64,000 nucleotides of DNA from Pseudomonas sp. R5-89-07 (GTDB taxonomy: Bacteria; Pseudomonadota; Gammaproteobacteria; Pseudomonadales; Pseudomonadaceae): positions 4,340,001 through 4,404,000 of the forward strand of contig NZ_CP027727.1 of assembly GCF_003851685.1 (NCBI RefSeq), read 5' to 3'. Under the pieces are notes generated by a model. It saw nothing but the letters and a program-made list of their open reading frames with translations. It was not told the origin of the DNA and searched no databases. Each line of letters opens with the position of its first letter. Positions within the stretch are counted from its first letter, which is position 1. A program made the position numbers and the translations under genes. Shown here piece by piece: positions 1 through 64,000 of the stretch.

Positions 1-2111
1 ACCTGCGCGGCCTGCCGGCGGTGGCCGAGGCGCGGCTGAACCTGTCCAACCACCGCCTGCATGTGCGCTGGGCCGACGACCAGTTACCGTTGAGCCAACT
101 GCTCGGTGAACTGCGCCATATCGGCTATGCCGCCCACCCCTATCAAGCCGACCGTGCCGCCGAACAACTGGCCGGCGAGAATCGCCTGGCCCTGCGCCAA
201 CTGGGCGTTGCCGGGCTACTGTGGTTCCAGGCCATGATGGCAACCATGGCCACCTGGCCTGAATTCAATATCGACCTCAGCCCCGAGTTGCATGTGATCC
301 TGCGCTGGGTCGCGATGTTTCTTACAACCCCCATCGTGTTCTACAGCTGTGCGCCGTTTTTCAAAGGAGCGCTGCGCGACCTGCGCACACGCCACCTGAC
401 CATGGACGTGTCGGTGTCCCTGGCCATTGGCGGGGCTTATCTGGCGGGAATCTGGACCGCGATCACCGGCGTTGGCGAGCTGTATTTCGATGCGGTCGGC
501 ATGTTCGCGCTGTTCCTGCTGGCCGGGCGCTACCTGGAGCGGCGTGCCCGCGAACGCACCGCCGCCGCCACCGCGCAGTTGGTCAACCTGCTGCCCGCCT
601 CGTGCCTGCGCCTGGCAGCGGACGGGCAGAGCGAACGCATCCTGCTCGGCGAACTGATCGTGGGTGATCGGGTGCTGGTGCATCCTGGCGCGGTGCTGCC
701 AGCGGACGGCGTAATTCTGGAAGGCCAGTCCAGCGTCGATGAATCCCTGCTGACCGGCGAATACCTGCCGCAGCCACGTTGCGCCGGCGATGCCGTCACC
801 GCTGGCACGCTCAACGTCGAAGGTGCGCTGACCGTCCAGGTGCGTGCCCTGGGCCACGACACGCGCCTGTCTGCCATCGTGCGCCTGCTGGAGCGTGCCC
901 AGGCCGAAAAACCGCGCCTGGCGCAAATCGCCGACCGCGCCGCGCAGTGGTTTCTGCTCGGCTCCCTGCTGGCGGCTGCGGTGATCGGCCTGGTGTGGTG
1001 GGGGCTTGATGCATCGAGGGCGTTCTGGGTTGTATTGGCAATGCTGGTAGCGACCTGCCCCTGCGCGCTGTCCCTGGCTACCCCCACCGCCCTCACCGCC
1101 GCCACCGGCACGCTGCACACTCTCGGCTTGCTGCTGACCCGTGGTCATGTGCTGGAAGGCCTGAACCAGATCGACACGGTGATTTTCGACAAGACCGGCA
1201 CGCTCACCGAAGGGCGCCTGGCATTGCGCGCCATCAGGCCCCTGGGCGAACTGGACAGCGACCAGTGCCTGGGCCTCGCCGCGGCGCTGGAAAACCGCTC
1301 CGAACATCCGATTGCCCGCGCCTTCGGGCGCGCGCCACTGGCTGCCGATGACGTGTTGAGCAGCCCCGGTCTGGGCCTGGAAGGACGTGTGGGCGAGCGC
1401 CTGCTGCGCATCGGCCAACCCGGTTTTGTCTGTGAACTGAGCGCCAGCCCGGTCCCGGCATCTCCAGACGACGCAGGGCAATGGCTGCTGCTGGGCGACC
1501 AGCGCGGTGCGCTCGCCTGGTTCGTGCTCGACGACCGCCTGCGCAGCGATGCGCCAGCTTTGCTCGCCGCGTGCAAGGCCCGTGGCTGGCGTACCCTGCT
1601 GCTGTCGGGGGACAGCTCGCCGATGGTCGCCAGCGTCGCTGCCGAATTAGGCATCGATGAAGCGCACGGCGGCTTGCGTCCCGACGACAAACTGCACGTG
1701 CTGCAACGCCTGCACAAAGAAGGCCGCAAGGTGCTGATGCTCGGCGACGGTGTCAACGATGTGCCGGTACTGGCCGCCGCCGATATCAGCGTGGCGATGG
1801 GCTCGGCCACGGACCTGGCCAAAACCAGCGCCGATGCGGTGCTGCTGTCCAACCGCCTGGAAGCGCTGGTACAGGCTTTTACCTTGGCGCGTCGCACACG
1901 CCGGGTCATCATTGAAAACCTGCTGTGGGCCGGGTTGTACAATGGCCTGATGTTGCCGTTCGCCGCCCTGGGGTGGATCACCCCGATCTGGGCGGCTATC
2001 GGCATGTCCCTCAGTTCGTTGACGGTGGTGCTCAATGCCCTGCGCCTGACTCGCCTGCCGAGTGCGCCGGCCGCCAGTGCCCCCTTGATCAATCGCCCGC
2101 TGCCGGCCTGA
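1..2111 (+). CDS. ccoI: Copper-translocating P-type ATPase CcoI/FixI, 5' end missing
   Basis: Heavy-metal P1B-type ATPase that delivers copper for assembly of cbb3-type cytochrome c oxidase in the inner membrane. The frame is open from base 3, so the N-terminal metal-binding domain is mostly outside the window. Visible motifs in order are TGE in the actuator domain (LLTGEYLP), the metal-binding CPC in a membrane helix (ATCPCALSLATPTAL), the phosphorylated aspartate in DKTGTLTEG near base 1188, and the hinge motif GDGVNDVPVL near base 1745. About eight hydrophobic segments are present. The gene is followed closely by ccoS and a TauE/SafE-like gene, the usual end of ccoGHIS operons in Pseudomonas. 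Assignment as CcoI rather than another copper ATPase rests on the ccoS neighbour. A start at base 21 (GTG) would be artificial. Confidence 0.95.
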   Translation, partial: LRGLPAVAEARLNLSNHRLHVRWADDQLPLSQLLGELRHIGYAAHPYQADRAAEQLAGENRLALRQLGVAGLLWFQAMMATMATWPEFNIDLSPELHVILRWVAMFLTTPIVFYSCAPFFKGALRDLRTRHLTMDVSVSLAIGGAYLAGIWTAITGVGELYFDAVGMFALFLLAGRYLERRARERTAAATAQLVNLLPASCLRLAADGQSERILLGELIVGDRVLVHPGAVLPADGVILEGQSSVDESLLTGEYLPQPRCAGDAVTAGTLNVEGALTVQVRALGHDTRLSAIVRLLERAQAEKPRLAQIADRAAQWFLLGSLLAAAVIGLVWWGLDASRAFWVVLAMLVATCPCALSLATPTALTAATGTLHTLGLLLTRGHVLEGLNQIDTVIFDKTGTLTEGRLALRAIRPLGELDSDQCLGLAAALENRSEHPIARAFGRAPLAADDVLSSPGLGLEGRVGERLLRIGQPGFVCELSASPVPASPDDAGQWLLLGDQRGALAWFVLDDRLRSDAPALLAACKARGWRTLLLSGDSSPMVASVAAELGIDEAHGGLRPDDKLHVLQRLHKEGRKVLMLGDGVNDVPVLAAADISVAMGSATDLAKTSADAVLLSNRLEALVQAFTLARRTRRVIIENLLWAGLYNGLMLPFAALGWITPIWAAIGMSLSSLTVVLNALRLTRLPSAPAASAPLINRPLPA

Positions 2112-2133
2112 GCCGCGCGGGCATGGAGTGCAG

Positions 2134-2346
2134 ATGCCAGCTCTATACGTGATGATTCCGGCGGCGCTGCTGTTAGTGGGCGTGGCCATCTACATTTTCT
2201 TCTGGGCGGTGGACAGCGGTCAGTACGAAGACCTCGACGGCCCGGCCCACAGCGTGCTGTTCGACGACCAGGACCCCAATCACCTGGCCGCCATCGACGA
2301 AGCCAACCGCGCCGAGCCGCCACCCAAAGCGCCGCCGCATGCTTGA
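2134..2346 (+). CDS. ccoS: cbb3-type cytochrome oxidase assembly protein CcoS
   Basis: Small membrane protein of 70 residues needed for cofactor insertion into cbb3 oxidase. It begins with one hydrophobic helix (MPALYVMIPAALLLVGVAIY) followed by the family's FFWAVDSGQYEDLDGPA segment, and ends in a hydrophilic proline-rich tail. I chose the ATG at 2134 because GGAG lies five bases upstream; an in-frame GTG at 2128 would overlap that ribosome binding site. It follows ccoI by 22 bases and overlaps the next start by 8 bases, so the three genes are probably co-transcribed and translationally coupled. Confidence 0.93.
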   Translation: MPALYVMIPAALLLVGVAIYIFFWAVDSGQYEDLDGPAHSVLFDDQDPNHLAAIDEANRAEPPPKAPPHA

Positions 2347-3022
2347 TTTGGCGCCTTTGCTGGTCTCTGCGCTGATCCTCGGCCTGCTCGGCGGTGGCCA
2401 TTGCCTGGGCATGTGTGGCGGGTTGATGGGGGCGCTGACCCTGGCGATTCCCAAGGAACAGCGCAGCCGCCGTTTTCGTCTGCTGCTGGCGTACAACCTG
2501 GGGCGCATCGTCAGTTACGCCACTGCCGGATTGCTGATCGGCCTGGCCGGGTGGGCGGTCGCCAACAGTCCGGCGGCGATGTTCATGCGGGTACTGGCCG
2601 GGTTGCTGCTGATCAGCATGGGCCTGTACCTGGCCGGCTGGTGGAGCGGCCTGACCCGTATCGAAAGCCTCGGCCGCGGCCTGTGGCGGCACATCCAGCC
2701 GATTGCCAACCGCCTGCTGCCGGTCTCAAGCCTGCCCCGCGCTTTGCTGTTGGGCGCGCTGTGGGGCTGGTTGCCGTGCGGATTGGTCTACAGCACCCTG
2801 CTGTGGGCCGCGAGCCAGGGCAATGCATTGGACAGCGCCTTGCTAATGCTGGCGTTCGGCCTGGGCACCTGGCCGGTGTTGCTGGCCACCGGGCTGGCCG
2901 CCGAACGCGTCACCACGCTATTGCGCAAGCGCAGCGTGCGCCGGGCCGGTGGTTTGCTGGTGGTGCTGTTCGGCCTCTGGACCTTGCCGGGGCCGCACCA
3001 GCACTGGCTGATGGGCCACTGA
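2339..3022 (+). CDS. TauE/SafE (DsbD_2)-family membrane protein of the cco cluster
   Basis: Integral membrane protein of 227 residues with about six hydrophobic helices. The first helix ends in HCLGMCGGLMGAL, a His/Cys/Met motif typical of this DsbD_2-like family, which sits downstream of ccoS in many proteobacteria and is annotated as sulfite exporter TauE/SafE. A second signature, ALWGWLPCGLVYSTLLWA, carries another conserved Cys. The cysteine, histidine and methionine residues in the membrane and the cco context suggest metal (copper) or thiol handling during cbb3 assembly rather than sulfite export; that is inference. The start overlaps ccoS by 8 bases. Confidence 0.85.
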   Translation: MLDLAPLLVSALILGLLGGGHCLGMCGGLMGALTLAIPKEQRSRRFRLLLAYNLGRIVSYATAGLLIGLAGWAVANSPAAMFMRVLAGLLLISMGLYLAGWWSGLTRIESLGRGLWRHIQPIANRLLPVSSLPRALLLGALWGWLPCGLVYSTLLWAASQGNALDSALLMLAFGLGTWPVLLATGLAAERVTTLLRKRSVRRAGGLLVVLFGLWTLPGPHQHWLMGH

Positions 3023-3050
3023 CCCGCCTGTGGCATAGCGCCGCTCCCCG

Positions 3051-3064
3051 TTGACGCAAATCAA
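3051..3064 (+). promoter_or_regulatory. Anr/FNR binding site upstream of hemN
   Basis: The sequence TTGACGCAAATCAA matches the Anr/FNR consensus TTGAT-N4-ATCAA in 9 of 10 defined positions. It lies 61 bases before the hemN ATG, a position that fits a class II activator site about 41.5 bases ahead of a start point near 3099. The anr gene itself is 2 kb downstream. Confidence 0.85.
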
Positions 3065-3124
3065 CATGCCCTCCCCACCCTGCCCCTAGACTCGGCCCAC
3101 TTGCCAATCCGGGGGACCGCCCGC

Positions 3125-4507
3125 ATGCTCGACGCCATTCGTTGGGACACAGACCTGATTCACCGCTACGACCTGGCGGGGCCGCGCTATACGTCCTACC
3201 CCACCGCCGTACAATTCGACAGCCAGGTCGGCACCTTCGACCTGCTGCATGCGTTGCGCGACAGTCGCAAAGCCACCCGGCCGTTGTCGCTGTATGTGCA
3301 CGTGCCGTTCTGCGCCAACATCTGCTACTACTGCGCCTGCAACAAAGTGATCACCAAGGACCGCGGTCGCGCCCAGGCCTACCTGCAGCGCCTGATGCAA
3401 GAGATCCAGCAGGTGGCCTGCCACCTCGACCCGAAACAGCCGGTGGAGCAACTGCATTTCGGCGGTGGTACGCCGACCTTTCTCAGCCACGACGAGTTGC
3501 GCCAGGTGATGGCACACCTGCGCCAGCACTTCAATGTGCTGGACGACGATTCGGGCGACTACGGCATCGAAATCGACCCTCGCGAAGCCGACTGGGCAAC
3601 CATGGGCCTGCTGCGCGAATTGGGCTTCAACCGCGTGAGCATTGGCGTACAGGACCTCGACCCCGAGGTGCAACGGGCGGTCAACCGCCTGCAAAGCCTG
3701 GAAGAAACCCGCGCGGTGATCGACGCGGCGCGCACCCTGCAATTTCGCTCGATCAATATCGACCTGATCTACGGCCTGCCCAAGCAGTCGCCGATCAATT
3801 TTGCGCGCACCGTGGAAGAAGTCATCAGCCTGCAGCCAGACCGCCTGTCGGTGTTCAACTACGCGCATCTGCCGGAACGCTTCATGCCCCAGCGGCGCAT
3901 TCATACCGACGACCTGCCCTCGCCAGCAGAAAAACTATTGATGTTGCAAACCACCATCGAGCAGTTGACCCAGGCGGGTTATCGCTACATCGGCATGGAC
4001 CATTTCGCGCTGCCGGACGACGAACTGGCCATCGCCCAGGAAGAAGGCACCCTGCAACGCAACTTCCAGGGCTATACCACTCACGGGCATTGCGATTTGA
4101 TTGGCTTGGGGGTTTCAGCGATCAGCCAGATCGGCGATCTGTACTGCCAGAACAGCAGCGACCTCAACCAGTACCAGAACGCCCTGGCAGGCGCGCAACT
4201 GGCCACCAGTCGCGGCCTGATCTGTACCACCGACGACCGCTTGCGGCGGGCGGTGATCCAGCAGTTGATCTGCAATTTCAGCTTGGGATTCGAGGCCATC
4301 GAGCGGGCGTTCAACATCGATTTTCGCGGCTATTTCGACGAACTGTGGCCGCAATTGCAAACGATGGCCGCCGACGGTTTGATCGAGCTGGACGCGCTGG
4401 GCATCCGCGTGCTGCCGGCCGGGCGCCTGCTGGTGCGCTCGGTGTGCATGGTGTTCGATGCGTACCTTGAGCACCAGAACCGGCAGCGTTTCTCGCGGGT
4501 GATCTGA
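3125..4507 (+). CDS. hemN: Oxygen-independent coproporphyrinogen III dehydrogenase HemN
   Basis: Radical SAM enzyme of heme synthesis that oxidatively decarboxylates coproporphyrinogen III to protoporphyrinogen IX without oxygen; it acts in the cytoplasm. The 460-residue protein has the N-terminal signature GPRYTSYPTAVQF and the iron-sulfur ligands C63, C67 and C70 in PFCANICYYCACN, followed by the HFGGGTPTFLS glycine motif. The ATG at 3125 matches the family start; an in-frame TTG at 3101 lies within the likely promoter region. An Anr box upstream predicts induction at low oxygen, which fits the adjacent cbb3 maturation genes. The stop codon directly abuts the convergent gene at 4508. Confidence 0.97.
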   Translation: MLDAIRWDTDLIHRYDLAGPRYTSYPTAVQFDSQVGTFDLLHALRDSRKATRPLSLYVHVPFCANICYYCACNKVITKDRGRAQAYLQRLMQEIQQVACHLDPKQPVEQLHFGGGTPTFLSHDELRQVMAHLRQHFNVLDDDSGDYGIEIDPREADWATMGLLRELGFNRVSIGVQDLDPEVQRAVNRLQSLEETRAVIDAARTLQFRSINIDLIYGLPKQSPINFARTVEEVISLQPDRLSVFNYAHLPERFMPQRRIHTDDLPSPAEKLLMLQTTIEQLTQAGYRYIGMDHFALPDDELAIAQEEGTLQRNFQGYTTHGHCDLIGLGVSAISQIGDLYCQNSSDLNQYQNALAGAQLATSRGLICTTDDRLRRAVIQQLICNFSLGFEAIERAFNIDFRGYFDELWPQLQTMAADGLIELDALGIRVLPAGRLLVRSVCMVFDAYLEHQNRQRFSRVI

Positions 4508-4975
4508 TTACATCGACAGCGAGGCCGCTTTCATTGCATCGTCGCCGCTCATGCCTTTCATCGCCTTGGCCAGCGAGATCTGAGCCGACATCAGGCCCGC
4601 CAGCAGCGAACTGATCTCGCCCTGCAATGCGCTGGTCCTGGCGCGTGCCTCTTCAGGGGAAAGGTTATTGGCCATGGCTACCGCCGCCAGTTCGGCTTGT
4701 TTTTCGGCGATCTGCTGTTTCAACTGGCGGATCATTTTCAGTACCTGCTTGACGTTGTCATCCAGGCCACTGTCGTCGATATCCGCATTGCTGCTCTTGG
4801 CTTTACCTGCAGCCTGGAAAGCCGCAGCGGAAACGGTCACCGTCACACCTTCAACCGCTTTGGTTTCAGTGCTCTTTTCAACCGCAGGTACTTTTTCATT
4901 GGCCTCGGTCGCCGGCTTCGCGTCGGGCACAATCGGGACCCGCACAGTAGGGTTGTAGGCACTGATAACAGACAT
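4508..4975 (-). CDS. Unknown small coiled-coil protein between hemN and anr
   Basis: I do not recognise a named family. The 155-residue product (start MSVISAYNPTVRVPIV) has a disordered, Lys/Glu/Ala/Pro-rich first half and a helical second half with a heptad-like stretch (VLKMIRQLKQQIAEKQAEL), then a Met/Ala-rich C-terminus. There is no signal peptide or membrane helix. The ATG at 4975 is preceded by GGAG eight bases upstream; an in-frame upstream start at 5038 lacks a ribosome binding site. It is transcribed toward hemN, ends on the base after the hemN stop, and is divergent from anr, so it may share the anr promoter region. No function can be assigned. Confidence 0.7.
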   Translation of the reverse strand: MSVISAYNPTVRVPIVPDAKPATEANEKVPAVEKSTETKAVEGVTVTVSAAAFQAAGKAKSSNADIDDSGLDDNVKQVLKMIRQLKQQIAEKQAELAAVAMANNLSPEEARARTSALQGEISSLLAGLMSAQISLAKAMKGMSGDDAMKAASLSM

Positions 4976-5126
4976 TATCCGAGCTCCGTCTAAAGGATAT
5001 GCCCCTTTATCGACCTCAATATCGGGATCTTTAGACAAGCGGCGGTTTGTTCTAGAGGCTGGCCTCGCCGGCCTCCAGTGCGTTACCCTTACGTCTTATG
5101 TGTGATTTCCCACAAGGATTTAAGAA

Positions 5127-5861
5127 ATGTCCGAGCCAGTCAAACTGCGCGCTCACAGCCAGGCCCATTGCAAGGACTGCAGCCTGGCCCCCCTCTGCCT
5201 GCCACTTTCATTGAATCTGGAAGACATGGATGCGCTGGACGACATCGTTAAACGCGGCCGCCCACTGAAAAAAGGCGAGTTCCTGTTTCGCCAGGGCGAC
5301 AAGTTCGATTCCGTTTATGCAGTGCGTTCAGGGGCGTTGAAGACGTTCAGCCTCAGCGACGGCGGCGAAGAACAAATCACCGGCTTCCATTTGCCCAGCG
5401 AACTGGTCGGGCTGTCCGGGATGGACACCGAGATGCATCCGGTGTCGGCGCAGGCACTGGAGACTACCTCGGTGTGCGAAATTCCCTTCGAGCGCCTGGA
5501 CGAATTGGCCTTGCAGCTGCCGCAATTGCGCCGTCAATTGATGCGCGTGATGAGCCGCGAGATCCGTGACGATCAACAGATGATGCTGCTGCTGTCGAAA
5601 AAAACCGCCGACGAGCGCATCGCGACCTTCCTGGTCAACCTGTCGGCACGTTTCCGCGCCCGTGGGTTTTCTGCCAATCAGTTCCGCCTGAGCATGTCGC
5701 GCAATGAAATCGGCAATTACCTGGGCCTGGCGGTGGAAACTGTGTCCCGCGTGTTTACCCGCTTTCAGCAGAACGCGTTGATTGCCGCCGAGGGCAAAGA
5801 AGTGCATATCCTCGATCCCATCCAGCTCTGCGCCCTGGCCGGCGGTTCCCTGGAAGTGTGA
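5127..5861 (+). CDS. anr: Anr, oxygen-sensing Crp/Fnr-family transcription regulator
   Basis: Global regulator of anaerobic and microaerobic genes, binding TTGAT-N4-ATCAA sites when its [4Fe-4S] cluster is intact. Cluster ligands are visible at C15, C18 and C24 ([13 protein letters not shown]) and C117 (TTSVCEIPF). A cyclic-nucleotide-like beta-roll and dimerisation helix follow, then the helix-turn-helix [20 protein letters not shown], whose E/S/R residues read the FNR-type half-site. The length of 244 residues is typical. AAGGA precedes the ATG. Predicted targets in this window are hemN (box at 3051) and perhaps the cbb3 genes before it. Confidence 0.97.
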
Positions 5862-5939
5862 TCCAGGACCTGCGGCCAAGCGAACCCGCGAGGCCGCAGG
5901 TATACTTCGAGTCCTCTTTTCGCCCAGGACTCTTCGACG

Positions 5940-6488
5940 ATGACCTTCGATTCGTTCGACATCAAATCCCTGATCCGCCCCGTCATCGACTTCCCCAAGC
6001 CTGGGGTGATCTTCCGTGACATCACACCGTTATTCCAATCGCCCCGCGCCCTGCGCCTGGTCGCCGACAGCTTTGCCCAGCGCTATGTCGAAGCCGACTT
6101 CAGCCATATCGGCGCGATGGATGCCCGAGGCTTCCTGATCGGCTCGATCATTGCCTACCAGCTCAATAAACCGCTGATCCTGTTTCGCAAGCAAGGCAAG
6201 CTGCCGGCTGACGTGCTGGCTGAGGGTTACCAGACCGAATATGGCGAAGCCTTCCTTGAAGTCCACGCCGACAGCCTGTGTGAAGGTGATTCAGTGCTGA
6301 TGTTCGATGACTTGATCGCCACCGGCGGCACCCTGATTGCTGCGGCGAACCTGGTGCGGCGAATGGGCGCGAACATCTTTGAGGCGGCGGCGATTATCGA
6401 TTTGCCGGAGCTGGGTGGGTCGCAGCGGTTGGAGGATATGGGCATACCGACTTTTTGCCTGACGCAGTTTGCGCTGACCGAGCGATAA
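5940..6488 (+). CDS. apt: Adenine phosphoribosyltransferase
   Basis: Purine salvage enzyme converting adenine and PRPP to AMP in the cytoplasm. The 182-residue protein has the N-terminal family signature [16 protein letters not shown] and the PRPP-binding loop [17 protein letters not shown], with catalytic acidic residues in MFDD. The length is normal. The gene stands alone, 78 bases after anr, and is followed by a REP sequence and an inserted IS element rather than by another gene of its own operon. Confidence 0.97.
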
Positions 6489-6507
6489 ATATTGCCTTGG
6501 CTGGCCT

Positions 6508-6577
6508 CATCGGGGGCAAGCCCCCTCCCACAGTTTGATTGTGAACCCAGTCAAACCTGTGGGAGGGGGCTTGCTCC
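6508..6577. repeat. REP pair (REPIN), interrupted by the IS element
   Basis: Two inverted copies of the GTGGGAGGGGGCTTGC-type repeat flank a short spacer after apt. The second arm stops at GGGCTTGCTCC and its expected continuation (CCCGATGA) is found at 7856 on the far side of the IS element, so the IS inserted inside the REP. Confidence 0.85.
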
Positions 6578-7854
6578 GGTACAAACCGGGGACATCGTTT
6601 ACATTTCTAACCGGGGACATGGTTTACAGGTTAATACGCATGATCAGGAGGTAACTGATCATGCCCTGGAACCAAGAGTCTCCGATGAATCAACGAATCA
6701 GACTGGTTGCCGACTGGCTTTCTGGCAACTACACCAAAAGCCAGTTGGCACGTCGCTTTGACGTTAGTCGGCCTACGGTCGACAAATGGATTGCCCGGCA
6801 CAACGGCGATTTAAAGTCCTTATCCGAGCTGTCCCGACGACCTCACAACAGCCCAAATAAAACCGACGACGAGATCTTGGCTCGTGTGGTGGCGATGAAG
6901 GAGGCCCACGATAAATGGGGGCCTAAGAAGCTTCTCGAACTATTACGGCTTGAAGATCCTTCCGTCGCCTGGCCTTCTCCAAGTACAGCGGGCCAGTGGC
7001 TTGAACGACTTGGGCTCGTCAACAAACGACGTTTCAAGCGCCGGCACAGTATTTCCCAGGCAGAAATGCGAGAGGCCAACGAACCTAACAAGACTTGGTG
7101 CGCTGATTACAAAGGGCAATTCAAGATGCTTGACGCGCAGATGTGCTTCCCTTTGACCGTTACAGACCACGCGTCCCGGATGATTCTGGCGTGCAGGGCC
7201 CATCCCCAGATCAAGACCCAGCCAGTAAAACAAGCATTTGAAAGGCTTTTTCAGGAGTACGGCATGCCGGAAGTTATCCGTTCGGACAACGGGGTTCCGT
7301 TCGCCTCTCCGGGTCTGGCAAGAATGTCCACATTGGCAGTTTGGTGGATTCGTCTGGGCATCTATCCGGAGCGCACCATGCCAGGAAGACCCGCCCAGAA
7401 TGGTCGCCATGAGCGAATGCACCGTAGTTTGAAACTTGAGCTGCCCATAGGGAAAAACTTAGTCGAGCAGCAGCTTTTGCTGGAGCATTTCAGGCATGAG
7501 TTCAATTACGTACGCCCTCATGAAGCCCTCGGCATGAAACGTCCGGGAGACCTATATGTGCCGTCTACCCGACTTTACCCAGGCTGTTTGCCCGATGTGG
7601 AGTATCCCGCAGAAATGAGGGTTCGCAGCGTCAGACAGGACGGATCGATCAAATGGAACGGCAAGTTGTTATTTGTCAGCGAGGCACTATCTGGGGAAAG
7701 GATAGGACTCAAAGAAGTTGAAGATGATGTTTGGGATTTGTACCTGTGTGATTATCCCCTGGGGAGGCTTGGGCGAGGTATGACCCGCGTCCAGGCCTCA
7801 AATGTGTAAACGATGTCCCCGGTTTCAGATGTAAACGATGTCTACGGTTCTACA
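6578..7854 (+). mobile_element. IS481-family insertion sequence with doubled end repeats
   Basis: An element of about 1.28 kb carrying one transposase gene. Each end holds two tandem copies of a 19-base motif, ACCGGGGACATCGTTTACA at 6585-6603 and a one-mismatch copy at 6610-6628; on the right the reverse complements lie at 7805-7823 and 7830-7848. The copies are 25 bases apart at both ends, and the inner right copy contains the transposase stop codon. The exact outer boundaries are uncertain by a few bases and no clear long target duplication is visible. Base composition is lower in GC than the flanks. Confidence 0.88.
6661..7809 (+). CDS. IS481-family transposase
   Basis: DDE-type integrase-core transposase of 382 residues that would catalyse movement of the surrounding IS. 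It opens with a helix-turn-helix region (KSQLARRFDVSRPTVDKWI at about residues 27-45) and continues with the rve core: first Asp in NKTWCADYKGQF, second Asp in VIRSDNGVPF, and the Glu in GRHERMHRSLKLE. A C-terminal beta-rich tail follows. AGGAGG stands nine bases before the ATG at 6661. The frame is intact and all three catalytic acids are present, so the element may still be mobile. Codon use is less GC-biased than in its neighbours, a sign of transfer. Confidence 0.95.
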   Translation: MPWNQESPMNQRIRLVADWLSGNYTKSQLARRFDVSRPTVDKWIARHNGDLKSLSELSRRPHNSPNKTDDEILARVVAMKEAHDKWGPKKLLELLRLEDPSVAWPSPSTAGQWLERLGLVNKRRFKRRHSISQAEMREANEPNKTWCADYKGQFKMLDAQMCFPLTVTDHASRMILACRAHPQIKTQPVKQAFERLFQEYGMPEVIRSDNGVPFASPGLARMSTLAVWWIRLGIYPERTMPGRPAQNGRHERMHRSLKLELPIGKNLVEQQLLLEHFRHEFNYVRPHEALGMKRPGDLYVPSTRLYPGCLPDVEYPAEMRVRSVRQDGSIKWNGKLLFVSEALSGERIGLKEVEDDVWDLYLCDYPLGRLGRGMTRVQASNV

Positions 7855-7884
7855 CCCCGATGAGGCCCGAAAGAGCACTGCACA

Positions 7885-9033
7885 TCACAACCCCATCTGC
7901 TTGCTGATGATCTCGTTCATCACTTCCCGCGTCCCGCCACCAATCGACAGGATACGATTGTCACGATACAACCGCTCCACCAGGTTGCCGCGCATATAGC
8001 CCTGGCCACCCAGGATCTGCACCGCGTCATAGGTCACCCGGTCGGCGGTGTCGGTGGCCAGGTTCTTGGCCATGGAAATCTCCTTGATCACACTCCTGCC
8101 CGCCGCCATCTTCGCCGCCTGGCGATAGGTGAATTCCCGCGAGACTTCAACCGCCGTAGCCATCTCCGCCAGACGATGCTTGAGCACCTGGAACTTGCCG
8201 ATGGGTTTGCCGAAGGCTTCGCGCTGGGCCGCCCAGTTGAGACTTTCTTCCAGTGCCAATTGCGCCGTTATATTGGCCATCAACGCCAGGGCCAGGCGCT
8301 CGCTCTGAAAATTACCCATGATGCAGGCGAAGCCCATGTTCTCGGCGCCTATCAGGTTGCCTACCGGCACCTGGCAGTCGTCAAAAAACAATTCGGCCGT
8401 GTCCGACGCCCACCAGCCCATTTTTTTGAGCGGTTGGCCGACCGTGAAGCCGGGGGTGCCTTTTTCAATCAGCAACAGGCTGATGCCGGCGAACCCAGGC
8501 CCGCCGGTGCGTACGGCAACGGTATAGAAGTCGGCACGGATACCACTGGTGATAAAAGCCTTACTGCCGCTGACGCGGTAATAATCACCCTGGCGAACGG
8601 CGCGGGTCTGCAGATTGGCCACATCGGAACCACCGCCAGGTTCGGTCACGGCCAGGGCGATGATCTTCTCGCCCGACAGCACTTGCGGAGCCACACGCTC
8701 GCGCACCTCGGGCCGCGCCCATTTGACGACAGGGGGCAGGCCGATATCCAACGAACCAAGCCCCGCCACCACGCCGCCCGAGCCACAGCGCATCAGCTCT
8801 TCACTGGCCGCCACCTTGGCGAACACATCGCCCTCGTGGCTGCCACCCAGGCTTTCGGGATAACCGATGCCGAGGATCCCCGCCGCGCCAGCCTTGAGGT
8901 ACAACTCGCGGGGGAAGCTGTGCGCTTCCTCCCATTGCTCGACACCCGGCAGTATTTCGCGCTCGACAAAACGGCGCACGCTGTCGCGAACCAATTGGTG
9001 GCTGGGGTCGAAGTAGTCCTGATAGGCAGACAT
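7885..9033 (-). CDS. Acyl-CoA dehydrogenase
   Basis: FAD-dependent enzyme that would introduce the alpha-beta double bond into an acyl-CoA, passing electrons to ETF. The 382-residue product has the family's N-terminal helical domain, the FAD/substrate signature LAVTEPGGGSDVANLQTRAV, the KAFITSG strand, and the C-terminal signature GGQGYMRGNLVERLYRD. The chain-length specificity is not evident. I chose the ATG at 9033, which has GGAG seven bases upstream, over a TTG two codons earlier. It is transcribed in the same direction as recR but separated from it by a REP pair, so it is probably an independent unit. Confidence 0.92.
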   Translation of the reverse strand: MSAYQDYFDPSHQLVRDSVRRFVEREILPGVEQWEEAHSFPRELYLKAGAAGILGIGYPESLGGSHEGDVFAKVAASEELMRCGSGGVVAGLGSLDIGLPPVVKWARPEVRERVAPQVLSGEKIIALAVTEPGGGSDVANLQTRAVRQGDYYRVSGSKAFITSGIRADFYTVAVRTGGPGFAGISLLLIEKGTPGFTVGQPLKKMGWWASDTAELFFDDCQVPVGNLIGAENMGFACIMGNFQSERLALALMANITAQLALEESLNWAAQREAFGKPIGKFQVLKHRLAEMATAVEVSREFTYRQAAKMAAGRSVIKEISMAKNLATDTADRVTYDAVQILGGQGYMRGNLVERLYRDNRILSIGGGTREVMNEIISKQMGL

Positions 9034-9123
9034 CGGCAAGCTCCATGGCGAGATGGAGCGAACTTACCAAGCGCTTGCTTGGTTATCAAGGCAGATGAAA
9101 TGTAGGCTTCATCACAGAACCAA

Positions 9124-9212
9124 TGTGGGAGGGGGCTTGCCCCCGATTGCGGTGCACCAGCAACGAATTTGTTGACTGACACTCCGCTATCGGGGGCAAG
9201 CCCCCTCCTACA
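9124..9212. repeat. REPIN: inverted REP pair
   Basis: TGTGGGAGGGGGCTTGCCCC at the left and its inverted counterpart at the right enclose about 45 bases, between the acyl-CoA dehydrogenase and recR genes. It has the same sequence family as the copies at 6508, 20421, 33729 and 36003. Confidence 0.9.
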
Positions 9213-9231
9213 TTAGGTTTTGCGGTGGCTT

Positions 9232-9834
9232 TTAGAGGGCGATCGGCTTGCGGCCAGCGAACGAGTGCGCCAAGGTGCCGCCGTCGACCAGCTCCAACTC
9301 GCCACCCAGCGGCACACCGTGGGCGATGCGCGAAGTGATCAGCCCCTTGTTGGTCAGCAACTGGGCGATGTAATGCGCCGTCGCTTCGCCTTCCACCGTC
9401 GGGTTGGTTGCCAGGATTACTTCACTGAAGGTGCCCTGCTCTTCAATCCGCGCCACCAGTTGCGGGATGCCGATCGCTTCCGGCCCCAGGCCATCCAGCG
9501 GCGACAAGTGACCTTTGAGCACGAAGTAACGCCCGCGGTAGCCGGTTTGCTCCACCGCGTATACATCCATTGGCCCTTCCACCACGCACAGCAGCGTGTC
9601 ATCGCGACGTGGGTCGGCGCATTGCGGGCAGAGTTCTTCTTCGGTGAGGGTGCGGCACTGGCGGCAGTGGCCTACGCCTTCCATGGCCTGGCTCAGGGCC
9701 TGGGCCAAGCGGGTACCGCCGCTGCGATCACGTTCCAGCAATTGCAGCGCCATGCGCTGGGCAGTTTTCTGGCCGACGCCCGGCAAGGTGCGCAGGGCGT
9801 CGATCAGTTGGCGAATCAGAGGGCTGAAGCTCAT
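9232..9834 (-). CDS. recR: Recombination mediator protein RecR
   Basis: Part of the RecFOR pathway that loads RecA at gaps. The 200-residue protein shows the helix-hairpin-helix region ([20 protein letters not shown]), the C4 zinc finger [16 protein letters not shown] at about residues 57-72, and the Toprim domain beginning [15 protein letters not shown], ending with the family's [16 protein letters not shown]. The ATG at 9834 gives the usual length; a TTG six codons earlier is unlikely. In most proteobacteria recR directly follows dnaX and ybaB; here an oxidoreductase gene lies between them. Confidence 0.97.
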
Positions 9835-9900
9835 GGGCGTAGGGTCCGACAAAACAACGAGACGCGGTTTATACCCGCGCCCCGGATTAGCGTCAAATGC

Positions 9901-10935
9901 TCAATCCTGTGCGACGCGCACCACCAACTTGCCGAAGTTGCGCCCTTCGAGCAAACCAATGAAGGCTTCAGGCGCCTGCTCCAGGCCGTCGACCACGTCT
10001 TCGCGGAACTTGATCTTGCCGTCGCGCACCCACGGCGCCATGGCGCTCAGGAACTCGGGCTGGCGATCACCGTAGTCATCGAAAACGATAAAGCCCTGGA
10101 TGCGCACGCGCTTGGTCAGCAAGGTGCGTTGCAGCGCCGGCAGACGATCAGGGCCGCTTGGCGCTTCATGGGCGTTGTACCCGGCGATCAGTCCGCACAG
10201 GGGGACTCGCGCCTTGGGGTTGAGCAGCGGCATCACCGCATCGAACACCTTGCCACCGACGTTTTCGTAATAAATGTCGACGCCGTTGAAACAGGCCAGC
10301 GCCAGCTCACTGGCGAAATCTGCGCCCTTGTGATCGATACAGGCATCAAAACCCAGCTCATCCACCACGTAGCGGCACTTGTCCGCACCGCCGGCAATCC
10401 CCACCACGCGCAAGCCCTTGAGCTTGGCGACCTGGCCTACCACCGAGCCCACCGCACCGGAGGCCGCCGCTACGACCAGAGTTTCACCGGCCTTGGGCTG
10501 GCCAATGTCCATCAGGCCCATGTAGGCGGTCACGCCTGGCATGCCCAATACGCCGAGCGCCATCGATGGGCTCGCCAAACCGTTGGGCACTGGCATCAGG
10601 TTGCGGCCATCGCAAATGCTGTGGCTTTGCCAGCCGGTGGAGCCGACCACCAGGTCGCCCACCTCGAATTTCGGATTGCGCGATTGCTCGACGCGGCTGA
10701 CAGCGCCACCGGTCATCACCTCGTCGATTTCCACCGGCGCGGCGTAGGACGGCGCGTCGCTCATGCGTCCGCGCATGTAGGGGTCCAGCGACAGGTACAG
10801 CGTCTTGAGCAACACCTGACCGTCCGCCAGCTCTGGCAGGTTGACGCGTTCGAGGCGGAAATTTTCCGGAGTCGGCGCGCCTTGCGGGCGTGAGACCAGG
10901 ACGATGCGTTGGTTGAGCGTCGGTTCTTGAGGCAT
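9901..10935 (-). CDS. NADP-dependent oxidoreductase (zinc-free MDR, CurA/leukotriene-reductase type)
   Basis: Medium-chain dehydrogenase/reductase of 344 residues, of the group that reduces double bonds of enones with NADPH (curcumin reductase and prostaglandin/leukotriene B4 reductase relatives). The signature LYLSLDPYMRGRMSDAPSY and the Rossmann motif VVAAASGAVGSVVGQVAKLKG are clear; there are no structural-zinc cysteines. The ATG at 10935 has GGGAGC upstream; the open frame before it is not coding. The natural substrate cannot be told from sequence. The gene separates recR from ybaB/dnaX, and a terminator lies just upstream, so it probably has its own promoter. Confidence 0.9.
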   Translation of the reverse strand: MPQEPTLNQRIVLVSRPQGAPTPENFRLERVNLPELADGQVLLKTLYLSLDPYMRGRMSDAPSYAAPVEIDEVMTGGAVSRVEQSRNPKFEVGDLVVGSTGWQSHSICDGRNLMPVPNGLASPSMALGVLGMPGVTAYMGLMDIGQPKAGETLVVAAASGAVGSVVGQVAKLKGLRVVGIAGGADKCRYVVDELGFDACIDHKGADFASELALACFNGVDIYYENVGGKVFDAVMPLLNPKARVPLCGLIAGYNAHEAPSGPDRLPALQRTLLTKRVRIQGFIVFDDYGDRQPEFLSAMAPWVRDGKIKFREDVVDGLEQAPEAFIGLLEGRNFGKLVVRVAQD

Positions 10936-11014
10936 CAGGGGCTCCCTTGGGGAATGCATGAGTATAGGGTGCAGACCCCGATTGCAGCGCCAGGGTTCAG
11001 ATCCGATAGGCACA

Positions 11015-11046
11015 AACAAAAATGCCAGGCACGAGGCCTGGCATTG
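11015..11046 (-). terminator. Intrinsic terminator after ybaB
   Basis: On the minus strand a ten-base-pair stem (AATGCCAGGC with its complement, 11021-11045) is followed by TTTTTGTTTG. It ends the dnaX-ybaB transcript before the oxidoreductase gene. Confidence 0.85.
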
Positions 11047-11069
11047 GAGTGCAGTTGAAAACCGACCGA

Positions 11070-11408
11070 TTAGAACGGCAGCTTCATACCGGGTGGCAGT
11101 TGCATGCCAGCGGTCACGCCGCCCATTTTTTCCTGGCTGTTGGCTTCGATCTTGCGCACGGCGTCGTTGACAGCCGCGGCGAACAAGTCTTCCAGCACTT
11201 CACGGTCGTCATCGCTGACGCCCTCGAGCAGGCTTGGGTCGATGCTGACGCGCTTGATGTCGTGACGACCGGTCATCACCACGCTGACCATATCGCCACC
11301 GGCTTTACCGGTGACTTCGGCGTTGGCCAGTTCTTCCTGCATCTTGGCCATTTTTTCCTGCATCTGCTGCGCCTGCTTCATCAGGCCGGCCATGCCACCT
11401 TTCATCAT
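11070..11408 (-). CDS. ybaB: YbaB/EbfC nucleoid-associated DNA-binding protein
   Basis: Small DNA-binding dimer of 112 residues. The N-terminal Met/Gly/Gln-rich helix ([20 protein letters not shown]) and the central [21 protein letters not shown] strand region are diagnostic. GAGGTGATTCCC precedes the ATG at 11408; three in-frame codons further upstream also read open but would use a poorer site. It lies 43 bases after dnaX, the conserved dnaX-ybaB pair, and is followed by a terminator. Confidence 0.95.
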
Positions 11409-11451
11409 GGGAATCACCTCAAAAGTACGTGGATCAAATTAGTCGCCCGGT

Positions 11452-13509
11452 TCATGACGCCTGGGGCGTCGGGGCTTCGACAGGTTCAATAGTATCGTGA
11501 CGGACGACCGCACCGAACTGTTGCATCATTTGTTGGATAAGCGGATCCGCCTGGATCGACTCCTCGGCCTCGCGCTGACGGCCCAGGCGCCGACGCGTCG
11601 CCGCCTGGGCCGGGGTTTCCTGCTCGGGCTTGATCAGCTCGATGGCGATGGTCAGCGTGCGCCCATGGTACTGGTTGAGCGCATCGTTGAGCCGGCGCTG
11701 CTGGGTGGCATTGAACAGGGCGCTGTGGGCCGGGTCCAGGTGCAGCAGCCAGTGGTCACCGTCGATGGCGATCAGCGTGCAGTTGGCGGCGATACTGCCG
11801 GTCATGCCGGAGATCGGCAATTTCGGAAACAATTCCAGCCACTGCAGGGCCAGGCCGGTGGCCGGGGCGGCGGCGGGCTCTACCTCCGGCTCGGGGGCCG
11901 GCTCGGCGGTGTGCTCGCTGGCCAGTTCGTCCAGGTAGCTGTAGGCCGAATCCATGTCCGGCTCGATGTAGTCTTCGTCCAGCGGCGGCTCGTCGTCGAG
12001 GTCGATGCCGGGGGTGGCGGCTTCAACCTGGGCCACGGTCGGCTCCGGCACAGGCGCGGATACCCACTCAGGGGCATCCGGCACCACGCTGTCCGGGGTC
12101 GGCGTGGGCATCGGGGTCAATTCCGGCTGCTCGCCGGTGGTCTCCAGTACCGGCTCCACGGCGGGCTGTTGCTCGGGCTCGACGGGCGCTTCAACCGGGT
12201 CATTCCAGGGCAGATCGACCACCAGGGCAACTTCGGGTTGGGGCTCTGGCTCGATAACCGGTTCAGGCTCGGCCACCGCAGCGGCAACGACAGGCTCGGG
12301 AACCGCTGCGGGCGCAGCCACTACTGGCACGACTACCGCCGCGCCAGCCACTGGTTTGGCGGAATCAACTGTGGCCTGGCTGATCCCCACTGGCTTTAGC
12401 GGCTGTCTCGGCGCATCCGCCGAGTCTGCGGGCCGGAACGCCAGCATCCGCAGCAACACCATCTCGAAGCCACCGCGCGGGTCCGGCGCCAGGGGCAGGT
12501 CGCGGCGCCCGATCAGGCCCATCTGGTAGTAGAATTGCACGTCTTCAGCCGGCAGCGCCTGGGCCAGCGCCAATACGCGGTCGCGGTCGCCATGGCCGTT
12601 GTCGACACCCTCAGGCAATGCCTGGGCGATGGCGACGCGGTGCAGCACATTGAGGATTTCCGAGAGCACGCCATTCCAGTCCGGGCCCTGCTCCGACAAA
12701 TGGCGCACGGCTTCGAGCAACGCCTTGGCGTCACCCTCGATCAGCGCGTGCAGCACGTCGAACACCTGGCCGTGGTCCAGCGTGCCGAGCATGGCGCGCA
12801 CATCGGCGGCCATGACCTTGCCTTCGCCAAAGGCGATGGCCTGGTCGGTGAGGCTCATGGCATCACGCATCGAGCCATCGGCGGCGCGGCCCAGCAGCCA
12901 CAGCGCGTCGTCTTCGAACGGTACGTTCTCGACGCCAAGCACGTGGGTCAGATGCTCGACTACCCGCTCAGGCGTCATGTTCTTCAGGGAGAACTGCAGG
13001 CAGCGCGACAAAATCGTCGCAGGAAGTTTCTGCGGGTCGGTGGTCGCCAGGATGAATTTGACGTAGGGCGGCGGCTCTTCAAGGGTTTTCAACAGTGCGT
13101 TGAAGGAATGGCTGGAAAGCATGTGCACTTCGTCGATCAGGTAGACCTTGAAGCGGCCACGGCTCGGCGCGTACTGCACGTTATCGAGCAGCTCGCGGGT
13201 GTCTTCGACCTTGGTGCGGCTCGCGGCGTCGATCTCGATCAGGTCGACGAAACGCCCTTCGTCGATCTCGCGGCAGACCGAACAGGTGCCGCAAGGTGTC
13301 GATGTGATACCCGTCTCACAGTTCAGGCACTTGGCGATGATGCGCGCAATCGTGGTCTTGCCCACCCCGCGTGTACCGGTGAACAGGTAGGCGTGGTGCA
13401 GCCGTTGGCTGTCCAAGGCATTGATCAGAGCCTTGAGCACATGGGTCTGGCCGACCATTTCGCGGAACGAGCGCGGGCGCCATTTACGTGCAAGAACCTG
13501 ATAACTCAT
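11452..13509 (-). CDS. dnaX: DNA polymerase III subunits gamma and tau
   Basis: Clamp-loader ATPase and replisome organiser of 685 residues. The product starts MSYQVLARKWRPRSF; the open frame upstream to 13809 is not coding. Walker A is FTGTRGVGKTTIARI, the zinc module has four cysteines between C and C of LNCETGITSTPCGTCSVC, and the sensor region is YLIDEVHMLS. A long acidic, proline/valine/glutamate-rich linker (roughly residues 370-560) separates the AAA+ part from the tau C-terminal domain that contacts DnaE and DnaB. I see no A-rich slippery heptamer of the E. coli type, so a programmed gamma frameshift is not supported here. Confidence 0.97.
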   Translation of the reverse strand: MSYQVLARKWRPRSFREMVGQTHVLKALINALDSQRLHHAYLFTGTRGVGKTTIARIIAKCLNCETGITSTPCGTCSVCREIDEGRFVDLIEIDAASRTKVEDTRELLDNVQYAPSRGRFKVYLIDEVHMLSSHSFNALLKTLEEPPPYVKFILATTDPQKLPATILSRCLQFSLKNMTPERVVEHLTHVLGVENVPFEDDALWLLGRAADGSMRDAMSLTDQAIAFGEGKVMAADVRAMLGTLDHGQVFDVLHALIEGDAKALLEAVRHLSEQGPDWNGVLSEILNVLHRVAIAQALPEGVDNGHGDRDRVLALAQALPAEDVQFYYQMGLIGRRDLPLAPDPRGGFEMVLLRMLAFRPADSADAPRQPLKPVGISQATVDSAKPVAGAAVVVPVVAAPAAVPEPVVAAAVAEPEPVIEPEPQPEVALVVDLPWNDPVEAPVEPEQQPAVEPVLETTGEQPELTPMPTPTPDSVVPDAPEWVSAPVPEPTVAQVEAATPGIDLDDEPPLDEDYIEPDMDSAYSYLDELASEHTAEPAPEPEVEPAAAPATGLALQWLELFPKLPISGMTGSIAANCTLIAIDGDHWLLHLDPAHSALFNATQQRRLNDALNQYHGRTLTIAIELIKPEQETPAQAATRRRLGRQREAEESIQADPLIQQMMQQFGAVVRHDTIEPVEAPTPQAS

Positions 13510-13642
13510 CGAAAACCGTCGCAACTGGGAAGCGGAAGCCGGTAATGCTAGCGGAGCAAGGGGGAAATTGCATCCGGCACGCTCGTCTAATCTGACTAAG
13601 CTGACCTCAAAGGCTGCGCCAAGGCCTGAACCCGGAGAGCAT

Positions 13643-14395
13643 ATGCGCGTAGTCCTGGGCGCTTTATGGATGATAGCCACGACCCTTCTGGCGGCACCCG
13701 CGCCGTTGCGCTTCTCGATTTCCGACAGCTGGGCGATGCCCATGGTGCACCTTGAGAACGGCCGCCCGACCCAGGGCATCCTGTATGACGTGATGGTAAG
13801 CCTGGCCACTCAGGTCGGCCAGCCCGCCCAGTTCCAGGTGCTGGCCCGTGCGCGCCTGGCCAATGCCATGGGCCATGGGGAAATCGATGTGCGTTGTTAC
13901 GTCGCCCGGGAGTGGTTCGACAACGTACCCGGCGACTACCTCTGGAGCGTACCGCTGATGATGCAGCGCAATGTGTTGACCAGCATCCACCCTCAACTGA
14001 TGCCGGTAGCCAGGCTGTTGCCGCAGGCGGTAGGAACGGTGCTCAACTACCGCTACCCCCTCCTCGACCCATTATTTGCCGATGGCCGGCTGACCCGCGA
14101 CGACGCGCGCAGCGAAGAGCAGGTGCTGCAAAAGCTGGTGGCCGGGCGTTATGCCTATGCAGTGAGCAACGAATGGATACTGGATCGCTTCAATCAGCAA
14201 CTGCCGATCGACCGTCGCCTGCATAAAGTCGCCGTGATCGAAGAACAATTCCTGGGCTGTATCGTGCGCAACGATCCCAGCGTGCCGGTGCAACAGATCC
14301 TGCGCACCCTGTTGCGCATGAAGCAGTCCGGCGAAATCGACGACATCATCCAGCTGTACACCGGGGAGAACGCACCCAGCGTGTCTCCAGACTGA
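13643..14395 (+). CDS. Periplasmic substrate-binding protein, SBP_bac_3-like
   Basis: The 250-residue product has a signal peptide (MRVVLGALWMIATTLLAAPA) and a type 3 solute-binding fold: a first lobe with FSISDSWAMPMVHLENGRPT and a later segment LVAGRYAYAVSNEWILDRF typical of amino-acid-type binding proteins. GGAG lies upstream of the ATG at 13643; the earlier open frame overlaps the dnaX promoter region. No permease or ATPase gene is adjacent, so it may be an orphan receptor or act with a remote ABC transporter. The ligand is unknown. Its 3' end overlaps the convergent EamA gene by 50 bases. Confidence 0.8.
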   Translation: MRVVLGALWMIATTLLAAPAPLRFSISDSWAMPMVHLENGRPTQGILYDVMVSLATQVGQPAQFQVLARARLANAMGHGEIDVRCYVAREWFDNVPGDYLWSVPLMMQRNVLTSIHPQLMPVARLLPQAVGTVLNYRYPLLDPLFADGRLTRDDARSEEQVLQKLVAGRYAYAVSNEWILDRFNQQLPIDRRLHKVAVIEEQFLGCIVRNDPSVPVQQILRTLLRMKQSGEIDDIIQLYTGENAPSVSPD

Positions 14396-15245
14396 TAGCG
14401 GCCACGCTGGCCAGCACCATCAGCCCACCCAGCACCAACTGCAGGCCGATGTGTTCACCGAGCAGCAGCGCCGCCATCGCCATCGCAACCGGTGGCACCA
14501 GGTACATCGCCACCGAGGCGCGGCTGACCTCGACATGCTTGAGCACATAGCCCCAGGCCAGGTACGCCAGGGCGCTGGGAAAGACACCGAGCACCAGTAC
14601 CGCCAGGTTGACCGACATCGGCGCCCTTATGACCGCAGCAGGCAGGCCCGGCAGGTTCACGCCCAGCATCAGGGTGCCGAACCACACCATGTAGCAGGCA
14701 AGGGTCAGCGGGCTGTAGCGGTGCGCGTAATGCCTCTGCACCGCGAAATACACGCTCCAGGACAGTGCAGCCAGCAGGATCAGCAAGCCGCGTGGATCCA
14801 GGTCGGCCATGCCTTGATCGCCCCGGATCACCACCAGCACACCACACAGCCCCAGCAGCACGCACCCCCAGCGCCAGGCGCTGACCCGCTCCTTCAAGCA
14901 GAAGAACGCAATCAACACGCTGAACAACGGCGCCGACTGCGCCAGCACGCTGGACGCCGACGCCGTCACCCATTGCTGGCCGCTGTTAAGGCTGGTGTGG
15001 TGCAGGAACACGCCGAAAAAACCCAGTACCAGCAGCCACGGCAGATCCCGCAGGCGTGGCCGACCGATGCCCATCACCAGCGCCAACGCGCCCATGAACA
15101 CCGACGCGATCAAAAACCGCAGCAGCGCCAGTTGGCCAGGGCTGTAGCTGTGCAGCCCGAGGTGCACACCAATCGGCGAATACGCCCAACAAAGGATGAC
15201 GGCGGCAACCACTAGCGTTAGCTTTACGGGGGATGGGGCATTCAT
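14346..15245 (-). CDS. EamA/DMT-family transporter
   Basis: Inner-membrane exporter of the drug/metabolite superfamily, about 299 residues with ten hydrophobic helices in two EamA repeats (first repeat near SYSPGQLALLRFLIASVFM, second near LTLACYMVWFGTLMLGVN). The substrate is unknown. The start is uncertain among in-frame ATG codons at 15245 and 15254 and a GTG at 15263; none has a strong ribosome binding site. It is divergent from a LysR regulator gene 103 bases away, which suggests that the regulator controls it. Confidence 0.9.
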   Translation of the reverse strand: MNAPSPVKLTLVVAAVILCWAYSPIGVHLGLHSYSPGQLALLRFLIASVFMGALALVMGIGRPRLRDLPWLLVLGFFGVFLHHTSLNSGQQWVTASASSVLAQSAPLFSVLIAFFCLKERVSAWRWGCVLLGLCGVLVVIRGDQGMADLDPRGLLILLAALSWSVYFAVQRHYAHRYSPLTLACYMVWFGTLMLGVNLPGLPAAVIRAPMSVNLAVLVLGVFPSALAYLAWGYVLKHVEVSRASVAMYLVPPVAMAMAALLLGEHIGLQLVLGGLMVLASVAAISLETRWVRSPRCTAG

Positions 15246-15348
15246 CGACGGCATCCGGGGCACTGAGAAGGAATGCCGTCAGTCTTGGCCCGCGCCAGGC
15301 GCAGCACAATTAAGCGTTTCTGACTTCTGAGATCACTGGAACTGAGCA

Positions 15349-16212
15349 ATGGAACTGGCCCAACTGAAAATGGTGCGAGCCGTGGCGCAAACCGGCAGCG
15401 TGGCCCAGGCCGCCCTGCAATTGCACTGCGTGCCGTCCAACATCACCACGCGCATCAAGCAGCTGGAAAGCGAGTTGGGCACGCCGTTGTTCATTCGCGC
15501 AGGACGCGGCCTGGCGATCAGTGCCGCCGGGGAGGTTTTTCTGGATTATTGCGAGCGCATCCTGGCGCTGGTGGACGAGTCCAGACGCGCGGTGGAGGCC
15601 AACGCGATGCCTCGCGGCACCCTGCGCATCGGCGCGGTGGAGTCCAGCGCCAGCGGGCGCCTGCCGCCGCTGCTGGCTGAATATCATCGGCGCTATCCCG
15701 ACGTCAGCCTGGAACTGGTCACCGGCGCCTGGGCGCAGCTGCTGGACGACCTGCAGCACCATCGGCTCGACGTGGCGCTGGTGGCGTCAGCCAATTCCCG
15801 CACGAAGCTGGAACATAGCGTGGTGTACCGCGAACGCCTGGTGCTGATCGCCAGTGCAGCCAGCGCGCCGATCCAGGGCGCCGCAGATCTGGCGGGCCGC
15901 ACCTTGCTGGTCTGGCCAGTGGGCTGCCCGTATCGCGCCGCCCTGGAGAACTGGCTCAAGCCCCATGACCTCACGCCCGCCATTGCCAGCTACGCCAGCT
16001 GGGGCACGATCATTGGCTGCGTCAGCGCAGGGATCGGCGTGGCCCTGGCGCCGGAAGGCATCCTGGCTCGGTATGAACAGGTCGATCAGTTGGCGTCGTA
16101 TCGATTCGAGGAACTGGCGCCGGTTGATAACCTGCTGTTCTGGAACCCAGACAGCCAGCGGCACCTGGCACGGGATGCGTTTGCCCAGCTGTTGCGCGAG
16201 ACCTTCGGCTGA
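15349..16212 (+). CDS. LysR-family transcriptional regulator
   Basis: The 287-residue protein has an N-terminal winged helix-turn-helix (QTGSVAQAALQLHCVPSNIT followed by TRIKQLESELGTPLFIRAGRG) and a periplasmic-binding-like effector domain beginning near LRIGAVESSASGRLPPLLAE. The domain order and length are standard for the family. It is divergent from the EamA transporter, the classic LysR/target arrangement, so autoregulation and control of the exporter are likely. The inducer is not known. Confidence 0.94.
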   Translation: MELAQLKMVRAVAQTGSVAQAALQLHCVPSNITTRIKQLESELGTPLFIRAGRGLAISAAGEVFLDYCERILALVDESRRAVEANAMPRGTLRIGAVESSASGRLPPLLAEYHRRYPDVSLELVTGAWAQLLDDLQHHRLDVALVASANSRTKLEHSVVYRERLVLIASAASAPIQGAADLAGRTLLVWPVGCPYRAALENWLKPHDLTPAIASYASWGTIIGCVSAGIGVALAPEGILARYEQVDQLASYRFEELAPVDNLLFWNPDSQRHLARDAFAQLLRETFG

Positions 16213-16290
16213 TCGGGCTGAGCTGACGCAGAGCGTCACGGGCTGCATTCCCATGCGGGAGCGTGGGAGCGATCCTCGCGCCTGACAGGA

Positions 16291-16881
16291 TCAGCGCTTC
16301 GGCGCAGCCAACCGTGCGTATTGCTCCTGACTGATCCAGCCCGTGAACGAGCGGTCATCGGCATTGATGAATTCGACCTGTGCCCAACCGTCCTTGAAGG
16401 CGAGCACCCCTACCACGTCATTCTTGACGATGTAGGGACGCTTGGCGGCTTTCGCACCGGGGATTTTCAGCAGGTAAGCCTTGTCGGCCGATACCGTTAC
16501 CAGGCCGATCCATTTTTTCCTGGCGGTCTGGCTCAGTTCCAGACCGGTGGCTATTTCCGGCATCAACACATTGATGCAGCCGGGATGCTGACGCCCTTGC
16601 GCCACGGTCAGGGTCACGCCATCGGACGATGCCGCCACGCTGCCGGGATAAGCCACATCGCGCCAGGTAGTCAGCGCCTCGGGCGGGCCTTGCAGAAAAA
16701 AGCTACAGCCCCGCTTCACGCCCTCGCCCATGTCTTCGGCGTAGAACCCTTCGACCTGATGCTGCGGCGTCACCGCCAGCATCAGCCCTTCGTACTTGCC
16801 CGACTGCAACGCGGCCGAACCTGCAAAGGCAGGCACCACGGCGCACAGCGACAACACACCTGCCACCAGCAAACGAATCAT
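16291..16881 (-). CDS. Exported SH3-like protein, candidate immunity protein for the adjacent muramidase
   Basis: The 196-residue product carries a signal peptide (MIRLLVAGVLSLCAVVPAFA), two cysteines (in KRGCSFF and HPGCINV) that could form a disulfide in the periplasm, and a C-terminal region of about 60 residues that looks like a bacterial SH3 fold (DVVGVLAFKDGWAQVEF then GWISQEQYARL). I do not recognise a named family. Its start is one base from the stop of the muramidase gene, so the two are translationally coupled. A periplasmic protein made together with a signal-less cell-wall hydrolase is the usual arrangement of type VI immunity and effector genes; that role is inference. Confidence 0.65.
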   Translation of the reverse strand: MIRLLVAGVLSLCAVVPAFAGSAALQSGKYEGLMLAVTPQHQVEGFYAEDMGEGVKRGCSFFLQGPPEALTTWRDVAYPGSVAASSDGVTLTVAQGRQHPGCINVLMPEIATGLELSQTARKKWIGLVTVSADKAYLLKIPGAKAAKRPYIVKNDVVGVLAFKDGWAQVEFINADDRSFTGWISQEQYARLAAPKR

Positions 16882-16882
16882 C

Positions 16883-17929
16883 TTATTTCTTCCCTTCCAG
16901 TACGTCGTAGGCCTGCTTCATCAGCACGTCGTAGTTGCCATAGTCATCACCGTTATAATTGCGGGCCATGGCGGTAAAATCCTTGTTTTTCATCGCACTC
17001 ATCAACGCAGTGTTGTTACCGCAGAGGGCCAGGTAGGCCTTGAGCTGATTGCCGGCATTCACTTTCAGTGACGCCACGAACTCAAACACAGTCTTGAACC
17101 CGCACGACGCGAAATTGAACCCCATGATCTGGAACATGCCCCACGAGGCCGACATCAACGCTGCTTCCTGATCCAGTGCGAACGCAGTGGCCATGGTTTC
17201 CCAGGCCTTGACCTGATCCTTGTTGTTGGTCTGCCATTGCGGGCCGGCTTTTTTCTTGTAGATGTACGACAGCAACGGGTGCGCCTGGTCGTAGATATGC
17301 TTGGTGTACTTGCGAAATTGATGACCTTCGAAGGCGATGATCGGCAACTTGGCCGGCCCGAAGCCCACCTTGCCGCCCGACTCCACGGTGGCGAATGCCT
17401 TGATGACATTCACCGAGATCCCGTTGCCCAGTTGCTTGGCAGCATTCTGGAAGTCCGTTTCGCTCAGCGTCGTGCCACCGTCGCAGGTAGCCTGCATCAT
17501 CAACTGCCGGTTGCGCCGTTCGGCCTCGATCACCGCACGCACCTGGTTCAGGTACACGTTGACGGTGGCCTGCACCGCATCGGCATTGTTATTGCCGAAG
17601 GCGTTCAGAAAGGTGGGTATACGCATCGTCGGGAAGGCCTGCACCGGCACCTTCACCGCCTCTTCGATCAAACTGTTGAAGGTACGGCCGGTAGGGTCGA
17701 TCACGCCATCGGGATGGGCGTACTTGAGATGACGAAACTGGTACTGGCTGATGCACTGCACCAACTGGCCGTCGCATTTGCCATTTTCAGGCAGGGGGAA
17801 CCCCAGTTTGGGAATGATCAGGTTGAACAGATACTGGATGCACTGCACATCGGCGGGCAGGTTGCGGGCTTTACCGGGGGTGCCGACCGAGGCACTGATA
17901 AGACGAGGCAACCCTTGCAGGCTTTTCAT
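16883..17929 (-). CDS. N-acetylmuramidase (DUF3380/PF11860-type) with peptidoglycan-binding N-terminus
   Basis: Cell-wall lysozyme-like protein of about 348 residues. The N-terminal 90 residues resemble a PG_binding_1 module (VQCIQYLFNLIIPKLGF to DPTGRTFNSLIEEAV). The C-terminal part has the muramidase motifs FATVESGGKVGFG, with the probable catalytic Glu, IAFEGHQFRKY, and SASWGMFQIMGFNFASCGF. There is no signal peptide and no holin gene, and no phage genes surround it. I prefer the ATG at 17929, eight bases after AAGGA, over the ATG at 17938, which lies against it. The coupled downstream gene encodes an exported protein, pointing to a secreted antibacterial effector rather than an endolysin. 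Confidence 0.85.
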   Translation of the reverse strand: MKSLQGLPRLISASVGTPGKARNLPADVQCIQYLFNLIIPKLGFPLPENGKCDGQLVQCISQYQFRHLKYAHPDGVIDPTGRTFNSLIEEAVKVPVQAFPTMRIPTFLNAFGNNNADAVQATVNVYLNQVRAVIEAERRNRQLMMQATCDGGTTLSETDFQNAAKQLGNGISVNVIKAFATVESGGKVGFGPAKLPIIAFEGHQFRKYTKHIYDQAHPLLSYIYKKKAGPQWQTNNKDQVKAWETMATAFALDQEAALMSASWGMFQIMGFNFASCGFKTVFEFVASLKVNAGNQLKAYLALCGNNTALMSAMKNKDFTAMARNYNGDDYGNYDVLMKQAYDVLEGKK

Positions 17930-18086
17930 GACAGACATCCTTGTTAGTTAAAGAAGTGATAGCACTTCAATATCAAATCCGCGCCCTTTTCATGTTCTGA
18001 AACAAGTGGCCGGCGCACGCTAACAAGGCGGTTTGGGCTTGTCCACAAGGGGTTTCGAAAGTTGTGAATCAGCCAGAGTAAATCAC

Positions 18087-20048
18087 TCAGTAGCCATGCA
18101 CTTCACGGGTCTTCTGGTACTGGTGGTAATCGATCCATTCGACCACGTCGTAGGGCAGATAAAGCTGCGTTCTGGCCCGGGAAATCGCGATATACACCGC
18201 GCACAACCGTTGGTCGAACGCATAGGCGTCCTTGAATTTCACATTGGTCAGCAGCTCAGGGGTGAGCAAGACCTGATCGAATTCCATGCCGCCAGCGTCC
18301 TGGGCCAGCATCAATAGACAGCGTTCGGCCGGGTCGCCGCTCAGCCTGTTCAAACGCGTTACATCGGCCACGTTGAAACCTTTTTCCAGCCTGGCCTCGA
18401 CCCACAGAAACGCCTCGTCGAACCGGCACGCGTCACGCACCTGTTGCCAGTCGGTCATATCGCTGAAAAACGGATGAGGCCCACGGTCACTGTACTCGCT
18501 GCCATAAAACTCTGGCTTGAACAGGGCGATGACGGTGTCCATGAAGTATTTGAGGTCCTGCTGCGCTTCATGGCTGGCAAAGGCACAGGCACAACGCGCT
18601 TCGCTCAGTTCAATGAGCCATTTCATGCTGTCCCAGGCGGACGCAGTCAGCACCACACAACCTGGCGGCGGCACAAAGCCCTGGGGATACAGCTCGATCC
18701 CGACGTCAGCATCCCGCGCGCCCTCGAACAGCACTTTGCTTTTTTCGGAGTGCTGGCTGATCAGCGGATTGACCAGGCGCTCGACATTGCGCCCGGAACG
18801 CACCGAATAGCCCACGTCCGTGTGGCGAACCTCACGGGCGCGTTTGACCATCACGCCACTGGCCTGCTGATACTCATCGCCCAGTGTGATCAGCACCTGG
18901 CGGCCGCGCTCGATGATTTGCAGCAGCGGCGCCGGAATATCCTGGCTCTCGTCGATCAGCACATGGGTATAGCGTTCAGGCACCACACTGCCTGCAAGGG
19001 CTGCACGCTTGATCATCAACAAGGCTTCGAAGCCTGTGTGGCTGCTCCAGGCCGCATTCGCCTCAAGGTAACCCCACACCCGGCTGGAATATTCGAGCAG
19101 CGCCTGGGCATCAACCGCCGACAACGGTTGCTTGAAATGCGGCAAGTGCTTGGCCGACAGGCTGTAGTCCCAGGAACGGCAGTAGCTTTCCAACACCTTG
19201 AGGCACACCTCCAGCACTGCCTGCCCTTCCAGGCGACGAAAACCAAAGATATTCAGTTCCTGGGCCAGTGCCTGCTTGCTCGGGACACGCACTTGCGTAT
19301 TCACCGGCTGCGGCCTCGGGCCATGCAGCAAGGCATGGGCGAACGCCTGGAAGGTCTGCCCGGCCTTTCTTTCCCGCGTGCCCACCATACGCGCGCGCAG
19401 GGTTTCCAGCTTGGCCGGCGTACGGGCCAGCAGCAAGGTCTTCTCGGGGCGCAGATGCTCCATCAGCGCCACCAGCAGGTGACTTTTGCCGATGCCCGCG
19501 TACCCCTGGACATGCAGGTCTTCGTTCAGGTTGGCGCGAAAGGTTCGGACCAGCTTGTCTTGCTCGGCACTCAACCAGCGCTCGCGGTGCCGGGGCGTGA
19601 CCATCTGCTGGCGGAACGGATTGTTGGCCTTGAGGTGACGAACTTTGTATTCGACGTCCCATTTGCCGTCGGGCAATAGATAGTCCCGGGCCGACACTTC
19701 ATCGGCCAGCAGAAAACGCAATCCAAGGCTCTTGACCACATTGAGGCCGAAGTACAGCTTGCGCGTGTCAAACAGCCGCTGCGCTTCCGACAGCAGGCTC
19801 ACGGCCGCAGAATGCCTGGCCTCTGCCGCCCAGCCAATGAGCTTGGCCAACACCCGTTCAGCGCCCACTGCACTCAGTTCGTGTTCCGGCATTTGCGCCA
19901 GATTCTGGATAACCAGCACCGCTGCAAGCTCCGGCTCACTCAGCGCAGCGAGCGCAGCCGCAGCGTCAGCGCTCAACAACCCGGCGCAGGTTTCGTCGGT
20001 GATCGGCAGGAATACCGGGCTGGATAACGCAAAATGTTCCGAGTGCAT
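18087..20048 (-). CDS. Divergent superfamily 1 (UvrD-like) helicase/ATPase
   Basis: A 653-residue protein with Walker A VQGYAGIGKSHLLVAL near residue 182, Walker B THVLIDESQDIPAP near residue 360, a motif III-like LITLGDEYQQ, a motif V-like GGMEFDQVLL, and motif VI VYIAISRARTQLYLP near the C-terminus. The first 150 residues match no domain I know. Compared with UvrD/Rep, motif V lacks the usual Lys-Gly (QDAGGMEFD), and helicase subdomains 1B and 2B appear short. It could be a nucleic-acid helicase or a regulatory ATPase. It stands alone between the muramidase pair and the SRP RNA gene. ATGAGGC gives a plausible ribosome binding site. Confidence 0.75.
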   Translation of the reverse strand: MHSEHFALSSPVFLPITDETCAGLLSADAAAALAALSEPELAAVLVIQNLAQMPEHELSAVGAERVLAKLIGWAAEARHSAAVSLLSEAQRLFDTRKLYFGLNVVKSLGLRFLLADEVSARDYLLPDGKWDVEYKVRHLKANNPFRQQMVTPRHRERWLSAEQDKLVRTFRANLNEDLHVQGYAGIGKSHLLVALMEHLRPEKTLLLARTPAKLETLRARMVGTRERKAGQTFQAFAHALLHGPRPQPVNTQVRVPSKQALAQELNIFGFRRLEGQAVLEVCLKVLESYCRSWDYSLSAKHLPHFKQPLSAVDAQALLEYSSRVWGYLEANAAWSSHTGFEALLMIKRAALAGSVVPERYTHVLIDESQDIPAPLLQIIERGRQVLITLGDEYQQASGVMVKRAREVRHTDVGYSVRSGRNVERLVNPLISQHSEKSKVLFEGARDADVGIELYPQGFVPPPGCVVLTASAWDSMKWLIELSEARCACAFASHEAQQDLKYFMDTVIALFKPEFYGSEYSDRGPHPFFSDMTDWQQVRDACRFDEAFLWVEARLEKGFNVADVTRLNRLSGDPAERCLLMLAQDAGGMEFDQVLLTPELLTNVKFKDAYAFDQRLCAVYIAISRARTQLYLPYDVVEWIDYHQYQKTREVHGY

Positions 20049-20191
20049 ACAGCCTCATAGCCAGGGGAAGAGACGCTTGGGAGTATGCCACTAGTCGTGA
20101 AATGGCCGTCATGCACTGTGCAATAAACGTCACAGATGACTGGCTGGGTATTTGGATTTTTGATGGGTGTTACAGGAGGGAGCGTTATGGA

Positions 20192-20303
20192 GGCAACCCC
20201 ACCAGCCACACCCCGGCACACAATGTTCCCGCTGTGGCTGCTGCCTTCCGGCTCTGACCAGGTTCACGGGTAATCGTTGCGGGGGGACCGATGGGGTCAC
20301 CAT
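20192..20303 (-). ncRNA. ffs: 4.5S signal recognition particle RNA
   Basis: Read on the minus strand, the region contains the SRP helix 8 core: CCTGGTCAGAGCCGGAAGGC then AGCAGCC, with the GGAA tetraloop and the asymmetric internal loop bound by Ffh. The flanks pair to give the long hairpin, for example ACCCCA near 20298 with TGGGGT near 20200, and CCGCAACG near the middle as in other gammaproteobacteria. Exact ends are estimated from the pairing. Confidence 0.9.
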
Positions 20304-20420
20304 AACGACGCTGGCCTCTCGGCAAGCGGGGCCATTGTACCGATCTCATCGGAAGTTACAACCGTAAAAAATGAGAAGCTTCAAGTACTTGCCATGGCCT
20401 CCAACAATGACGCTATCCAA

Positions 20421-20510
20421 TGTGGGAGGGGGCTTGCCCCCGATGGCGGTGAACCAGCCAATAAATTTGTTGGCTGACACCCCGCTATCGGGGGCAAGCC
20501 CCCTCCCACA
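20421..20510. repeat. REPIN: inverted REP pair
   Basis: TGTGGGAGGGGGCTTGCCCC and its inverted partner enclose about 50 bases, immediately downstream of the metallopeptidase gene. It shares with the copy at 9124 even the spacer wording (TTGTTG-CTGACAC then CGCTATC). Confidence 0.92.
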
Positions 20511-20518
20511 TTTTTTCA

Positions 20519-21685
20519 TCATTGGGCCTGTAGGACTTTATCCGCCTTGCCGCCCTCTTCCTGGATCACCAGGTGAATGAAGTGCAACTTGGCAATCACT
20601 GCCGGCGGCAGCACGAAGGGGTAGAAATCCGGTTGGCCCATGCTGCGCGACAATTCGTTGAGCATGCCGGCGAGCTCGATCCAGGCGTTGACGAAGGAGA
20701 GAAACGCCGCACCGCCAGGGTGTTCGGGGTCGTACAAGGTGGTCAGGGGAAACGGCTGGTAGTCCAGGTCCATCTCCCGCGCACTCATGCCAAAGCCCAG
20801 GGCCGTGTCGACGGCGTCCATCATGTGCAGGTAGTGAGCCCAGGTTTCGGCCCAGTCTTCCCAGGGGTGCATGGTGGCGTAGGCGCTGACGCAGGTTTGC
20901 TGCCAGTCCGGGCGAGGCCCGTTCTGGTAGTGCTGGTCGAGCGCGTCGGCGTAACTGGCGCGTTCGTCGCCGAACAGGTTGCGAAAGGGTTCCAGCCAGT
21001 GGCTGCCTGCGATCAGGCGATCCCAGTAGTAGTGGCCGACTTCATGACGAAAGTGGCCGAGCAATGTCCGGTAGGGCTCGCGCATCTGCACGCGAACTTT
21101 TTCACGATGGGCGTCGTCGGCCTCCTTGATGTCGAGGGTGATCAGGCCGTTGGCGTGACCGGTGGTGGGCGCATTGCCTGCCAGGTCGATGCCGACAAAA
21201 TCGAATGCCAGGCCGGTCTCTTCGTCGACGCGCTTGGGCACCACCTGCAGGCCCAGGCTGATCAGCTGCGCCACCAGTCGGCGCTTGGCCGTTTCCACCT
21301 TGCGCCAGCGCTCGGGGTTTTCCGGGACCGATAAGTCGGGAATGGTGCGGTTCAGGCTGCAGGCCACGCACAAGGGAAAGGTGCTGTGCGCCGGGATCAG
21401 CCAGTTGCAGGCAGCCGGTGTGTCCAGGTTGGCGCAGCGGCGGAAGGCGCCGGCGTCGAGGTTGTCATCCATCAGCCAGGTGTCGGCCACGGGACCGGGT
21501 TGCAGCGAGGACAAGCGACTTTGTTGGGGGTGGTAGCCCAGCAGCGCCGAGCAGGCCAGGCACTGGCTGTTGCGAAAGAACAAGGACTGGCCACAGCGGC
21601 ACTGCCAGACCTTGCTGTTACGCGAAGAGCCGGCCATGAACGGTGCCGCGATACGCGAGCTGAGTTGGTCGAAGTAGCGGAACAT
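20519..21685 (-). CDS. Putative zinc-binding metallopeptidase with N-terminal zinc ribbon
   Basis: The 388-residue protein has an N-terminal zinc ribbon (WQCRCGQSLFFRNSQCLACSA), a second Cys pair in FPLCVACSLNRTIP, and the gluzincin-type motif LGHFRHEVGHYYWDRL near residue 215, with HExxH-like HEVGH and a downstream acidic segment (LFGDERASYADALDQHY). It matches the Pseudomonas family annotated as putative zinc-dependent peptidase (PF15887-like). No signal peptide is present, so a cytoplasmic role is expected; the substrate is unknown. GGGAGAG precedes the ATG. It is followed by a REPIN and the ffs gene. Confidence 0.85.
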   Translation of the reverse strand: MFRYFDQLSSRIAAPFMAGSSRNSKVWQCRCGQSLFFRNSQCLACSALLGYHPQQSRLSSLQPGPVADTWLMDDNLDAGAFRRCANLDTPAACNWLIPAHSTFPLCVACSLNRTIPDLSVPENPERWRKVETAKRRLVAQLISLGLQVVPKRVDEETGLAFDFVGIDLAGNAPTTGHANGLITLDIKEADDAHREKVRVQMREPYRTLLGHFRHEVGHYYWDRLIAGSHWLEPFRNLFGDERASYADALDQHYQNGPRPDWQQTCVSAYATMHPWEDWAETWAHYLHMMDAVDTALGFGMSAREMDLDYQPFPLTTLYDPEHPGGAAFLSFVNAWIELAGMLNELSRSMGQPDFYPFVLPPAVIAKLHFIHLVIQEEGGKADKVLQAQ

Positions 21686-21770
21686 GGCGATCTCTCCCAG
21701 GGGGTGACTGAGACTAGATCATTTCCCTCGCAGGATCGTTCCACTCGGATGGATCAGCACCCCTGCCCCC

Positions 21771-21870
21771 TGTAGGAGCGAGCTTGCTCGCGAAGGTCAT
21801 CAACGATAACGCGGGGTGCCTGATTCAACGCGGCGCACTCCGGCTCTTCGCGAGCAAGCTCGCTCCTACA
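21771..21870. repeat. REPIN of the second REP type
   Basis: TGTAGGAGCGAGCTTGCTCG and its inverted copy flank about 55 bases, just after ligA. This differs from the GGGAGGGGGCTTGC family and matches the pair at 37089. Confidence 0.92.
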
Positions 21871-21875
21871 ATGTT

Positions 21876-24274
<2,399 letters not shown>

Positions 24275-24320
24275 AATATGTTAGTGCGCTTATTCTACTG
24301 ACAACGCCGAAGCGCAATCC

Positions 24321-25184
24321 TCAGCGTTTCTGTGTCAGGGCGCGACGCTCGAACTCGACGATGCGCTGACGGTAATGCTCGATGGTCTGGGCAGTGAGGA
24401 CGCTGCGTTGATCGTCCTTGAGTTCGCCGTTCAGTTCCTGGGACAGCTTGCGCGCCGCGGCCACCATCACGTCGAACGCTTGTTTGGGGTGACGCGGGCC
24501 TGGCAGGCCGAGGAAGAAACTGACCGCCGGGGTGCTGAACAGGTCGATATCGTCCAGGTCGAAGGTGCCCGGCTTGACCGCGTTGGCCATGGAGAACAGT
24601 ACTTCGCCATTACCGGCCATGCTTTCGTGGCGGTGGAAGATATCCATCTCGCCAAAGCGCAGGCCGCTCTCAAGGATGTTCTGCAACAGCGCCGGGCCCT
24701 TGAAGCCACCCGCGTCGCGGCAGATCACACTGATCACCAGCACTTCTTCGGCGGCCGGCTGATCGTTGACCGATTGGCGCGCCGCGTTCTTGCCGGCGTT
24801 TTCGTCCGGGAAATCGTCGTCGCGGCTGCTGAAGCTCGGGCCTTCGTCGACATCAAGGTTCAAGTCGCCCTGATGCGGCTCAGCCGATGCAGCGCTGCCG
24901 CGCTTGCCACGCTTGGACAAGGGTTCACGGGCTTCACGCACCGGCGCACTCATCGACGGCAAGTCGTGCTCGTCCAGCTGCGGTTCCTTGTGGGTGTCCA
25001 GCACACGGGGCGGCCCCAGCAGCTCGGCGCTGCCGTCATCGTCCGGCAGGTTGGACAGGTTTCGGTCCAGGCGGAATTTAAGCTTGCCCTTGCCACCGCG
25101 CATGCGGCGCCAGCCATCAAAAAGAATACCGGCAATGACAATAATGCCGATGACGATCAGCCACTCGCGCAGACCGATTTCCAT
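24321..25184 (-). CDS. zipA: Cell division protein ZipA
   Basis: Anchors FtsZ filaments to the inner membrane early in division. The 287-residue protein has the typical N-terminal anchor ([20 protein letters not shown]) with almost no periplasmic part, a basic and then acidic/proline-rich linker, and a C-terminal FtsZ-binding domain of about 140 residues ([20 protein letters not shown] to [19 protein letters not shown]). It sits between smc and ligA as in other pseudomonads. The 258-base gap upstream is AT-rich and probably holds its promoter. Confidence 0.96.
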
Positions 25185-25442
25185 GTAATCCCGTGCCTCT
25201 ATAAAAAATGCTGAAAAATAAGGGGTTTAGCACCGTGCAAACCGCTTTAAAACGTGGCGCCAACTCTATGTTCTGACTGGCGTTTTGCCCACGCATACGA
25301 AAAATTGACATTAAACTAGCACGACCAAAGATAACTTTACACCGTCTGTCAAAATGCCTTGAACAAATATGTCCATTTGCCACTTTTGCCACATAGGTAA
25401 ATCGCCCTACAGCGTGCTGTAAAAAATCCTTCCTGACTGATC

Positions 25443-28400
25443 TCAGGATTCAACCATTGCCATGGCTTCTTCCACATCCACCGCCACCAAACGCGAACAG
25501 CCGGGCTCATGCATCGTCACGCCCATCAACTGATCGGCCATTTCCATGGCGATCTTGTTGTGGGTGATGTAGATGAACTGCACTGTCTGGGACATCTCCT
25601 TGACCAGCCGAGCGTAGCGTCCAACGTTAGCGTCATCCAGCGGTGCGTCAACCTCGTCGAGCATGCAGAACGGCGCCGGGTTCAGCTTGAAGATGGCAAA
25701 TACCAGTGCCAGAGCGGTCAGCGCCTTTTCGCCGCCGGACAACAAATGGATGGTGCTGTTCTTCTTGCCCGGTGGCCGCGCCATGATCGTTACCCCTGTA
25801 TCGAGTAGATCTTCGCCCGTCAGTTCCAAGTAGGCGCTGCCGCCACCGAAAACTTTTGGGAATAACGCCTGTAAACCGCCATTAATCTGATCAAAGGTAT
25901 CCTTGAAGCGGTTACGGGTCTCCTTGTCGATCTTGCGGATCACGTTTTCCAACGTATCCAGGGCTTCCACCAGGTCGGCGTCCTGGGCGTCCAGATAACG
26001 TTTGCGCTCGGACTGCTGCTGGTACTCATCGATGGCCGCGAGGTTGATCGCACCGAGCCGCTGGATACGCGCAGCAATCCGCTCAAGTTCTTCCTCGGCG
26101 TCTTTTTCGTTGGCCTGGGCGGTCAGCGTGTTGAGTACGCCGTGCAGGTCATAACCGTCTTCCAGCAACTGGTCCTGCAGGGTCTTGCGGCGCACGGTCA
26201 GGGCTTGCCACTCCATGCGTTGCTGTTCGAGCTGGCCGCGAATCAGCTGGGATTGCTGCTCGGCCATGGTGCGGCGCTTTTCGGCGTCGCGCAGTTCGCG
26301 GTCGGCATCTTCCAGGGCGATCTGCGCGGTCTTGAGTTCTTCGTCGACGCTCATGCGTTTGTCGAGCAACTCTTCAAGCTTGAGGCGCAGCTCTTCAAGG
26401 GGCGCTTCGCCCTCCTCCAGGTTCAGGCTCAGTTGCTCGCGTTTCTCGGTGAGACGTTCCGATTGCATCTCCAGGCGCTCGAGCGCCTGGGCCGTGGAAG
26501 CGTGCTGGGCGCGCAACGAGCCCAGGCGTACCGCCAACTGGTGGGCGTGGTCCTTGTGCTGGCGGGCTTCCTGGCGCACGCGGTCGAGCCGTTCGCGCAG
26601 GCTGTCGCGCTGGGCCAGCAGCAATTCGCGCTGCTCGGTGTCCAGGGCCATGCTGTCGAGGGCCTCCTGCAGTTGCAGGCGCGCTTCGCCGATCTGTTCG
26701 TGCTCAAGGGCGCGCTGCTCGCCCATCTCGGTCACTTCTTCGTCGAGGCGGGTGCGGCGCAGGGTCAGTTGTTCGACCTTGGCCTTGCTCGCCGACAGCT
26801 GGGCCTTGAGTTCGCCTTGCTGACGCGCTTCGTCCTGTAACAGGCGGCGCAGGTGTTCGCGGCCGGTCTCTTGCTGGCGCTGGGTAGCACGCAGGGTTTG
26901 CAGCTCGGCTTCCAGGCTTTCCAGGGTGGCTTCGCGCTCTTCACGCTCGGCGCTCAGGTTGACGATTTCCTGGCCACGGGCCAATACCCCGCTCTCGGCT
27001 TCGCTGGCACGCCGCACGCGCAGGAAATGGCGACCGACCCAGTAACCGTCGCGGCTGATCAGGCTTTCACCAGCACCGAGCTGACCGCGCTGGGCCAGGG
27101 CCTGCTCAAGCGATTCAACCGGCTTGACCTGGCCCAGCCACGGCGACAGGTCAATCGCCGCCTCGACCTTGTCCAGCAGGCTGCCCGGCACGCGCGTACC
27201 GTCTGCAGCCGGGCTGAGCAGACGCAAGTCACCCTGGGCAAAACCGGCCAGGTCGAAGCCGCCAAAATCATCCACCAGCACCGCTTGCAGGTCGGCGCCC
27301 AACACGGTTTCCACCGCCAGTTCCCAACCGGCCTCCACTTTCAGCCCTTCGGCCAGGCGTGGGCGCTCGGCCAGGTGCTGGTCGCGCAGCCATTCGGCGG
27401 TGCCGGTGCCGGGGTCCAGCGCGGCTTGCTGCAAGGCTTCAAGTGATGCCAGCCGCCCGTTGAGCCGTTGCAAATCGCCCTGGGCCTGCTGCTGCGCCTG
27501 GGTCGCGGTGTGCAGTTGCTGACGCAATTGCTCCAGGCGCTCCACTTGCTGCTCTTCGCTGGCTTCGAGCTCTTCCAGGGTCATTTCGCTTTCGGCCAGT
27601 TGCTCGCTCAACTGCAGGATCGCGGCGTCTTCCGGGTCGGCGGCGAGCAATACGCGCTCTTCCTGCAGGCGGCGCTGACGCTCGGCCAAACGCTCCATGC
27701 TGGTTTCCAGCTGCTGGATGCGCGACTGCTGCACCTCGGCCTGGCGCCGCGGTTCGGCGGAGGTGAGGTTGAAGGTGTCCCACTGCTCCTGCCAGCCGTG
27801 CATGCTGGTTTCGGCTTCTTCCAGGGCCGCTGCCGCTTCTTCGGCGGCGGCACTGGTGATTTCCTGCTCGGGGGTGAGCATGTCCAGCTCTTCGCCCAGG
27901 GTCAGCAGCAAGGTGCGGTCGTGGCCCAGGTGCGATTCGGTTTCCAGGCGCGCGCGCTCGGCTTCCTTCAAATCGTCCTGCAGCTGGCGCAGACGCTGCT
28001 GGCCGTGCTGGATGCTCTGTTCGACCCGGGCAATGTCGCCCCCCACCGAATAGAAACGCCCCTGCACCAGATTGAAGCGCTCGGACAGCTCATGGTGCCC
28101 GTCCCGCAGACGCTCGATACTGGCGTCGGCATTGCGCTGCTCGGCCACCAGCGCTTCAAAGCTGACTTCCTGGGTGCCGATGATCGCCTCGCGCTGGCCG
28201 ACCTGATCGTTCAACGCCTGCCAGCGCAGGGCCGACAGCTGTGCCTTGAGCTGGCGCTCTTCGGCCTTGTATTCCTGATACTTCTCGGCGGCCTGGGCCT
28301 GGCGGTGCAGGCGCTCCAACTGGCGCTCCAGCTCTTCGCGCAGGTCGGTCAGGCGGGCGAGGTTTTCATGGGTGCGGCGGATGCGACTTTCGGTCTCGCG

Positions 28401-28931
28401 GCGCCGCTCCTTGTATTTGGAGATGCCGGCCGCTTCTTCGATGAAATTGCGCAGGTCTTCAGGCTTGGCTTCGATCAGCTTGGAGATCATGCCCTGCTCG
28501 ATGATCGAGTAGCTGCGCGGGCCCAGGCCTGTGCCGAGGAAGATATCGGTGATGTCGCGTCGACGGCATTTGGTGCCGTTGAGGAAGTAACTGTTCTGGC
28601 TGTCACGCGTGACTTTACGGCGGATGGAGATTTCCGCGTAGGCCGCGTATTCGCCGATCAGGGTGCCATCGGAGTTGTCGAACACCAGCTCGATGCTGGC
28701 CTGGCTCACCGGCTTGCGGCTGGTGGAGCCGTTGAAGATGACGTCGGTCATCGACTCGCCGCGCAGGTTTTTCGCCGAGCTCTCGCCCATCACCCAGCGG
28801 ACGGCGTCGATGATATTCGACTTGCCGCAACCATTGGGCCCGACCACCGCCGCCATGTTACTGGGGAAGTTTACCGTGGTCGGGTCGACGAAGGATTTGA
28901 ACCCCGCCAGCTTGATGCACTTGAGCCGCAC
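25443..28931 (-). CDS. smc: Chromosome segregation protein SMC
   Basis: Condensin ATPase of 1162 residues. The N-terminal head has Walker A VVGPNGCGKSNIIDAVRW, then a long coiled coil, a hinge near residues 510-640 (EVGWELAVETVLGADLQAV region), a second coiled coil, and the C-terminal head with the ABC signature HLLSGGEKALTALALVF and Walker B PFCMLDEVDAPLDDANVGRY. The start is a GTG at 28931, two bases after the stop of the upstream GntR gene, so the two are coupled. ScpA and ScpB partner genes are not in the window. Confidence 0.97.
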   Translation of the reverse strand: MRLKCIKLAGFKSFVDPTTVNFPSNMAAVVGPNGCGKSNIIDAVRWVMGESSAKNLRGESMTDVIFNGSTSRKPVSQASIELVFDNSDGTLIGEYAAYAEISIRRKVTRDSQNSYFLNGTKCRRRDITDIFLGTGLGPRSYSIIEQGMISKLIEAKPEDLRNFIEEAAGISKYKERRRETESRIRRTHENLARLTDLREELERQLERLHRQAQAAEKYQEYKAEERQLKAQLSALRWQALNDQVGQREAIIGTQEVSFEALVAEQRNADASIERLRDGHHELSERFNLVQGRFYSVGGDIARVEQSIQHGQQRLRQLQDDLKEAERARLETESHLGHDRTLLLTLGEELDMLTPEQEITSAAAEEAAAALEEAETSMHGWQEQWDTFNLTSAEPRRQAEVQQSRIQQLETSMERLAERQRRLQEERVLLAADPEDAAILQLSEQLAESEMTLEELEASEEQQVERLEQLRQQLHTATQAQQQAQGDLQRLNGRLASLEALQQAALDPGTGTAEWLRDQHLAERPRLAEGLKVEAGWELAVETVLGADLQAVLVDDFGGFDLAGFAQGDLRLLSPAADGTRVPGSLLDKVEAAIDLSPWLGQVKPVESLEQALAQRGQLGAGESLISRDGYWVGRHFLRVRRASEAESGVLARGQEIVNLSAEREEREATLESLEAELQTLRATQRQQETGREHLRRLLQDEARQQGELKAQLSASKAKVEQLTLRRTRLDEEVTEMGEQRALEHEQIGEARLQLQEALDSMALDTEQRELLLAQRDSLRERLDRVRQEARQHKDHAHQLAVRLGSLRAQHASTAQALERLEMQSERLTEKREQLSLNLEEGEAPLEELRLKLEELLDKRMSVDEELKTAQIALEDADRELRDAEKRRTMAEQQSQLIRGQLEQQRMEWQALTVRRKTLQDQLLEDGYDLHGVLNTLTAQANEKDAEEELERIAARIQRLGAINLAAIDEYQQQSERKRYLDAQDADLVEALDTLENVIRKIDKETRNRFKDTFDQINGGLQALFPKVFGGGSAYLELTGEDLLDTGVTIMARPPGKKNSTIHLLSGGEKALTALALVFAIFKLNPAPFCMLDEVDAPLDDANVGRYARLVKEMSQTVQFIYITHNKIAMEMADQLMGVTMHEPGCSRLVAVDVEEAMAMVES

Positions 28932-28933
28932 GC

Positions 28934-29593
28934 TTAGGCGTCCGCCAACGCTGCGATCACCAGCGAGCTGCTGCGCTGGCAGTAGGCCGACAGCACCAGA
29001 CGGATCTGCGCCAGGTCACGGGCCAGCACGGCAGCGAGCAACTGTTCGAACAGCGTCAGGTATTCGCTCATTTCCGCCTTGCGCTGCTCGAGGGCCAGGT
29101 AATAGGCGCGGTTCATCGCCGGCTGCAGGTTCTCTACGGTTTCCTGCAGATACGGGTTGTTGGCGAAGGGGTACGCGGCGCGCATCACATTGAAGCTTTC
29201 TTCGACGAAGGCGCGGATGTCCTGACGCTCATAGCTGCCCATCAGGCGCTGCTGGATTTGCAGGAAGGGCGCCATGTCGGCCTGGGTCTGCCAGCCTTCG
29301 GCCACCGCATTGCCGAGCAGGATGTACATCTCGCCCATCAACGTACACAGGCTCTGCACCTTGTGTGCGGTGAGTTCGGTGACGTGGGCGCCACGGCGCG
29401 GCAGGATCGCGATCAGGTGCCGGCGCTCGAGGATCAGCAAGGCTTCGCGCACGGAGCCACGGCTGACATTCAGCGCCAGCGTGACCTTCTGTTCCTGGAT
29501 CCGCTCCCCAGGCTTGAGATCGCCGCGGATGATACGTTCGGCGAGGTGGTGAGCGATTTGCTCGGCGAGACTGTCCGGCGCCTTGAACGTCAT
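28934..29593 (-). CDS. GntR-family (FCD) transcriptional regulator
   Basis: The 219-residue protein has an N-terminal winged helix (GDLKPGERIQEQKVTLALNV then SRGSVREALLILERRHLI) and an all-helical FCD ligand-binding domain with metal-binding type histidine/asparagine positions less evident than usual. AAGGG precedes the ATG. It is divergent from xdhA across 280 bases that hold a tandem palindromic site, so it is the prime candidate for regulating purine breakdown. It is also coupled to smc downstream, an odd pairing of a metabolic regulator with a housekeeping gene. The ligand is unknown. Confidence 0.9.
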   Translation of the reverse strand: MTFKAPDSLAEQIAHHLAERIIRGDLKPGERIQEQKVTLALNVSRGSVREALLILERRHLIAILPRRGAHVTELTAHKVQSLCTLMGEMYILLGNAVAEGWQTQADMAPFLQIQQRLMGSYERQDIRAFVEESFNVMRAAYPFANNPYLQETVENLQPAMNRAYYLALEQRKAEMSEYLTLFEQLLAAVLARDLAQIRLVLSAYCQRSSSLVIAALADA

Positions 29594-29777
29594 GTTTTCC
29601 CTTCAAAATCTGCTATCGGTACAAACGCGGCAGTGTAGCGCATTGGCCCGCTGATGGCGCTACGCCCACCGTGGCGAATTTGGCATGAAACACGCAAGCC
29701 TGAAAAGCCATAAGCCCCTGAAAACGCCGGTTCCAGAAGACTGAACCATAATAGTAAGTGTTGTGACCGCATTTTCT

Positions 29778-29814
29778 TGACCCTTAGGTCAGAAAACCAT
29801 TGACCGAAAAGTCA
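29778..29814. promoter_or_regulatory. Tandem palindromic operator candidate upstream of xdhA
   Basis: TGACCCTTAGGTCA (29778-29791) is a perfect 5-4-5 palindrome. TGACCGAAAAGTCA (29801-29814) repeats it with one mismatch, 23 bases further, about two helical turns. They lie between the divergent GntR gene and xdhA, 60-96 bases before the xdhA start. Spacing and form suit two dimers of a GntR-type regulator; which protein binds is not shown. Confidence 0.6.
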
Positions 29815-29873
29815 GACATGACTAGATTCGGCGCAAAGCGGTTAACAACAATAATGAGTCTGCGAGGCCTTCC

Positions 29874-31322
29874 GTGATCCAGTTTTTACTTAACCAGGAA
29901 CTCCGTAGCGAGCACGCCCTGGACCCCAACCTTACCGTGCTCAACTACTTGCGCGAGCATGTGGGCAAACCCGGTACCAAGGAAGGCTGCGCCAGCGGCG
30001 ACTGCGGTGCGTGCACCGTGGTGGTGGGCGAACTGCACAGCGACGATCAAGGCATTGAGCAGATTCGCTATCGCAGCCTCAATTCCTGCCTGACCTTTGT
30101 CTCGTCGCTGCACGGCAAGCAACTGATCAGCGTCGAAGACCTCAAGCACCAGGGCCAACTGCACAGCGTGCAGCAGGCGATGGTCGAATGCCATGGCTCG
30201 CAGTGCGGCTTCTGCACCCCAGGTTTCGTGATGTCGTTGTTTGCCCTGCAAAAGAACAGCGACAGGCCCGACAGCCAGAAGGCCCACGAAGCCCTGGCCG
30301 GCAACCTGTGCCGCTGCACCGGCTATCGGCCGATTCTGGCGGCTGCGGAACAAGCCTGCTGCAACAAGCCTCAGGACCAGTTCGACAGCCGCCAGGCCGA
30401 GACCATTGCCCGCCTCAAAGCCATCGCGCCGACCCAAACCGGCGAACTCAACAGTGGCGACAAGCGCTGCCTGGTACCGTTGACCGTCGCCGACCTGGCC
30501 GACCTTTACGACGCCTACCCGCAAGCCCGCCTGCTGGCCGGCGGCACCGACCTGGCGCTGGAAGTCACCCAGTTCCATCGCACCCTGCCGGTGATGATCT
30601 ACGTCGGCAATATTGCCGAGATGAAGCGCATCGAAGCCTTCGACGACCGCCTGGAAATCGGCGCCGCCACCGCCCTCTCCGACTGCTACGCCGCGCTGCA
30701 CCACGAATACCCCGACTTCGGCGAACTGCTGCATCGCTTCGCCTCGCTGCAGATCCGCAACCAGGGCACCCTGGGCGGCAATATCGGCAACGCCTCGCCG
30801 ATTGGTGATTCGCCGCCGTTGCTGATCGCCCTCGGCGCGCAGATTGTGCTGTGCAAGGGCAATACCCGCCGTACTCTGGCGCTGGAGGACTACTTCATCG
30901 ATTACCGCGTCACCGCCCGCCAGGACAGTGAATTCATCGAGAAGATCATCGTGCCCAAGGGCCACTCGCTGTTTCGCGCCTATAAGGTTTCCAAGCGCCT
31001 GGACGACGATATTTCCGCCGTGTGCGCCGCCTTCAACCTGACACTCGACAACGGCGTGGTCAGCGAGGCCCGCGTTGCCTTCGGCGGCATGGCCGCCACC
31101 CCCAAGCGCGCCAGGCACTGCGAGACGCAACTGATTGGCGCCACCTGGAACGCAGCCACCGTGGAGAAAGCCTGTGCCGCCCTGGCCGAGGATTTCACCC
31201 CGCTCTCGGACTTCCGCGCCAGCAAGGAATACCGCCTGCTCAGCGCGCAAAACCTGCTGCGCAAATACTTCATCGAACTGCAAACGCCGCACATCGAGAC
31301 TCGGGTGACCGCTTATGTCTAA
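29874..31322 (+). CDS. xdhA: Xanthine dehydrogenase small subunit (2Fe-2S and FAD)
   Basis: Electron-transfer subunit that passes electrons from the molybdenum centre to NAD during oxidation of hypoxanthine and xanthine to urate. The 482-residue protein has a plant-type 2Fe-2S domain (ASGDCGACTVVVGE), a second 2Fe-2S domain (GSQCGFCTPGFVMSL and GNLCRCTGYRPI), and an FAD domain (LLAGGTDLALEVTQ, LGGNIGNASPIGDSPP). The start is a GTG at 29874 with GAGG seven bases before; a nearby ATG at 29854 is in another frame and stops at once. Its end overlaps xdhB by 8 bases. Confidence 0.95.
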   Translation: MIQFLLNQELRSEHALDPNLTVLNYLREHVGKPGTKEGCASGDCGACTVVVGELHSDDQGIEQIRYRSLNSCLTFVSSLHGKQLISVEDLKHQGQLHSVQQAMVECHGSQCGFCTPGFVMSLFALQKNSDRPDSQKAHEALAGNLCRCTGYRPILAAAEQACCNKPQDQFDSRQAETIARLKAIAPTQTGELNSGDKRCLVPLTVADLADLYDAYPQARLLAGGTDLALEVTQFHRTLPVMIYVGNIAEMKRIEAFDDRLEIGAATALSDCYAALHHEYPDFGELLHRFASLQIRNQGTLGGNIGNASPIGDSPPLLIALGAQIVLCKGNTRRTLALEDYFIDYRVTARQDSEFIEKIIVPKGHSLFRAYKVSKRLDDDISAVCAAFNLTLDNGVVSEARVAFGGMAATPKRARHCETQLIGATWNAATVEKACAALAEDFTPLSDFRASKEYRLLSAQNLLRKYFIELQTPHIETRVTAYV

Positions 31323-33714
31323 CCATCACGCCGTGGAAAAAACCCAGGCCGAACTGGCCGAACTGTTTGCCCGCGACCTCACTTGCGGGGTCGGGCGCAG
31401 CGTCAAGCATGACAGCGCCGCCAAGCATGTCAGCGGTGAGGCGCAGTACATCGACGACCGCCTCGAATTCCCCAATCAGCTGCACCTGTACGCGCGCATG
31501 TCCGACCGCGCCCACGCAAAAATCCTCAGCATCGACACAGCCCCCTGCTATGCCTTCGACGGCGTGCGCATCGTGATCACCCACGAAGACGTACCGGGCC
31601 TCAAGGACATCGGCCCACTGATGCCGGGCGATCCGCTGCTGGCCATCGACACCGTGCAGTTCGTCGGCCAGGTGGTATTGGCCGTGGCCGCCCGTGACCT
31701 TGAAACGGCCCGCAAGGCCGCGATGGCAGCGGTGATCGAGTACGAAGACCTGGAGCCGGTACTGGATGTGGTCGAGGCGTTTCGCAACAAACACTTCGTG
31801 CTCGACAGCCACAGCCATCAACGCGGTGACTCGGCCAGTGCGCTGGCCACGGCGAAAAACCGTATCCAGGGCACGCTGCATATTGGCGGCCAGGAACACT
31901 TCTATCTGGAAACCCAGATCTCGTCGGTGATGCCCACCGAAGACGGCGGCATGATCGTCTACTGCTCCACGCAAAACCCCACCGAAGTGCAGAAACTGGT
32001 GGCGGAAGTGCTCGACGTGTCGATGAACAAAATCGTCGTCGACATGCGCCGCATGGGCGGCGGGTTCGGCGGCAAGGAAACCCAGGCCGCCAGCCCCGCC
32101 TGCCTGTGCGCGGTGGTGGCGCGCCTCACCGGCCAGCCCACCAAGATGCGCCTGCCGCGGGTCGAAGACATGCTGATGACGGGCAAGCGCCACCCTTTTT
32201 ATATCGAATATGACGTGGGCTTTGACGACAACGGCCGGTTGCACGGCATCAACCTGGAACTGGCGGGCAACTGCGGCTGCTCGCCGGACTTGTCCAACTC
32301 GATTGTCGACCGCGCGATGTTCCACGCCGATAACGCCTATTACCTGGGCGATGCCACGGTCAATGGCCATCGCTGCAAGACCAACACCGCGTCCAACACC
32401 GCTTATCGTGGCTTCGGTGGCCCGCAAGGGATGGTCGCCATCGAGGAAGTGATGGATGCCATCGCTCGCCACCTGGCGCTGGATCCGTTGGCCGTGCGCA
32501 AGGCCAACTATTACGGCAAGACCGAGCGCAACGTCACCCACTACTACCAGACCGTCGAGCACAACATGCTCGAAGAAATGACCACCGAACTTGAAGCCAG
32601 CAGCCAATACGCCGAGCGCCGCGAAGCGGTGCGTCTGTACAACGCCCACAGCCCGATCCTGAAAAAGGGCCTGGCGCTGACTCCGGTCAAATTTGGTATT
32701 TCGTTCACCGCGAGCTTTCTCAACCAGGCCGGCGCCCTGATCCATATCTACACCGACGGCAGCATCCACCTGAACCACGGCGGCACCGAGATGGGCCAGG
32801 GCCTGAACACCAAGGTCGCCCAGGTGGTGGCCGAAGTGTTCCAGGTGGACATCGACCGCGTGCAGATCACCGCCACCAACACCGACAAGGTGCCCAACAC
32901 CTCGCCGACAGCCGCCTCCAGCGGCGCCGACCTGAATGGCAAGGCCGCACAGAATGCCGCCGAAACCATCAAGCAGCGCCTGGTGGAGTTTGCCGCGCGC
33001 AAGTACGACGTGAGCGAGGCGGACGTGGAATTTCGCAACGGCCATGTGCGCGTGCGTGAACAGATTTTGAGCTTCGAGGCGCTGATCCAGCAGGCGTATT
33101 TCGCCCAGGTGTCGCTGTCGAGCACCGGTTTCTACAAGACCCCGAAAATCTTCTACGACCGCAGCCAGTCACGCGGGCGGCCGTTCTACTACTTCGCCTT
33201 CGGCGCGGCGTGCTGCGAAGTGATCGTCGACACCCTGACCGGCGAATACAAGATGCTGCGCACCGACATCCTGCACGACGTGGGCGCCTCGCTGAACCCG
33301 GCCATCGACATCGGCCAGGTCGAAGGCGGGTTTATCCAGGGCATGGGCTGGCTGACCATGGAAGAGTTGGTGTGGAACAACAAAGGCAAGCTGATGACCA
33401 ACGGCCCGGCCAGCTACAAGATCCCGGCCGTGGCCGACATGCCGCTGGACCTGCGGGTCAAGCTGGTGGAAAACCGCAAGAACCCGGAAGACACGGTGTT
33501 CCATTCCAAGGCCGTGGGCGAGCCGCCGTTCATGCTCGGGATAGCCTCGTGGTGCGCGATCAAGGATGCGGTGGCGAGCCTGGGTGACTATCGCCATCAG
33601 CCCAGGATCGACGCGCCGGCAACGCCGGAGCGGGTGTTGTGGGGGTGTGAGCAGATGCGGCGGTTACAGGTGGCGCCAGCCGTTGAGATTGAAACCGAGA
33701 CAGCTTCGCTCTAG
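31315..33714 (+). CDS. xdhB: Xanthine dehydrogenase molybdenum-binding subunit
   Basis: Catalytic subunit of 799 residues that hydroxylates purines at the molybdopterin centre. Recognisable motifs include the cofactor-contacting MGGGFGGKETQAASPAC, the arginine motif SNTAYRGFGGPQGMVAIEE, GTEMGQGLNTKVAQV, and the catalytic glutamate in KAVGEPPFMLGIASW near the C-terminus. It overlaps xdhA and is followed, after a small REP pair, by xdhC for cofactor maturation. All active-site signatures are intact. Confidence 0.96.
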   Translation: MSNHHAVEKTQAELAELFARDLTCGVGRSVKHDSAAKHVSGEAQYIDDRLEFPNQLHLYARMSDRAHAKILSIDTAPCYAFDGVRIVITHEDVPGLKDIGPLMPGDPLLAIDTVQFVGQVVLAVAARDLETARKAAMAAVIEYEDLEPVLDVVEAFRNKHFVLDSHSHQRGDSASALATAKNRIQGTLHIGGQEHFYLETQISSVMPTEDGGMIVYCSTQNPTEVQKLVAEVLDVSMNKIVVDMRRMGGGFGGKETQAASPACLCAVVARLTGQPTKMRLPRVEDMLMTGKRHPFYIEYDVGFDDNGRLHGINLELAGNCGCSPDLSNSIVDRAMFHADNAYYLGDATVNGHRCKTNTASNTAYRGFGGPQGMVAIEEVMDAIARHLALDPLAVRKANYYGKTERNVTHYYQTVEHNMLEEMTTELEASSQYAERREAVRLYNAHSPILKKGLALTPVKFGISFTASFLNQAGALIHIYTDGSIHLNHGGTEMGQGLNTKVAQVVAEVFQVDIDRVQITATNTDKVPNTSPTAASSGADLNGKAAQNAAETIKQRLVEFAARKYDVSEADVEFRNGHVRVREQILSFEALIQQAYFAQVSLSSTGFYKTPKIFYDRSQSRGRPFYYFAFGAACCEVIVDTLTGEYKMLRTDILHDVGASLNPAIDIGQVEGGFIQGMGWLTMEELVWNNKGKLMTNGPASYKIPAVADMPLDLRVKLVENRKNPEDTVFHSKAVGEPPFMLGIASWCAIKDAVASLGDYRHQPRIDAPATPERVLWGCEQMRRLQVAPAVEIETETASL

Positions 33715-33728
33715 ACCGAGGCGCTGCC

Positions 33729-33795
33729 ATCGGGGGCAAGCCCCCTCCCACATTTGGAATGCGTTCCCATGTGGGAGGGGGCTTGCCCCCGATGA
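33729..33795. repeat. Short REPIN between xdhB and xdhC
   Basis: CATCGGGGGCAAGCCCCCTC and its inverted counterpart are separated by only about 18 bases. It lies inside what is otherwise the xdhABC-guaD operon, so it may adjust the stability of the upstream message. Confidence 0.9.
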
Positions 33796-33824
33796 CGGCC
33801 TGACAGACACCACAAGAGGTGACC

Positions 33825-34667
33825 ATGAACAACTGGATCAGCGCCCTCGCCGACCTGCAGAACCAAGGCGAACCCTGCGTGCTCGTCACCATCATCGAAG
33901 AACTCGGCTCCACCCCGCGCAACGCCGGTTCCAAGATGGTGATCAGCGCCGCCCACACCTTCGACACCATCGGCGGCGGGCACCTGGAATACAAGGCGAC
34001 GCACATCGCCCGCGAGATGCTTGCCAGTGGCCAGCACAACACCCACCTGGAACGCTTCAGCCTCGGCGCGAGCCTGGGCCAGTGCTGCGGCGGCGTGACG
34101 GTGCTGCTGTTCGAACCCATGGGCCAGGTGCAGGCGCAGATTGCCGTGTTCGGCGCCGGCCACGTGGGGCGTGCGCTGGTGCCGTTGCTGGCGAGCCTGC
34201 CGTGCCGCGTGCGCTGGATCGATTCGCGCGAGCAGGAGTTTCCGCAGCAGATCCCCCAGGGCGTGCGTAAAATCGTCAGCGAAGAGCCGGTCGACGAAAT
34301 AGCCGACTTGCCGGCGGGCTGTTATTGCATCGTCATGACCCACAACCACGCCCTGGACCTGGAACTGACCGCCGCCCTGCTCAAGCGCAATGATTTTGCC
34401 TACTTCGGCCTGATCGGCTCCAGGACCAAACGCGTCAAGTTCGAACACCGCCTGCGTGATCGCGGCTTCGACCCCGCGCAACTGCAACGCATGCGCTGCC
34501 CGATGGGCCTCACCGAGGTAAAGGGCAAATTGCCAGTGGAGATCGCCATTTCCATCGCCGGCGAAATCATCGCCACCTATAACGCCCAGTTCGGCCAGCA
34601 CGCCGCCAGCGCTGAACCGATTGCCAAATTGCTGCCGGTGTCACGCCGCAGCCAAGCCAAGAATTGA
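33825..34667 (+). CDS. xdhC: Xanthine dehydrogenase accessory protein XdhC
   Basis: Binds molybdopterin cofactor and delivers its sulfurated form to XdhB. The 280-residue protein has the N-terminal XdhC region (EPCVLVTIIEELGSTPRNAG, with LGQCCGGVTVLL carrying the conserved Cys pair) and a C-terminal Rossmann-like domain (AQIAVFGAGHVGRALVPLLA; YFGLIGSRTKRVKFEHRL). GAGGT precedes the ATG at 33825. The stop is 7 bases before guaD. Confidence 0.95.
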   Translation: MNNWISALADLQNQGEPCVLVTIIEELGSTPRNAGSKMVISAAHTFDTIGGGHLEYKATHIAREMLASGQHNTHLERFSLGASLGQCCGGVTVLLFEPMGQVQAQIAVFGAGHVGRALVPLLASLPCRVRWIDSREQEFPQQIPQGVRKIVSEEPVDEIADLPAGCYCIVMTHNHALDLELTAALLKRNDFAYFGLIGSRTKRVKFEHRLRDRGFDPAQLQRMRCPMGLTEVKGKLPVEIAISIAGEIIATYNAQFGQHAASAEPIAKLLPVSRRSQAKN

Positions 34668-34674
34668 GATAACC

Positions 34675-35979
34675 ATGCCTTTGACTCGCAAAGCCTACCG
34701 TGCCGCCATCCTGCACAGCATCGCCGACCCCGCCGAGGTCGGCATCGACGCGTCCTACGAGTATTTCGAAGACGGCCTGCTAGTGATCGACAACGGCCAG
34801 ATCAGCGCGGTTGGCCACGCCGGCGACCTGCTGCCGACCCTGCCCGCCGATATCGAGGTCACCCACTATCAGGACGCGCTGATCACCCCCGGCCTGATCG
34901 ATACGCACATCCACCTGCCGCAGACCGGCATGGTGGGCGCCTATGGCGAGCAACTGCTGGACTGGCTCAACACCTACACCTTCCCGTGTGAAAGCCAGTT
35001 CGCCGACAAGGCGCACGCTGACGAAGTGGCGGATATCTTCATCAAGGAACTGCTGCGCAACGGCACCACCACTGCGCTGGTATTCGGCAGCGTGCACCCG
35101 CAATCGGTGAACTCATTCTTCGAAGCCGCCGAAAAACTCGACCTGCGCATGATCGCCGGCAAAGTGATGATGGACCGCAACGCGCCGGACTACCTGACCG
35201 ACACCCCACAATCGGGCTACGAGCAAAGCAAGGCGCTGATCGAGCGCTGGCACGGCAAGGGCCGCCTGCATTACGCCGTCACGCCGCGATTCGCCCCCAC
35301 CAGCACGCCGGAGCAACTGGCCCTGGCCGGGCAACTGCTGGGGGAATACCCGGACCTGTACATGCAGACCCACATCAGTGAGAACAAGCAGGAAGTCGAG
35401 TGGGTGAAGGCGCTGTTTCCGGAGCGCAACGGCTACCTGGACGTGTACGACCACTACAAACTGCTCGGCGAACGCTCGGTGTTTGCCCATGGCGTGCACC
35501 TGTGCGACGAGGAATGCGCACGGCTGGCCGAGACCGGCTCGGCCGTGGCGTTCTGCCCGACGTCGAACTTCTTCCTCGGCAGTGGCCTGTTCAACCTGCC
35601 GATGGCCGAAAAGCACAAACTGCATGTAGGCCTGGGCACGGACGTGGGCGGCGGCACCAGCTTCTCGCTGCTGCAAACGCTGAATGAAGCCTACAAGGTC
35701 ATGCAACTGCAAGGCGCGCGGTTGAGCCCTTTCAAATCACTGTACCTGGCCACCCTGGGCGGGGCGCGAGCGCTGCGCCTGGAAGACAAGATCGGCACCC
35801 TGCAACCGGGCACGGATGCGGACTTCCTGGTGCTGGACTACAACGCCACGCCGCTGCTGAGCTATCGCCTGAAGCAGGCCAATAACATTGCCGAGACGTT
35901 GTTCGTGCTGATGACGCTGGGAGATGATCGGACGGTGTTGCAGGCCTACGCCGCCGGCCAACTGGTGCACCAGCGCTGA
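34675..35979 (+). CDS. guaD: Guanine deaminase
   Basis: Converts guanine to xanthine, the substrate of XdhAB. The 434-residue amidohydrolase has the metal motif GLIDTHIHLPQ, a downstream histidine motif MQTHISENKQEVEWV, HGVHL, and the aspartate in VGLGTDVGGGTSFSLLQTL. The ATG at 34675 sits at the family start (MPLTRKAYRAAILHS); the open frame before it is part of xdhC. Operon order xdhA-xdhB-xdhC-guaD gives a complete route from guanine and hypoxanthine to urate. Confidence 0.96.
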   Translation: MPLTRKAYRAAILHSIADPAEVGIDASYEYFEDGLLVIDNGQISAVGHAGDLLPTLPADIEVTHYQDALITPGLIDTHIHLPQTGMVGAYGEQLLDWLNTYTFPCESQFADKAHADEVADIFIKELLRNGTTTALVFGSVHPQSVNSFFEAAEKLDLRMIAGKVMMDRNAPDYLTDTPQSGYEQSKALIERWHGKGRLHYAVTPRFAPTSTPEQLALAGQLLGEYPDLYMQTHISENKQEVEWVKALFPERNGYLDVYDHYKLLGERSVFAHGVHLCDEECARLAETGSAVAFCPTSNFFLGSGLFNLPMAEKHKLHVGLGTDVGGGTSFSLLQTLNEAYKVMQLQGARLSPFKSLYLATLGGARALRLEDKIGTLQPGTDADFLVLDYNATPLLSYRLKQANNIAETLFVLMTLGDDRTVLQAYAAGQLVHQR

Positions 35980-36002
35980 TCCCAGCCACACCACAAAACC
36001 AA

Positions 36003-36092
36003 TGTGGGAGGGGGCTTGCCCCCGATAGCAGAGTATCAGTCACTGATTCAGTTGACTGACACACCGCCATCGGGGGCAAGCCCCCTCCCACA
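36003..36092. repeat. REPIN: inverted REP pair after guaD
   Basis: ATGTGGGAGGGGGCTTGCCC and its inverted partner flank about 45 bases between guaD and a convergent GntR regulator gene. Confidence 0.92.
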
Positions 36093-36119
36093 TTTTTTAT
36101 CCCAGGTGAGCCAGGGAAA

Positions 36120-36884
36120 TTACAGTTTTACCGAAGAGCGCCCAGGCTTCTTGGTCTGCAGCAAATGCGAGAACACCGCATGCAAGTCGTCCGACGCACT
36201 TTCCTCATCGAGGTTGAGCTTGCTGTCGATGTGATCCATGTGATGCATCATCAAATCCACCGCCAGTACCGCATCGCGCGCTTCGATCGCGTCGATCAAC
36301 TGGGTGTGTTCATCGTAAGAACAGTGCGAGCGGTTGCCGCTTTCGTACTGGGCGATGATCAATGAGGTCTGGGACACCAGGCTACGCTGGAAGCTGATCA
36401 GCGGCGCATTCTTCGCCGCTTCAGCCAGCTTCAAGTGAAACTCGCCAGAGAGGCGGATGCCGGCACCCCGGTCGCCACGGGAGAAACTGTCGCGTTCGTC
36501 GTTGACCATCTGGCGCAGCTCGGCCAGTTGCTCAGCGGTGGCGTGCTGTACCGCCAATTCGGTGATCGCCCGCTCCACCAGACGCCGGGCCATGAATACC
36601 TGGCGCGCCTCCTCAACGCTGGGGCTGGCGACGACCGCGCCACGATTGGGCCGCAGCAACACCACGCCTTCATGGGCCAGGCGCGACAACGCGCGGCGAA
36701 TGATGGTGCGGCTCACGCCGAAAATTTCGCCCAGTGCCTCTTCGCTCAATTTGGTGCCGGGTGCCAGGCGTTGTTCGAGGATCGCCTCGAAGATATGCGC
36801 GTAGACGATATCGTCCTGGGTTCCGCTGCGACCAGCCTTGCCGGCTCGCGGTTGTTTCTTGAGAGGTTGCAACTGTTCGTTCAT
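36120..36884 (-). CDS. GntR-family (FCD) transcriptional regulator
   Basis: The 254-residue protein has a 25-residue basic leader, a winged helix (LAPGTKLSEEALGEIFGVSR then TIIRRALSRLAHEGVVLL) and a C-terminal FCD domain with the metal-type residues in SGEFHLKLAEA and YDEHTQLIDAIEARDA. The ATG at 36884 has GAG seven bases before it. The gene converges on guaD and is divergent from the BenE-type transporter. Relatives beside purine genes are thought to respond to purine or allantoin-type ligands, but the ligand here is unknown. Confidence 0.9.
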   Translation of the reverse strand: MNEQLQPLKKQPRAGKAGRSGTQDDIVYAHIFEAILEQRLAPGTKLSEEALGEIFGVSRTIIRRALSRLAHEGVVLLRPNRGAVVASPSVEEARQVFMARRLVERAITELAVQHATAEQLAELRQMVNDERDSFSRGDRGAGIRLSGEFHLKLAEAAKNAPLISFQRSLVSQTSLIIAQYESGNRSHCSYDEHTQLIDAIEARDAVLAVDLMMHHMDHIDSKLNLDEESASDDLHAVFSHLLQTKKPGRSSVKL

Positions 36885-36972
36885 GGGCACTCGGGTTTGG
36901 AGAACGGCGGCGAATTAACGGTAATACGGCAACAGCGGGTCGCTGGCAAGTATCACCTAAAAACAGGGCACA

Positions 36973-36982
36973 TTGTACACAA
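36973..36982. promoter_or_regulatory. Candidate GntR operator TTGTACACAA
   Basis: ATTGTACACAAC resembles the TTGTATACAA-type palindromes bound by FCD regulators. It lies 89 bases upstream of the GntR start, in the gap shared with the BenE-type gene. The rest of the gap (36885-37216) holds a REPIN and no gene. Confidence 0.4.
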
Positions 36983-37088
36983 CCCAATGGGCCAACACAC
37001 TGTACGGCTGTTTGCGGCGTCGGCTGTATTGCAATGGGACGTTACGTTTGAGTTTAGGCTTGATTCCACGATTTCCCACGCCGTTTTT

Positions 37089-37187
37089 GTAGGAGCGAGC
37101 TTGCTCGCGAAAAACCTGAGAACGCCACGGTTATTCAGGAAGCTCGCGTTATCGTTGACGTTTTTCGCGAGCAAGCTCGCTCCTACA
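37089..37187. repeat. REPIN of the second REP type
   Basis: TGTAGGAGCGAGCTTGCTCG and its inverted copy flank about 55 bases just before the BenE-type gene; the same type as at 21771. It ends only 30 bases before the start codon, so it will be in that gene's leader or promoter. Confidence 0.92.
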
Positions 37188-37216
37188 AGAAAGCCTGACA
37201 CAAGGAACATCTTCCC

Positions 37217-38407
37217 ATGACCGACGCCACCCAAGCGCCCTTGCGCCCGCTGGCCGACACCTCGCCGTCGGCTCTCGTCGCCGGTTTCATCGCCATGATG
37301 ACCGGCTACACCAGCTCGCTGGTGCTGATGTTCCAGGCCGGTCAGGCAGCGGGCTTGACCACGGCGCAGATCTCCTCGTGGATCTGGGCGATCTCCATCG
37401 GCATGGCGGTGTGCAGCATCGGCCTGTCCCTGCGCTATCGCACGCCGATCACCATTGCCTGGTCCACCCCCGGCGCGGCGCTGCTGATCACCAGCCTGGG
37501 CGGGGTCAGCTACGGCGAGGCCATCGGCGCCTACATCACCTGCGCGGTGCTGGTAACGATCTGCGGGCTGACCGGCAGCTTTGAAAAACTGGTCAAGCGC
37601 ATCCCCGCATCACTGGCGGCGGCGTTGCTGGCGGGGATTCTGTTCAAGATCGGCAGCGAAATCTTCGTCGCCGCGCAGCATCGCACCGGCCTGGTGCTGG
37701 GGATGTTTTTCACTTACCTGATCATCAAGCGCCTGTCGCCGCGTTATGCCGTGCTCGCTGCGCTGGTGATCGGCACCCTGCTGTCGGGCTTGATGGGGCT
37801 GCTGGACTTCAGCGGTTTTCACCTGGAAGTCGCGACACCGGTATGGACCACACCGCATTTCTCACTGGCGGCGACCATCAGCATTGGCATCCCGCTGTTC
37901 GTGGTGGCGATGACGTCGCAAAACATGCCGGGCGTCGCCGTGCTGCGCGCCGACGGCTACACCGTGCCGGCCTCGCCACTGATCACCACCACCGGCCTCG
38001 CCTCGCTGGTGCTGGCGCCCTTTGGCTCCCACGGCATCAACCTGGCGGCAATCAGCGCGGCGATCTGCACCGGGCCGCACGCCCATGAAGACCGCAACAA
38101 GCGCTACACCGCCGCCGTATGGTGCGGGGTGTTCTACGGGATTGCCGGGGTATTCGGCGCCACTTTGGCGGCACTGTTCGCAGCGTTGCCCAAGGAACTG
38201 GTGCTGTCGATTGCGGCCCTCGCGTTGTTTGGCTCGATCATCAATGGCCTGAGCATCGCCATGAATGAGCCCAAGGAACGGGAAGCGGCGCTGATCACGT
38301 TTATGGTCACCGCGTCAGGCCTGACGTTGTTTTCCATCGGTTCGGCGTTCTGGGGGATTGTGGCGGGGGTGTTGACGCTGCTGATCCTGAATTGGCGCAA
38401 GGCATAA
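37217..38407 (+). CDS. BenE-family membrane transporter
   Basis: Integral membrane protein of 396 residues with about twelve helices, of the benzoate:proton symporter BenE family. Recognisable segments are FIAMMTGYTSSLVLMFQAGQ, ITIAWSTPGAALLITSLGG and FVVAMTSQNMPGVAVLRADG; the last resembles the substrate motif of the nucleobase transporter fold. There are no benzoate-degradation genes nearby; instead it follows xdhABC-guaD and a GntR regulator, so a purine or related substrate is possible. AAGGA precedes the ATG. A terminator follows immediately. Confidence 0.9.
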   Translation: MTDATQAPLRPLADTSPSALVAGFIAMMTGYTSSLVLMFQAGQAAGLTTAQISSWIWAISIGMAVCSIGLSLRYRTPITIAWSTPGAALLITSLGGVSYGEAIGAYITCAVLVTICGLTGSFEKLVKRIPASLAAALLAGILFKIGSEIFVAAQHRTGLVLGMFFTYLIIKRLSPRYAVLAALVIGTLLSGLMGLLDFSGFHLEVATPVWTTPHFSLAATISIGIPLFVVAMTSQNMPGVAVLRADGYTVPASPLITTTGLASLVLAPFGSHGINLAAISAAICTGPHAHEDRNKRYTAAVWCGVFYGIAGVFGATLAALFAALPKELVLSIAALALFGSIINGLSIAMNEPKEREAALITFMVTASGLTLFSIGSAFWGIVAGVLTLLILNWRKA

Positions 38408-38410
38408 AAA

Positions 38411-38437
38411 AACGGCGACCCTCAGGTCGCCGTTTTG
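38411..38437. terminator. Bidirectional terminator between the BenE-type gene and yggL
   Basis: AACGGCGACC-CTCA-GGTCGCCGTT is a perfect ten-base-pair stem with an A run before and a T run after, so it can end transcripts from both convergent genes. Confidence 0.92.
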
Positions 38438-38444
38438 TTTAGTA

Positions 38445-38789
38445 TCACTTGGCCGCGTTGATCGGCTTTTCCGGATACCACACGTCCAGCAACGGGCTGA
38501 CTTCAGCCTTGGTCAGCTCGGAACGGGTTTTCAGCCAGGCTTCAACGGCAGCACGCTGCTCTTCGGAGACCGAGCCGCGCTTCTGCAGGCAAACCAGACC
38601 GTAGTCATCGCCGCCGACATAGCCCAGACCGTTGGCTTCCATGGCTTCTTTGATGAATGCTTCGAGGAAAGCGTCGATAGCTTCTTCACTCAGGCCTTCT
38701 TTGAAGTCCAGGTTCAGTTCGAAACCCAGCTCTTGAAATTCATCAACGCACAGTTTTTTGCGCAGACGCTGGGAACGGTTAGTCGCCAT
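38445..38789 (-). CDS. yggL: YggL family protein (DUF469), 50S ribosome-associated
   Basis: A 114-residue cytoplasmic protein of the DUF469 family; E. coli YggL has been reported to associate with the large ribosomal subunit. Diagnostic segments are MATNRSQRLRKKLCVDEFQE near the start and SEEAIDAFLEAFIKEAMEAN. The ATG at 38789 fits the family; five upstream codons are open but not conserved. The C-terminal tail past EAWLKTRSEL is typical of pseudomonads. Confidence 0.93.
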   Translation of the reverse strand: MATNRSQRLRKKLCVDEFQELGFELNLDFKEGLSEEAIDAFLEAFIKEAMEANGLGYVGGDDYGLVCLQKRGSVSEEQRAAVEAWLKTRSELTKAEVSPLLDVWYPEKPINAAK

Positions 38790-39026
38790 TGGAACAATCC
38801 TCATAAGTAATAACGGGCGGCACTTTAGCAGTTTAAGACGGCAATTGCCCGACTCTCTGGGACGGGCGGCGCTTTGCCGATAAAAAAACCCGGATTCCCC
38901 GCTATCGTTCAGCTACAAGTAAGCTTGGGTTGGGGCATAATGCCGACACTTTCATGACCAATGAGGGATTTTTCTTGCATACCCCTCACCTTTTTCACCC
39001 TTCCCTGCAGTAGGGTCTTATTTCTT

Positions 39027-40487
39027 ATGATCAAATCTTTACGTTCTGTTCTCCTCGCCGGCGTTCTCCTGCCACTGGCCGTTTGTGCCACCGCCGCCCC
39101 CGTCAATAACACCCTGCCCCCTAGCGTTGCCCAGGCCCTCCAGAAAGCAAAACTGCAAAACACGGCGTTGTCCCTGGTGATGTTGCCGTTGAACGGCCCC
39201 GGTACACCGACCGTATTCAATGCCGATGTTTCGGTAAACCCGGCCTCCACCATGAAACTGGTCACCACCTACGCGGCCCTGGAAATGCTCGGCCCCAACC
39301 ATCAGTGGAAAACCGAGTTCTACACCGACGGCGTACTCAGTGGCGGCGTGTTGCGTGGCAACCTGTACCTCAAGGGCGGCGGCGACCCCAAGCTGAACAT
39401 GGAAAAACTCTGGCTGCTGATGCGCGACCTGCGCGCCAACGGCGTACAGCAGGTCACCGGGGACCTGGTGCTGGATCGCAACTTCTTCCAGCAGCCGCAG
39501 TTGCCGGAATTCAATGACGACGGCAACGATGAGAACAAGCCGTTCCTGGTCAAGCCCGATGCGCTGCTGGTCAACCTCAAGGCCCTGCGCTTCGTGACGC
39601 GCAATGATGCAGGCCGGGTGATCGTGTCGGTCGAGCCGCCGATTGCGAACATTCGCATCGACAACCAGGTGAAAGTGTCCAACGCCAAACAGTGCACCGG
39701 CGACGTGCGCTACAGCCCGGTAACCGCCGCCGATGGCAGTGTGACCGTGACGGTCAGCGGCCAACTGGCCGACGGTTGCAGTTCGCAGACCTACTTGTCG
39801 CTGCTCGACCATGCCACCTACACCGCCGGCGCCGTGCGGGCGATCTGGAAGGAACTGGGCGGCACCATCCAGGGCCGTGATATCCAGGCGCCAGTGCCCA
39901 AGGATGCCAAGGTGCTGGCGCGTGCGTTCTCGCCGGACCTGGCGGAAATCATCCGCGACATCAACAAATACAGTAACAACACCATGGCCCAGCAGCTGTT
40001 CCTGAGCCTGGGTGCGCAGTTTCGCAACGATGCCGACGGCGACGATGCCAAGGCTGCGCAACGCGTAGTGCGTCAGTGGCTGGCGAAGAAAGGCATTACC
40101 GCACCGCACCTGGTAATGGAGAACGGTTCCGGCCTGTCCCGTGCCGAGCGGATCAGCGCGCGCGAGATGGCCGCCATGCTGCAAGCCGCCTGGAAAAGCC
40201 CCTACGCCGCCGAATACATCAGCTCGTTGCCGATCGCCGGCACCGACGGCACCATGCGTAAACGCCTGAAAACCACCGCCATGCGCGGCGAAGCCCATGT
40301 GAAGACCGGTACCTTGAACACCGTGCGCGCCATCGCCGGTTTCAGCCGCGACAACAACGGCAACACCTGGGCGGTGGTGGCGATTCTCAACGATTCCAAG
40401 CCGTGGGGCGCGTCATCGGTGCTGGACCAGGTGCTGCTGGACCTGTATCGCCAGCCGAAGGCAGTTGCAGCCGCGCCGGTGCTCTAG
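39027..40487 (+). CDS. dacB: D-alanyl-D-alanine carboxypeptidase/endopeptidase (PBP4)
   Basis: Periplasmic low-molecular-mass penicillin-binding protein that trims and cuts peptidoglycan cross-links. The 486-residue precursor has a signal peptide (MIKSLRSVLLAGVLLPLAVC). The active-site motifs are SxxK in NPASTMKLVTTYAAL, SxN in KYSNNTMAQQ, and KTG in HVKTGTLNTVRAIAG. The large domain II insertion typical of class C PBPs separates the first two. The ATG at 39027 is chosen because it begins the signal peptide; the ribosome binding site is weak (TAGGG). It converges on the GGDEF gene. Confidence 0.95.
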   Translation: MIKSLRSVLLAGVLLPLAVCATAAPVNNTLPPSVAQALQKAKLQNTALSLVMLPLNGPGTPTVFNADVSVNPASTMKLVTTYAALEMLGPNHQWKTEFYTDGVLSGGVLRGNLYLKGGGDPKLNMEKLWLLMRDLRANGVQQVTGDLVLDRNFFQQPQLPEFNDDGNDENKPFLVKPDALLVNLKALRFVTRNDAGRVIVSVEPPIANIRIDNQVKVSNAKQCTGDVRYSPVTAADGSVTVTVSGQLADGCSSQTYLSLLDHATYTAGAVRAIWKELGGTIQGRDIQAPVPKDAKVLARAFSPDLAEIIRDINKYSNNTMAQQLFLSLGAQFRNDADGDDAKAAQRVVRQWLAKKGITAPHLVMENGSGLSRAERISAREMAAMLQAAWKSPYAAEYISSLPIAGTDGTMRKRLKTTAMRGEAHVKTGTLNTVRAIAGFSRDNNGNTWAVVAILNDSKPWGASSVLDQVLLDLYRQPKAVAAAPVL

Positions 40488-40489
40488 AA

Positions 40490-42877
40490 CTATTGCACGC
40501 CGCTGCCACAGGCCTCCACCCGGTCCCTGCCCGTCTGCTTGGCCGCATACACCGCCGAGTCCGCGCGCAGCAGTAACCCGTCGATGCCTTCATCGACACG
40601 CCAGCTGGCAACCCCAAAGCTGGCGGTGACGATGCCCACCGGCGCCATCGGCACGCTGCGCAATGACTGCCACAACTCCGTCGCCAGGCGGTATGCCTGC
40701 TCGCCATCGGTGTGCGGGCACAACACCACGAACTCTTCCCCACCCAACCGGCAGAACACGTCGGAGCGGCGCAGGCGCTGGCTGATGCGCCTGCACAGCT
40801 CCTGCAACACGCCGTCGCCGGCACCATGCCCGTGCTGGTCGTTGATCCGCTTGAAGTGATCGATATCCAGCATGATCACCGACAGCGCCCCCGACGTCCG
40901 ATTGAGGCGCAGCAGTTCAGCTTTCATACGGTCCTGGAAATAGCGGCGATTGTGGATGCCCGTCAGGGAGTCGGTGATGGACAGCGTGCGCAGCTCTTCT
41001 TCCACACGCTTAAGATCGGAAATATCCGACACATAACCGTGCCACAACGTACCGCCACCGGGTAATTCCTCCGGAGTAGCCTCGCCACGAATCCAGCGCA
41101 GGCCGCGCTGGGGCAACTGCACGCGATATTCTTCGCGCCAGTGGCTCAGTTGCAACGCCGACAAACGTATCGAGGCGCGTACCCGCTCCACATCCAGGGG
41201 GTGAATACGCTCAAGCACCTTGCCCCCATCCTGCTGCAACACGCCCAGCTCGATTTCATAGATATCGCGCATGCCTTCGCTGGCGTATATGAAACGCCAG
41301 GTGTCGTGGGGCTCCAGCGTGAACTGGAAGATGCCGCCAGGCACATGGGCACTGAGCTTTTTCAGCAAGCGATCCCGCGCGGCCAAGGCCTCGTAGGCGC
41401 GCTTCTGCTCAGTGATATCCAGGTAAATGGCCAGGTGCCCGACCCACAGGCCATGGTCATCCAGCAACACCGTGACCAGCATGTTGACGGTCAAGGGGCT
41501 GCCATCCTCACGCACCAGCGTCCACTCACGGGCGTCATGCTGACTGTCCGGACTGTCCACCAGCATCGCCTGGCTCGGTGCGATGCGCTTACCCAGCGCC
41601 ACACTCAAACGCGCGGCGCGGGTTTCGAGTTCCGAGGCCAGGTGCAGGCTTTCCAGCGTCAGGCGACCTACCACGTGCTCGCCCTTGAACCCCAGCATTC
41701 GTTCGGCGCCAGCATTGAACATGTTGATGACACCACGCAAATCCGTGGCAATGATTGCGACATGCGTCGCGGCATTCAGCACGCTGCGCAATTGACCATG
41801 CGTTCCCCGTAATTCCTGTTCACGCATGCGCAACTGAGCGGTGCGCTGCTCTACCAGGGTCAGCGCCCGCTGGCGTTGGCTGACCAGCACGTAGAGCAAG
41901 GCGCTGAGCAGTGCACTCAGCAACACGCCCATGGCCAGTATCGTGTTGGTCGAGGAATGGTTGGCCTTGTCGAATACCCCGCTGGCACGCAGGCTCAGCG
42001 CGTACACATGGTCACCGAGGCTAAGACGCCGGGCGGCCACCAGGTTGCTGCCGCCGGGCGCATTGCTGGATGCATACAGCACACGCTGCTGAGAGTCGGA
42101 GGTATCGACGATCTGCATCGCCAGGTTATCCCGGTTTGGCTTGGGCAAGCCGTCGGCCACCAATTGGCGCATGCTGATCACTGCCATGACATAGCCGTAC
42201 GGCTGCGCATCGACAGTTTTGCTGACCGGCGCCACCAGCAGTACTCCCGCGGCATAGGCCGGCTCCACGCCCACCAATTGCATGGGCTGGGACACCGCCG
42301 CCTTGCCGCTTTTTTGCGCACGTTCAAGCACCGCGCGCCGCAGGGGTTGGGCCAGCAGATCAAAGCCCAATGGCGAGCCCAACAGACTTTGGGTCTGGCT
42401 GTACAGCACCGGTACATATTCATTGCGCTCGGAAGCCGGCGCCAACTCACCCGCCGAATTCAGTTCACGGATATTGAACGGTGCGCCGCGCTGGCGCGAG
42501 ATGTCCTGTTCAAACTGGCTGCGCTGTTCCCGAGACACCCGCGGCGCCCAGGCATAGGCACGCGCATGCAATAACAAGGGTTGGGCGAAACCGTCGAATT
42601 CGGCGCGCGAGACCTCGCCGGAATTGACGAAGAAGCGGCGCAGGCTGTCCAGGCGTAGTTCCTGGTCTTCGAAGCGCTCCTGAATCCGGTTGTAGCGCTC
42701 GCTGACCAGCAACTGGAAGCGCTGGCGCACCTGTTGCTGATAGAGGTCGGCAGCGGCCCATGCGATGACCAGGGTCAATGCGCTACCGGTTGCCAATACC
42801 ACCACTGCCACCAGCCAAGCCGATGCCTGTTCACTGATAAAACCAAGGATTTTCGGGCGTACGGCTTGCATCGGCAT
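40490..42877 (-). CDS. Membrane diguanylate cyclase with CHASE, PAS and GGDEF domains
   Basis: Predicted to make cyclic di-GMP in response to a periplasmic signal. The roughly 795-residue protein has an N-terminal helix (ASAWLVAVVVLATGSALTLV), a periplasmic CHASE domain (about residues 45-310), a second helix (TNTILAMGVLLSALLSALLY), two PAS regions, and a GGDEF domain. The active site is an intact CRLGGEEFVVLCP, with an RxxD inhibitory site (RRSD) five residues upstream, so product inhibition is expected. No EAL domain is present. Starts at 42877 and 42871 are both possible. It converges on dacB and its signal is unknown. Confidence 0.93.
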   Translation of the reverse strand: MPMQAVRPKILGFISEQASAWLVAVVVLATGSALTLVIAWAAADLYQQQVRQRFQLLVSERYNRIQERFEDQELRLDSLRRFFVNSGEVSRAEFDGFAQPLLLHARAYAWAPRVSREQRSQFEQDISRQRGAPFNIRELNSAGELAPASERNEYVPVLYSQTQSLLGSPLGFDLLAQPLRRAVLERAQKSGKAAVSQPMQLVGVEPAYAAGVLLVAPVSKTVDAQPYGYVMAVISMRQLVADGLPKPNRDNLAMQIVDTSDSQQRVLYASSNAPGGSNLVAARRLSLGDHVYALSLRASGVFDKANHSSTNTILAMGVLLSALLSALLYVLVSQRQRALTLVEQRTAQLRMREQELRGTHGQLRSVLNAATHVAIIATDLRGVINMFNAGAERMLGFKGEHVVGRLTLESLHLASELETRAARLSVALGKRIAPSQAMLVDSPDSQHDAREWTLVREDGSPLTVNMLVTVLLDDHGLWVGHLAIYLDITEQKRAYEALAARDRLLKKLSAHVPGGIFQFTLEPHDTWRFIYASEGMRDIYEIELGVLQQDGGKVLERIHPLDVERVRASIRLSALQLSHWREEYRVQLPQRGLRWIRGEATPEELPGGGTLWHGYVSDISDLKRVEEELRTLSITDSLTGIHNRRYFQDRMKAELLRLNRTSGALSVIMLDIDHFKRINDQHGHGAGDGVLQELCRRISQRLRRSDVFCRLGGEEFVVLCPHTDGEQAYRLATELWQSLRSVPMAPVGIVTASFGVASWRVDEGIDGLLLRADSAVYAAKQTGRDRVEACGSGVQ

Positions 42878-42980
42878 AGGCAACACTCACAACGCCAGCG
42901 TGCGGGGGTGTCACTTTGGCTGGACGTTAAGTTATAGCCATCGGTCGAGAGTTTGACCAGCGCAAATACCGCGAGCGCTT

Positions 42981-43025
42981 GCTGTGTGAGGGAGCAAGCT
43001 CCCTCACCACCAGAGCTCGCTCCCT
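42981..43025. repeat. Solitary REP-like palindrome
   Basis: GTGAGGGAGCAAGCTCCCTC followed by a partial inverted copy (AGCTCGCTCCCTGCTGAC) lies just after rlmKL. It resembles a third REP variant. Confidence 0.6.
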
Positions 43026-43033
43026 GCTGACAA

Positions 43034-45298
43034 TCAGCGTGCGGTAATTTTCCAGGCGCGGTGGATCTTCGCATTGCGCGCAAAATCCGGGTCGATGGTC
43101 TTGTCGCTGATCTCCTCGACCGCATAGCGTTCGCTGAGGTTGTCTTCAAGCTGGAACTTGCGGAAGTTGTTCGAGAAGTACAGCACGCCGCCCGGCGCCA
43201 GGCGCGCCATGGCCAGGTCGAGCAACTGCACGTGGTCACGCTGCACGTCGAAAACGCCTTCCATGCGCTTGGAGTTGGAGAAGGTCGGCGGGTCGATGAA
43301 AATCATGTCGAATTCATCGCGACTGGCTTCCAGCCACGCCATCACGTCACCTTGTTCCAGGCGGTTCTTGTCGGAAAACCCGTTGAGGGAAAAGTTGCGG
43401 CGCGCCCAGTCCAGGTAGGTTTTGGACAGGTCGACACTGGTGGTACTGCGCGCGCCGCCCTTGGCCGCATGCACGCTGGCGGTGGCCGTGTAGCAATACA
43501 GGTTGAGGAAACGCTTGCCCGCCGCCTCCTTCTGAATGCGCATGCGCATCGGGCGATGATCAAGGAACAGGCCGGTGTCCAGATAGTCGGTGAGGTTGAC
43601 CAGCAGCTTCACGCCACCTTCGCTGACCTCGGTGAACTTGCCCTGGGCGCTCTGGCGCTCGTATTGCTTGGTGCCGCTCTGACGCTCGCGACGCTTGACC
43701 ACCACGCGGCTCTTGTCGATGTTCAGCGCCTGGGGAATCGCGGCCAGCGCGTCGAACATGCGCGCGGAGGCTTTTTCCGGGTCGATGGACTTGGGTGCGG
43801 CGTATTCCTGCACATGCACCCAGTCGTGATACAGGTCGATAGCCATGGAATATTCCGGCATATCAGCGTCGTACACGCGGTAGCAATCCACACCTTCACG
43901 CTTGGCCCACTTGCCCAGCAGCTTGAGATTCTTCTGCAGGCGGTTGGCGAACATCTGCCCGCCTTCACTCAGGCGCGCCTGTTCGACCACGGGGGCCGGG
44001 GCGGGCTTGATCGGGTTGCCGTTCTTGTTGTACTGGCGCTCTTGCGGCTCGGCCGGGGCTTGATCGTAAGCCGCTTGCTCACGCTCGGCCTGGCGTTGCT
44101 CCGGAGTACGGCGCTCGCCGGTGACGAACTGATCCGGGTTGACCTTGATCAGCAGCAATTTGCACGGCAAGGCGCCGTTCCAGAACGAATACTGTTTGTG
44201 GCTGCGGATGCCCATACGCTTGCCCAGGTCCGGCGCGCCGGTGAACACTGCAGCTTCCCAGCCCATGCAGGCCTGGCGCAGACGCTCGCCGAGGTTCTGG
44301 TAGAGGTACAACAGGCTGGCTTCGTCACCCAGTCGCTCGCCGTAGGGCGGGTTGCAGATGACCAGGCCTTTCTGGTTCTGGTCCGGGCGCGGCTCGAACG
44401 TGCCGACTTCGCCCTGGTACACCTTGATCCAGTGGCTCAGGCCTGCGCGCTCGATGTTGTTGCGCGCTGGCTGGATCAGGCGCGGATCGGCTTCGTAGCC
44501 ACGCACCCACAGCGGGGTTTTGTTCATGCCGATAGCGGCGCGCTCGGTGGCCTCGGCGTGCAGTTTCTTCCACAACGCCGGGACGTGTCCCAGCCAGGTG
44601 GTGAAACCCCACAGTTCGCGGTTGAGGTTGGGTGCCATGTCGGCGGCGATCATCGCGCCTTCCACCAGGAAAGTGCCCACGCCACACATCGGGTCGGTCA
44701 ATGCGCCGCCTTCGGCAGCGATGCGCGGCCAGCCGGCACGGATCAGGATCGCGGCCGCCAGGTTTTCCTTCAGCGGCGCAGCGCCCTGCTGCAGGCGGTA
44801 GCCACGCTGGTGCAGGCTGTGGCCGGACAGATCCAGGGACAGAATGGCTTCGCCACGGTCCAGGCGCAGATGGATGCGCAGGTCCGGGTTGATCTTGTCG
44901 ATGGAGGGGCGCTCGCCAGTCGGGGTGCGCAGCTTGTCGACGATCGCGTCCTTGACCTTCAGCGCGCCGAAGTGAGTGTTGTCGATGCCCGAGCCGTGAC
45001 CGCTGAATTCCACCGCCAGCGTACCGTCACTGACCATGTGGTCGGCCCATTCGATATCCAGCACGCCGTGGTAGAGGTCTTCGGCGTCCTTCATCGGGAA
45101 GCGCTTGAGCACCAGCAGCACGCGGTTGGCCAAGCGCGACCAGAGGCAAAGGCGGTAGGCAGTTTCCATGTCGGCCATGCCGCGCACAGCCGAGGTGTGC
45201 TCACGGGCATCCTCAAGGCCAAGCCCGACGGCTTCCTCGATCAGCAGGCCTTCGAGGCCCTTGGGGCAGGTGAGGAAGAGTTCAAAACGGTCCGACAT
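43034..45298 (-). CDS. rlmL: Bifunctional 23S rRNA methyltransferase RlmKL
   Basis: Fused enzyme of 754 residues that makes m2G2445 (RlmL half) and m7G2069 (RlmK half) in 23S rRNA. The N-terminal part has a THUMP domain and the methyltransferase motif LVICNPPYGERLGDEASL; the C-terminal half has its own SAM site (FLNLYCYTATASVHAAKGGA) and DMIFIDPPTFSNSKRMEG. The ATG at 45298 (MSDRFELFLTCPKGLEGLL) matches the family; the frame stays open 72 codons upstream but I see no evidence that this is used. A Pro/Ala/Gln-rich linker lies between the halves. Confidence 0.95.
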   Translation of the reverse strand: MSDRFELFLTCPKGLEGLLIEEAVGLGLEDAREHTSAVRGMADMETAYRLCLWSRLANRVLLVLKRFPMKDAEDLYHGVLDIEWADHMVSDGTLAVEFSGHGSGIDNTHFGALKVKDAIVDKLRTPTGERPSIDKINPDLRIHLRLDRGEAILSLDLSGHSLHQRGYRLQQGAAPLKENLAAAILIRAGWPRIAAEGGALTDPMCGVGTFLVEGAMIAADMAPNLNRELWGFTTWLGHVPALWKKLHAEATERAAIGMNKTPLWVRGYEADPRLIQPARNNIERAGLSHWIKVYQGEVGTFEPRPDQNQKGLVICNPPYGERLGDEASLLYLYQNLGERLRQACMGWEAAVFTGAPDLGKRMGIRSHKQYSFWNGALPCKLLLIKVNPDQFVTGERRTPEQRQAEREQAAYDQAPAEPQERQYNKNGNPIKPAPAPVVEQARLSEGGQMFANRLQKNLKLLGKWAKREGVDCYRVYDADMPEYSMAIDLYHDWVHVQEYAAPKSIDPEKASARMFDALAAIPQALNIDKSRVVVKRRERQSGTKQYERQSAQGKFTEVSEGGVKLLVNLTDYLDTGLFLDHRPMRMRIQKEAAGKRFLNLYCYTATASVHAAKGGARSTTSVDLSKTYLDWARRNFSLNGFSDKNRLEQGDVMAWLEASRDEFDMIFIDPPTFSNSKRMEGVFDVQRDHVQLLDLAMARLAPGGVLYFSNNFRKFQLEDNLSERYAVEEISDKTIDPDFARNAKIHRAWKITAR

Positions 45299-45830
45299 GG
45301 GGCATTCCAGGCTTTTCAGCAATAAATGAGCGGGCGACGCATCGCCGGCTCGGTTTTCAATCAAGCACTTTTCTCGAAGAGTGCTCGCGTGGCACGAATG
45401 TGCCGTCCCACTCCGTCTGGCCGGCCCTTGGGCCTTTATTGACGGGGCAGAAGAAGAAAGTGAAGCAACAAAAGGAAATATTCCGACCCTTCGTCGAATA
45501 ATAACCGACTGCAACAGGCGGGCATTCTCACCAAAGGATTAAACCGTTGCGCTTCGCAGGGCACATCATAACTGGCTTTGCCCTGTAAAAGGGGCGAAAA
45601 ACCGTCCCAGCTTATGGCTATAGCATCGTTATCGTTACGTGCTTATGACAAAACGATCATTGAATCCATGTGACCTATTGGTTAGAACTCAACACAGGTT
45701 GGCGCCGTAACGGCGTCGACACATCGGCTCGCCACGCCGGCAGCGAGCCCACCAACGGCAGAAAAACTCTGCCCGGCCTCACACGAGGCCGAAGGATATC
45801 TAGACAGTCAACAAGTGAGGGAAACACCCT
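45299..45830. other. Long non-coding gap between rlmKL and rmf
   Basis: This 532-base gap between divergent genes has no supported gene. Close to rmf it holds several stable stems, including GGCGCCGTAACGGCGTC (45701-45717), CTCGCCACGCCGGCAGCGAG and CGGCCTCACACGAGGCCG, the last about 30 bases before the rmf start. They suggest a structured rmf leader. I cannot place either promoter with confidence. Confidence 0.5.
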
Positions 45831-46046
45831 ATGAGAAGACTTAAGCGTGATCCGTTGGAAAGAGCATTTTTACGCGGATATCAATATGGCGTTCATGGAA
45901 AATCCCGTGAGCTTTGCCCATTTACTCTACCGTCGGTACGCCAAGCCTGGATCAATGGCTGGCGAGAAGGACGCGGCGACAACTGGGACGGTATGACTGG
46001 CACTGCGGGTATCCACAGACTCAACGAACTTCACGCCGTCGGCTAA
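45831..46046 (+). CDS. rmf: Ribosome modulation factor
   Basis: Small basic protein of 71 residues that binds 70S ribosomes in stationary phase and drives dimerisation into inactive 100S particles. The sequence MRRLKRDPLERAFLRGYQYG and the segment SRELCPFTLPSVRQAWINGW are diagnostic. GAGGG precedes the ATG. It has a long structured leader and its own terminator, so it is monocistronic and probably growth-phase controlled. Confidence 0.97.
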   Translation: MRRLKRDPLERAFLRGYQYGVHGKSRELCPFTLPSVRQAWINGWREGRGDNWDGMTGTAGIHRLNELHAVG

Positions 46047-46131
46047 TCAGGGCACTTAATTCCGACACATCAACTTGAATACGTAACGACTTAACCACGC
46101 ACGTCCTATCCGGGCGGCGGGCTTCGGCCCA

Positions 46132-46157
46132 GGGGCTCCTTTATGGAGCCCTTTTTA
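46132..46157 (+). terminator. Intrinsic terminator after rmf
   Basis: GGGCTCC-TTTAT-GGAGCCC followed by TTTTT. Confidence 0.9.
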
Positions 46158-46187
46158 TTGCCTCTGTCTCGTAGCTTTTTGGGCGCA

Positions 46188-47207
46188 TCAGCGCAGGGCG
46201 GCGATTGCGTCCACCGATTCGCGAATGAGCGCGGGGCCTTTGTAGATGAAGCCGGAATACACCTGCACCAGGCTTGCGCCCGCCGCGATCTTTTCAGCCG
46301 CATGCTTGCCTTCGGTGATGCCACCTACGGCGATGATCGGCAGGCGCCCCGCCAGTTCGGCCGCGAGCACCTTGATGATATGGGTGCTTTTGTCCCGAAC
46401 CGGCGCGCCGGACAGACCGCCGGCCTCGTCACCGTGAGCCAGGCCTTCGACGCCTACGCGGCTGAGGGTGGTGTTGGTCGCGATCACCGCATCCATGCCC
46501 GAATCCACAAGGGCCTGGGCCACCAGCACGGTTTCTTCATCGCTCATATCAGGCGCGATCTTGATCGCCAACGGCACCCGCTTGCCGTGGCGCACCGCCA
46601 GGTCTTCCTGGCGCTGGCGCAACGCTTCGAGCAATTGCTTGAGGGAGTCACCGAACTGCAGGCTGCGCAGGCCCGGGGTGTTGGGCGAGCTGACGTTGAC
46701 GGTGACGTAGCTGGCGTGGGCGTAGACCTTATCCAGGCAGATCAGGTAATCGTCCACCGCACGCTCCACCGGCGTGTCGAAATTCTTGCCGATGTTGATA
46801 CCGAGGATGCCCTTGTATTTCGCCGCCTGCACCCGCGTGAGCAAATGATCCACGCCCAGGTTGTTGAAGCCCATGCGGTTGATGATCGCCTCGGCTTCCG
46901 GCAGGCGGAAGATCCGGGGCTTGGGGTTGCCCGGTTGCGGTCGGGGGGTGACAGTGCCGATCTCGACGAAACCGAAACCCAATTGTGCAAACCCGTCGAT
47001 GGCCGCACCGTTCTTGTCCAGGCCGGCAGCCAGCCCGACCGGGTTGGGGAATTGGAGCCCCATCACCGACACCGGCATTTTTGCCGGAGCCTTGCATACC
47101 AGGCCATTGAGCCCCAGGCGGCCACCGGCGCCGATCAGGTCCAGGGACAGATCGTGGGAGGTTTCCGGGGAGAGTTTGAACAACAGCTGGCGGGCCAGGG
47201 TATACAT
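46188..47207 (-). CDS. pyrD: Dihydroorotate dehydrogenase (quinone), class 2
   Basis: Membrane-associated FMN enzyme of pyrimidine synthesis oxidising dihydroorotate to orotate with quinone. The 339-residue protein has the class 2 N-terminal membrane helix pair ([20 protein letters not shown]), the FMN-binding [20 protein letters not shown], the catalytic serine region [17 protein letters not shown], and the C-terminal [19 protein letters not shown]. Length and motifs are normal. It converges on rmf. Confidence 0.97.
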
Positions 47208-47292
47208 GGGCGGGCTAGACTCGGATGGCGGCGAAAGGTGGCGCGATTATAGCCGGGGAGAAGGGCTGCATGCGAGGCGTGCCGCCCATTCG

Positions 47293-47754
47293 TCAATTAC
47301 GATGAGCCATCAAGGCCTCGTAGCGTACCCAGACTTTTTCGGCGTAGCGCATGCGCAATGCGTCGCGCTGCGGCCCGGCGCCCGGCCCCACATTGTAGGA
47401 ACCCACCGCCGTCCAGTTATAGCCGAAACGCTGAACGAGCCCGGCAAGAATCGAGGCGCCGACTTCCACCGACAAGCACGGCTCGTTCAACAGCCGTTCT
47501 TCGGTAATGCCCAGCTTGAGCAAGCGAGGCAAGTGACTGCTGTTGATTTGCATCAAACCGATATCATGCGTGTCGTTCCCGTTGGCATAGTTGATCGCTT
47601 GCGCACGATACCCCGACTCTACCGCCGCGATGGCCTGCAACAACTCCGGCTCGAAGTCATAGCGACGCGCCACTTCATCCCAACAGTAGGCGAGGGCCTG
47701 GTTGCTATTAATCAGCGCGCTCAGTATCAGGGCCTTGCCCCATCCCTTAGACAC
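47293..47754 (-). CDS. Type III secretion-type lytic transglycosylase (IagB/IpgF-like)
   Basis: Exported goose-type lysozyme-like enzyme of about 153 residues that would open peptidoglycan for an injectisome. It has a signal peptide (KALILSALINSNQALA), the catalytic Glu in LLQAIAAVESGYRAQAI, and the family signatures DIGLMQINSSHLPRL and WTAVGSYNVGPG. I take the GTG at 47754 as start: it overlaps the stop of the upstream regulator gene, and the longer open frame upstream is that gene's antisense-phase reading. Small soluble transglycosylases of this shape belong to T3SS or conjugation clusters; in Salmonella iagB directly follows hilA, the same order as here. Confidence 0.8.
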   Translation of the reverse strand: MSKGWGKALILSALINSNQALAYCWDEVARRYDFEPELLQAIAAVESGYRAQAINYANGNDTHDIGLMQINSSHLPRLLKLGITEERLLNEPCLSVEVGASILAGLVQRFGYNWTAVGSYNVGPGAGPQRDALRMRYAEKVWVRYEALMAHRN

Positions 47755-48133
47755 TGCTGACCTGCCCACACGCCGAACACAGGTGCATGACTTGCTTTGG
47801 CTCAGGGTCTTCAACCTGCACGGGGCAGGTAAATCGATAGCCCTTGCCATATACGGTCTTGATAAAGCCTTTGTCGGCTCCCAAGTGTTTGCGCAACGCG
47901 TAAATGCAACGCGTCAATGACTCATCAGCCACCTCGCCCCTGGGCCAAGCGAGCGCCAACAGCCGGTCCTTGGTCATCAACGAACCGCCGGAAGCCAGCA
48001 ACAGCCGAAGCACGCGACCCTCTTTTGGTGGCAGTTGAATATCGACTTCCCTGTTTGTCAGCCGACCATCGCCCTGCAAGGTCCAGTGAGCGAAAACGAG
48101 GGGCTTTGGCGACTCTTCAATCCCTACGGCCAT
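47747..48133 (-). CDS. HilA-like winged-helix transcriptional regulator, short form
   Basis: The 128-residue product is an OmpR/ToxR-type winged-helix DNA-binding domain without receiver or membrane segment: VDIQLPPKEGRVLRLLLASG, LMTKDRLLALAWPRGEVADE, LTRCIYALRKHLGADKGF and IKTVYGKGYRFTCPV cover the whole fold. HilA of Salmonella has the same N-terminal domain but a long TPR part that is absent here; the tail is only about 25 residues with CSAC. The ATG at 48133 has AGGTG six bases upstream. Its stop overlaps the start of the IagB-like gene, so both are made together. Its targets are probably the local T3SS remnant genes, but that is inference. Confidence 0.75.
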   Translation of the reverse strand: MAVGIEESPKPLVFAHWTLQGDGRLTNREVDIQLPPKEGRVLRLLLASGGSLMTKDRLLALAWPRGEVADESLTRCIYALRKHLGADKGFIKTVYGKGYRFTCPVQVEDPEPKQVMHLCSACGQVSSV

Positions 48134-48294
48134 GGAGCACCTGTACATTCGACTGCTGACATTCAAATCCCTTTTACCCGTGACGGCGCACTCGCCCGAT
48201 GCTGTGACTATAAAAACCTGTCTCGCCCATCACGCTAGGAAAAGCCCTATTCAGTCAGCGCTTTTCAGCTTTTTGTTGTAAGACAATTCGAGGC

Positions 48295-48516
48295 TTAGCC
48301 CGAATGAGGCATCCAATCCTGATACACCTCATGCAGTTCAACCCCTAGCCGGTCCTCCAACTGCACCAACTCGCCCAGCGCCATCAGTTGCCCGTTGACC
48401 CGTACTTCCACGCAATGGATGACCTCAGGCGCCAAAGGCAACACCTTCCCCGGCGCAAACGCAGCCAGACGCTTGCGGCTGATCAATTGCTCCTGCAGCA
48501 GTATTTCCAGGTACAT
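48295..48516 (-). CDS. Stand-alone SPOA domain, remnant of T3SS C-ring protein SctQ
   Basis: Product of 73 residues equal to the C-terminal SPOA domain of SctQ/SpaO/FliN proteins: LEILLQEQLISRKRLAAFAP, GKVLPL, then VEVRVNGQLMALGELVQLED and RLGVELHEVY. AAGGCG stands nine bases before the ATG at 48516; an in-frame stop lies just upstream, so there is no N-terminal part in frame. Injectisomes also make a short SctQ-C by internal initiation, and hrcQb genes of plant pathogens encode a similar piece, so the fragment may fold by itself. It begins 17 bases after the stop of the truncated secretin gene. Confidence 0.75.
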   Translation of the reverse strand: MYLEILLQEQLISRKRLAAFAPGKVLPLAPEVIHCVEVRVNGQLMALGELVQLEDRLGVELHEVYQDWMPHSG

Positions 48517-48532
48517 AGGCAAACGCCTTTAT

Positions 48533-49528
48533 TCAGGGGGAACGCTCGCGGCCCAGTCTTACGAACGCACGTTGCACGCGTTCATATTGCGCAGCCGTCA
48601 ACAGCGGCGGCCCGGCCGGGGGCTTCGATTCGTCACGGCTCACTTCCGCCCGCCATGACGAGATTTCATTCAGTTGCTTGGGCACATCCAATTCCTCTAC
48701 CAGTTTTTCGATCAGGCTGACCTGAGCAGGCTTGCCTTTGATCAGGAGGCTGTTGGTATCCGGATAAGCGATCAACGTGAGGTTCTTGTCCGCCAGCGGG
48801 CCCTTTTGTTCACTGGCCAGCAGGCCTCGGATGATGGATGCGATTCCCGGCACGCTGACCTTGTTTGCACCGGTCCCATACTGCCGATCCTCGACGCTTG
48901 TGTTGAACACCTGCACCACGCCAAAGGCATGCGCCCCCACACGCAACTCACTGCGTTGCCGATCGGTCAATTGCGCCAGCCGCAGCACCTGGTTGACATA
49001 GCTGGGCGGCCCGGACACGTAGAACGTGCGCACCCCGCTGTCGCGCAGCGGATAGCGTGACTCATCCAGCCCCGTGCGGCGCATGATGCCGCGCAGCCGA
49101 TTGACCGAAATGTATCGCAGCGCCACGGCAGAGGTTCTCGCTTCGGCCGCGTCGTAGAGGTGCACTGCCTGCCCGTCGCTGTGCCAGATCAGGCCTTCCT
49201 GCCGGGCCAGCGCTTCGAGCACCTGTTGCGGCGCCTCGAAATCGAATGTTCCGCTGACACGCTTGTGCGCTGCTTCCCGGCTGACCACCACAGGCATTCC
49301 CAAAGGCACCGCCAGCGCAGTGAAAAAACTGTCCAGGCTTTCGTCCCTGGCCTCATACGGCTCGCCCCACGCGACACAGCTGACCAGCAACAGCGCGCCC
49401 CAAAGCAGCGTGCTACCGAGCCAGTAGTGGTTCGTCGTATTGGCGGAATCAGCAGGCACCTTGGATTTTCCTGGGGCGGTAGAACGCAAAAGAGCGGCCA
49501 TACTGAAAGGCGGGCGAACTTCAATCAT
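48533..49528 (-). pseudogene. T3SS secretin SctC (InvG-like) lacking the outer-membrane pore domain
   Basis: About 331 residues that align by eye to InvG of the SPI-1 system: signal/anchor region WLGSTLLWGALLLVSCVAWG, N0 domain (ESLDSFFTALAVPLGMPVVV, EGLIWHSDGQAVHLYDAAEA), N1 domain (RTFYVSGPPSYVNQVLRLAQ) and N3 domain (SVPGIASIIRGLL, LIAYPDTNSLLIKGKPAQV). It then ends about 45 residues after LVEELDVPK, where the roughly 230-residue secretin barrel should begin. The tail YERVQRAFVRLGRERSP resembles the extreme C-terminus of InvG, suggesting an in-frame internal deletion. The frame has no stops. The start is uncertain (49528 or 49501). As a secretin it cannot form a pore. Confidence 0.75.
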
Positions 49529-49552
49529 GATGGAAAGCTGACGGCGTCCCCG

Positions 49553-49568
49553 TGGCATGTGCCTTGCT
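49553..49568 (+). promoter_or_regulatory. Sigma-54 promoter of nasS
   Basis: TGGCATGTGCCTTGCT fits the -24/-12 consensus TGGCACG-N4-TTGCW with GG and GC separated by exactly ten bases. It predicts a start near 49579 and nitrogen (NtrC) control. Confidence 0.75.
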
Positions 49569-49588
49569 ATGCGCTTTCTATCAGGGCG

Positions 49589-49677
49589 CGCGCCAACGAC
49601 GGAGCGGGCCTACGGACAAAGGCGTCGTTTCCCTGTAATGGCCGGTATCGCCATCCGAGGAAACGACGTTTTTTTTT
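49589..49677 (+). promoter_or_regulatory. Attenuator leader of nasST
   Basis: Between the sigma-54 element and nasS is an intrinsic terminator: GTCGTTTCC (49624-49632) pairs with GGAAACGAC (49659-49667) and is followed by G and nine T. Upstream, CGCGCC-AACGAC-GGAGCG (49589-49606) has a six-base loop with A at position 1 and G at position 4, as in ANTAR target hairpins, with one stem mismatch. The terminator begins with GGACAAAGGCGTC, identical to 13 bases of the nirB leader. A second clear ANTAR hairpin is not visible. Confidence 0.65.
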
Positions 49678-49697
49678 CAGAGAATAGGTAGGTATTG

Positions 49698-50924
49698 ATG
49701 AACGATTCGGTCGGCAACAGCCCGGTGAGCCCTGCGCTGGCCTGGGTGAACGGCAGTGACGCCCCGGAAAAAAGCAGCCTGGATCTGGGGTTCATGGCCT
49801 TGACCGATTGCGCCTCGGTGGTGGTCGCAGCCACCCAGGGGTTTGCACAACCCTACGGACTTACGCTGAACCTCAAGCGTCAGTCGTCATGGGCCAACTT
49901 GCGCGACAAACTGGTCAGCGGCGAGCTGGACGCCGCCCATAGCCTCTACGGGCTGATCTACGCCGTGCACCTGGGCATCGGCGGCGTTGCTCCGAGCCCG
50001 ATGGCGGTGCTGATGGGGCTGAACCAGAATGGGCAGAGCATCAACCTTTCCCGTGGGCTGCAACAGCAAGGCGTGACCACTCCTGAGGCATTGGACCGTC
50101 ACGTGCACCAAAGCCGCACAAAACTCACCTTCGCCCAGACGTTTCCGACAGGCACCCACGCCATGTGGCTGTATTACTGGCTGGCGAGCCAGGGCATCCA
50201 TCCGCTGCAGGACGTGGACAGCGTGGTGGTCCCTCCGCCGCAAATGGTTGCGCACCTGCAAGCGGGCCGTATCGATGGCCTGTGTGTCGGTGAACCCTGG
50301 TGCGCCAGCGCAGTGAAGCAGAACCAGGGGTTCACCCTGGCGACCAGCCAGTCGATCTGGCCGAATCATCCGGAAAAAGTCCTGGGCTGCACCCAGGCCT
50401 TCGTCGACCAATACCCCAATACGGCCCGTGTATTGGTGATGGCCATTCTCGAGGCCAGTCGTTTTATCGAGGCGAGCATACAAAACCGTCGCTCCACCGC
50501 CCAACTGCTCAGCGCCCGTGAATATCTCGATGCACCGCTGGACTGCATCGAACCACGCCTGCTGGGCAACTACGACGATGGCCTGGGCAACCAGTGGCAA
50601 GACCCGCACGCGCTGCGTTTTTTCGCCGATGGTGCGGTCAACCTGCCCTACCTCTGCGACGGCATGTGGTTCATGACCCAATTTCGCCGCTGGGGCCTGC
50701 TGCGCGAAGACCCGGACTACCTTGCCGTCGCGCGCCAGGTGCAACAACTGGACTTATATCGTCAAGCCGCCAGTGCCGTGGGCGTGGCAACCAGTGCCCA
50801 GGACATGCGCAGCAGCCAGTTGATCGACGGCAAGGTCTGGGACGGCTCCGACCCCGCCGGCTATGCCCGCAGCTTCCGCCTGCACGCCATGGCGGACAAC
50901 ACTACACGCCAAGCGCTGCGCTGA
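49698..50924 (+). CDS. nasS: NasS, nitrate/nitrite-sensing protein
   Basis: Cytoplasmic relative of the NrtA/CmpA binding proteins that binds nitrate or nitrite and sequesters the antiterminator NasT when they are absent. The 408-residue protein has no signal peptide and shows the family segments DLGFMALTDCASVVVAATQG, HAMWLYYWLASQGIHP, DGLCVGEPWCASAVKQNQG, and WQDPHALRFFADGAVNLPYL. TAGGT precedes the ATG at 49698. nasT follows after 13 bases. Its leader carries an attenuator of its own. Confidence 0.95.
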   Translation: MNDSVGNSPVSPALAWVNGSDAPEKSSLDLGFMALTDCASVVVAATQGFAQPYGLTLNLKRQSSWANLRDKLVSGELDAAHSLYGLIYAVHLGIGGVAPSPMAVLMGLNQNGQSINLSRGLQQQGVTTPEALDRHVHQSRTKLTFAQTFPTGTHAMWLYYWLASQGIHPLQDVDSVVVPPPQMVAHLQAGRIDGLCVGEPWCASAVKQNQGFTLATSQSIWPNHPEKVLGCTQAFVDQYPNTARVLVMAILEASRFIEASIQNRRSTAQLLSAREYLDAPLDCIEPRLLGNYDDGLGNQWQDPHALRFFADGAVNLPYLCDGMWFMTQFRRWGLLREDPDYLAVARQVQQLDLYRQAASAVGVATSAQDMRSSQLIDGKVWDGSDPAGYARSFRLHAMADNTTRQALR

Positions 50925-50937
50925 CAGGAGCACAACC

Positions 50938-51513
50938 ATGCTGCGAATCCTGTTGATCAATGACACCCCGCGCAAAGTCGGTCGACTCAAGGCTGCGCTG
51001 ACCGAGGCCGGTTTTGAAGTGATCGATGAGTCCGGCCTGACCATCGACCTGCCCGCGCGCGTCGAAACGGTGCGCCCCGACGTGATCCTGATCGATACCG
51101 AGTCACCCGGCCGCGATGTGATGGAACAGGTGGTGCTGGTCAGCCGCGACCAGCCTCGCCCTATCGTGATGTTTACCGATGAGCACGACCCGAATGTCAT
51201 GCGCCAGGCGATCAAATCCGGCGTCAGCGCCTACATTGTCGAAGGCATTCAGGCCCAGCGCCTGCAACCGATCCTCGATGTGGCCATGGCCCGCTTTGAA
51301 AGCGACCAGGCCCTGCGCGCCCAGCTCCACGCCCGCGATCAGCAGTTGGCGGAGCGCAAGCGCATCGAGCTGGCCAAAGGTCTGCTGATGAAAATGAAGG
51401 ACTGCAATGAGGAAGAGGCCTACACCCTTATGCGTCGCCAGGCCATGAGCCGTCAGCAGAAACTGATTCAGGTGGCCGAACAGATTATTGCCATGAGCGA
51501 GTTGCTCGGCTGA
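50938..51513 (+). CDS. nasT: NasT, ANTAR-domain antitermination regulator
   Basis: RNA-binding response-regulator-like protein of 191 residues that prevents termination in nitrate-assimilation leaders once released by NasS. An N-terminal receiver-like domain (LRILLINDTPRKVGRLKAAL) precedes a coiled coil and the C-terminal ANTAR domain (AERKRIELAKGLLMKMKDCN then EEEAYTLMRRQAMSRQQKL). AGGAG precedes the ATG at 50938; the earlier open frame is within nasS. Its RNA target is visible in the nirB leader at 54650. Confidence 0.96.
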   Translation: MLRILLINDTPRKVGRLKAALTEAGFEVIDESGLTIDLPARVETVRPDVILIDTESPGRDVMEQVVLVSRDQPRPIVMFTDEHDPNVMRQAIKSGVSAYIVEGIQAQRLQPILDVAMARFESDQALRAQLHARDQQLAERKRIELAKGLLMKMKDCNEEEAYTLMRRQAMSRQQKLIQVAEQIIAMSELLG

Positions 51514-51515
51514 TC

Positions 51516-51531
51516 TGGCGCGGCTCTTGCT
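51516..51531 (+). promoter_or_regulatory. Sigma-54 promoter of nasA
   Basis: TGGCGCGGCTCTTGCT, directly after the nasT stop, matches the -24/-12 consensus with the exact GG-N10-GC spacing. The predicted start is near 51543. Confidence 0.75.
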
Positions 51532-51548
51532 AAACAACCTCTACAGGT

Positions 51549-51628
51549 AGCCAACGGCGGTTGCCCCACCCACGACAAAGACGTCGCACACCCGGTTTGC
51601 CCTCGCGAACCCGGTGGCGGCGTTTTTT
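51549..51628 (+). promoter_or_regulatory. Attenuator leader of nasA
   Basis: A strong terminator spans 51582-51628: CGTCGC and CACCCGGTT pair with AACCCGGTG and GCGGCG, with one C-C mismatch, then six T. It is introduced by GACAAAGACGTC, close to the GGACAAAGGCGTC of the other two leaders. A hairpin AGCC-AACGGC-GGTT (51549-51562) has a six-base loop with A1 and G4. Only one such hairpin is clear. Confidence 0.65.
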
Positions 51629-51659
51629 CGTTTTAGACCCCCAACCGTTGAGGTGCGTG

Positions 51660-52871
51660 ATGAAATCAAGCTTCTGGAAATCCGGGCACACCCCGACCCT
51701 GTTTGCCGCGTTCCTGTATTTCGACCTGAGCTTCATGGTCTGGTATCTGCTGGGCCCACTGGCGGTACAGATTGCCGCCGACCTGCACCTGACCACTCAA
51801 CAGCGTGGCCTTGTGGTCGCTACGCCGATCCTGGCGGGCGCAGTGTTGCGCTTTCTGATGGGCATGCTGGCCGACAAGCTGTCACCCAAGACCGCCGGGC
51901 TGATTGGCCAGGTCATTGTCATCGTCGCGTTGTTCTGCGCCTGGAAGCTGGGCATTCACAGCTACGAGCAAGCCCTGCTGCTGGGCATGTTCCTCGGCAT
52001 GGCCGGCGCCTCTTTTGCTGTGGCCCTGCCGTTGGCCTCCCAGTGGTACCCGGCCGAGCACCAGGGCAAAGCCATGGGCATCGCCGGCGCCGGCAACTCC
52101 GGCACCGTGTTTGCCGCCTTGCTGGCACCGGTACTGGCGGCGGCCTTTGGCTGGAGCAATGTGTTCGGCTTTGCGTTGATTCCGCTGATCCTCACCCTGA
52201 TCGTGTTCGCCTGGCTTGCGCGCAATGCTCCGCAACGCCCGAAAGCCAAGTCGATGGCCGACTACTTCAAGGCGCTGGGTGATCGCGACAGTTGGTGGTT
52301 CATGTTCTTCTACAGCGTGACCTTCGGCGGCTTCATCGGCCTGGCCAGCGCCCTGCCCGGCTACTTCAACGACCAGTACGGCCTGAGCCCGGTGACCGCC
52401 GGCTATTACACCGCGGCCTGTGTCTTCGGTGGCAGCCTGATGCGCCCCCTGGGCGGCGCCCTGGCGGACCGTTTTGGTGGGATCAAGACCCTGCTCGGCA
52501 TGTACAGCGTGGCGGTGATCTGCATTGCGGCGGTGGGTTTCAACCTGCCCAGTTCCTACGCTGCGCTGGCGCTTTTCGTGTGCACCATGCTCGGCCTTGG
52601 CGCCGGCAACGGCGCGGTATTCCAGTTGGTGCCGCAGCGTTTTCGCAGTGAGATCGGCGTCATGACCGGCCTGATCGGCATGGCTGGCGGTATCGGCGGC
52701 TTTGCCCTGGCCGCCGGCATGGGCGCGATCAAACAGAGTACCGGCAGTTACCAGTTGGCCCTGTGGTTGTTCGCCAGCCTGGGCGTGCTGGCCTGGTTTG
52801 GCCTGCACGGCGTCAAGCGCCGCTGGAGAACCACCTGGGGCTCGGCCGCCGTGACCGCCGCGCGCGTCTGA
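51660..52871 (+). CDS. nasA: Nitrate/nitrite transporter, NarK/NasA-type MFS
   Basis: Inner-membrane nitrate uptake protein of 403 residues with about twelve helices. The nitrate signature regions are GAGNSGTVFAALLAP (helix 5) and GLGAGNGAVFQLVPQRF (helix 11), and the N-terminus FAAFLYFDLSFMVWYLLGPL is typical. The ATG at 51660 has GAGGTG upstream; the frame upstream runs through the attenuator and is not coding. The stop overlaps the start of the kinase/phosphatase gene by one base. Confidence 0.95.
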   Translation: MKSSFWKSGHTPTLFAAFLYFDLSFMVWYLLGPLAVQIAADLHLTTQQRGLVVATPILAGAVLRFLMGMLADKLSPKTAGLIGQVIVIVALFCAWKLGIHSYEQALLLGMFLGMAGASFAVALPLASQWYPAEHQGKAMGIAGAGNSGTVFAALLAPVLAAAFGWSNVFGFALIPLILTLIVFAWLARNAPQRPKAKSMADYFKALGDRDSWWFMFFYSVTFGGFIGLASALPGYFNDQYGLSPVTAGYYTAACVFGGSLMRPLGGALADRFGGIKTLLGMYSVAVICIAAVGFNLPSSYAALALFVCTMLGLGAGNGAVFQLVPQRFRSEIGVMTGLIGMAGGIGGFALAAGMGAIKQSTGSYQLALWLFASLGVLAWFGLHGVKRRWRTTWGSAAVTAARV

Positions 52872-54541
52872 TGAGCCTGCAACTGAGCGTTGCCCAGGCC
52901 ACTGCGATCGGCCCACGGGCGGAAAACCAGGATGCCTTGCGGGTGGTCACGCCCGTGGCAGAACTGGCCGCGAGCAAAGGCTACCTGTGCGCCCTGGCCG
53001 ACGGTGTCAGCCAATGCGCCGACGGCGGCCTGGCCGCGCGCTCGACCTTGCAGGCGCTGGCCCTGGACTACTACGCCACGCCGCAAACCTGGGGCGTGGC
53101 CCAGGCGCTGGAACGTTTATTGGTCGCGCAGAATCGCTGGCTGCAAGCCAATGGCGGCGGCCAGCCTTTGCTGACCACCCTCAGTGCCCTGGTGTTTCGC
53201 GGCCAGCGTTTCACCCTGGCCCATGTCGGTGACTGCCGGGCCTATCGCTGGCTGGACGGCGAGTTGCAGCGCATCAGCGAAGACCATGTGTGGGAGCAGC
53301 CGGGCATGCAGCATGTGCTCAAGCGCGCCCTCGGCCTGGACCAGCACCTGGTGCTGGACTTTCTCGACGGAGAACTGCGCGCAGGCGAGTGTTTCCTGCT
53401 GCTCAGTGACGGCGTCTGGGCCACCTTGGGCGATCCCAGCATCAGCGCGATTCTGCGCGAGCAAACCGACCTGGACCTGGCGGTCAACACGCTGGTCACC
53501 GCCGCGCACCTGGCAGGCAGCCAGGACAACGCCAGCGCTTTGCTGGTGCGCATCGATGCCCTCGGCGCCGCCACGCTTGGTGACGCACTGGTGCAGTTGC
53601 AGCAGTGGCCGCTGCCGCCACTGCTCAAAGCCGGGCAACGCTTCGAAGGTTGGCACGTGCAAAGCCTGCTGGCGCAGAGCCGACAGTCATTGCTGTATCG
53701 GGTACAGGATGATCAGCAGCGGCCCTGGCTGCTGAAAACCTTGCCGTTGAATCGCGAAGAAGATTCTGATGCCGCCCAGGCCTTACTCTCGGAAGAATGG
53801 TTCCTGCGCCGGGTCGCCGGCCGCGCCTTCCCTGAAGTGCATGCCGCCAGTGGGCGTCAGCATTTGTACTACGTGATGCGTGAATATCCGGGGCAAACCC
53901 TTGCCGAACTGTTCAAGCGCCAGGGCCCATTGCCCCTGGCGCAATGGCAGGCCATCGCCGAACGCTTGCTGCGCGCGGTCGGCCTGCTGCACCGGCGGCA
54001 GATCCTGCATCGAGATATCAAGCCGGAAAATCTGTTGCTGGGAGACGACGGCGAACTGCGCGTGCTGGATTTCGGCCTGGCCTACTGCCCCGGGCTTTCC
54101 GAAGACCGCGCCAGCGTGCTGCCCGGAACCCCGAGCTTTATCGCACCGGAGTCGTTCAACGGCGAACGTCCTACGACGCAACAGGATTTGTATAGCGTCG
54201 GCGTCACGCTCTATTACCTGCTCACCGGCCACTATCCCTACGGCGAAATCGAAGCCTTCCAACGCCCCCGCTTCACCCATGCGGTCAGCGCCAGCCGCTA
54301 CCGTCCCGATTTGCCGGACTGGCTGCCCGCAAGCCTCGAACGGGCGGTGGCCGCGCACCCGCAGCAACGTTATGAAACCGCCGAAGAATGGTTGCTGGTG
54401 CTGGAACAGGCCGACCGCCGTGAGCTGAGCGTGAGGCCACGGCCCTTGCTGGAGCGTGAACCGCTCAAGGTCTGGCAAACCCTGGCGACGGTTTCGCTGC
54501 TGATCAATCTGGTGCTGCTGTTCTGGCTATTGCACCACTAA
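52871..54541 (+). CDS. Fused PP2C-type phosphatase and Ser/Thr protein kinase, membrane-anchored
   Basis: A 556-residue protein with two opposing catalytic domains. The N-terminal PP2C domain has the metal-binding motifs RAENQD, CALADGVSQCADGG, AHVGDCRAYRW, LLLSDGVWA and SQDNASALLVR. The eukaryote-like kinase domain has the lysine in PWLLKTLP, catalytic loop ILHRDIKPENLLL, DFG in RVLDFGLAYCPG, and APESF. A C-terminal helix (TVSLLINLVLLFWLLHH) anchors it in the membrane. It overlaps nasA by one base (TGATG), so it is made with the transporter. The same gene occupies this place in other pseudomonads, but I know of no defined substrate. Confidence 0.93.
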   Translation: MSLQLSVAQATAIGPRAENQDALRVVTPVAELAASKGYLCALADGVSQCADGGLAARSTLQALALDYYATPQTWGVAQALERLLVAQNRWLQANGGGQPLLTTLSALVFRGQRFTLAHVGDCRAYRWLDGELQRISEDHVWEQPGMQHVLKRALGLDQHLVLDFLDGELRAGECFLLLSDGVWATLGDPSISAILREQTDLDLAVNTLVTAAHLAGSQDNASALLVRIDALGAATLGDALVQLQQWPLPPLLKAGQRFEGWHVQSLLAQSRQSLLYRVQDDQQRPWLLKTLPLNREEDSDAAQALLSEEWFLRRVAGRAFPEVHAASGRQHLYYVMREYPGQTLAELFKRQGPLPLAQWQAIAERLLRAVGLLHRRQILHRDIKPENLLLGDDGELRVLDFGLAYCPGLSEDRASVLPGTPSFIAPESFNGERPTTQQDLYSVGVTLYYLLTGHYPYGEIEAFQRPRFTHAVSASRYRPDLPDWLPASLERAVAAHPQQRYETAEEWLLVLEQADRRELSVRPRPLLEREPLKVWQTLATVSLLINLVLLFWLLHH

Positions 54542-54600
54542 CGGGCAGAATTTCCCGGCTTTGCGCTTGAGACCCCAATAAAACAGGGGATATCCACACT

Positions 54601-54616
54601 TGGCACAGCTGCTGCA
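54601..54616 (+). promoter_or_regulatory. Sigma-54 promoter of nirB
   Basis: TGGCACAGCTGCTGCA has the -24 TGGCAC and -12 GC with exactly ten bases between GG and GC. The predicted start is near 54627. Confidence 0.85.
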
Positions 54617-54649
54617 TTAGCTATCCCAACAACCCACATACAGCCGCGC

Positions 54650-54687
54650 CTTCAACGTCGAAGGATCGAGCTTCCCGAGAGAACGGG
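54650..54687 (+). promoter_or_regulatory. Two-hairpin ANTAR (NasT) target RNA in the nirB leader
   Basis: Hairpin P1 is CTTC-AACGTC-GAAG (54650-54663) and hairpin P2 is CCCG-AGAGAA-CGGG (54674-54687). Both have perfect four-base-pair stems and six-base loops with A at position 1 and G at position 4, the defined requirement for ANTAR binding, and a ten-base linker. They precede the terminator at 54699. Confidence 0.9.
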
Positions 54688-54698
54688 ACCAGGACAAA

Positions 54699-54737
54699 GG
54701 CGTCCTCGCTAGGTAACTAGCGGGGACGCCTTTTTTT
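54699..54737 (+). terminator. Attenuator terminator of the nirB leader
   Basis: GGCGTCC (54699-54705) and GCTAG pair with CTAGC and GGACGCC (54724-54730) around a GTAA loop, followed by seven T. It lies 28 bases before the nirB start, so the operon is only transcribed if NasT acts. Confidence 0.93.
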
Positions 54738-54765
54738 GTTTGCGCGTGATTGGTCGGAGAGCGAC

Positions 54766-57219
54766 ATGAAAAAACTCAAACTGGTGATGATCGGCAACGG
54801 CATGGCCGGGGTTCGCACCCTGGAAGAATTGCTCAAGCTCAGCAGCGAGCTCTATGACATCACGGTGTTCGGCGCCGAGCCCCACACCAACTACAACCGC
54901 ATCCTGCTGTCGCCGGTGCTGGCCGGCGAGCAGACCTTCGAAGAGATCGTGCTCAACGATCTGGACTGGTACCTGGATAACAACGTCAAGCTGCTGCTCA
55001 ACCGCAAGGTGGTGCAGATCGACCGGGTCAAGCGTCGCGTCATCGCTGAGGACGGTACCGAAGCCGAGTACGACCGCCTGCTGATCGCCACCGGCTCCAC
55101 GCCGTTTATCCTGCCCATTCCCGGCAACACTTTGCAGGGCGTGATCGGCTACCGCGACATCGCAGACACCCAGGCCATGATCGACACCGCCAAGACCCAC
55201 ACCCACGCCGTGGTCATCGGTGGCGGCCTGCTCGGGCTGGAGGCCGCCAACGGTTTGATGCTGCGCGGCATGCACGTGACCGTGGTGCATATCGGTGAAT
55301 GGCTGCTGGAACGGCAACTGGACAAGACCAGCGGCCAACTGCTGCAAACCGAACTGGAAAGCCGTGGCCTGGTGTTCCGCCTGTGCGAACAGACCCAGGC
55401 CCTGCACGATGCCGGCAACGGTCGGGTCGGCTCGGTGCAGTTCAAGAATGGCGACATCATCCCCGCCGACCTGGTAGTGATGGCCGCCGGTATCCGTCCC
55501 AACACCGAGCTTGCGGAAAAGTCCGGCATCCCCTGCAACCGTGGGATTCTGGTCAACGATACGATGCAAACCTACGACCCGCGCATCTACGCCATCGGTG
55601 AATGCGCCAGCCACCGTGGGATTGCCTACGGCCTGGTGGCACCGCTGTTCGAACAGGCCAAGGTCTGCGCCAACCACCTCGCCCAGTTGGGTTTCGCCAC
55701 CTATAAAGGGTCCGTGACCTCCACCAAGCTGAAAGTCACCGGCATCGACCTGTTCTCCGCCGGTGATTTCATGGGCGGCGAAGGCACGGAGACCATCACC
55801 CTCTCCGACCCCATCGGCGGCGTGTACAAAAAACTGGTGATCAAGGACGACATCCTGGTCGGCGCCTGCCTGTACGGCGATACCGCCGATGGCGGTTGGT
55901 ATTTCCGTCAGATCCGTGAGAACCACGCGATTGGCGAGATCCGCGACCATTTGATGTTTGGTGAGAATGCGCTGGGCGACGTCGGCCACCAAGGCCAGGA
56001 CAAAGCCATGAGCATGGCCGACAACGCCGAGGTCTGCGGCTGCAATGGCGTGTGCAAGGGCACCATCGTCAAGGCGATCCAGGAACAGGGGCTGTTCAGC
56101 GTCGATGAGGTGAAAAAGCACACCAAGGCTGCCAGCTCGTGCGGCTCCTGCGCGGGGCTGGTGGAGCAGATCCTGATCAACACCGTGGGCGGTGCCGCCG
56201 ACGTCAAACCCAAGAGCGAAAAAGCCATCTGCGGTTGCAGCGACCTCAACCACGGGCAAATCCGCCAGGCCATTCGCGACCAGCACCTGCTGACCATCGC
56301 CGGCACCATGAGCTACCTGAACTGGCGCACGCCCAACGGGTGCGCCACCTGCCGCCCGGCGCTGAACTATTACCTGATCTCCACCTGGCCTGGCGAAGCC
56401 AAGGACGACCCGCAATCGCGCCTGATCAACGAGCGTGCCCACGCGAACATTCAGAAAGACGGTACCTACTCCGTAGTCCCACGGATGTGGGGCGGCGTGA
56501 CCAATCCGTCGGAGCTGCGCCGTATCGCCGACGTGGCCGACAAGTACAACGTGCCGATGGTCAAGGTGACCGGCGGCCAGCGCATCGACTTGCTCGGCAT
56601 CAAGAAGCAGGATTTGCCCGGCGTCTGGAAAGACCTCGACATGCCGTCCGGGCATGCCTACGGCAAATCCATCCGTACCGTGAAGACCTGCGTGGGCAGC
56701 GAGTTCTGCCGCTTCGGTACGCAGAACTCCACGCAACTGGGCATCGAGCTGGAGCACGACCTGTTCAATATGTGGTCGCCGCACAAGGTCAAGCTGGCGG
56801 TATCCGGTTGCCCACGCAATTGCTCGGAAGCGGGTATCAAGGACGTGGGAATTATCGGCGTGGACTCAGGCTGGGAGATGTATATCGGCGGCAACGGCGG
56901 GATCAAGACCGAAGTCGCGGAGTTCTTCGTCAAGCTCAAGACCGCCGAAGAGGTGCGCGAATACAACGGCGCCTTCTTACAGCTGTACCGCGAAGAAGCC
57001 TTCTACCTGGAGCGCACCGTGCATTACCTGCAGCGGGTCGGCATGGACCATATCAAGAAAGCCGTGTTGGAAGACCCGGCTCGGCGCCAGGCCCTCAACG
57101 AACGCCTGCAGTTTTCGCTGTCGTTCGAGCAAGACCCGTGGAAAGAGCGGCTGGAACAGCCGCTGCTGAAAAAAGAATTCGACGTCATCCCGGTCAAGCA
57201 ACTGGAGGTGCCAGCATGA
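54766..57219 (+). CDS. nirB: Assimilatory nitrite reductase large subunit NirB
   Basis: NADH-dependent siroheme enzyme reducing nitrite to ammonia in the cytoplasm. The 817-residue protein has an N-terminal FAD/NAD domain (LVMIGNGMAGVRTLEELL; VVIGGGLLGLEAANGLMLRG), a BFD-like 2Fe-2S region (EVCGCNGVCKGTIVKAIQ and SCGSCAGLVEQIL), the ferredoxin-like repeat, and the siroheme/4Fe-4S ligands in KTCVGSEFCRFGTQNS and VSGCPRNCSEAGIKDVG. GGAGAG precedes the ATG at 54766; the longer frame upstream runs through the terminator. It overlaps nirD by four bases. Confidence 0.97.
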   Translation: MKKLKLVMIGNGMAGVRTLEELLKLSSELYDITVFGAEPHTNYNRILLSPVLAGEQTFEEIVLNDLDWYLDNNVKLLLNRKVVQIDRVKRRVIAEDGTEAEYDRLLIATGSTPFILPIPGNTLQGVIGYRDIADTQAMIDTAKTHTHAVVIGGGLLGLEAANGLMLRGMHVTVVHIGEWLLERQLDKTSGQLLQTELESRGLVFRLCEQTQALHDAGNGRVGSVQFKNGDIIPADLVVMAAGIRPNTELAEKSGIPCNRGILVNDTMQTYDPRIYAIGECASHRGIAYGLVAPLFEQAKVCANHLAQLGFATYKGSVTSTKLKVTGIDLFSAGDFMGGEGTETITLSDPIGGVYKKLVIKDDILVGACLYGDTADGGWYFRQIRENHAIGEIRDHLMFGENALGDVGHQGQDKAMSMADNAEVCGCNGVCKGTIVKAIQEQGLFSVDEVKKHTKAASSCGSCAGLVEQILINTVGGAADVKPKSEKAICGCSDLNHGQIRQAIRDQHLLTIAGTMSYLNWRTPNGCATCRPALNYYLISTWPGEAKDDPQSRLINERAHANIQKDGTYSVVPRMWGGVTNPSELRRIADVADKYNVPMVKVTGGQRIDLLGIKKQDLPGVWKDLDMPSGHAYGKSIRTVKTCVGSEFCRFGTQNSTQLGIELEHDLFNMWSPHKVKLAVSGCPRNCSEAGIKDVGIIGVDSGWEMYIGGNGGIKTEVAEFFVKLKTAEEVREYNGAFLQLYREEAFYLERTVHYLQRVGMDHIKKAVLEDPARRQALNERLQFSLSFEQDPWKERLEQPLLKKEFDVIPVKQLEVPA

Positions 57220-57533
57220 ACTGGCTGGATATCTGCGCCCTGGAAGAGATCAACACATTGGGCTCGCGCATCATCAACGGACCCAAGGGCGACATTGCGA
57301 TTTTTCGCACCAGCGACGATGAAGTCTTCGCACTGGATGACCGCTGCCCGCACAAAGGCGGGCCGCTGTCCCAAGGCTTGATCTATGGCAAGCGCGTGGC
57401 CTGCCCGCTGCACAATTGGCAAATCGATCTGGCGTCCGGCGAAGCCCAGGCGCCGGATATCGGCTGCGCCCATCATCACCTCGCCCGCGTGGAAAACGGC
57501 CGAGTGATGCTGGCCCTGCGGGATGCAGGGTGA
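57216..57533 (+). CDS. nirD: Nitrite reductase small subunit NirD (Rieske-like)
   Basis: Small subunit of 105 residues with a Rieske fold. Both ligand pairs of a Rieske 2Fe-2S centre are present, CPH in DDRCPHKGGPLSQG and CPLH in VACPLHNWQIDL; many NirD proteins lack them, so this one may carry a cluster. The start overlaps the nirB stop (ATGA) and the stop overlaps the nasC start (TGATG). This tight packing indicates translational coupling and fixed stoichiometry. Confidence 0.95.
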   Translation: MNWLDICALEEINTLGSRIINGPKGDIAIFRTSDDEVFALDDRCPHKGGPLSQGLIYGKRVACPLHNWQIDLASGEAQAPDIGCAHHHLARVENGRVMLALRDAG

Positions 57534-60241
57534 TGAACCGCCAGGTGACGGCGTCCACCTGCTGCTATTGCGGGGTGGGCTGCGGCGTGCTGATTGAGCA
57601 TGACGGCACCCGGATCCTCGGCGTGCAAGGCGATCCGGACCACCCGGCCAACTTCGGCAAGCTGTGCAGCAAGGGCGCCAGCCTGCACCTGACCGGTGAC
57701 CTCGACGCCCGCGCCTTGTACCCGGAGCTGCGGTTGGGCAAAGACCTGGCCCGCGCCCGTATCGACTGGGGTACCGCCCTGGAACATGCAGCCACGGTGT
57801 TTGCCGAGACCATCGCCGCGCACGGGCCGGACAGCGTTGCCTTCTACATCTCCGGGCAATTGCTGACCGAGGACTACTACAGCTTCAACAAACTGGCACG
57901 GGCGTTGGTGGGCACCAACAATATCGACAGCAACTCACGGCTGTGCATGTCCTCGGCCGTTGTTGGATACAAGCGCAGCCTGGGCGCCGATGCCCCGCCC
58001 TGCAGCTATGAAGACCTGGACACCAGCGACTGCGTGATGATCGTCGGCAGCAACATGGCCTACGCGCACCCGGTACTGTTCCGACGCCTGGAGGAAGCCA
58101 AGACGAAACGGCCGCAGATGAAAGTGGTGGTGATCGACCCACGGCGCACAGACACCTGCGACTTGGCTGACCTGCACCTGGCGATCTTGCCCGGGACGGA
58201 CGTCGCGCTGTTCCATGGAATTTTGCATCTGCTGCTGTGGGAAGACTGGGTCGACCGCGACTTTATCCAGGCGCATACCGACGGCCTGGCCGAGCTGAAA
58301 CGCCTGGTACATGACTACACGCCTCAGATGGTCACTCAGCTGTGCGGGATCAGCGTCGAGCAATTGCGCCTGTGCGCGCAATGGGTCGGCACCTCCAGTA
58401 GTTTCCTGTCGCTGTGGTGCATGGGGCTTAACCAATCCACCGCCGGCAGCGCAAAAAACAGCGCACTGATCAACCTGCACCTGGCCACCGGTACCATTGG
58501 CCGGCCAGGTTGTGGGCCGTTTTCCCTGACCGGCCAACCCAATGCCATGGGCGGGCGCGAGACCGGCAGCTTGTCGAACCTGCTACCTGGGCATCGTGAC
58601 GCCGCCAATCCCGAGCACCGTGCAGAAGTGGCCGCTTATTGGGGCATCGATCAACTGCCCGCCCCCACCGGCCTCACGGCCATCGAACTGTTCGAACAGG
58701 TACAGGCGGGCAAGATCAAGGCATTGTGGATCGCCTGCACTAACCCCGCTCAATCGTTGCCGGACCAGAACGCAGTGCGTGCAGCTTTGGCGACATGCCC
58801 TTTTGTAGTGTTGCAGGAAGCTTTTCGAACCACCGAGACCGCCGCCTACGCCGACCTGCTGTTGCCCGCTGCCAGTTGGGGCGAAAAAGAAGGCACGGTA
58901 ACCAACTCCGAACGGCGTATTTCCCACGTACGGCGCGCCATCAGCGCACCGGGAGAAGCGCGGCCGGACTGGGCGATTACCGTGGATTTCGCTCAACGCC
59001 TGGAGCGTCGTCTGCGGCCGGGACTGAGCAGCCTGTTTGCCTTTGAGCAACCCGCGCAGATTTTCGACGAGTTCAAGCTGCTCACGCGAAACCGCGATTT
59101 GGATATGTCCGGCATCAGCCATGCCGTGCTTGACCGACTCGGCCCGCAGCAGTGGCCGTTCCCCATGGACGCACGGGCTGGAACGCCACGACTCTACGTC
59201 GACGGTATCTTTCCCACTGAAAATGGCCGTGCGCAGTTTGTCGCCGACCCTTATCGCGCCGCCAAGGAGCAGCGTGACGCGCGCTTCCCGTTGACCCTGA
59301 TCACCGGCCGCCTGCGCGACCAATGGCACGGCATGAGCCGTACCGGCACCGCGGCGCAGTTGTTCGGGCATGTCAGCGAGGCGCTGTTGAGCCTGCATCC
59401 GGACGAGTTACGCCGTCACCGTTTCAAAGACGGCGACCTGGTCAGCCTGAAAAGCCGTCGAGGCCAAGTGGTCGTCGCGGTCACCAGCGATGACAGTGTG
59501 CGTCCTGGCCAAGCGTTCCTGCCCATGCATTGGGGCGACCGTTTTCTCAAGGGCGGCGTCAATGTGCTCACCCAGCCGGCATTCGATCCGTTGTCGAAAC
59601 AGCCGGAACTCAAACACAGCGGCGTGCGCCTGGAAGCGGTGCAACTGCCGTGGCAGCTGTTTGCGCTGATCGAGGGCGACGTGCAGCGACATTTTGAAGC
59701 CCTGCGCCCGCTCTGTGAGGGTTTCGCCTATGTCAGCCTGAGCCTGTGCGGCCGTGAGCGCCCCGCCCTGCTGGTGCGCGCAGCCCATACCGAAGCGCCA
59801 GACCTGCAGTTGCTGAACCGCATCGACCAGTTGCTGGGGCTCAATGACGGCCCGGTGATGGCCTATGACGACCCACGCCGCTCCATTGGTAAACGGGTAA
59901 AAATCGAAAAAGGTCGCATCACCGCGTTACGCCTGGCCGGCGAAACCCTTGCCCGCCATTGGCTGCAAAGCCTGTGGCTGGAAGGTCGCGCCGACGATCA
60001 ATTACGCCGCTGGCTATTGGCGCCTTTAAGCGCGCCACCGGGAGGTGCCGCGGCCAGCAGCAAGGTGCTGTGCAATTGCAAAAACGTCAGCGAAAACGCG
60101 GTGTGCGCCGGGATCGCCCGTGGCCTGGACTTGAATGGACTCAAACAAGAACTGGAATGCGGCACGCAATGCGGCTCCTGCGTGCCCGAAATCAAACGTC
60201 TTTTGGCCGCCAGCCCGCAGCCAATCGCAATCAGTCTGTGA
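57533..60241 (+). CDS. nasC: Assimilatory nitrate reductase catalytic subunit (molybdopterin)
   Basis: Reduces nitrate to nitrite in the cytoplasm. The 902-residue protein has the N-terminal 4Fe-4S ligands in TCCYCGVGCGVLIEHDG, followed by a Cys near NFGKLCSKGASLH, the molybdopterin domains (SRLCMSSAVVGYKRSLG; SLWCMGLNQSTAGSAKNSAL; TGQPNAMGGRETGSLSNLLP), the dinucleotide-binding domain near HWGDRFLKGGVNVL, and a C-terminal BFD-type 2Fe-2S domain (VLCNCKNVSENAVCAGIARG, CGTQCGSCVPEIKRLL). It starts at 57533, one base inside the nirD stop. cobA follows after 9 bases. Confidence 0.95.
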   Translation: MNRQVTASTCCYCGVGCGVLIEHDGTRILGVQGDPDHPANFGKLCSKGASLHLTGDLDARALYPELRLGKDLARARIDWGTALEHAATVFAETIAAHGPDSVAFYISGQLLTEDYYSFNKLARALVGTNNIDSNSRLCMSSAVVGYKRSLGADAPPCSYEDLDTSDCVMIVGSNMAYAHPVLFRRLEEAKTKRPQMKVVVIDPRRTDTCDLADLHLAILPGTDVALFHGILHLLLWEDWVDRDFIQAHTDGLAELKRLVHDYTPQMVTQLCGISVEQLRLCAQWVGTSSSFLSLWCMGLNQSTAGSAKNSALINLHLATGTIGRPGCGPFSLTGQPNAMGGRETGSLSNLLPGHRDAANPEHRAEVAAYWGIDQLPAPTGLTAIELFEQVQAGKIKALWIACTNPAQSLPDQNAVRAALATCPFVVLQEAFRTTETAAYADLLLPAASWGEKEGTVTNSERRISHVRRAISAPGEARPDWAITVDFAQRLERRLRPGLSSLFAFEQPAQIFDEFKLLTRNRDLDMSGISHAVLDRLGPQQWPFPMDARAGTPRLYVDGIFPTENGRAQFVADPYRAAKEQRDARFPLTLITGRLRDQWHGMSRTGTAAQLFGHVSEALLSLHPDELRRHRFKDGDLVSLKSRRGQVVVAVTSDDSVRPGQAFLPMHWGDRFLKGGVNVLTQPAFDPLSKQPELKHSGVRLEAVQLPWQLFALIEGDVQRHFEALRPLCEGFAYVSLSLCGRERPALLVRAAHTEAPDLQLLNRIDQLLGLNDGPVMAYDDPRRSIGKRVKIEKGRITALRLAGETLARHWLQSLWLEGRADDQLRRWLLAPLSAPPGGAAASSKVLCNCKNVSENAVCAGIARGLDLNGLKQELECGTQCGSCVPEIKRLLAASPQPIAISL

Positions 60242-60250
60242 GGTAAAAAC

Positions 60251-60994
60251 ATGAGCGCAAAAGTGTGGCTGGTAGGCGCTGGGCCCGGTGATCCGGAATT
60301 GCTCACCCTCAAAGCGGTTAGAGCCCTGCATGAAGCGGATGTGGTGCTGATTGACGATCTGGTCAACCCGGCCGTGCTGGAACACTGTGCCGATGCGCGA
60401 GTGATCACCGTCGGCAAGCGCGGCGGCTGTCGCTCTACACCGCAGGATTTCATTCACCGTCTGATGCTGCGCTATGCGCGCCAGGGCAAGTGCGTGGTGC
60501 GGCTCAAAGGGGGTGACCCGTGCATTTTCGGCCGGGGCGGCGAGGAAGCAACGTGGCTGCGCGAGCGAGGTGTCGAGGTAGAGTTGGTCAATGGGATCAC
60601 CTCAGGGCTGGCTGGAGCGACGAATTGCGATATCCCGTTGACGCTGCGCGGTGTGAGCCGTGGCGTGACGTTGGTCACGGCACATACCCAGGATGACAGC
60701 CGCCTGAACTGGCGCGCACTGGCTGAGGGGGGAACGACGCTGGTGGTGTACATGGGCGTCGCCAAGCTGGAAGAGATTCGCCAGCAGTTGCTGGATGGTG
60801 GAATGGCTGCGGATATGCCGGTGGCGATGATCGAAAATGCTTCGTTGCCCGAACAGCGCGAATGCCGTAGCGACCTCACCGCCATGCACGAAGACGCGCA
60901 GGCTTTTGCGCTGAAGAGCCCGGCAATCCTGGTGATCGGCCGTGTTGCCAGCGCGGCACAGCTGGCCTGCGTCACGGCTGCGGCCAGCGCCTGA
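60251..60994 (+). CDS. cobA: Uroporphyrinogen-III C-methyltransferase
   Basis: Methylates uroporphyrinogen III at C2 and C7 to give precorrin-2, the precursor of siroheme needed by NirB. The 247-residue protein has the SAM motif VWLVGAGPGDPELLTLKAVR, VRLKGGDPCIFGRGGEEATW, and GITSGLAGATNCDIPLTLRG. Length fits a stand-alone SUMT rather than the CysG fusion. GAGG precedes the ATG. Its place at the end of the nitrite/nitrate operon explains its supply role. A bidirectional terminator follows. Confidence 0.95.
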   Translation: MSAKVWLVGAGPGDPELLTLKAVRALHEADVVLIDDLVNPAVLEHCADARVITVGKRGGCRSTPQDFIHRLMLRYARQGKCVVRLKGGDPCIFGRGGEEATWLRERGVEVELVNGITSGLAGATNCDIPLTLRGVSRGVTLVTAHTQDDSRLNWRALAEGGTTLVVYMGVAKLEEIRQQLLDGGMAADMPVAMIENASLPEQRECRSDLTAMHEDAQAFALKSPAILVIGRVASAAQLACVTAAASA

Positions 60995-61013
60995 GGCAAA
61001 TCGCAGGCGAAAA

Positions 61014-61037
61014 AAAGCCCGGCCTAAGCCGGGCTTT
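61014..61037. terminator. Bidirectional terminator between cobA and oprF
   Basis: AAAGCCCGGC-CTAA-GCCGGGCTTT with an A run before and T run after; serves both convergent transcripts. Confidence 0.93.
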
Positions 61038-61054
61038 TTGTGAAGCTCGGCTAA

Positions 61055-62035
61055 TTACTTAGCTTGAGCTTCAACCGCTGCTTCTACGCGACGGTTAACA
61101 GCACGACCAGCTTCAGTTGCGTTGTCAGCAACTGGGCGGGATTCGCCGTAACCTACGGAAGTGATGCGGCTAGGAGCTACGCCATCTTTAACCAGGACTT
61201 GCTTAACAGCGTCAGCACGACGCTGGGACAGCTTCTGGTTGTAAGCGTCTGGACCTACGGAGTCAGTGTGACCAGCAACTTCTACGTTGGTGTCTGGGTA
61301 CTGAGCCATGAAGTCGGCCAGGTTTTTGACGTCGCCGTAGCTGTTAGGCTTAACAACGGCCTTGTCGAAGTCGAACTTAACGTCCAGCTCAACACGAACA
61401 ACCTGAGCAACCGGAGCTTCTGGCTCTGGAACTGGCTCTGGAGCTGGTGCTGGGGTAGGAGCTGGAGCAGCTGCGCCAGCGTTGCCGCCGAAGTTCACAC
61501 CCAGGCCAACCAGTGCGGAGTAGTCCCACTTGCCGTTGTCCAGACCGTAGTCAGCTTCAACACCAGCACGAGCGTACAGGTTGTTGGTGAAGTAGTACTT
61601 CACGCCGGTACCGACGGTAGCGAAAGTAGTCTGGTCGCGACCGCTGTGGCCGTCAGCCTTTACGTTGCCACGGCTCTGGTGGCCGAAACCGCCTTCAACG
61701 TATGGACGCAGGCTGTCAACGCCAGCTTGACCGAAGTGGTATTGGGCAACCAGGCTGCCGGTATCACCTTTGATCTTCTGGCTACCAGTACCGTCGTTCG
61801 AACGGGTGTGGTTAGTCTTGTCGTAGGACAGGTTCAAGGACAGATCGTCGGTCAAGAAGTAACCGATGCGAGCGCCAGGATTGAAGCCGTCTTCGATGTG
61901 CTTGACGCTATCGTTGTACTGCTTCTTGTAGAACAGCTCGCCTTCAACTGCGCCTTGGCCTTGTGCCAGAACGCCGAAAGAAGTAGCGGCAATAAGAGAA
62001 CCAATGGCCAAGCCCAAGGTGTTTTTCAGTTTCAT
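61055..62035 (-). CDS. oprF: Major outer-membrane porin OprF
   Basis: Structural porin linking outer membrane and peptidoglycan. The 326-residue precursor has a signal peptide (LGLAIGSLIAATSFGVLA), an eight-strand beta-barrel with alternating aromatic strands (to about residue 180), a Pro/Ala/Glu-rich hinge (APAPTPAPAPEPVPEPEAP), and the OmpA-like C-terminal domain with the diaminopimelate-binding motif DTNVEVAGHTDSVGPDAYNQ. The four loop cysteines known from P. aeruginosa OprF are absent, as in fluorescens types. sigX lies upstream with the same orientation. Confidence 0.97.
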   Translation of the reverse strand: MKLKNTLGLAIGSLIAATSFGVLAQGQGAVEGELFYKKQYNDSVKHIEDGFNPGARIGYFLTDDLSLNLSYDKTNHTRSNDGTGSQKIKGDTGSLVAQYHFGQAGVDSLRPYVEGGFGHQSRGNVKADGHSGRDQTTFATVGTGVKYYFTNNLYARAGVEADYGLDNGKWDYSALVGLGVNFGGNAGAAAPAPTPAPAPEPVPEPEAPVAQVVRVELDVKFDFDKAVVKPNSYGDVKNLADFMAQYPDTNVEVAGHTDSVGPDAYNQKLSQRRADAVKQVLVKDGVAPSRITSVGYGESRPVADNATEAGRAVNRRVEAAVEAQAK

Positions 62036-62142
62036 CCGTTAAATCCCCATCTGGTGATTGTAAAGCAGTCCCACAAACCGGGGGACAACTCGGCGACAAG
62101 TCTAACAGAACTTGCCTACACGTAAGAGATATTTGCTACGCA

Positions 62143-62733
62143 CTAAGTTTCAGTCTCGCCCGCAAATTTCTCACGTAATTTATCAAGAGCACGTTTGTAA
62201 CGCATCTTTGTAGCACTCAAACCCATGTGCATGATGTCAGCGATTTCTTGAAATTCCAATTCTGCGACGAAACGTAGCACCAGAATTTCACGGTCAATCG
62301 GGTTCACATGCACCAACCAGCGATCGAGTCCGCCCTTTTCCTCGGGTGCCGGCGCCTTCTCTTCAGACGCTTCCTCAAGGGGGTCCAGACTCAAAGCGTC
62401 CATCAAGCGACGCTTTCGCCGTTCCTTGCGATACTGCGTGATGCACTCGTTGTACGTGATGCTGTAGAGCCAGGTCTTGAACTTCGATTTACCCTCGAAG
62501 TTCTTCAGGCCGTACAGCACCTTGAGCATCACTTCCTGACAGACATCATCCGCATCTCTATCGTTCCCTAAATACCTTGAACAAACGTTGAACAGAGTGC
62601 GTTGATATCTGCGCATCAATTCTTCGTACGCGCGTGTTACGTGAAACAGCTCCGTGTGCGAACGCGCGACCAACTCCTCATCAGAGAGCTCACGGGGGTC
62701 ATAGCGCGTGGACAGCGTTTGGGCTTTATTCAA
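62143..62733 (-). CDS. sigX: ECF sigma factor SigX
   Basis: Extracytoplasmic-function sigma factor of 196 residues that drives oprF and envelope/fatty-acid genes. Region 2 covers YEELMRRYQRTLFNVCSRYL and DADDVCQEVMLKVLYGLKNF, then KTWLYSITYNECITQYRKER; region 4 is EFQEIADIMHMGLSATKMRY. A charged Glu/Pro linker (EEASEEKAPAPEEKGG) joins them. The start is a TTG at 62733, which gives the conserved N-terminus MNKAQTLSTRYDPREL, although no strong ribosome binding site is visible. No anti-sigma gene is adjacent; cmpX upstream is the usual neighbour. Confidence 0.95.
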   Translation of the reverse strand: MNKAQTLSTRYDPRELSDEELVARSHTELFHVTRAYEELMRRYQRTLFNVCSRYLGNDRDADDVCQEVMLKVLYGLKNFEGKSKFKTWLYSITYNECITQYRKERRKRRLMDALSLDPLEEASEEKAPAPEEKGGLDRWLVHVNPIDREILVLRFVAELEFQEIADIMHMGLSATKMRYKRALDKLREKFAGETET

Positions 62734-62820
62734 AACAAGTCGTGCCGGCAGTCAGGTCAATGTCCGCTGCAACCCGGTCAGCCCGGTTTGCGGCGGCGTA
62801 CATTAGCAGGGTTTGCCGGT

Positions 62821-63645
62821 TTAGCGGCTACTGACCTGCTGCTCCAGGAGAATCCGGTTCGACAGCGACACCAGTTCTCCGTCATCGGTCAGCACCGTCG
62901 TCTTGACTGTGCCGATCTCCTCGATTTGCCCTTCGACCTCGCCCACACGCACCTGTTGCCCAACTTGATATAGCTCACGCACGTAGATTCCCGCAAGAAT
63001 CTGTCCAGCAATTTCCCGACTTCCCAAGCCCATGGCCAGTGCAACGGCCAGACCAACGGTAATCAAAACAATCACGATAACGTGGTTCAGCAGGTCAGTC
63101 TTGACCTCCAACTGGCTGATCGCGACGGAAATACTGATGATAATCACCAGTCCCTGGGCAATTCGCCCCAGGCCTGCTGCATAGTCCAGCCCCACGCCTT
63201 CAGCAGCTCCGCGCACCAGCCCATTGGCCAGTTGCGCGAGCAAAACACCTACCAGCAACACCAGCGCGCCGCCGAAAACCTTCGGCAAATACAGTGCCAG
63301 CATGTCGAGCGTAGCTGAAACTCGCTCAAGTCCAAGGGACTGAGCCGCAGAAACCAGAAAAATAAGTAGAACGAACCAATAGACGATCTTGCCGATTAAG
63401 GTAGAGATAGGCACTTGCAGCCCGGCGCGGCCCAGCAGCTTGGTCAGGCCGGTGCCGGCCATCAGGCGGTCGAGCCCGAGTTTGGCGAGCAATTTGGATA
63501 GCAGAGTGTCGAGCAACTTGGCCACGACAAAGCCCAGCAATACCAGGACCAGGGCACCAAACAGGTTGGGAATGAAATTCGCCACCTTGGTCCACAATGC
63601 GGTCATCGCGGTGACCAGGCTCTGGGTCCAGAGATCAAGTTCCAT
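62821..63645 (-). CDS. cmpX: CmpX, MscS-like mechanosensitive-channel family membrane protein
   Basis: Inner-membrane protein of 274 residues with about four N-terminal helices (LFGALVLVLLGFVVAKLLDT; GKIVYWFVLLIFLVSAAQSL; KVFGGALVLLVGVLLAQLAN; DLLNHVIVIVLITVGLAVAL) and a C-terminal small beta domain (YQVGQQVRVGEVEGQIEEIG). It is the conserved gene upstream of sigX; loss in P. aeruginosa raises SigX activity and cyclic di-GMP-related traits. The ATG at 63645 has AAGG upstream; a TTG two codons earlier is less likely. The stop of crfX lies 3 bases before this start. Confidence 0.92.
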   Translation of the reverse strand: MELDLWTQSLVTAMTALWTKVANFIPNLFGALVLVLLGFVVAKLLDTLLSKLLAKLGLDRLMAGTGLTKLLGRAGLQVPISTLIGKIVYWFVLLIFLVSAAQSLGLERVSATLDMLALYLPKVFGGALVLLVGVLLAQLANGLVRGAAEGVGLDYAAGLGRIAQGLVIIISISVAISQLEVKTDLLNHVIVIVLITVGLAVALAMGLGSREIAGQILAGIYVRELYQVGQQVRVGEVEGQIEEIGTVKTTVLTDDGELVSLSNRILLEQQVSSR

Positions 63646-63647
63646 AT

Positions 63648-63893
63648 TCAATCAGCCTTATCAGCAGTGCGAGCAAGAGGTTTACCACGGGAAACCGGAG
63701 ACACATGGGCCGAACCGTTGTTCAGGGCCATCATCAATGCCGGCACCCAACGCCCGAGCAGACCGAACAGGTCACCCGCCCCAACCTGACGGTTGGCGGT
63801 TTTCAGTACGCGGCCCAGGCAAGCGTCGTCATCGCGGTTGGATGGCGAAGCATTGAGCATGTCACGCAAAGACTGTTCGAACGGATCGTGCAT
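63648..63893 (-). CDS. crfX: CrfX, small conserved protein upstream of cmpX
   Basis: An 81-residue cytoplasmic protein (start MHDPFEQSLRDMLNASPS) always found before cmpX-sigX-oprF in pseudomonads; its function is not established. It is Asn/Asp/Ala-rich, with a hydrophobic stretch LFGLLGRWVPALMMALN that could be an amphipathic or short membrane helix. AGAGG precedes the ATG at 63893. It ends 3 bases before cmpX, so they form an operon. Confidence 0.88.
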   Translation of the reverse strand: MHDPFEQSLRDMLNASPSNRDDDACLGRVLKTANRQVGAGDLFGLLGRWVPALMMALNNGSAHVSPVSRGKPLARTADKAD

Positions 63894-64000
63894 AGAGACC
63901 TCTCGCAAGTGATTTAAAAGACGAGGGTAAAATTCATCGGGTCACATCAACCCATTCCTACGTTCAGCTCATATCCAGTTCAAACCCAGCGCAATCGTCG
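63894..64000. other. Window end, upstream of crfX
   Basis: About 107 bases with no supported gene. It probably holds the crfX promoter; I see no clear sigma element. Confidence 0.4.

Follow-up and report, generated by a model that had tools for sequence, protein, structure and literature searches.

What an SPI-1 (Inv/Mxi/Spa) type III secretion system (T3SS) has left between pyrD and nasS in Pseudomonas is a remnant that is not decaying, and all four of its open frames are under purifying selection. The existence of the remnant is already known: in the P. fluorescens group, SPI-1 clusters are reported to sit in the nasT-pyrD interval, where 12 subgroup V strains (SBW25, A506, SS101 and others) retain invG, iagB and a "pseudogene related to hilA", a residue that was read as loss of the cluster before the split of the sub-clade (PMC3570484). 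That residue, which shares with ours its position and its invG, iagB and partial hilA, looks from its description like the same thing; the passage devoted to it in that report treats hilA as a pseudogene and mentions no SPOA piece, selection, CxxCG tail or removal of the pore (PMC3570484). Among open-licence papers we found nothing on selection acting on the remnant. If true, our results correct the published reading of hilA at this site as a pseudogene, and they mean that decay is not the only outcome when a secretion system is lost: individual components may be retained and remodelled for a different use.

The window that we analyzed is a 64-kb stretch, positions 4340001-4404000 of a single 5,997,145-base contig, and the four minus-strand frames lie in its 2.5-kb interval between pyrD and nasS (Table 1). 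The original prediction had named them as T3SS frames that were all open, and each is present and scores above the curated Pfam cut-off of its family. Alignment with relatives places their likely starts later than those of the longest frames, and with the starts so corrected the beginning of iagB overlaps the stop of hilA by 8 bp, in line with the overlap predicted for the last two frames. The prediction had also reported export apparatus, ATPase, needle and effector genes as missing; we saw no further T3SS gene at the nasS-pyrD locus besides the four frames, and the genome carries a second T3SS elsewhere, its two FHIPEP matches (827 kb and 4188 kb) both lying outside the interval. A tRNA scan of the 64-kb window found none. 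Between nasS and SctC, a sigma-54-like site (TGGCATGTGCCTTGCT, window 49552-49567, plus strand) points in the direction of nasS and is conserved in the remnant alignment, which suggests a nasS promoter at this position. At the other end, a 71-aa frame after pyrD (window 45831-46046), which we read as rmf, shows 100% identity in the large majority of the related loci compared.

Table 1. Features of the nasS-pyrD interval and its flanks, in window coordinates.
Feature	Position	Strand	Remarks
InvG/SctC remnant	48533..49459	(-)	308 aa from likely start GTG 49459; longest frame to ATG 49558
Lone SPOA (C-terminal SctQ/SpaO piece)	48295..48516	(-)	73 aa from likely start ATG 48516; TTG at 48522
HilA mini-regulator	47747..48133	(-)	128 aa from likely start ATG 48133; TTG at 48166
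IagB lytic transglycosylase	47293..47754	(-)	153 aa from likely start GTG 47754
Conserved non-coding block upstream of hilA	48206..48292	(-)	TATAGT at 48207-48212; putative promoter
Promoter-like pair TTGAAG-16 bp-TATGGC upstream of SctC	49497..49524	(-)	putative; read by eye from the alignment
Flank pyrD	46188..47207	(-)	name read from sequence
Flank nasS	49695..50924	(+)	name read from sequence

Profile searches bore out the family assigned to each frame, and three NCBIfam models matched with scores short of the cut-offs set for whole proteins, which is what fragments should give. SctC is the InvG-like secretin without its barrel that had been predicted: the N0 domain (PF21304, 81.9 bits, cut-off 27) and Secretin_N (69.1 bits, cut-off 28.2) match, Pfam's Secretin (PF00263) has no match in the window SctC, and the protein aligns to TIGR02516 only at profile positions 4-248 of 463. 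Its layout is a signal peptide, N0, N1, N3, a short linker and a C-terminal helix, and the secretin pore is absent. The AlphaFold2 model (mean pLDDT 77.3) begins with a helical stretch at the N-terminus and continues with three small alpha/beta domains; residues 262-284, in place of the pore, form a linker of low confidence, and residues 289-299 a helix. Salmonella InvG is both the best solved-structure sequence match of the protein and the top Foldseek match of its model (E 2.9e-25).

The lone SPOA domain (PF01052, 41.2 bits, cut-off 23.8) covers positions 248-299 of the 300 in TIGR02551, the C-terminal SPOA only, and its best solved-structure sequence match is SpaO. This is the solitary SctQ piece of the prediction and not a full C-ring protein, which has both SPOA domains and an N-terminal part; SctQ frames run to 297-331 residues in seven intact clusters, against 73 here.

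IagB matches SLT at 83.4 bits (cut-off 21.3) and the NCBIfam IagB model with an E of 1.8e-47 (160.8 against a cut-off of 208), consistent with the lytic transglycosylase first proposed. Its best solved-structure sequence match is EtgA (E 3.7e-24), which was solved fused to the EscI inner rod; unlike EtgA and IagB elsewhere, the window IagB is not accompanied by genes for an inner rod or needle. Its sequence has the SLT fold and catalytic Glu of IagB and EtgA: the VES and DIGLMQIN motifs occur in 55/55 copies, all with the catalytic-type Glu of VES, and the N-terminus reads as hydrophobic. Two other genomes, G101 and G171, encode a second, short IagB-like enzyme (L144:6674-7075 and L145:6039-6446; ~51% identity with the window IagB), which adjoins GspG/GspF-like genes and a secreted chitin-binding-looking protein (names read from sequence).

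The HilA frame is recognizable as such by its winged helix, as predicted. Trans_reg_C (PF00486) scores 55.8 bits (cut-off 26.2), and the NCBIfam HilA/EilA model matches with an E of 7.9e-30 at 103.7 bits against a cut-off of 589, that is, over the N-terminal winged helix without the C-terminal TPR half or the full-length score. The window frame ends after the winged helix, which is 51-57% identical to that of HilA in seven joined intact clusters, and the TPR part of the intact protein is gone: 128 aa stand against frames of 415-561 residues in the intact copies. Where intact HilA has its TPR part, the window protein carries a short tail with CxxCG that directly follows the DNA-binding domain. 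A short HilA ending in this tail is found in 56/56 of the remnant intervals that we compared, and CxxCG is present in 119/120 of the matches listed (of 240 HilA homologues) in a search that took candidates of similar length only, with TPR-length copies outside its scope. The tail is disordered or not confidently folded in the predicted HilA model, and it may be derived from the old HilA protein, given that CxxC-like stretches occur further along in 2 of 3 aligned intact HilAs. Upstream of hilA, TATAGT is conserved in 56/56 intervals, and the same CTATAGTC element was read in 7/7 intact clusters. A promoter-pattern search of the window's own genome gave no match and missed the window's own copy as well.

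The remnant's origin by deletion from a larger SPI-1 cluster at the nasS-pyrD site is supported by comparison with relatives. We searched 298 same-genus genomes with the window SctC; 79 matched, and by score and length these split into 47 remnant-type, 24 full SPI-1-type (one of which, G232, is cut by a contig end) and 8 weak-only matches. Both nasS and pyrD stand beside the module in 46/47 remnants, and the remaining one, G206, stops at a contig end after nasS. Ten of the 24 full-length SPI-1-type matches were taken with a wide stretch: nasS lies beside the secretin in eight and, within the stretch, not in L071 and L079. Seven of these eight loci were joined from adjacent stretches, and another 13 stretches, without flanks, were examined for their gene order. 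All seven joined loci read nasS, SctC, SPOA, HilA, pyrD; nasS and pyrD stand 22.9-28.7 kb apart, and IagB was found in five of the seven. In the cluster of G156, the one of them that was scanned, Pfam recognizes SctV, the ATPase, SctR, SctS, SctT, a SipB-like translocator, PrgH, an SctJ-type ring protein and an AraC-type regulator, and one small frame has no family match. The intact clusters sought in relatives at the pyrD-nasS interval are thus there.

The families, gene order (invG, spaO, hilA, iagB) and chromosomal site of the window are those of the Pseudomonas SPI-1 T3SS (F113, 2P24), which makes the four genes an SPI-1 set by descent. Compared with that system, the window is ~20-26 kb shorter (an interval of 2.5 against 22.9-28.7 kb) and lacks the export apparatus, ATPase, needle, translocon and inner rings; its HilA is cut to the DNA-binding part and its InvG has no pore. 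We also looked at the site in 20 of the 219 genomes without an SctC match. nasS and pyrD are adjacent, 146-295 bp apart, in 11 of them; among the other nine, one has no nasS match and eight have no pyrD in the short stretch. The same junction is therefore known empty, with the full cluster and with the remnant, and it is this combination that argues for deletion. Because the kept genes are scattered over the full cluster, several deletions would have been needed. The prediction had allowed that the deletion might be recent; we reject this, since a remnant type found in 47/298 same-genus genomes is old. It is common enough, and some of its proteins are named SctC in database sources, that a count of gene names could mistake remnants for working T3SSs.

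The evidence for selection comes from 56 distinct intervals, several of which may be of one species (left out were L001, the same stretch as L025; L005; L034, with no pyrD; and L054 and L059, identical to L010 and L012). The cores of SctC and HilA are open in 56/56 intervals and that of IagB in 55/56. By the Nei-Gojobori counting method, applied to pairs with a flank dS below 0.45 that share branches and are not independent, median dN/dS is 0.143 for SctC (64 pairs), 0.052 for SPOA (26), 0.178 for HilA (64) and 0.085 for IagB (59), beside 0.071 for nasS and 0.023 for pyrD (64 pairs each). The largest single values are 0.288 (SctC), 0.160 (SPOA), 0.382 (HilA) and 0.167 (IagB). When we simulated 0.36 substitutions per site without constraint, the frames still open out of 4000 each numbered 5 for SctC, 190 for HilA, 93 for IagB and 662 for SPOA. 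The stops and frameshifts and the dN/dS near 1 of pseudogenes were not found, the exceptions being L064, where a stop precedes the SctC tail (in frame in 55/56), and L060, where IagB is absent. That selection has kept these frames open in genomes across the P. fluorescens group indicates that the remnant likely still has a job, and the medians of 0.05-0.18, far below 1, fit the earlier proposal that the set is kept for other work; that a larger T3SS would be lacking at this site in relatives and dN/dS would approach 1 is the reverse of what we observed. The four frames are not an equally kept set: SctC and HilA persist in 56/56 intervals and IagB in 55/56, and SPOA is present in 26/56 and gone in 30/56, with 8-9 changes on the trees.

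SctC itself has been reshaped. The barrel is missing in 17/56 intervals, and a shortened barrel is kept in the other 39/56, which makes barrel loss a later step than formation of the remnant. In barrel-bearing remnants, PF00263 matches over the first 120-131 of its 169 positions and the last 38-49 are missing (four scanned); 12-17 residues around the secretin signature are missing as well (four measured). N0, N1, N3, the tail and the shortened barrel have dN/dS of 0.10-0.24 in both classes, with N1 at 0.109-0.127 and the tail at 0.096-0.159, and the few barrel-zone codons that remain in barrel-less copies stand at 0.487. In L069 and L070, N0 has been lost too. Barrel loss takes two changes on the module tree and four on the flank tree. 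A single origin of all 17 barrel-less copies is rejected (p 0.0008 and 3e-12), and the 12 copies outside L064-L068 group as a single clade on the module tree (support 99) that the flank tree does not reject (p 0.375), so that two is the safe count, with the pore deleted in frame on at least two occasions. Four independent losses were considered and rejected, since those 12 copies are one module-tree clade and 10 of them share nearly the same breakpoint (L009 differs by some residues).

A candidate for the work that the remnant does is offered by the second T3SS of the same genome, at ~826-842 kb, which has SctV, an ATPase, SctR, SctC, an SctJ-type protein and an ECF-type sigma factor and which, by gene order and gene names, we take to be Rsp/Hrp1-like. 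Beside it lies a 1449-codon frame (G000:C1:820560-824909) that may be a secreted substrate. The genome encodes five SLT proteins, none within 800 kb of the second T3SS, and the window IagB is the only small one. A second FHIPEP match is present in 46/47 remnant genomes; an HrcV-like protein of 61-68% identity is present in 10 of the 80 no-match genomes searched (of 219), with weaker ones only in four more, a comparison of raw counts that ignores kinship and in which the HrcV query differs from that of the FHIPEP search in remnant genomes. Among the matches listed (~61 bits up) and by eye, an SLT gene lies within 25 kb of the HrcV-like gene in 5/10 no-remnant genomes and within 25 kb of the HrcV-like gene or second SctV in 1/22 remnant genomes (G197, contig 2, an extra SctV). 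In the Rsp cluster of P. fluorescens 2P24, hrpH is reported to be lacking (PMC4700148).

We tentatively propose, as a possibility still short of an even chance, that these selected SPI-1 leftovers act jointly as a wall-opening module that aids the other injectisome. IagB would be exported and cut peptidoglycan, and the N0-N1-N3 domains of InvG, with the conserved C-terminal helix, would hold it in a periplasmic ring or scaffold for which the pore would be unneeded; the partnership of SctC and IagB is one that we infer. The 128-aa HilA would drive the hilA-iagB unit from its own conserved promoter, its CxxCG tail perhaps serving as a metal or thiol switch. SPOA would be an optional partner of a cytoplasmic ring; the second T3SS has an SPOA of its own at 833 kb, and we considered the window domain as its putative partner. 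The module's client would be the Rsp/Hrp1-like T3SS, near which no transglycosylase is encoded. A shared IagB that serves the second injectisome fits the 46/47 co-occurrence and the rarity of linked SLT genes in remnant genomes. If true, this would be a rare sharing of parts between two injectisomes of the same cell, and nature would have supplied a test of which secretin parts still count once the pore is gone. More doubtful, and rather unlikely as a whole, is the fullest form of the proposal: that a dismantled injectisome became a stand-alone periplasmic wall-opening device, made of a secretin ring that lost its pore two or more times, a transglycosylase dedicated to the task and a very small HilA whose new tail senses metal or thiols, and that the P. 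fluorescens group has kept this device to aid, as a shared helper, the assembly of a second and unrelated injectisome.

Several genomes speak against the second T3SS as client. G234 has a single FHIPEP match, and no further T3SS-type secretin of it scores above the cut-off; all four of its frames are nevertheless kept, at low dN/dS (SctC 0.14-0.27, HilA 0.10-0.22, IagB 0.09-0.13); a recent loss of its second T3SS could explain this. G101 has no IagB and still has a second SctV, and G018 and G083, which have no remnant, have an HrcV-like gene with no linked SLT among the matches listed. A scan of the 56 intervals for HrpL boxes found none under a strict pattern and one under a loose pattern, the positive control (the window genome's own second T3SS) also giving none under the strict one, so that the scan speaks neither for nor against, and a scan for InvF sites gave no lead.

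These exceptions lead us to regard as equally probable an envelope role unrelated to injectisomes, in which IagB and the N-domains of InvG would remodel peptidoglycan elsewhere with the mini-HilA as a switch. G234, which manages without a second SctV or another T3SS-type secretin, is readily accommodated in this way, as is a pore that has proved dispensable in 17 intervals, and the short enzymes of G101 and G171 beside type II secretion-like genes indicate that IagB-like transglycosylases are not tied to injectisomes. Against it stands the second SctV of 46/47 remnant genomes. That the mini-HilA instead controls genes elsewhere, with SctC and IagB following as its targets or by linkage, is distinctly unlikely. 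Full-length HilA does activate invG and other apparatus genes in P. fluorescens 2P24 (PMC8490769), and the DNA-binding domain, promoter and CxxCG tail of the short form are kept in every interval, but SctC and IagB have a coding constraint of their own (0.143 and 0.085) that linkage would not lead one to expect. Slow decay of frames that chance has so far left open and that will disappear, for which one might cite the 30 losses of SPOA, the stop in L064, the missing IagB of L060, the missing N0 of L069 and L070 and the published pseudogene reading of hilA (PMC3570484), is very improbable against cores open in 55 or all of 56 intervals, dN/dS far below 1 in every gene and the outcome of the neutral simulation.

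The length of the nasS-pyrD interval itself varies among the remnants, being larger in L046 (G171), at 4.26 kb, and in L045 (G176), at 3.20 kb; the extra DNA of L046 lies between IagB and pyrD.
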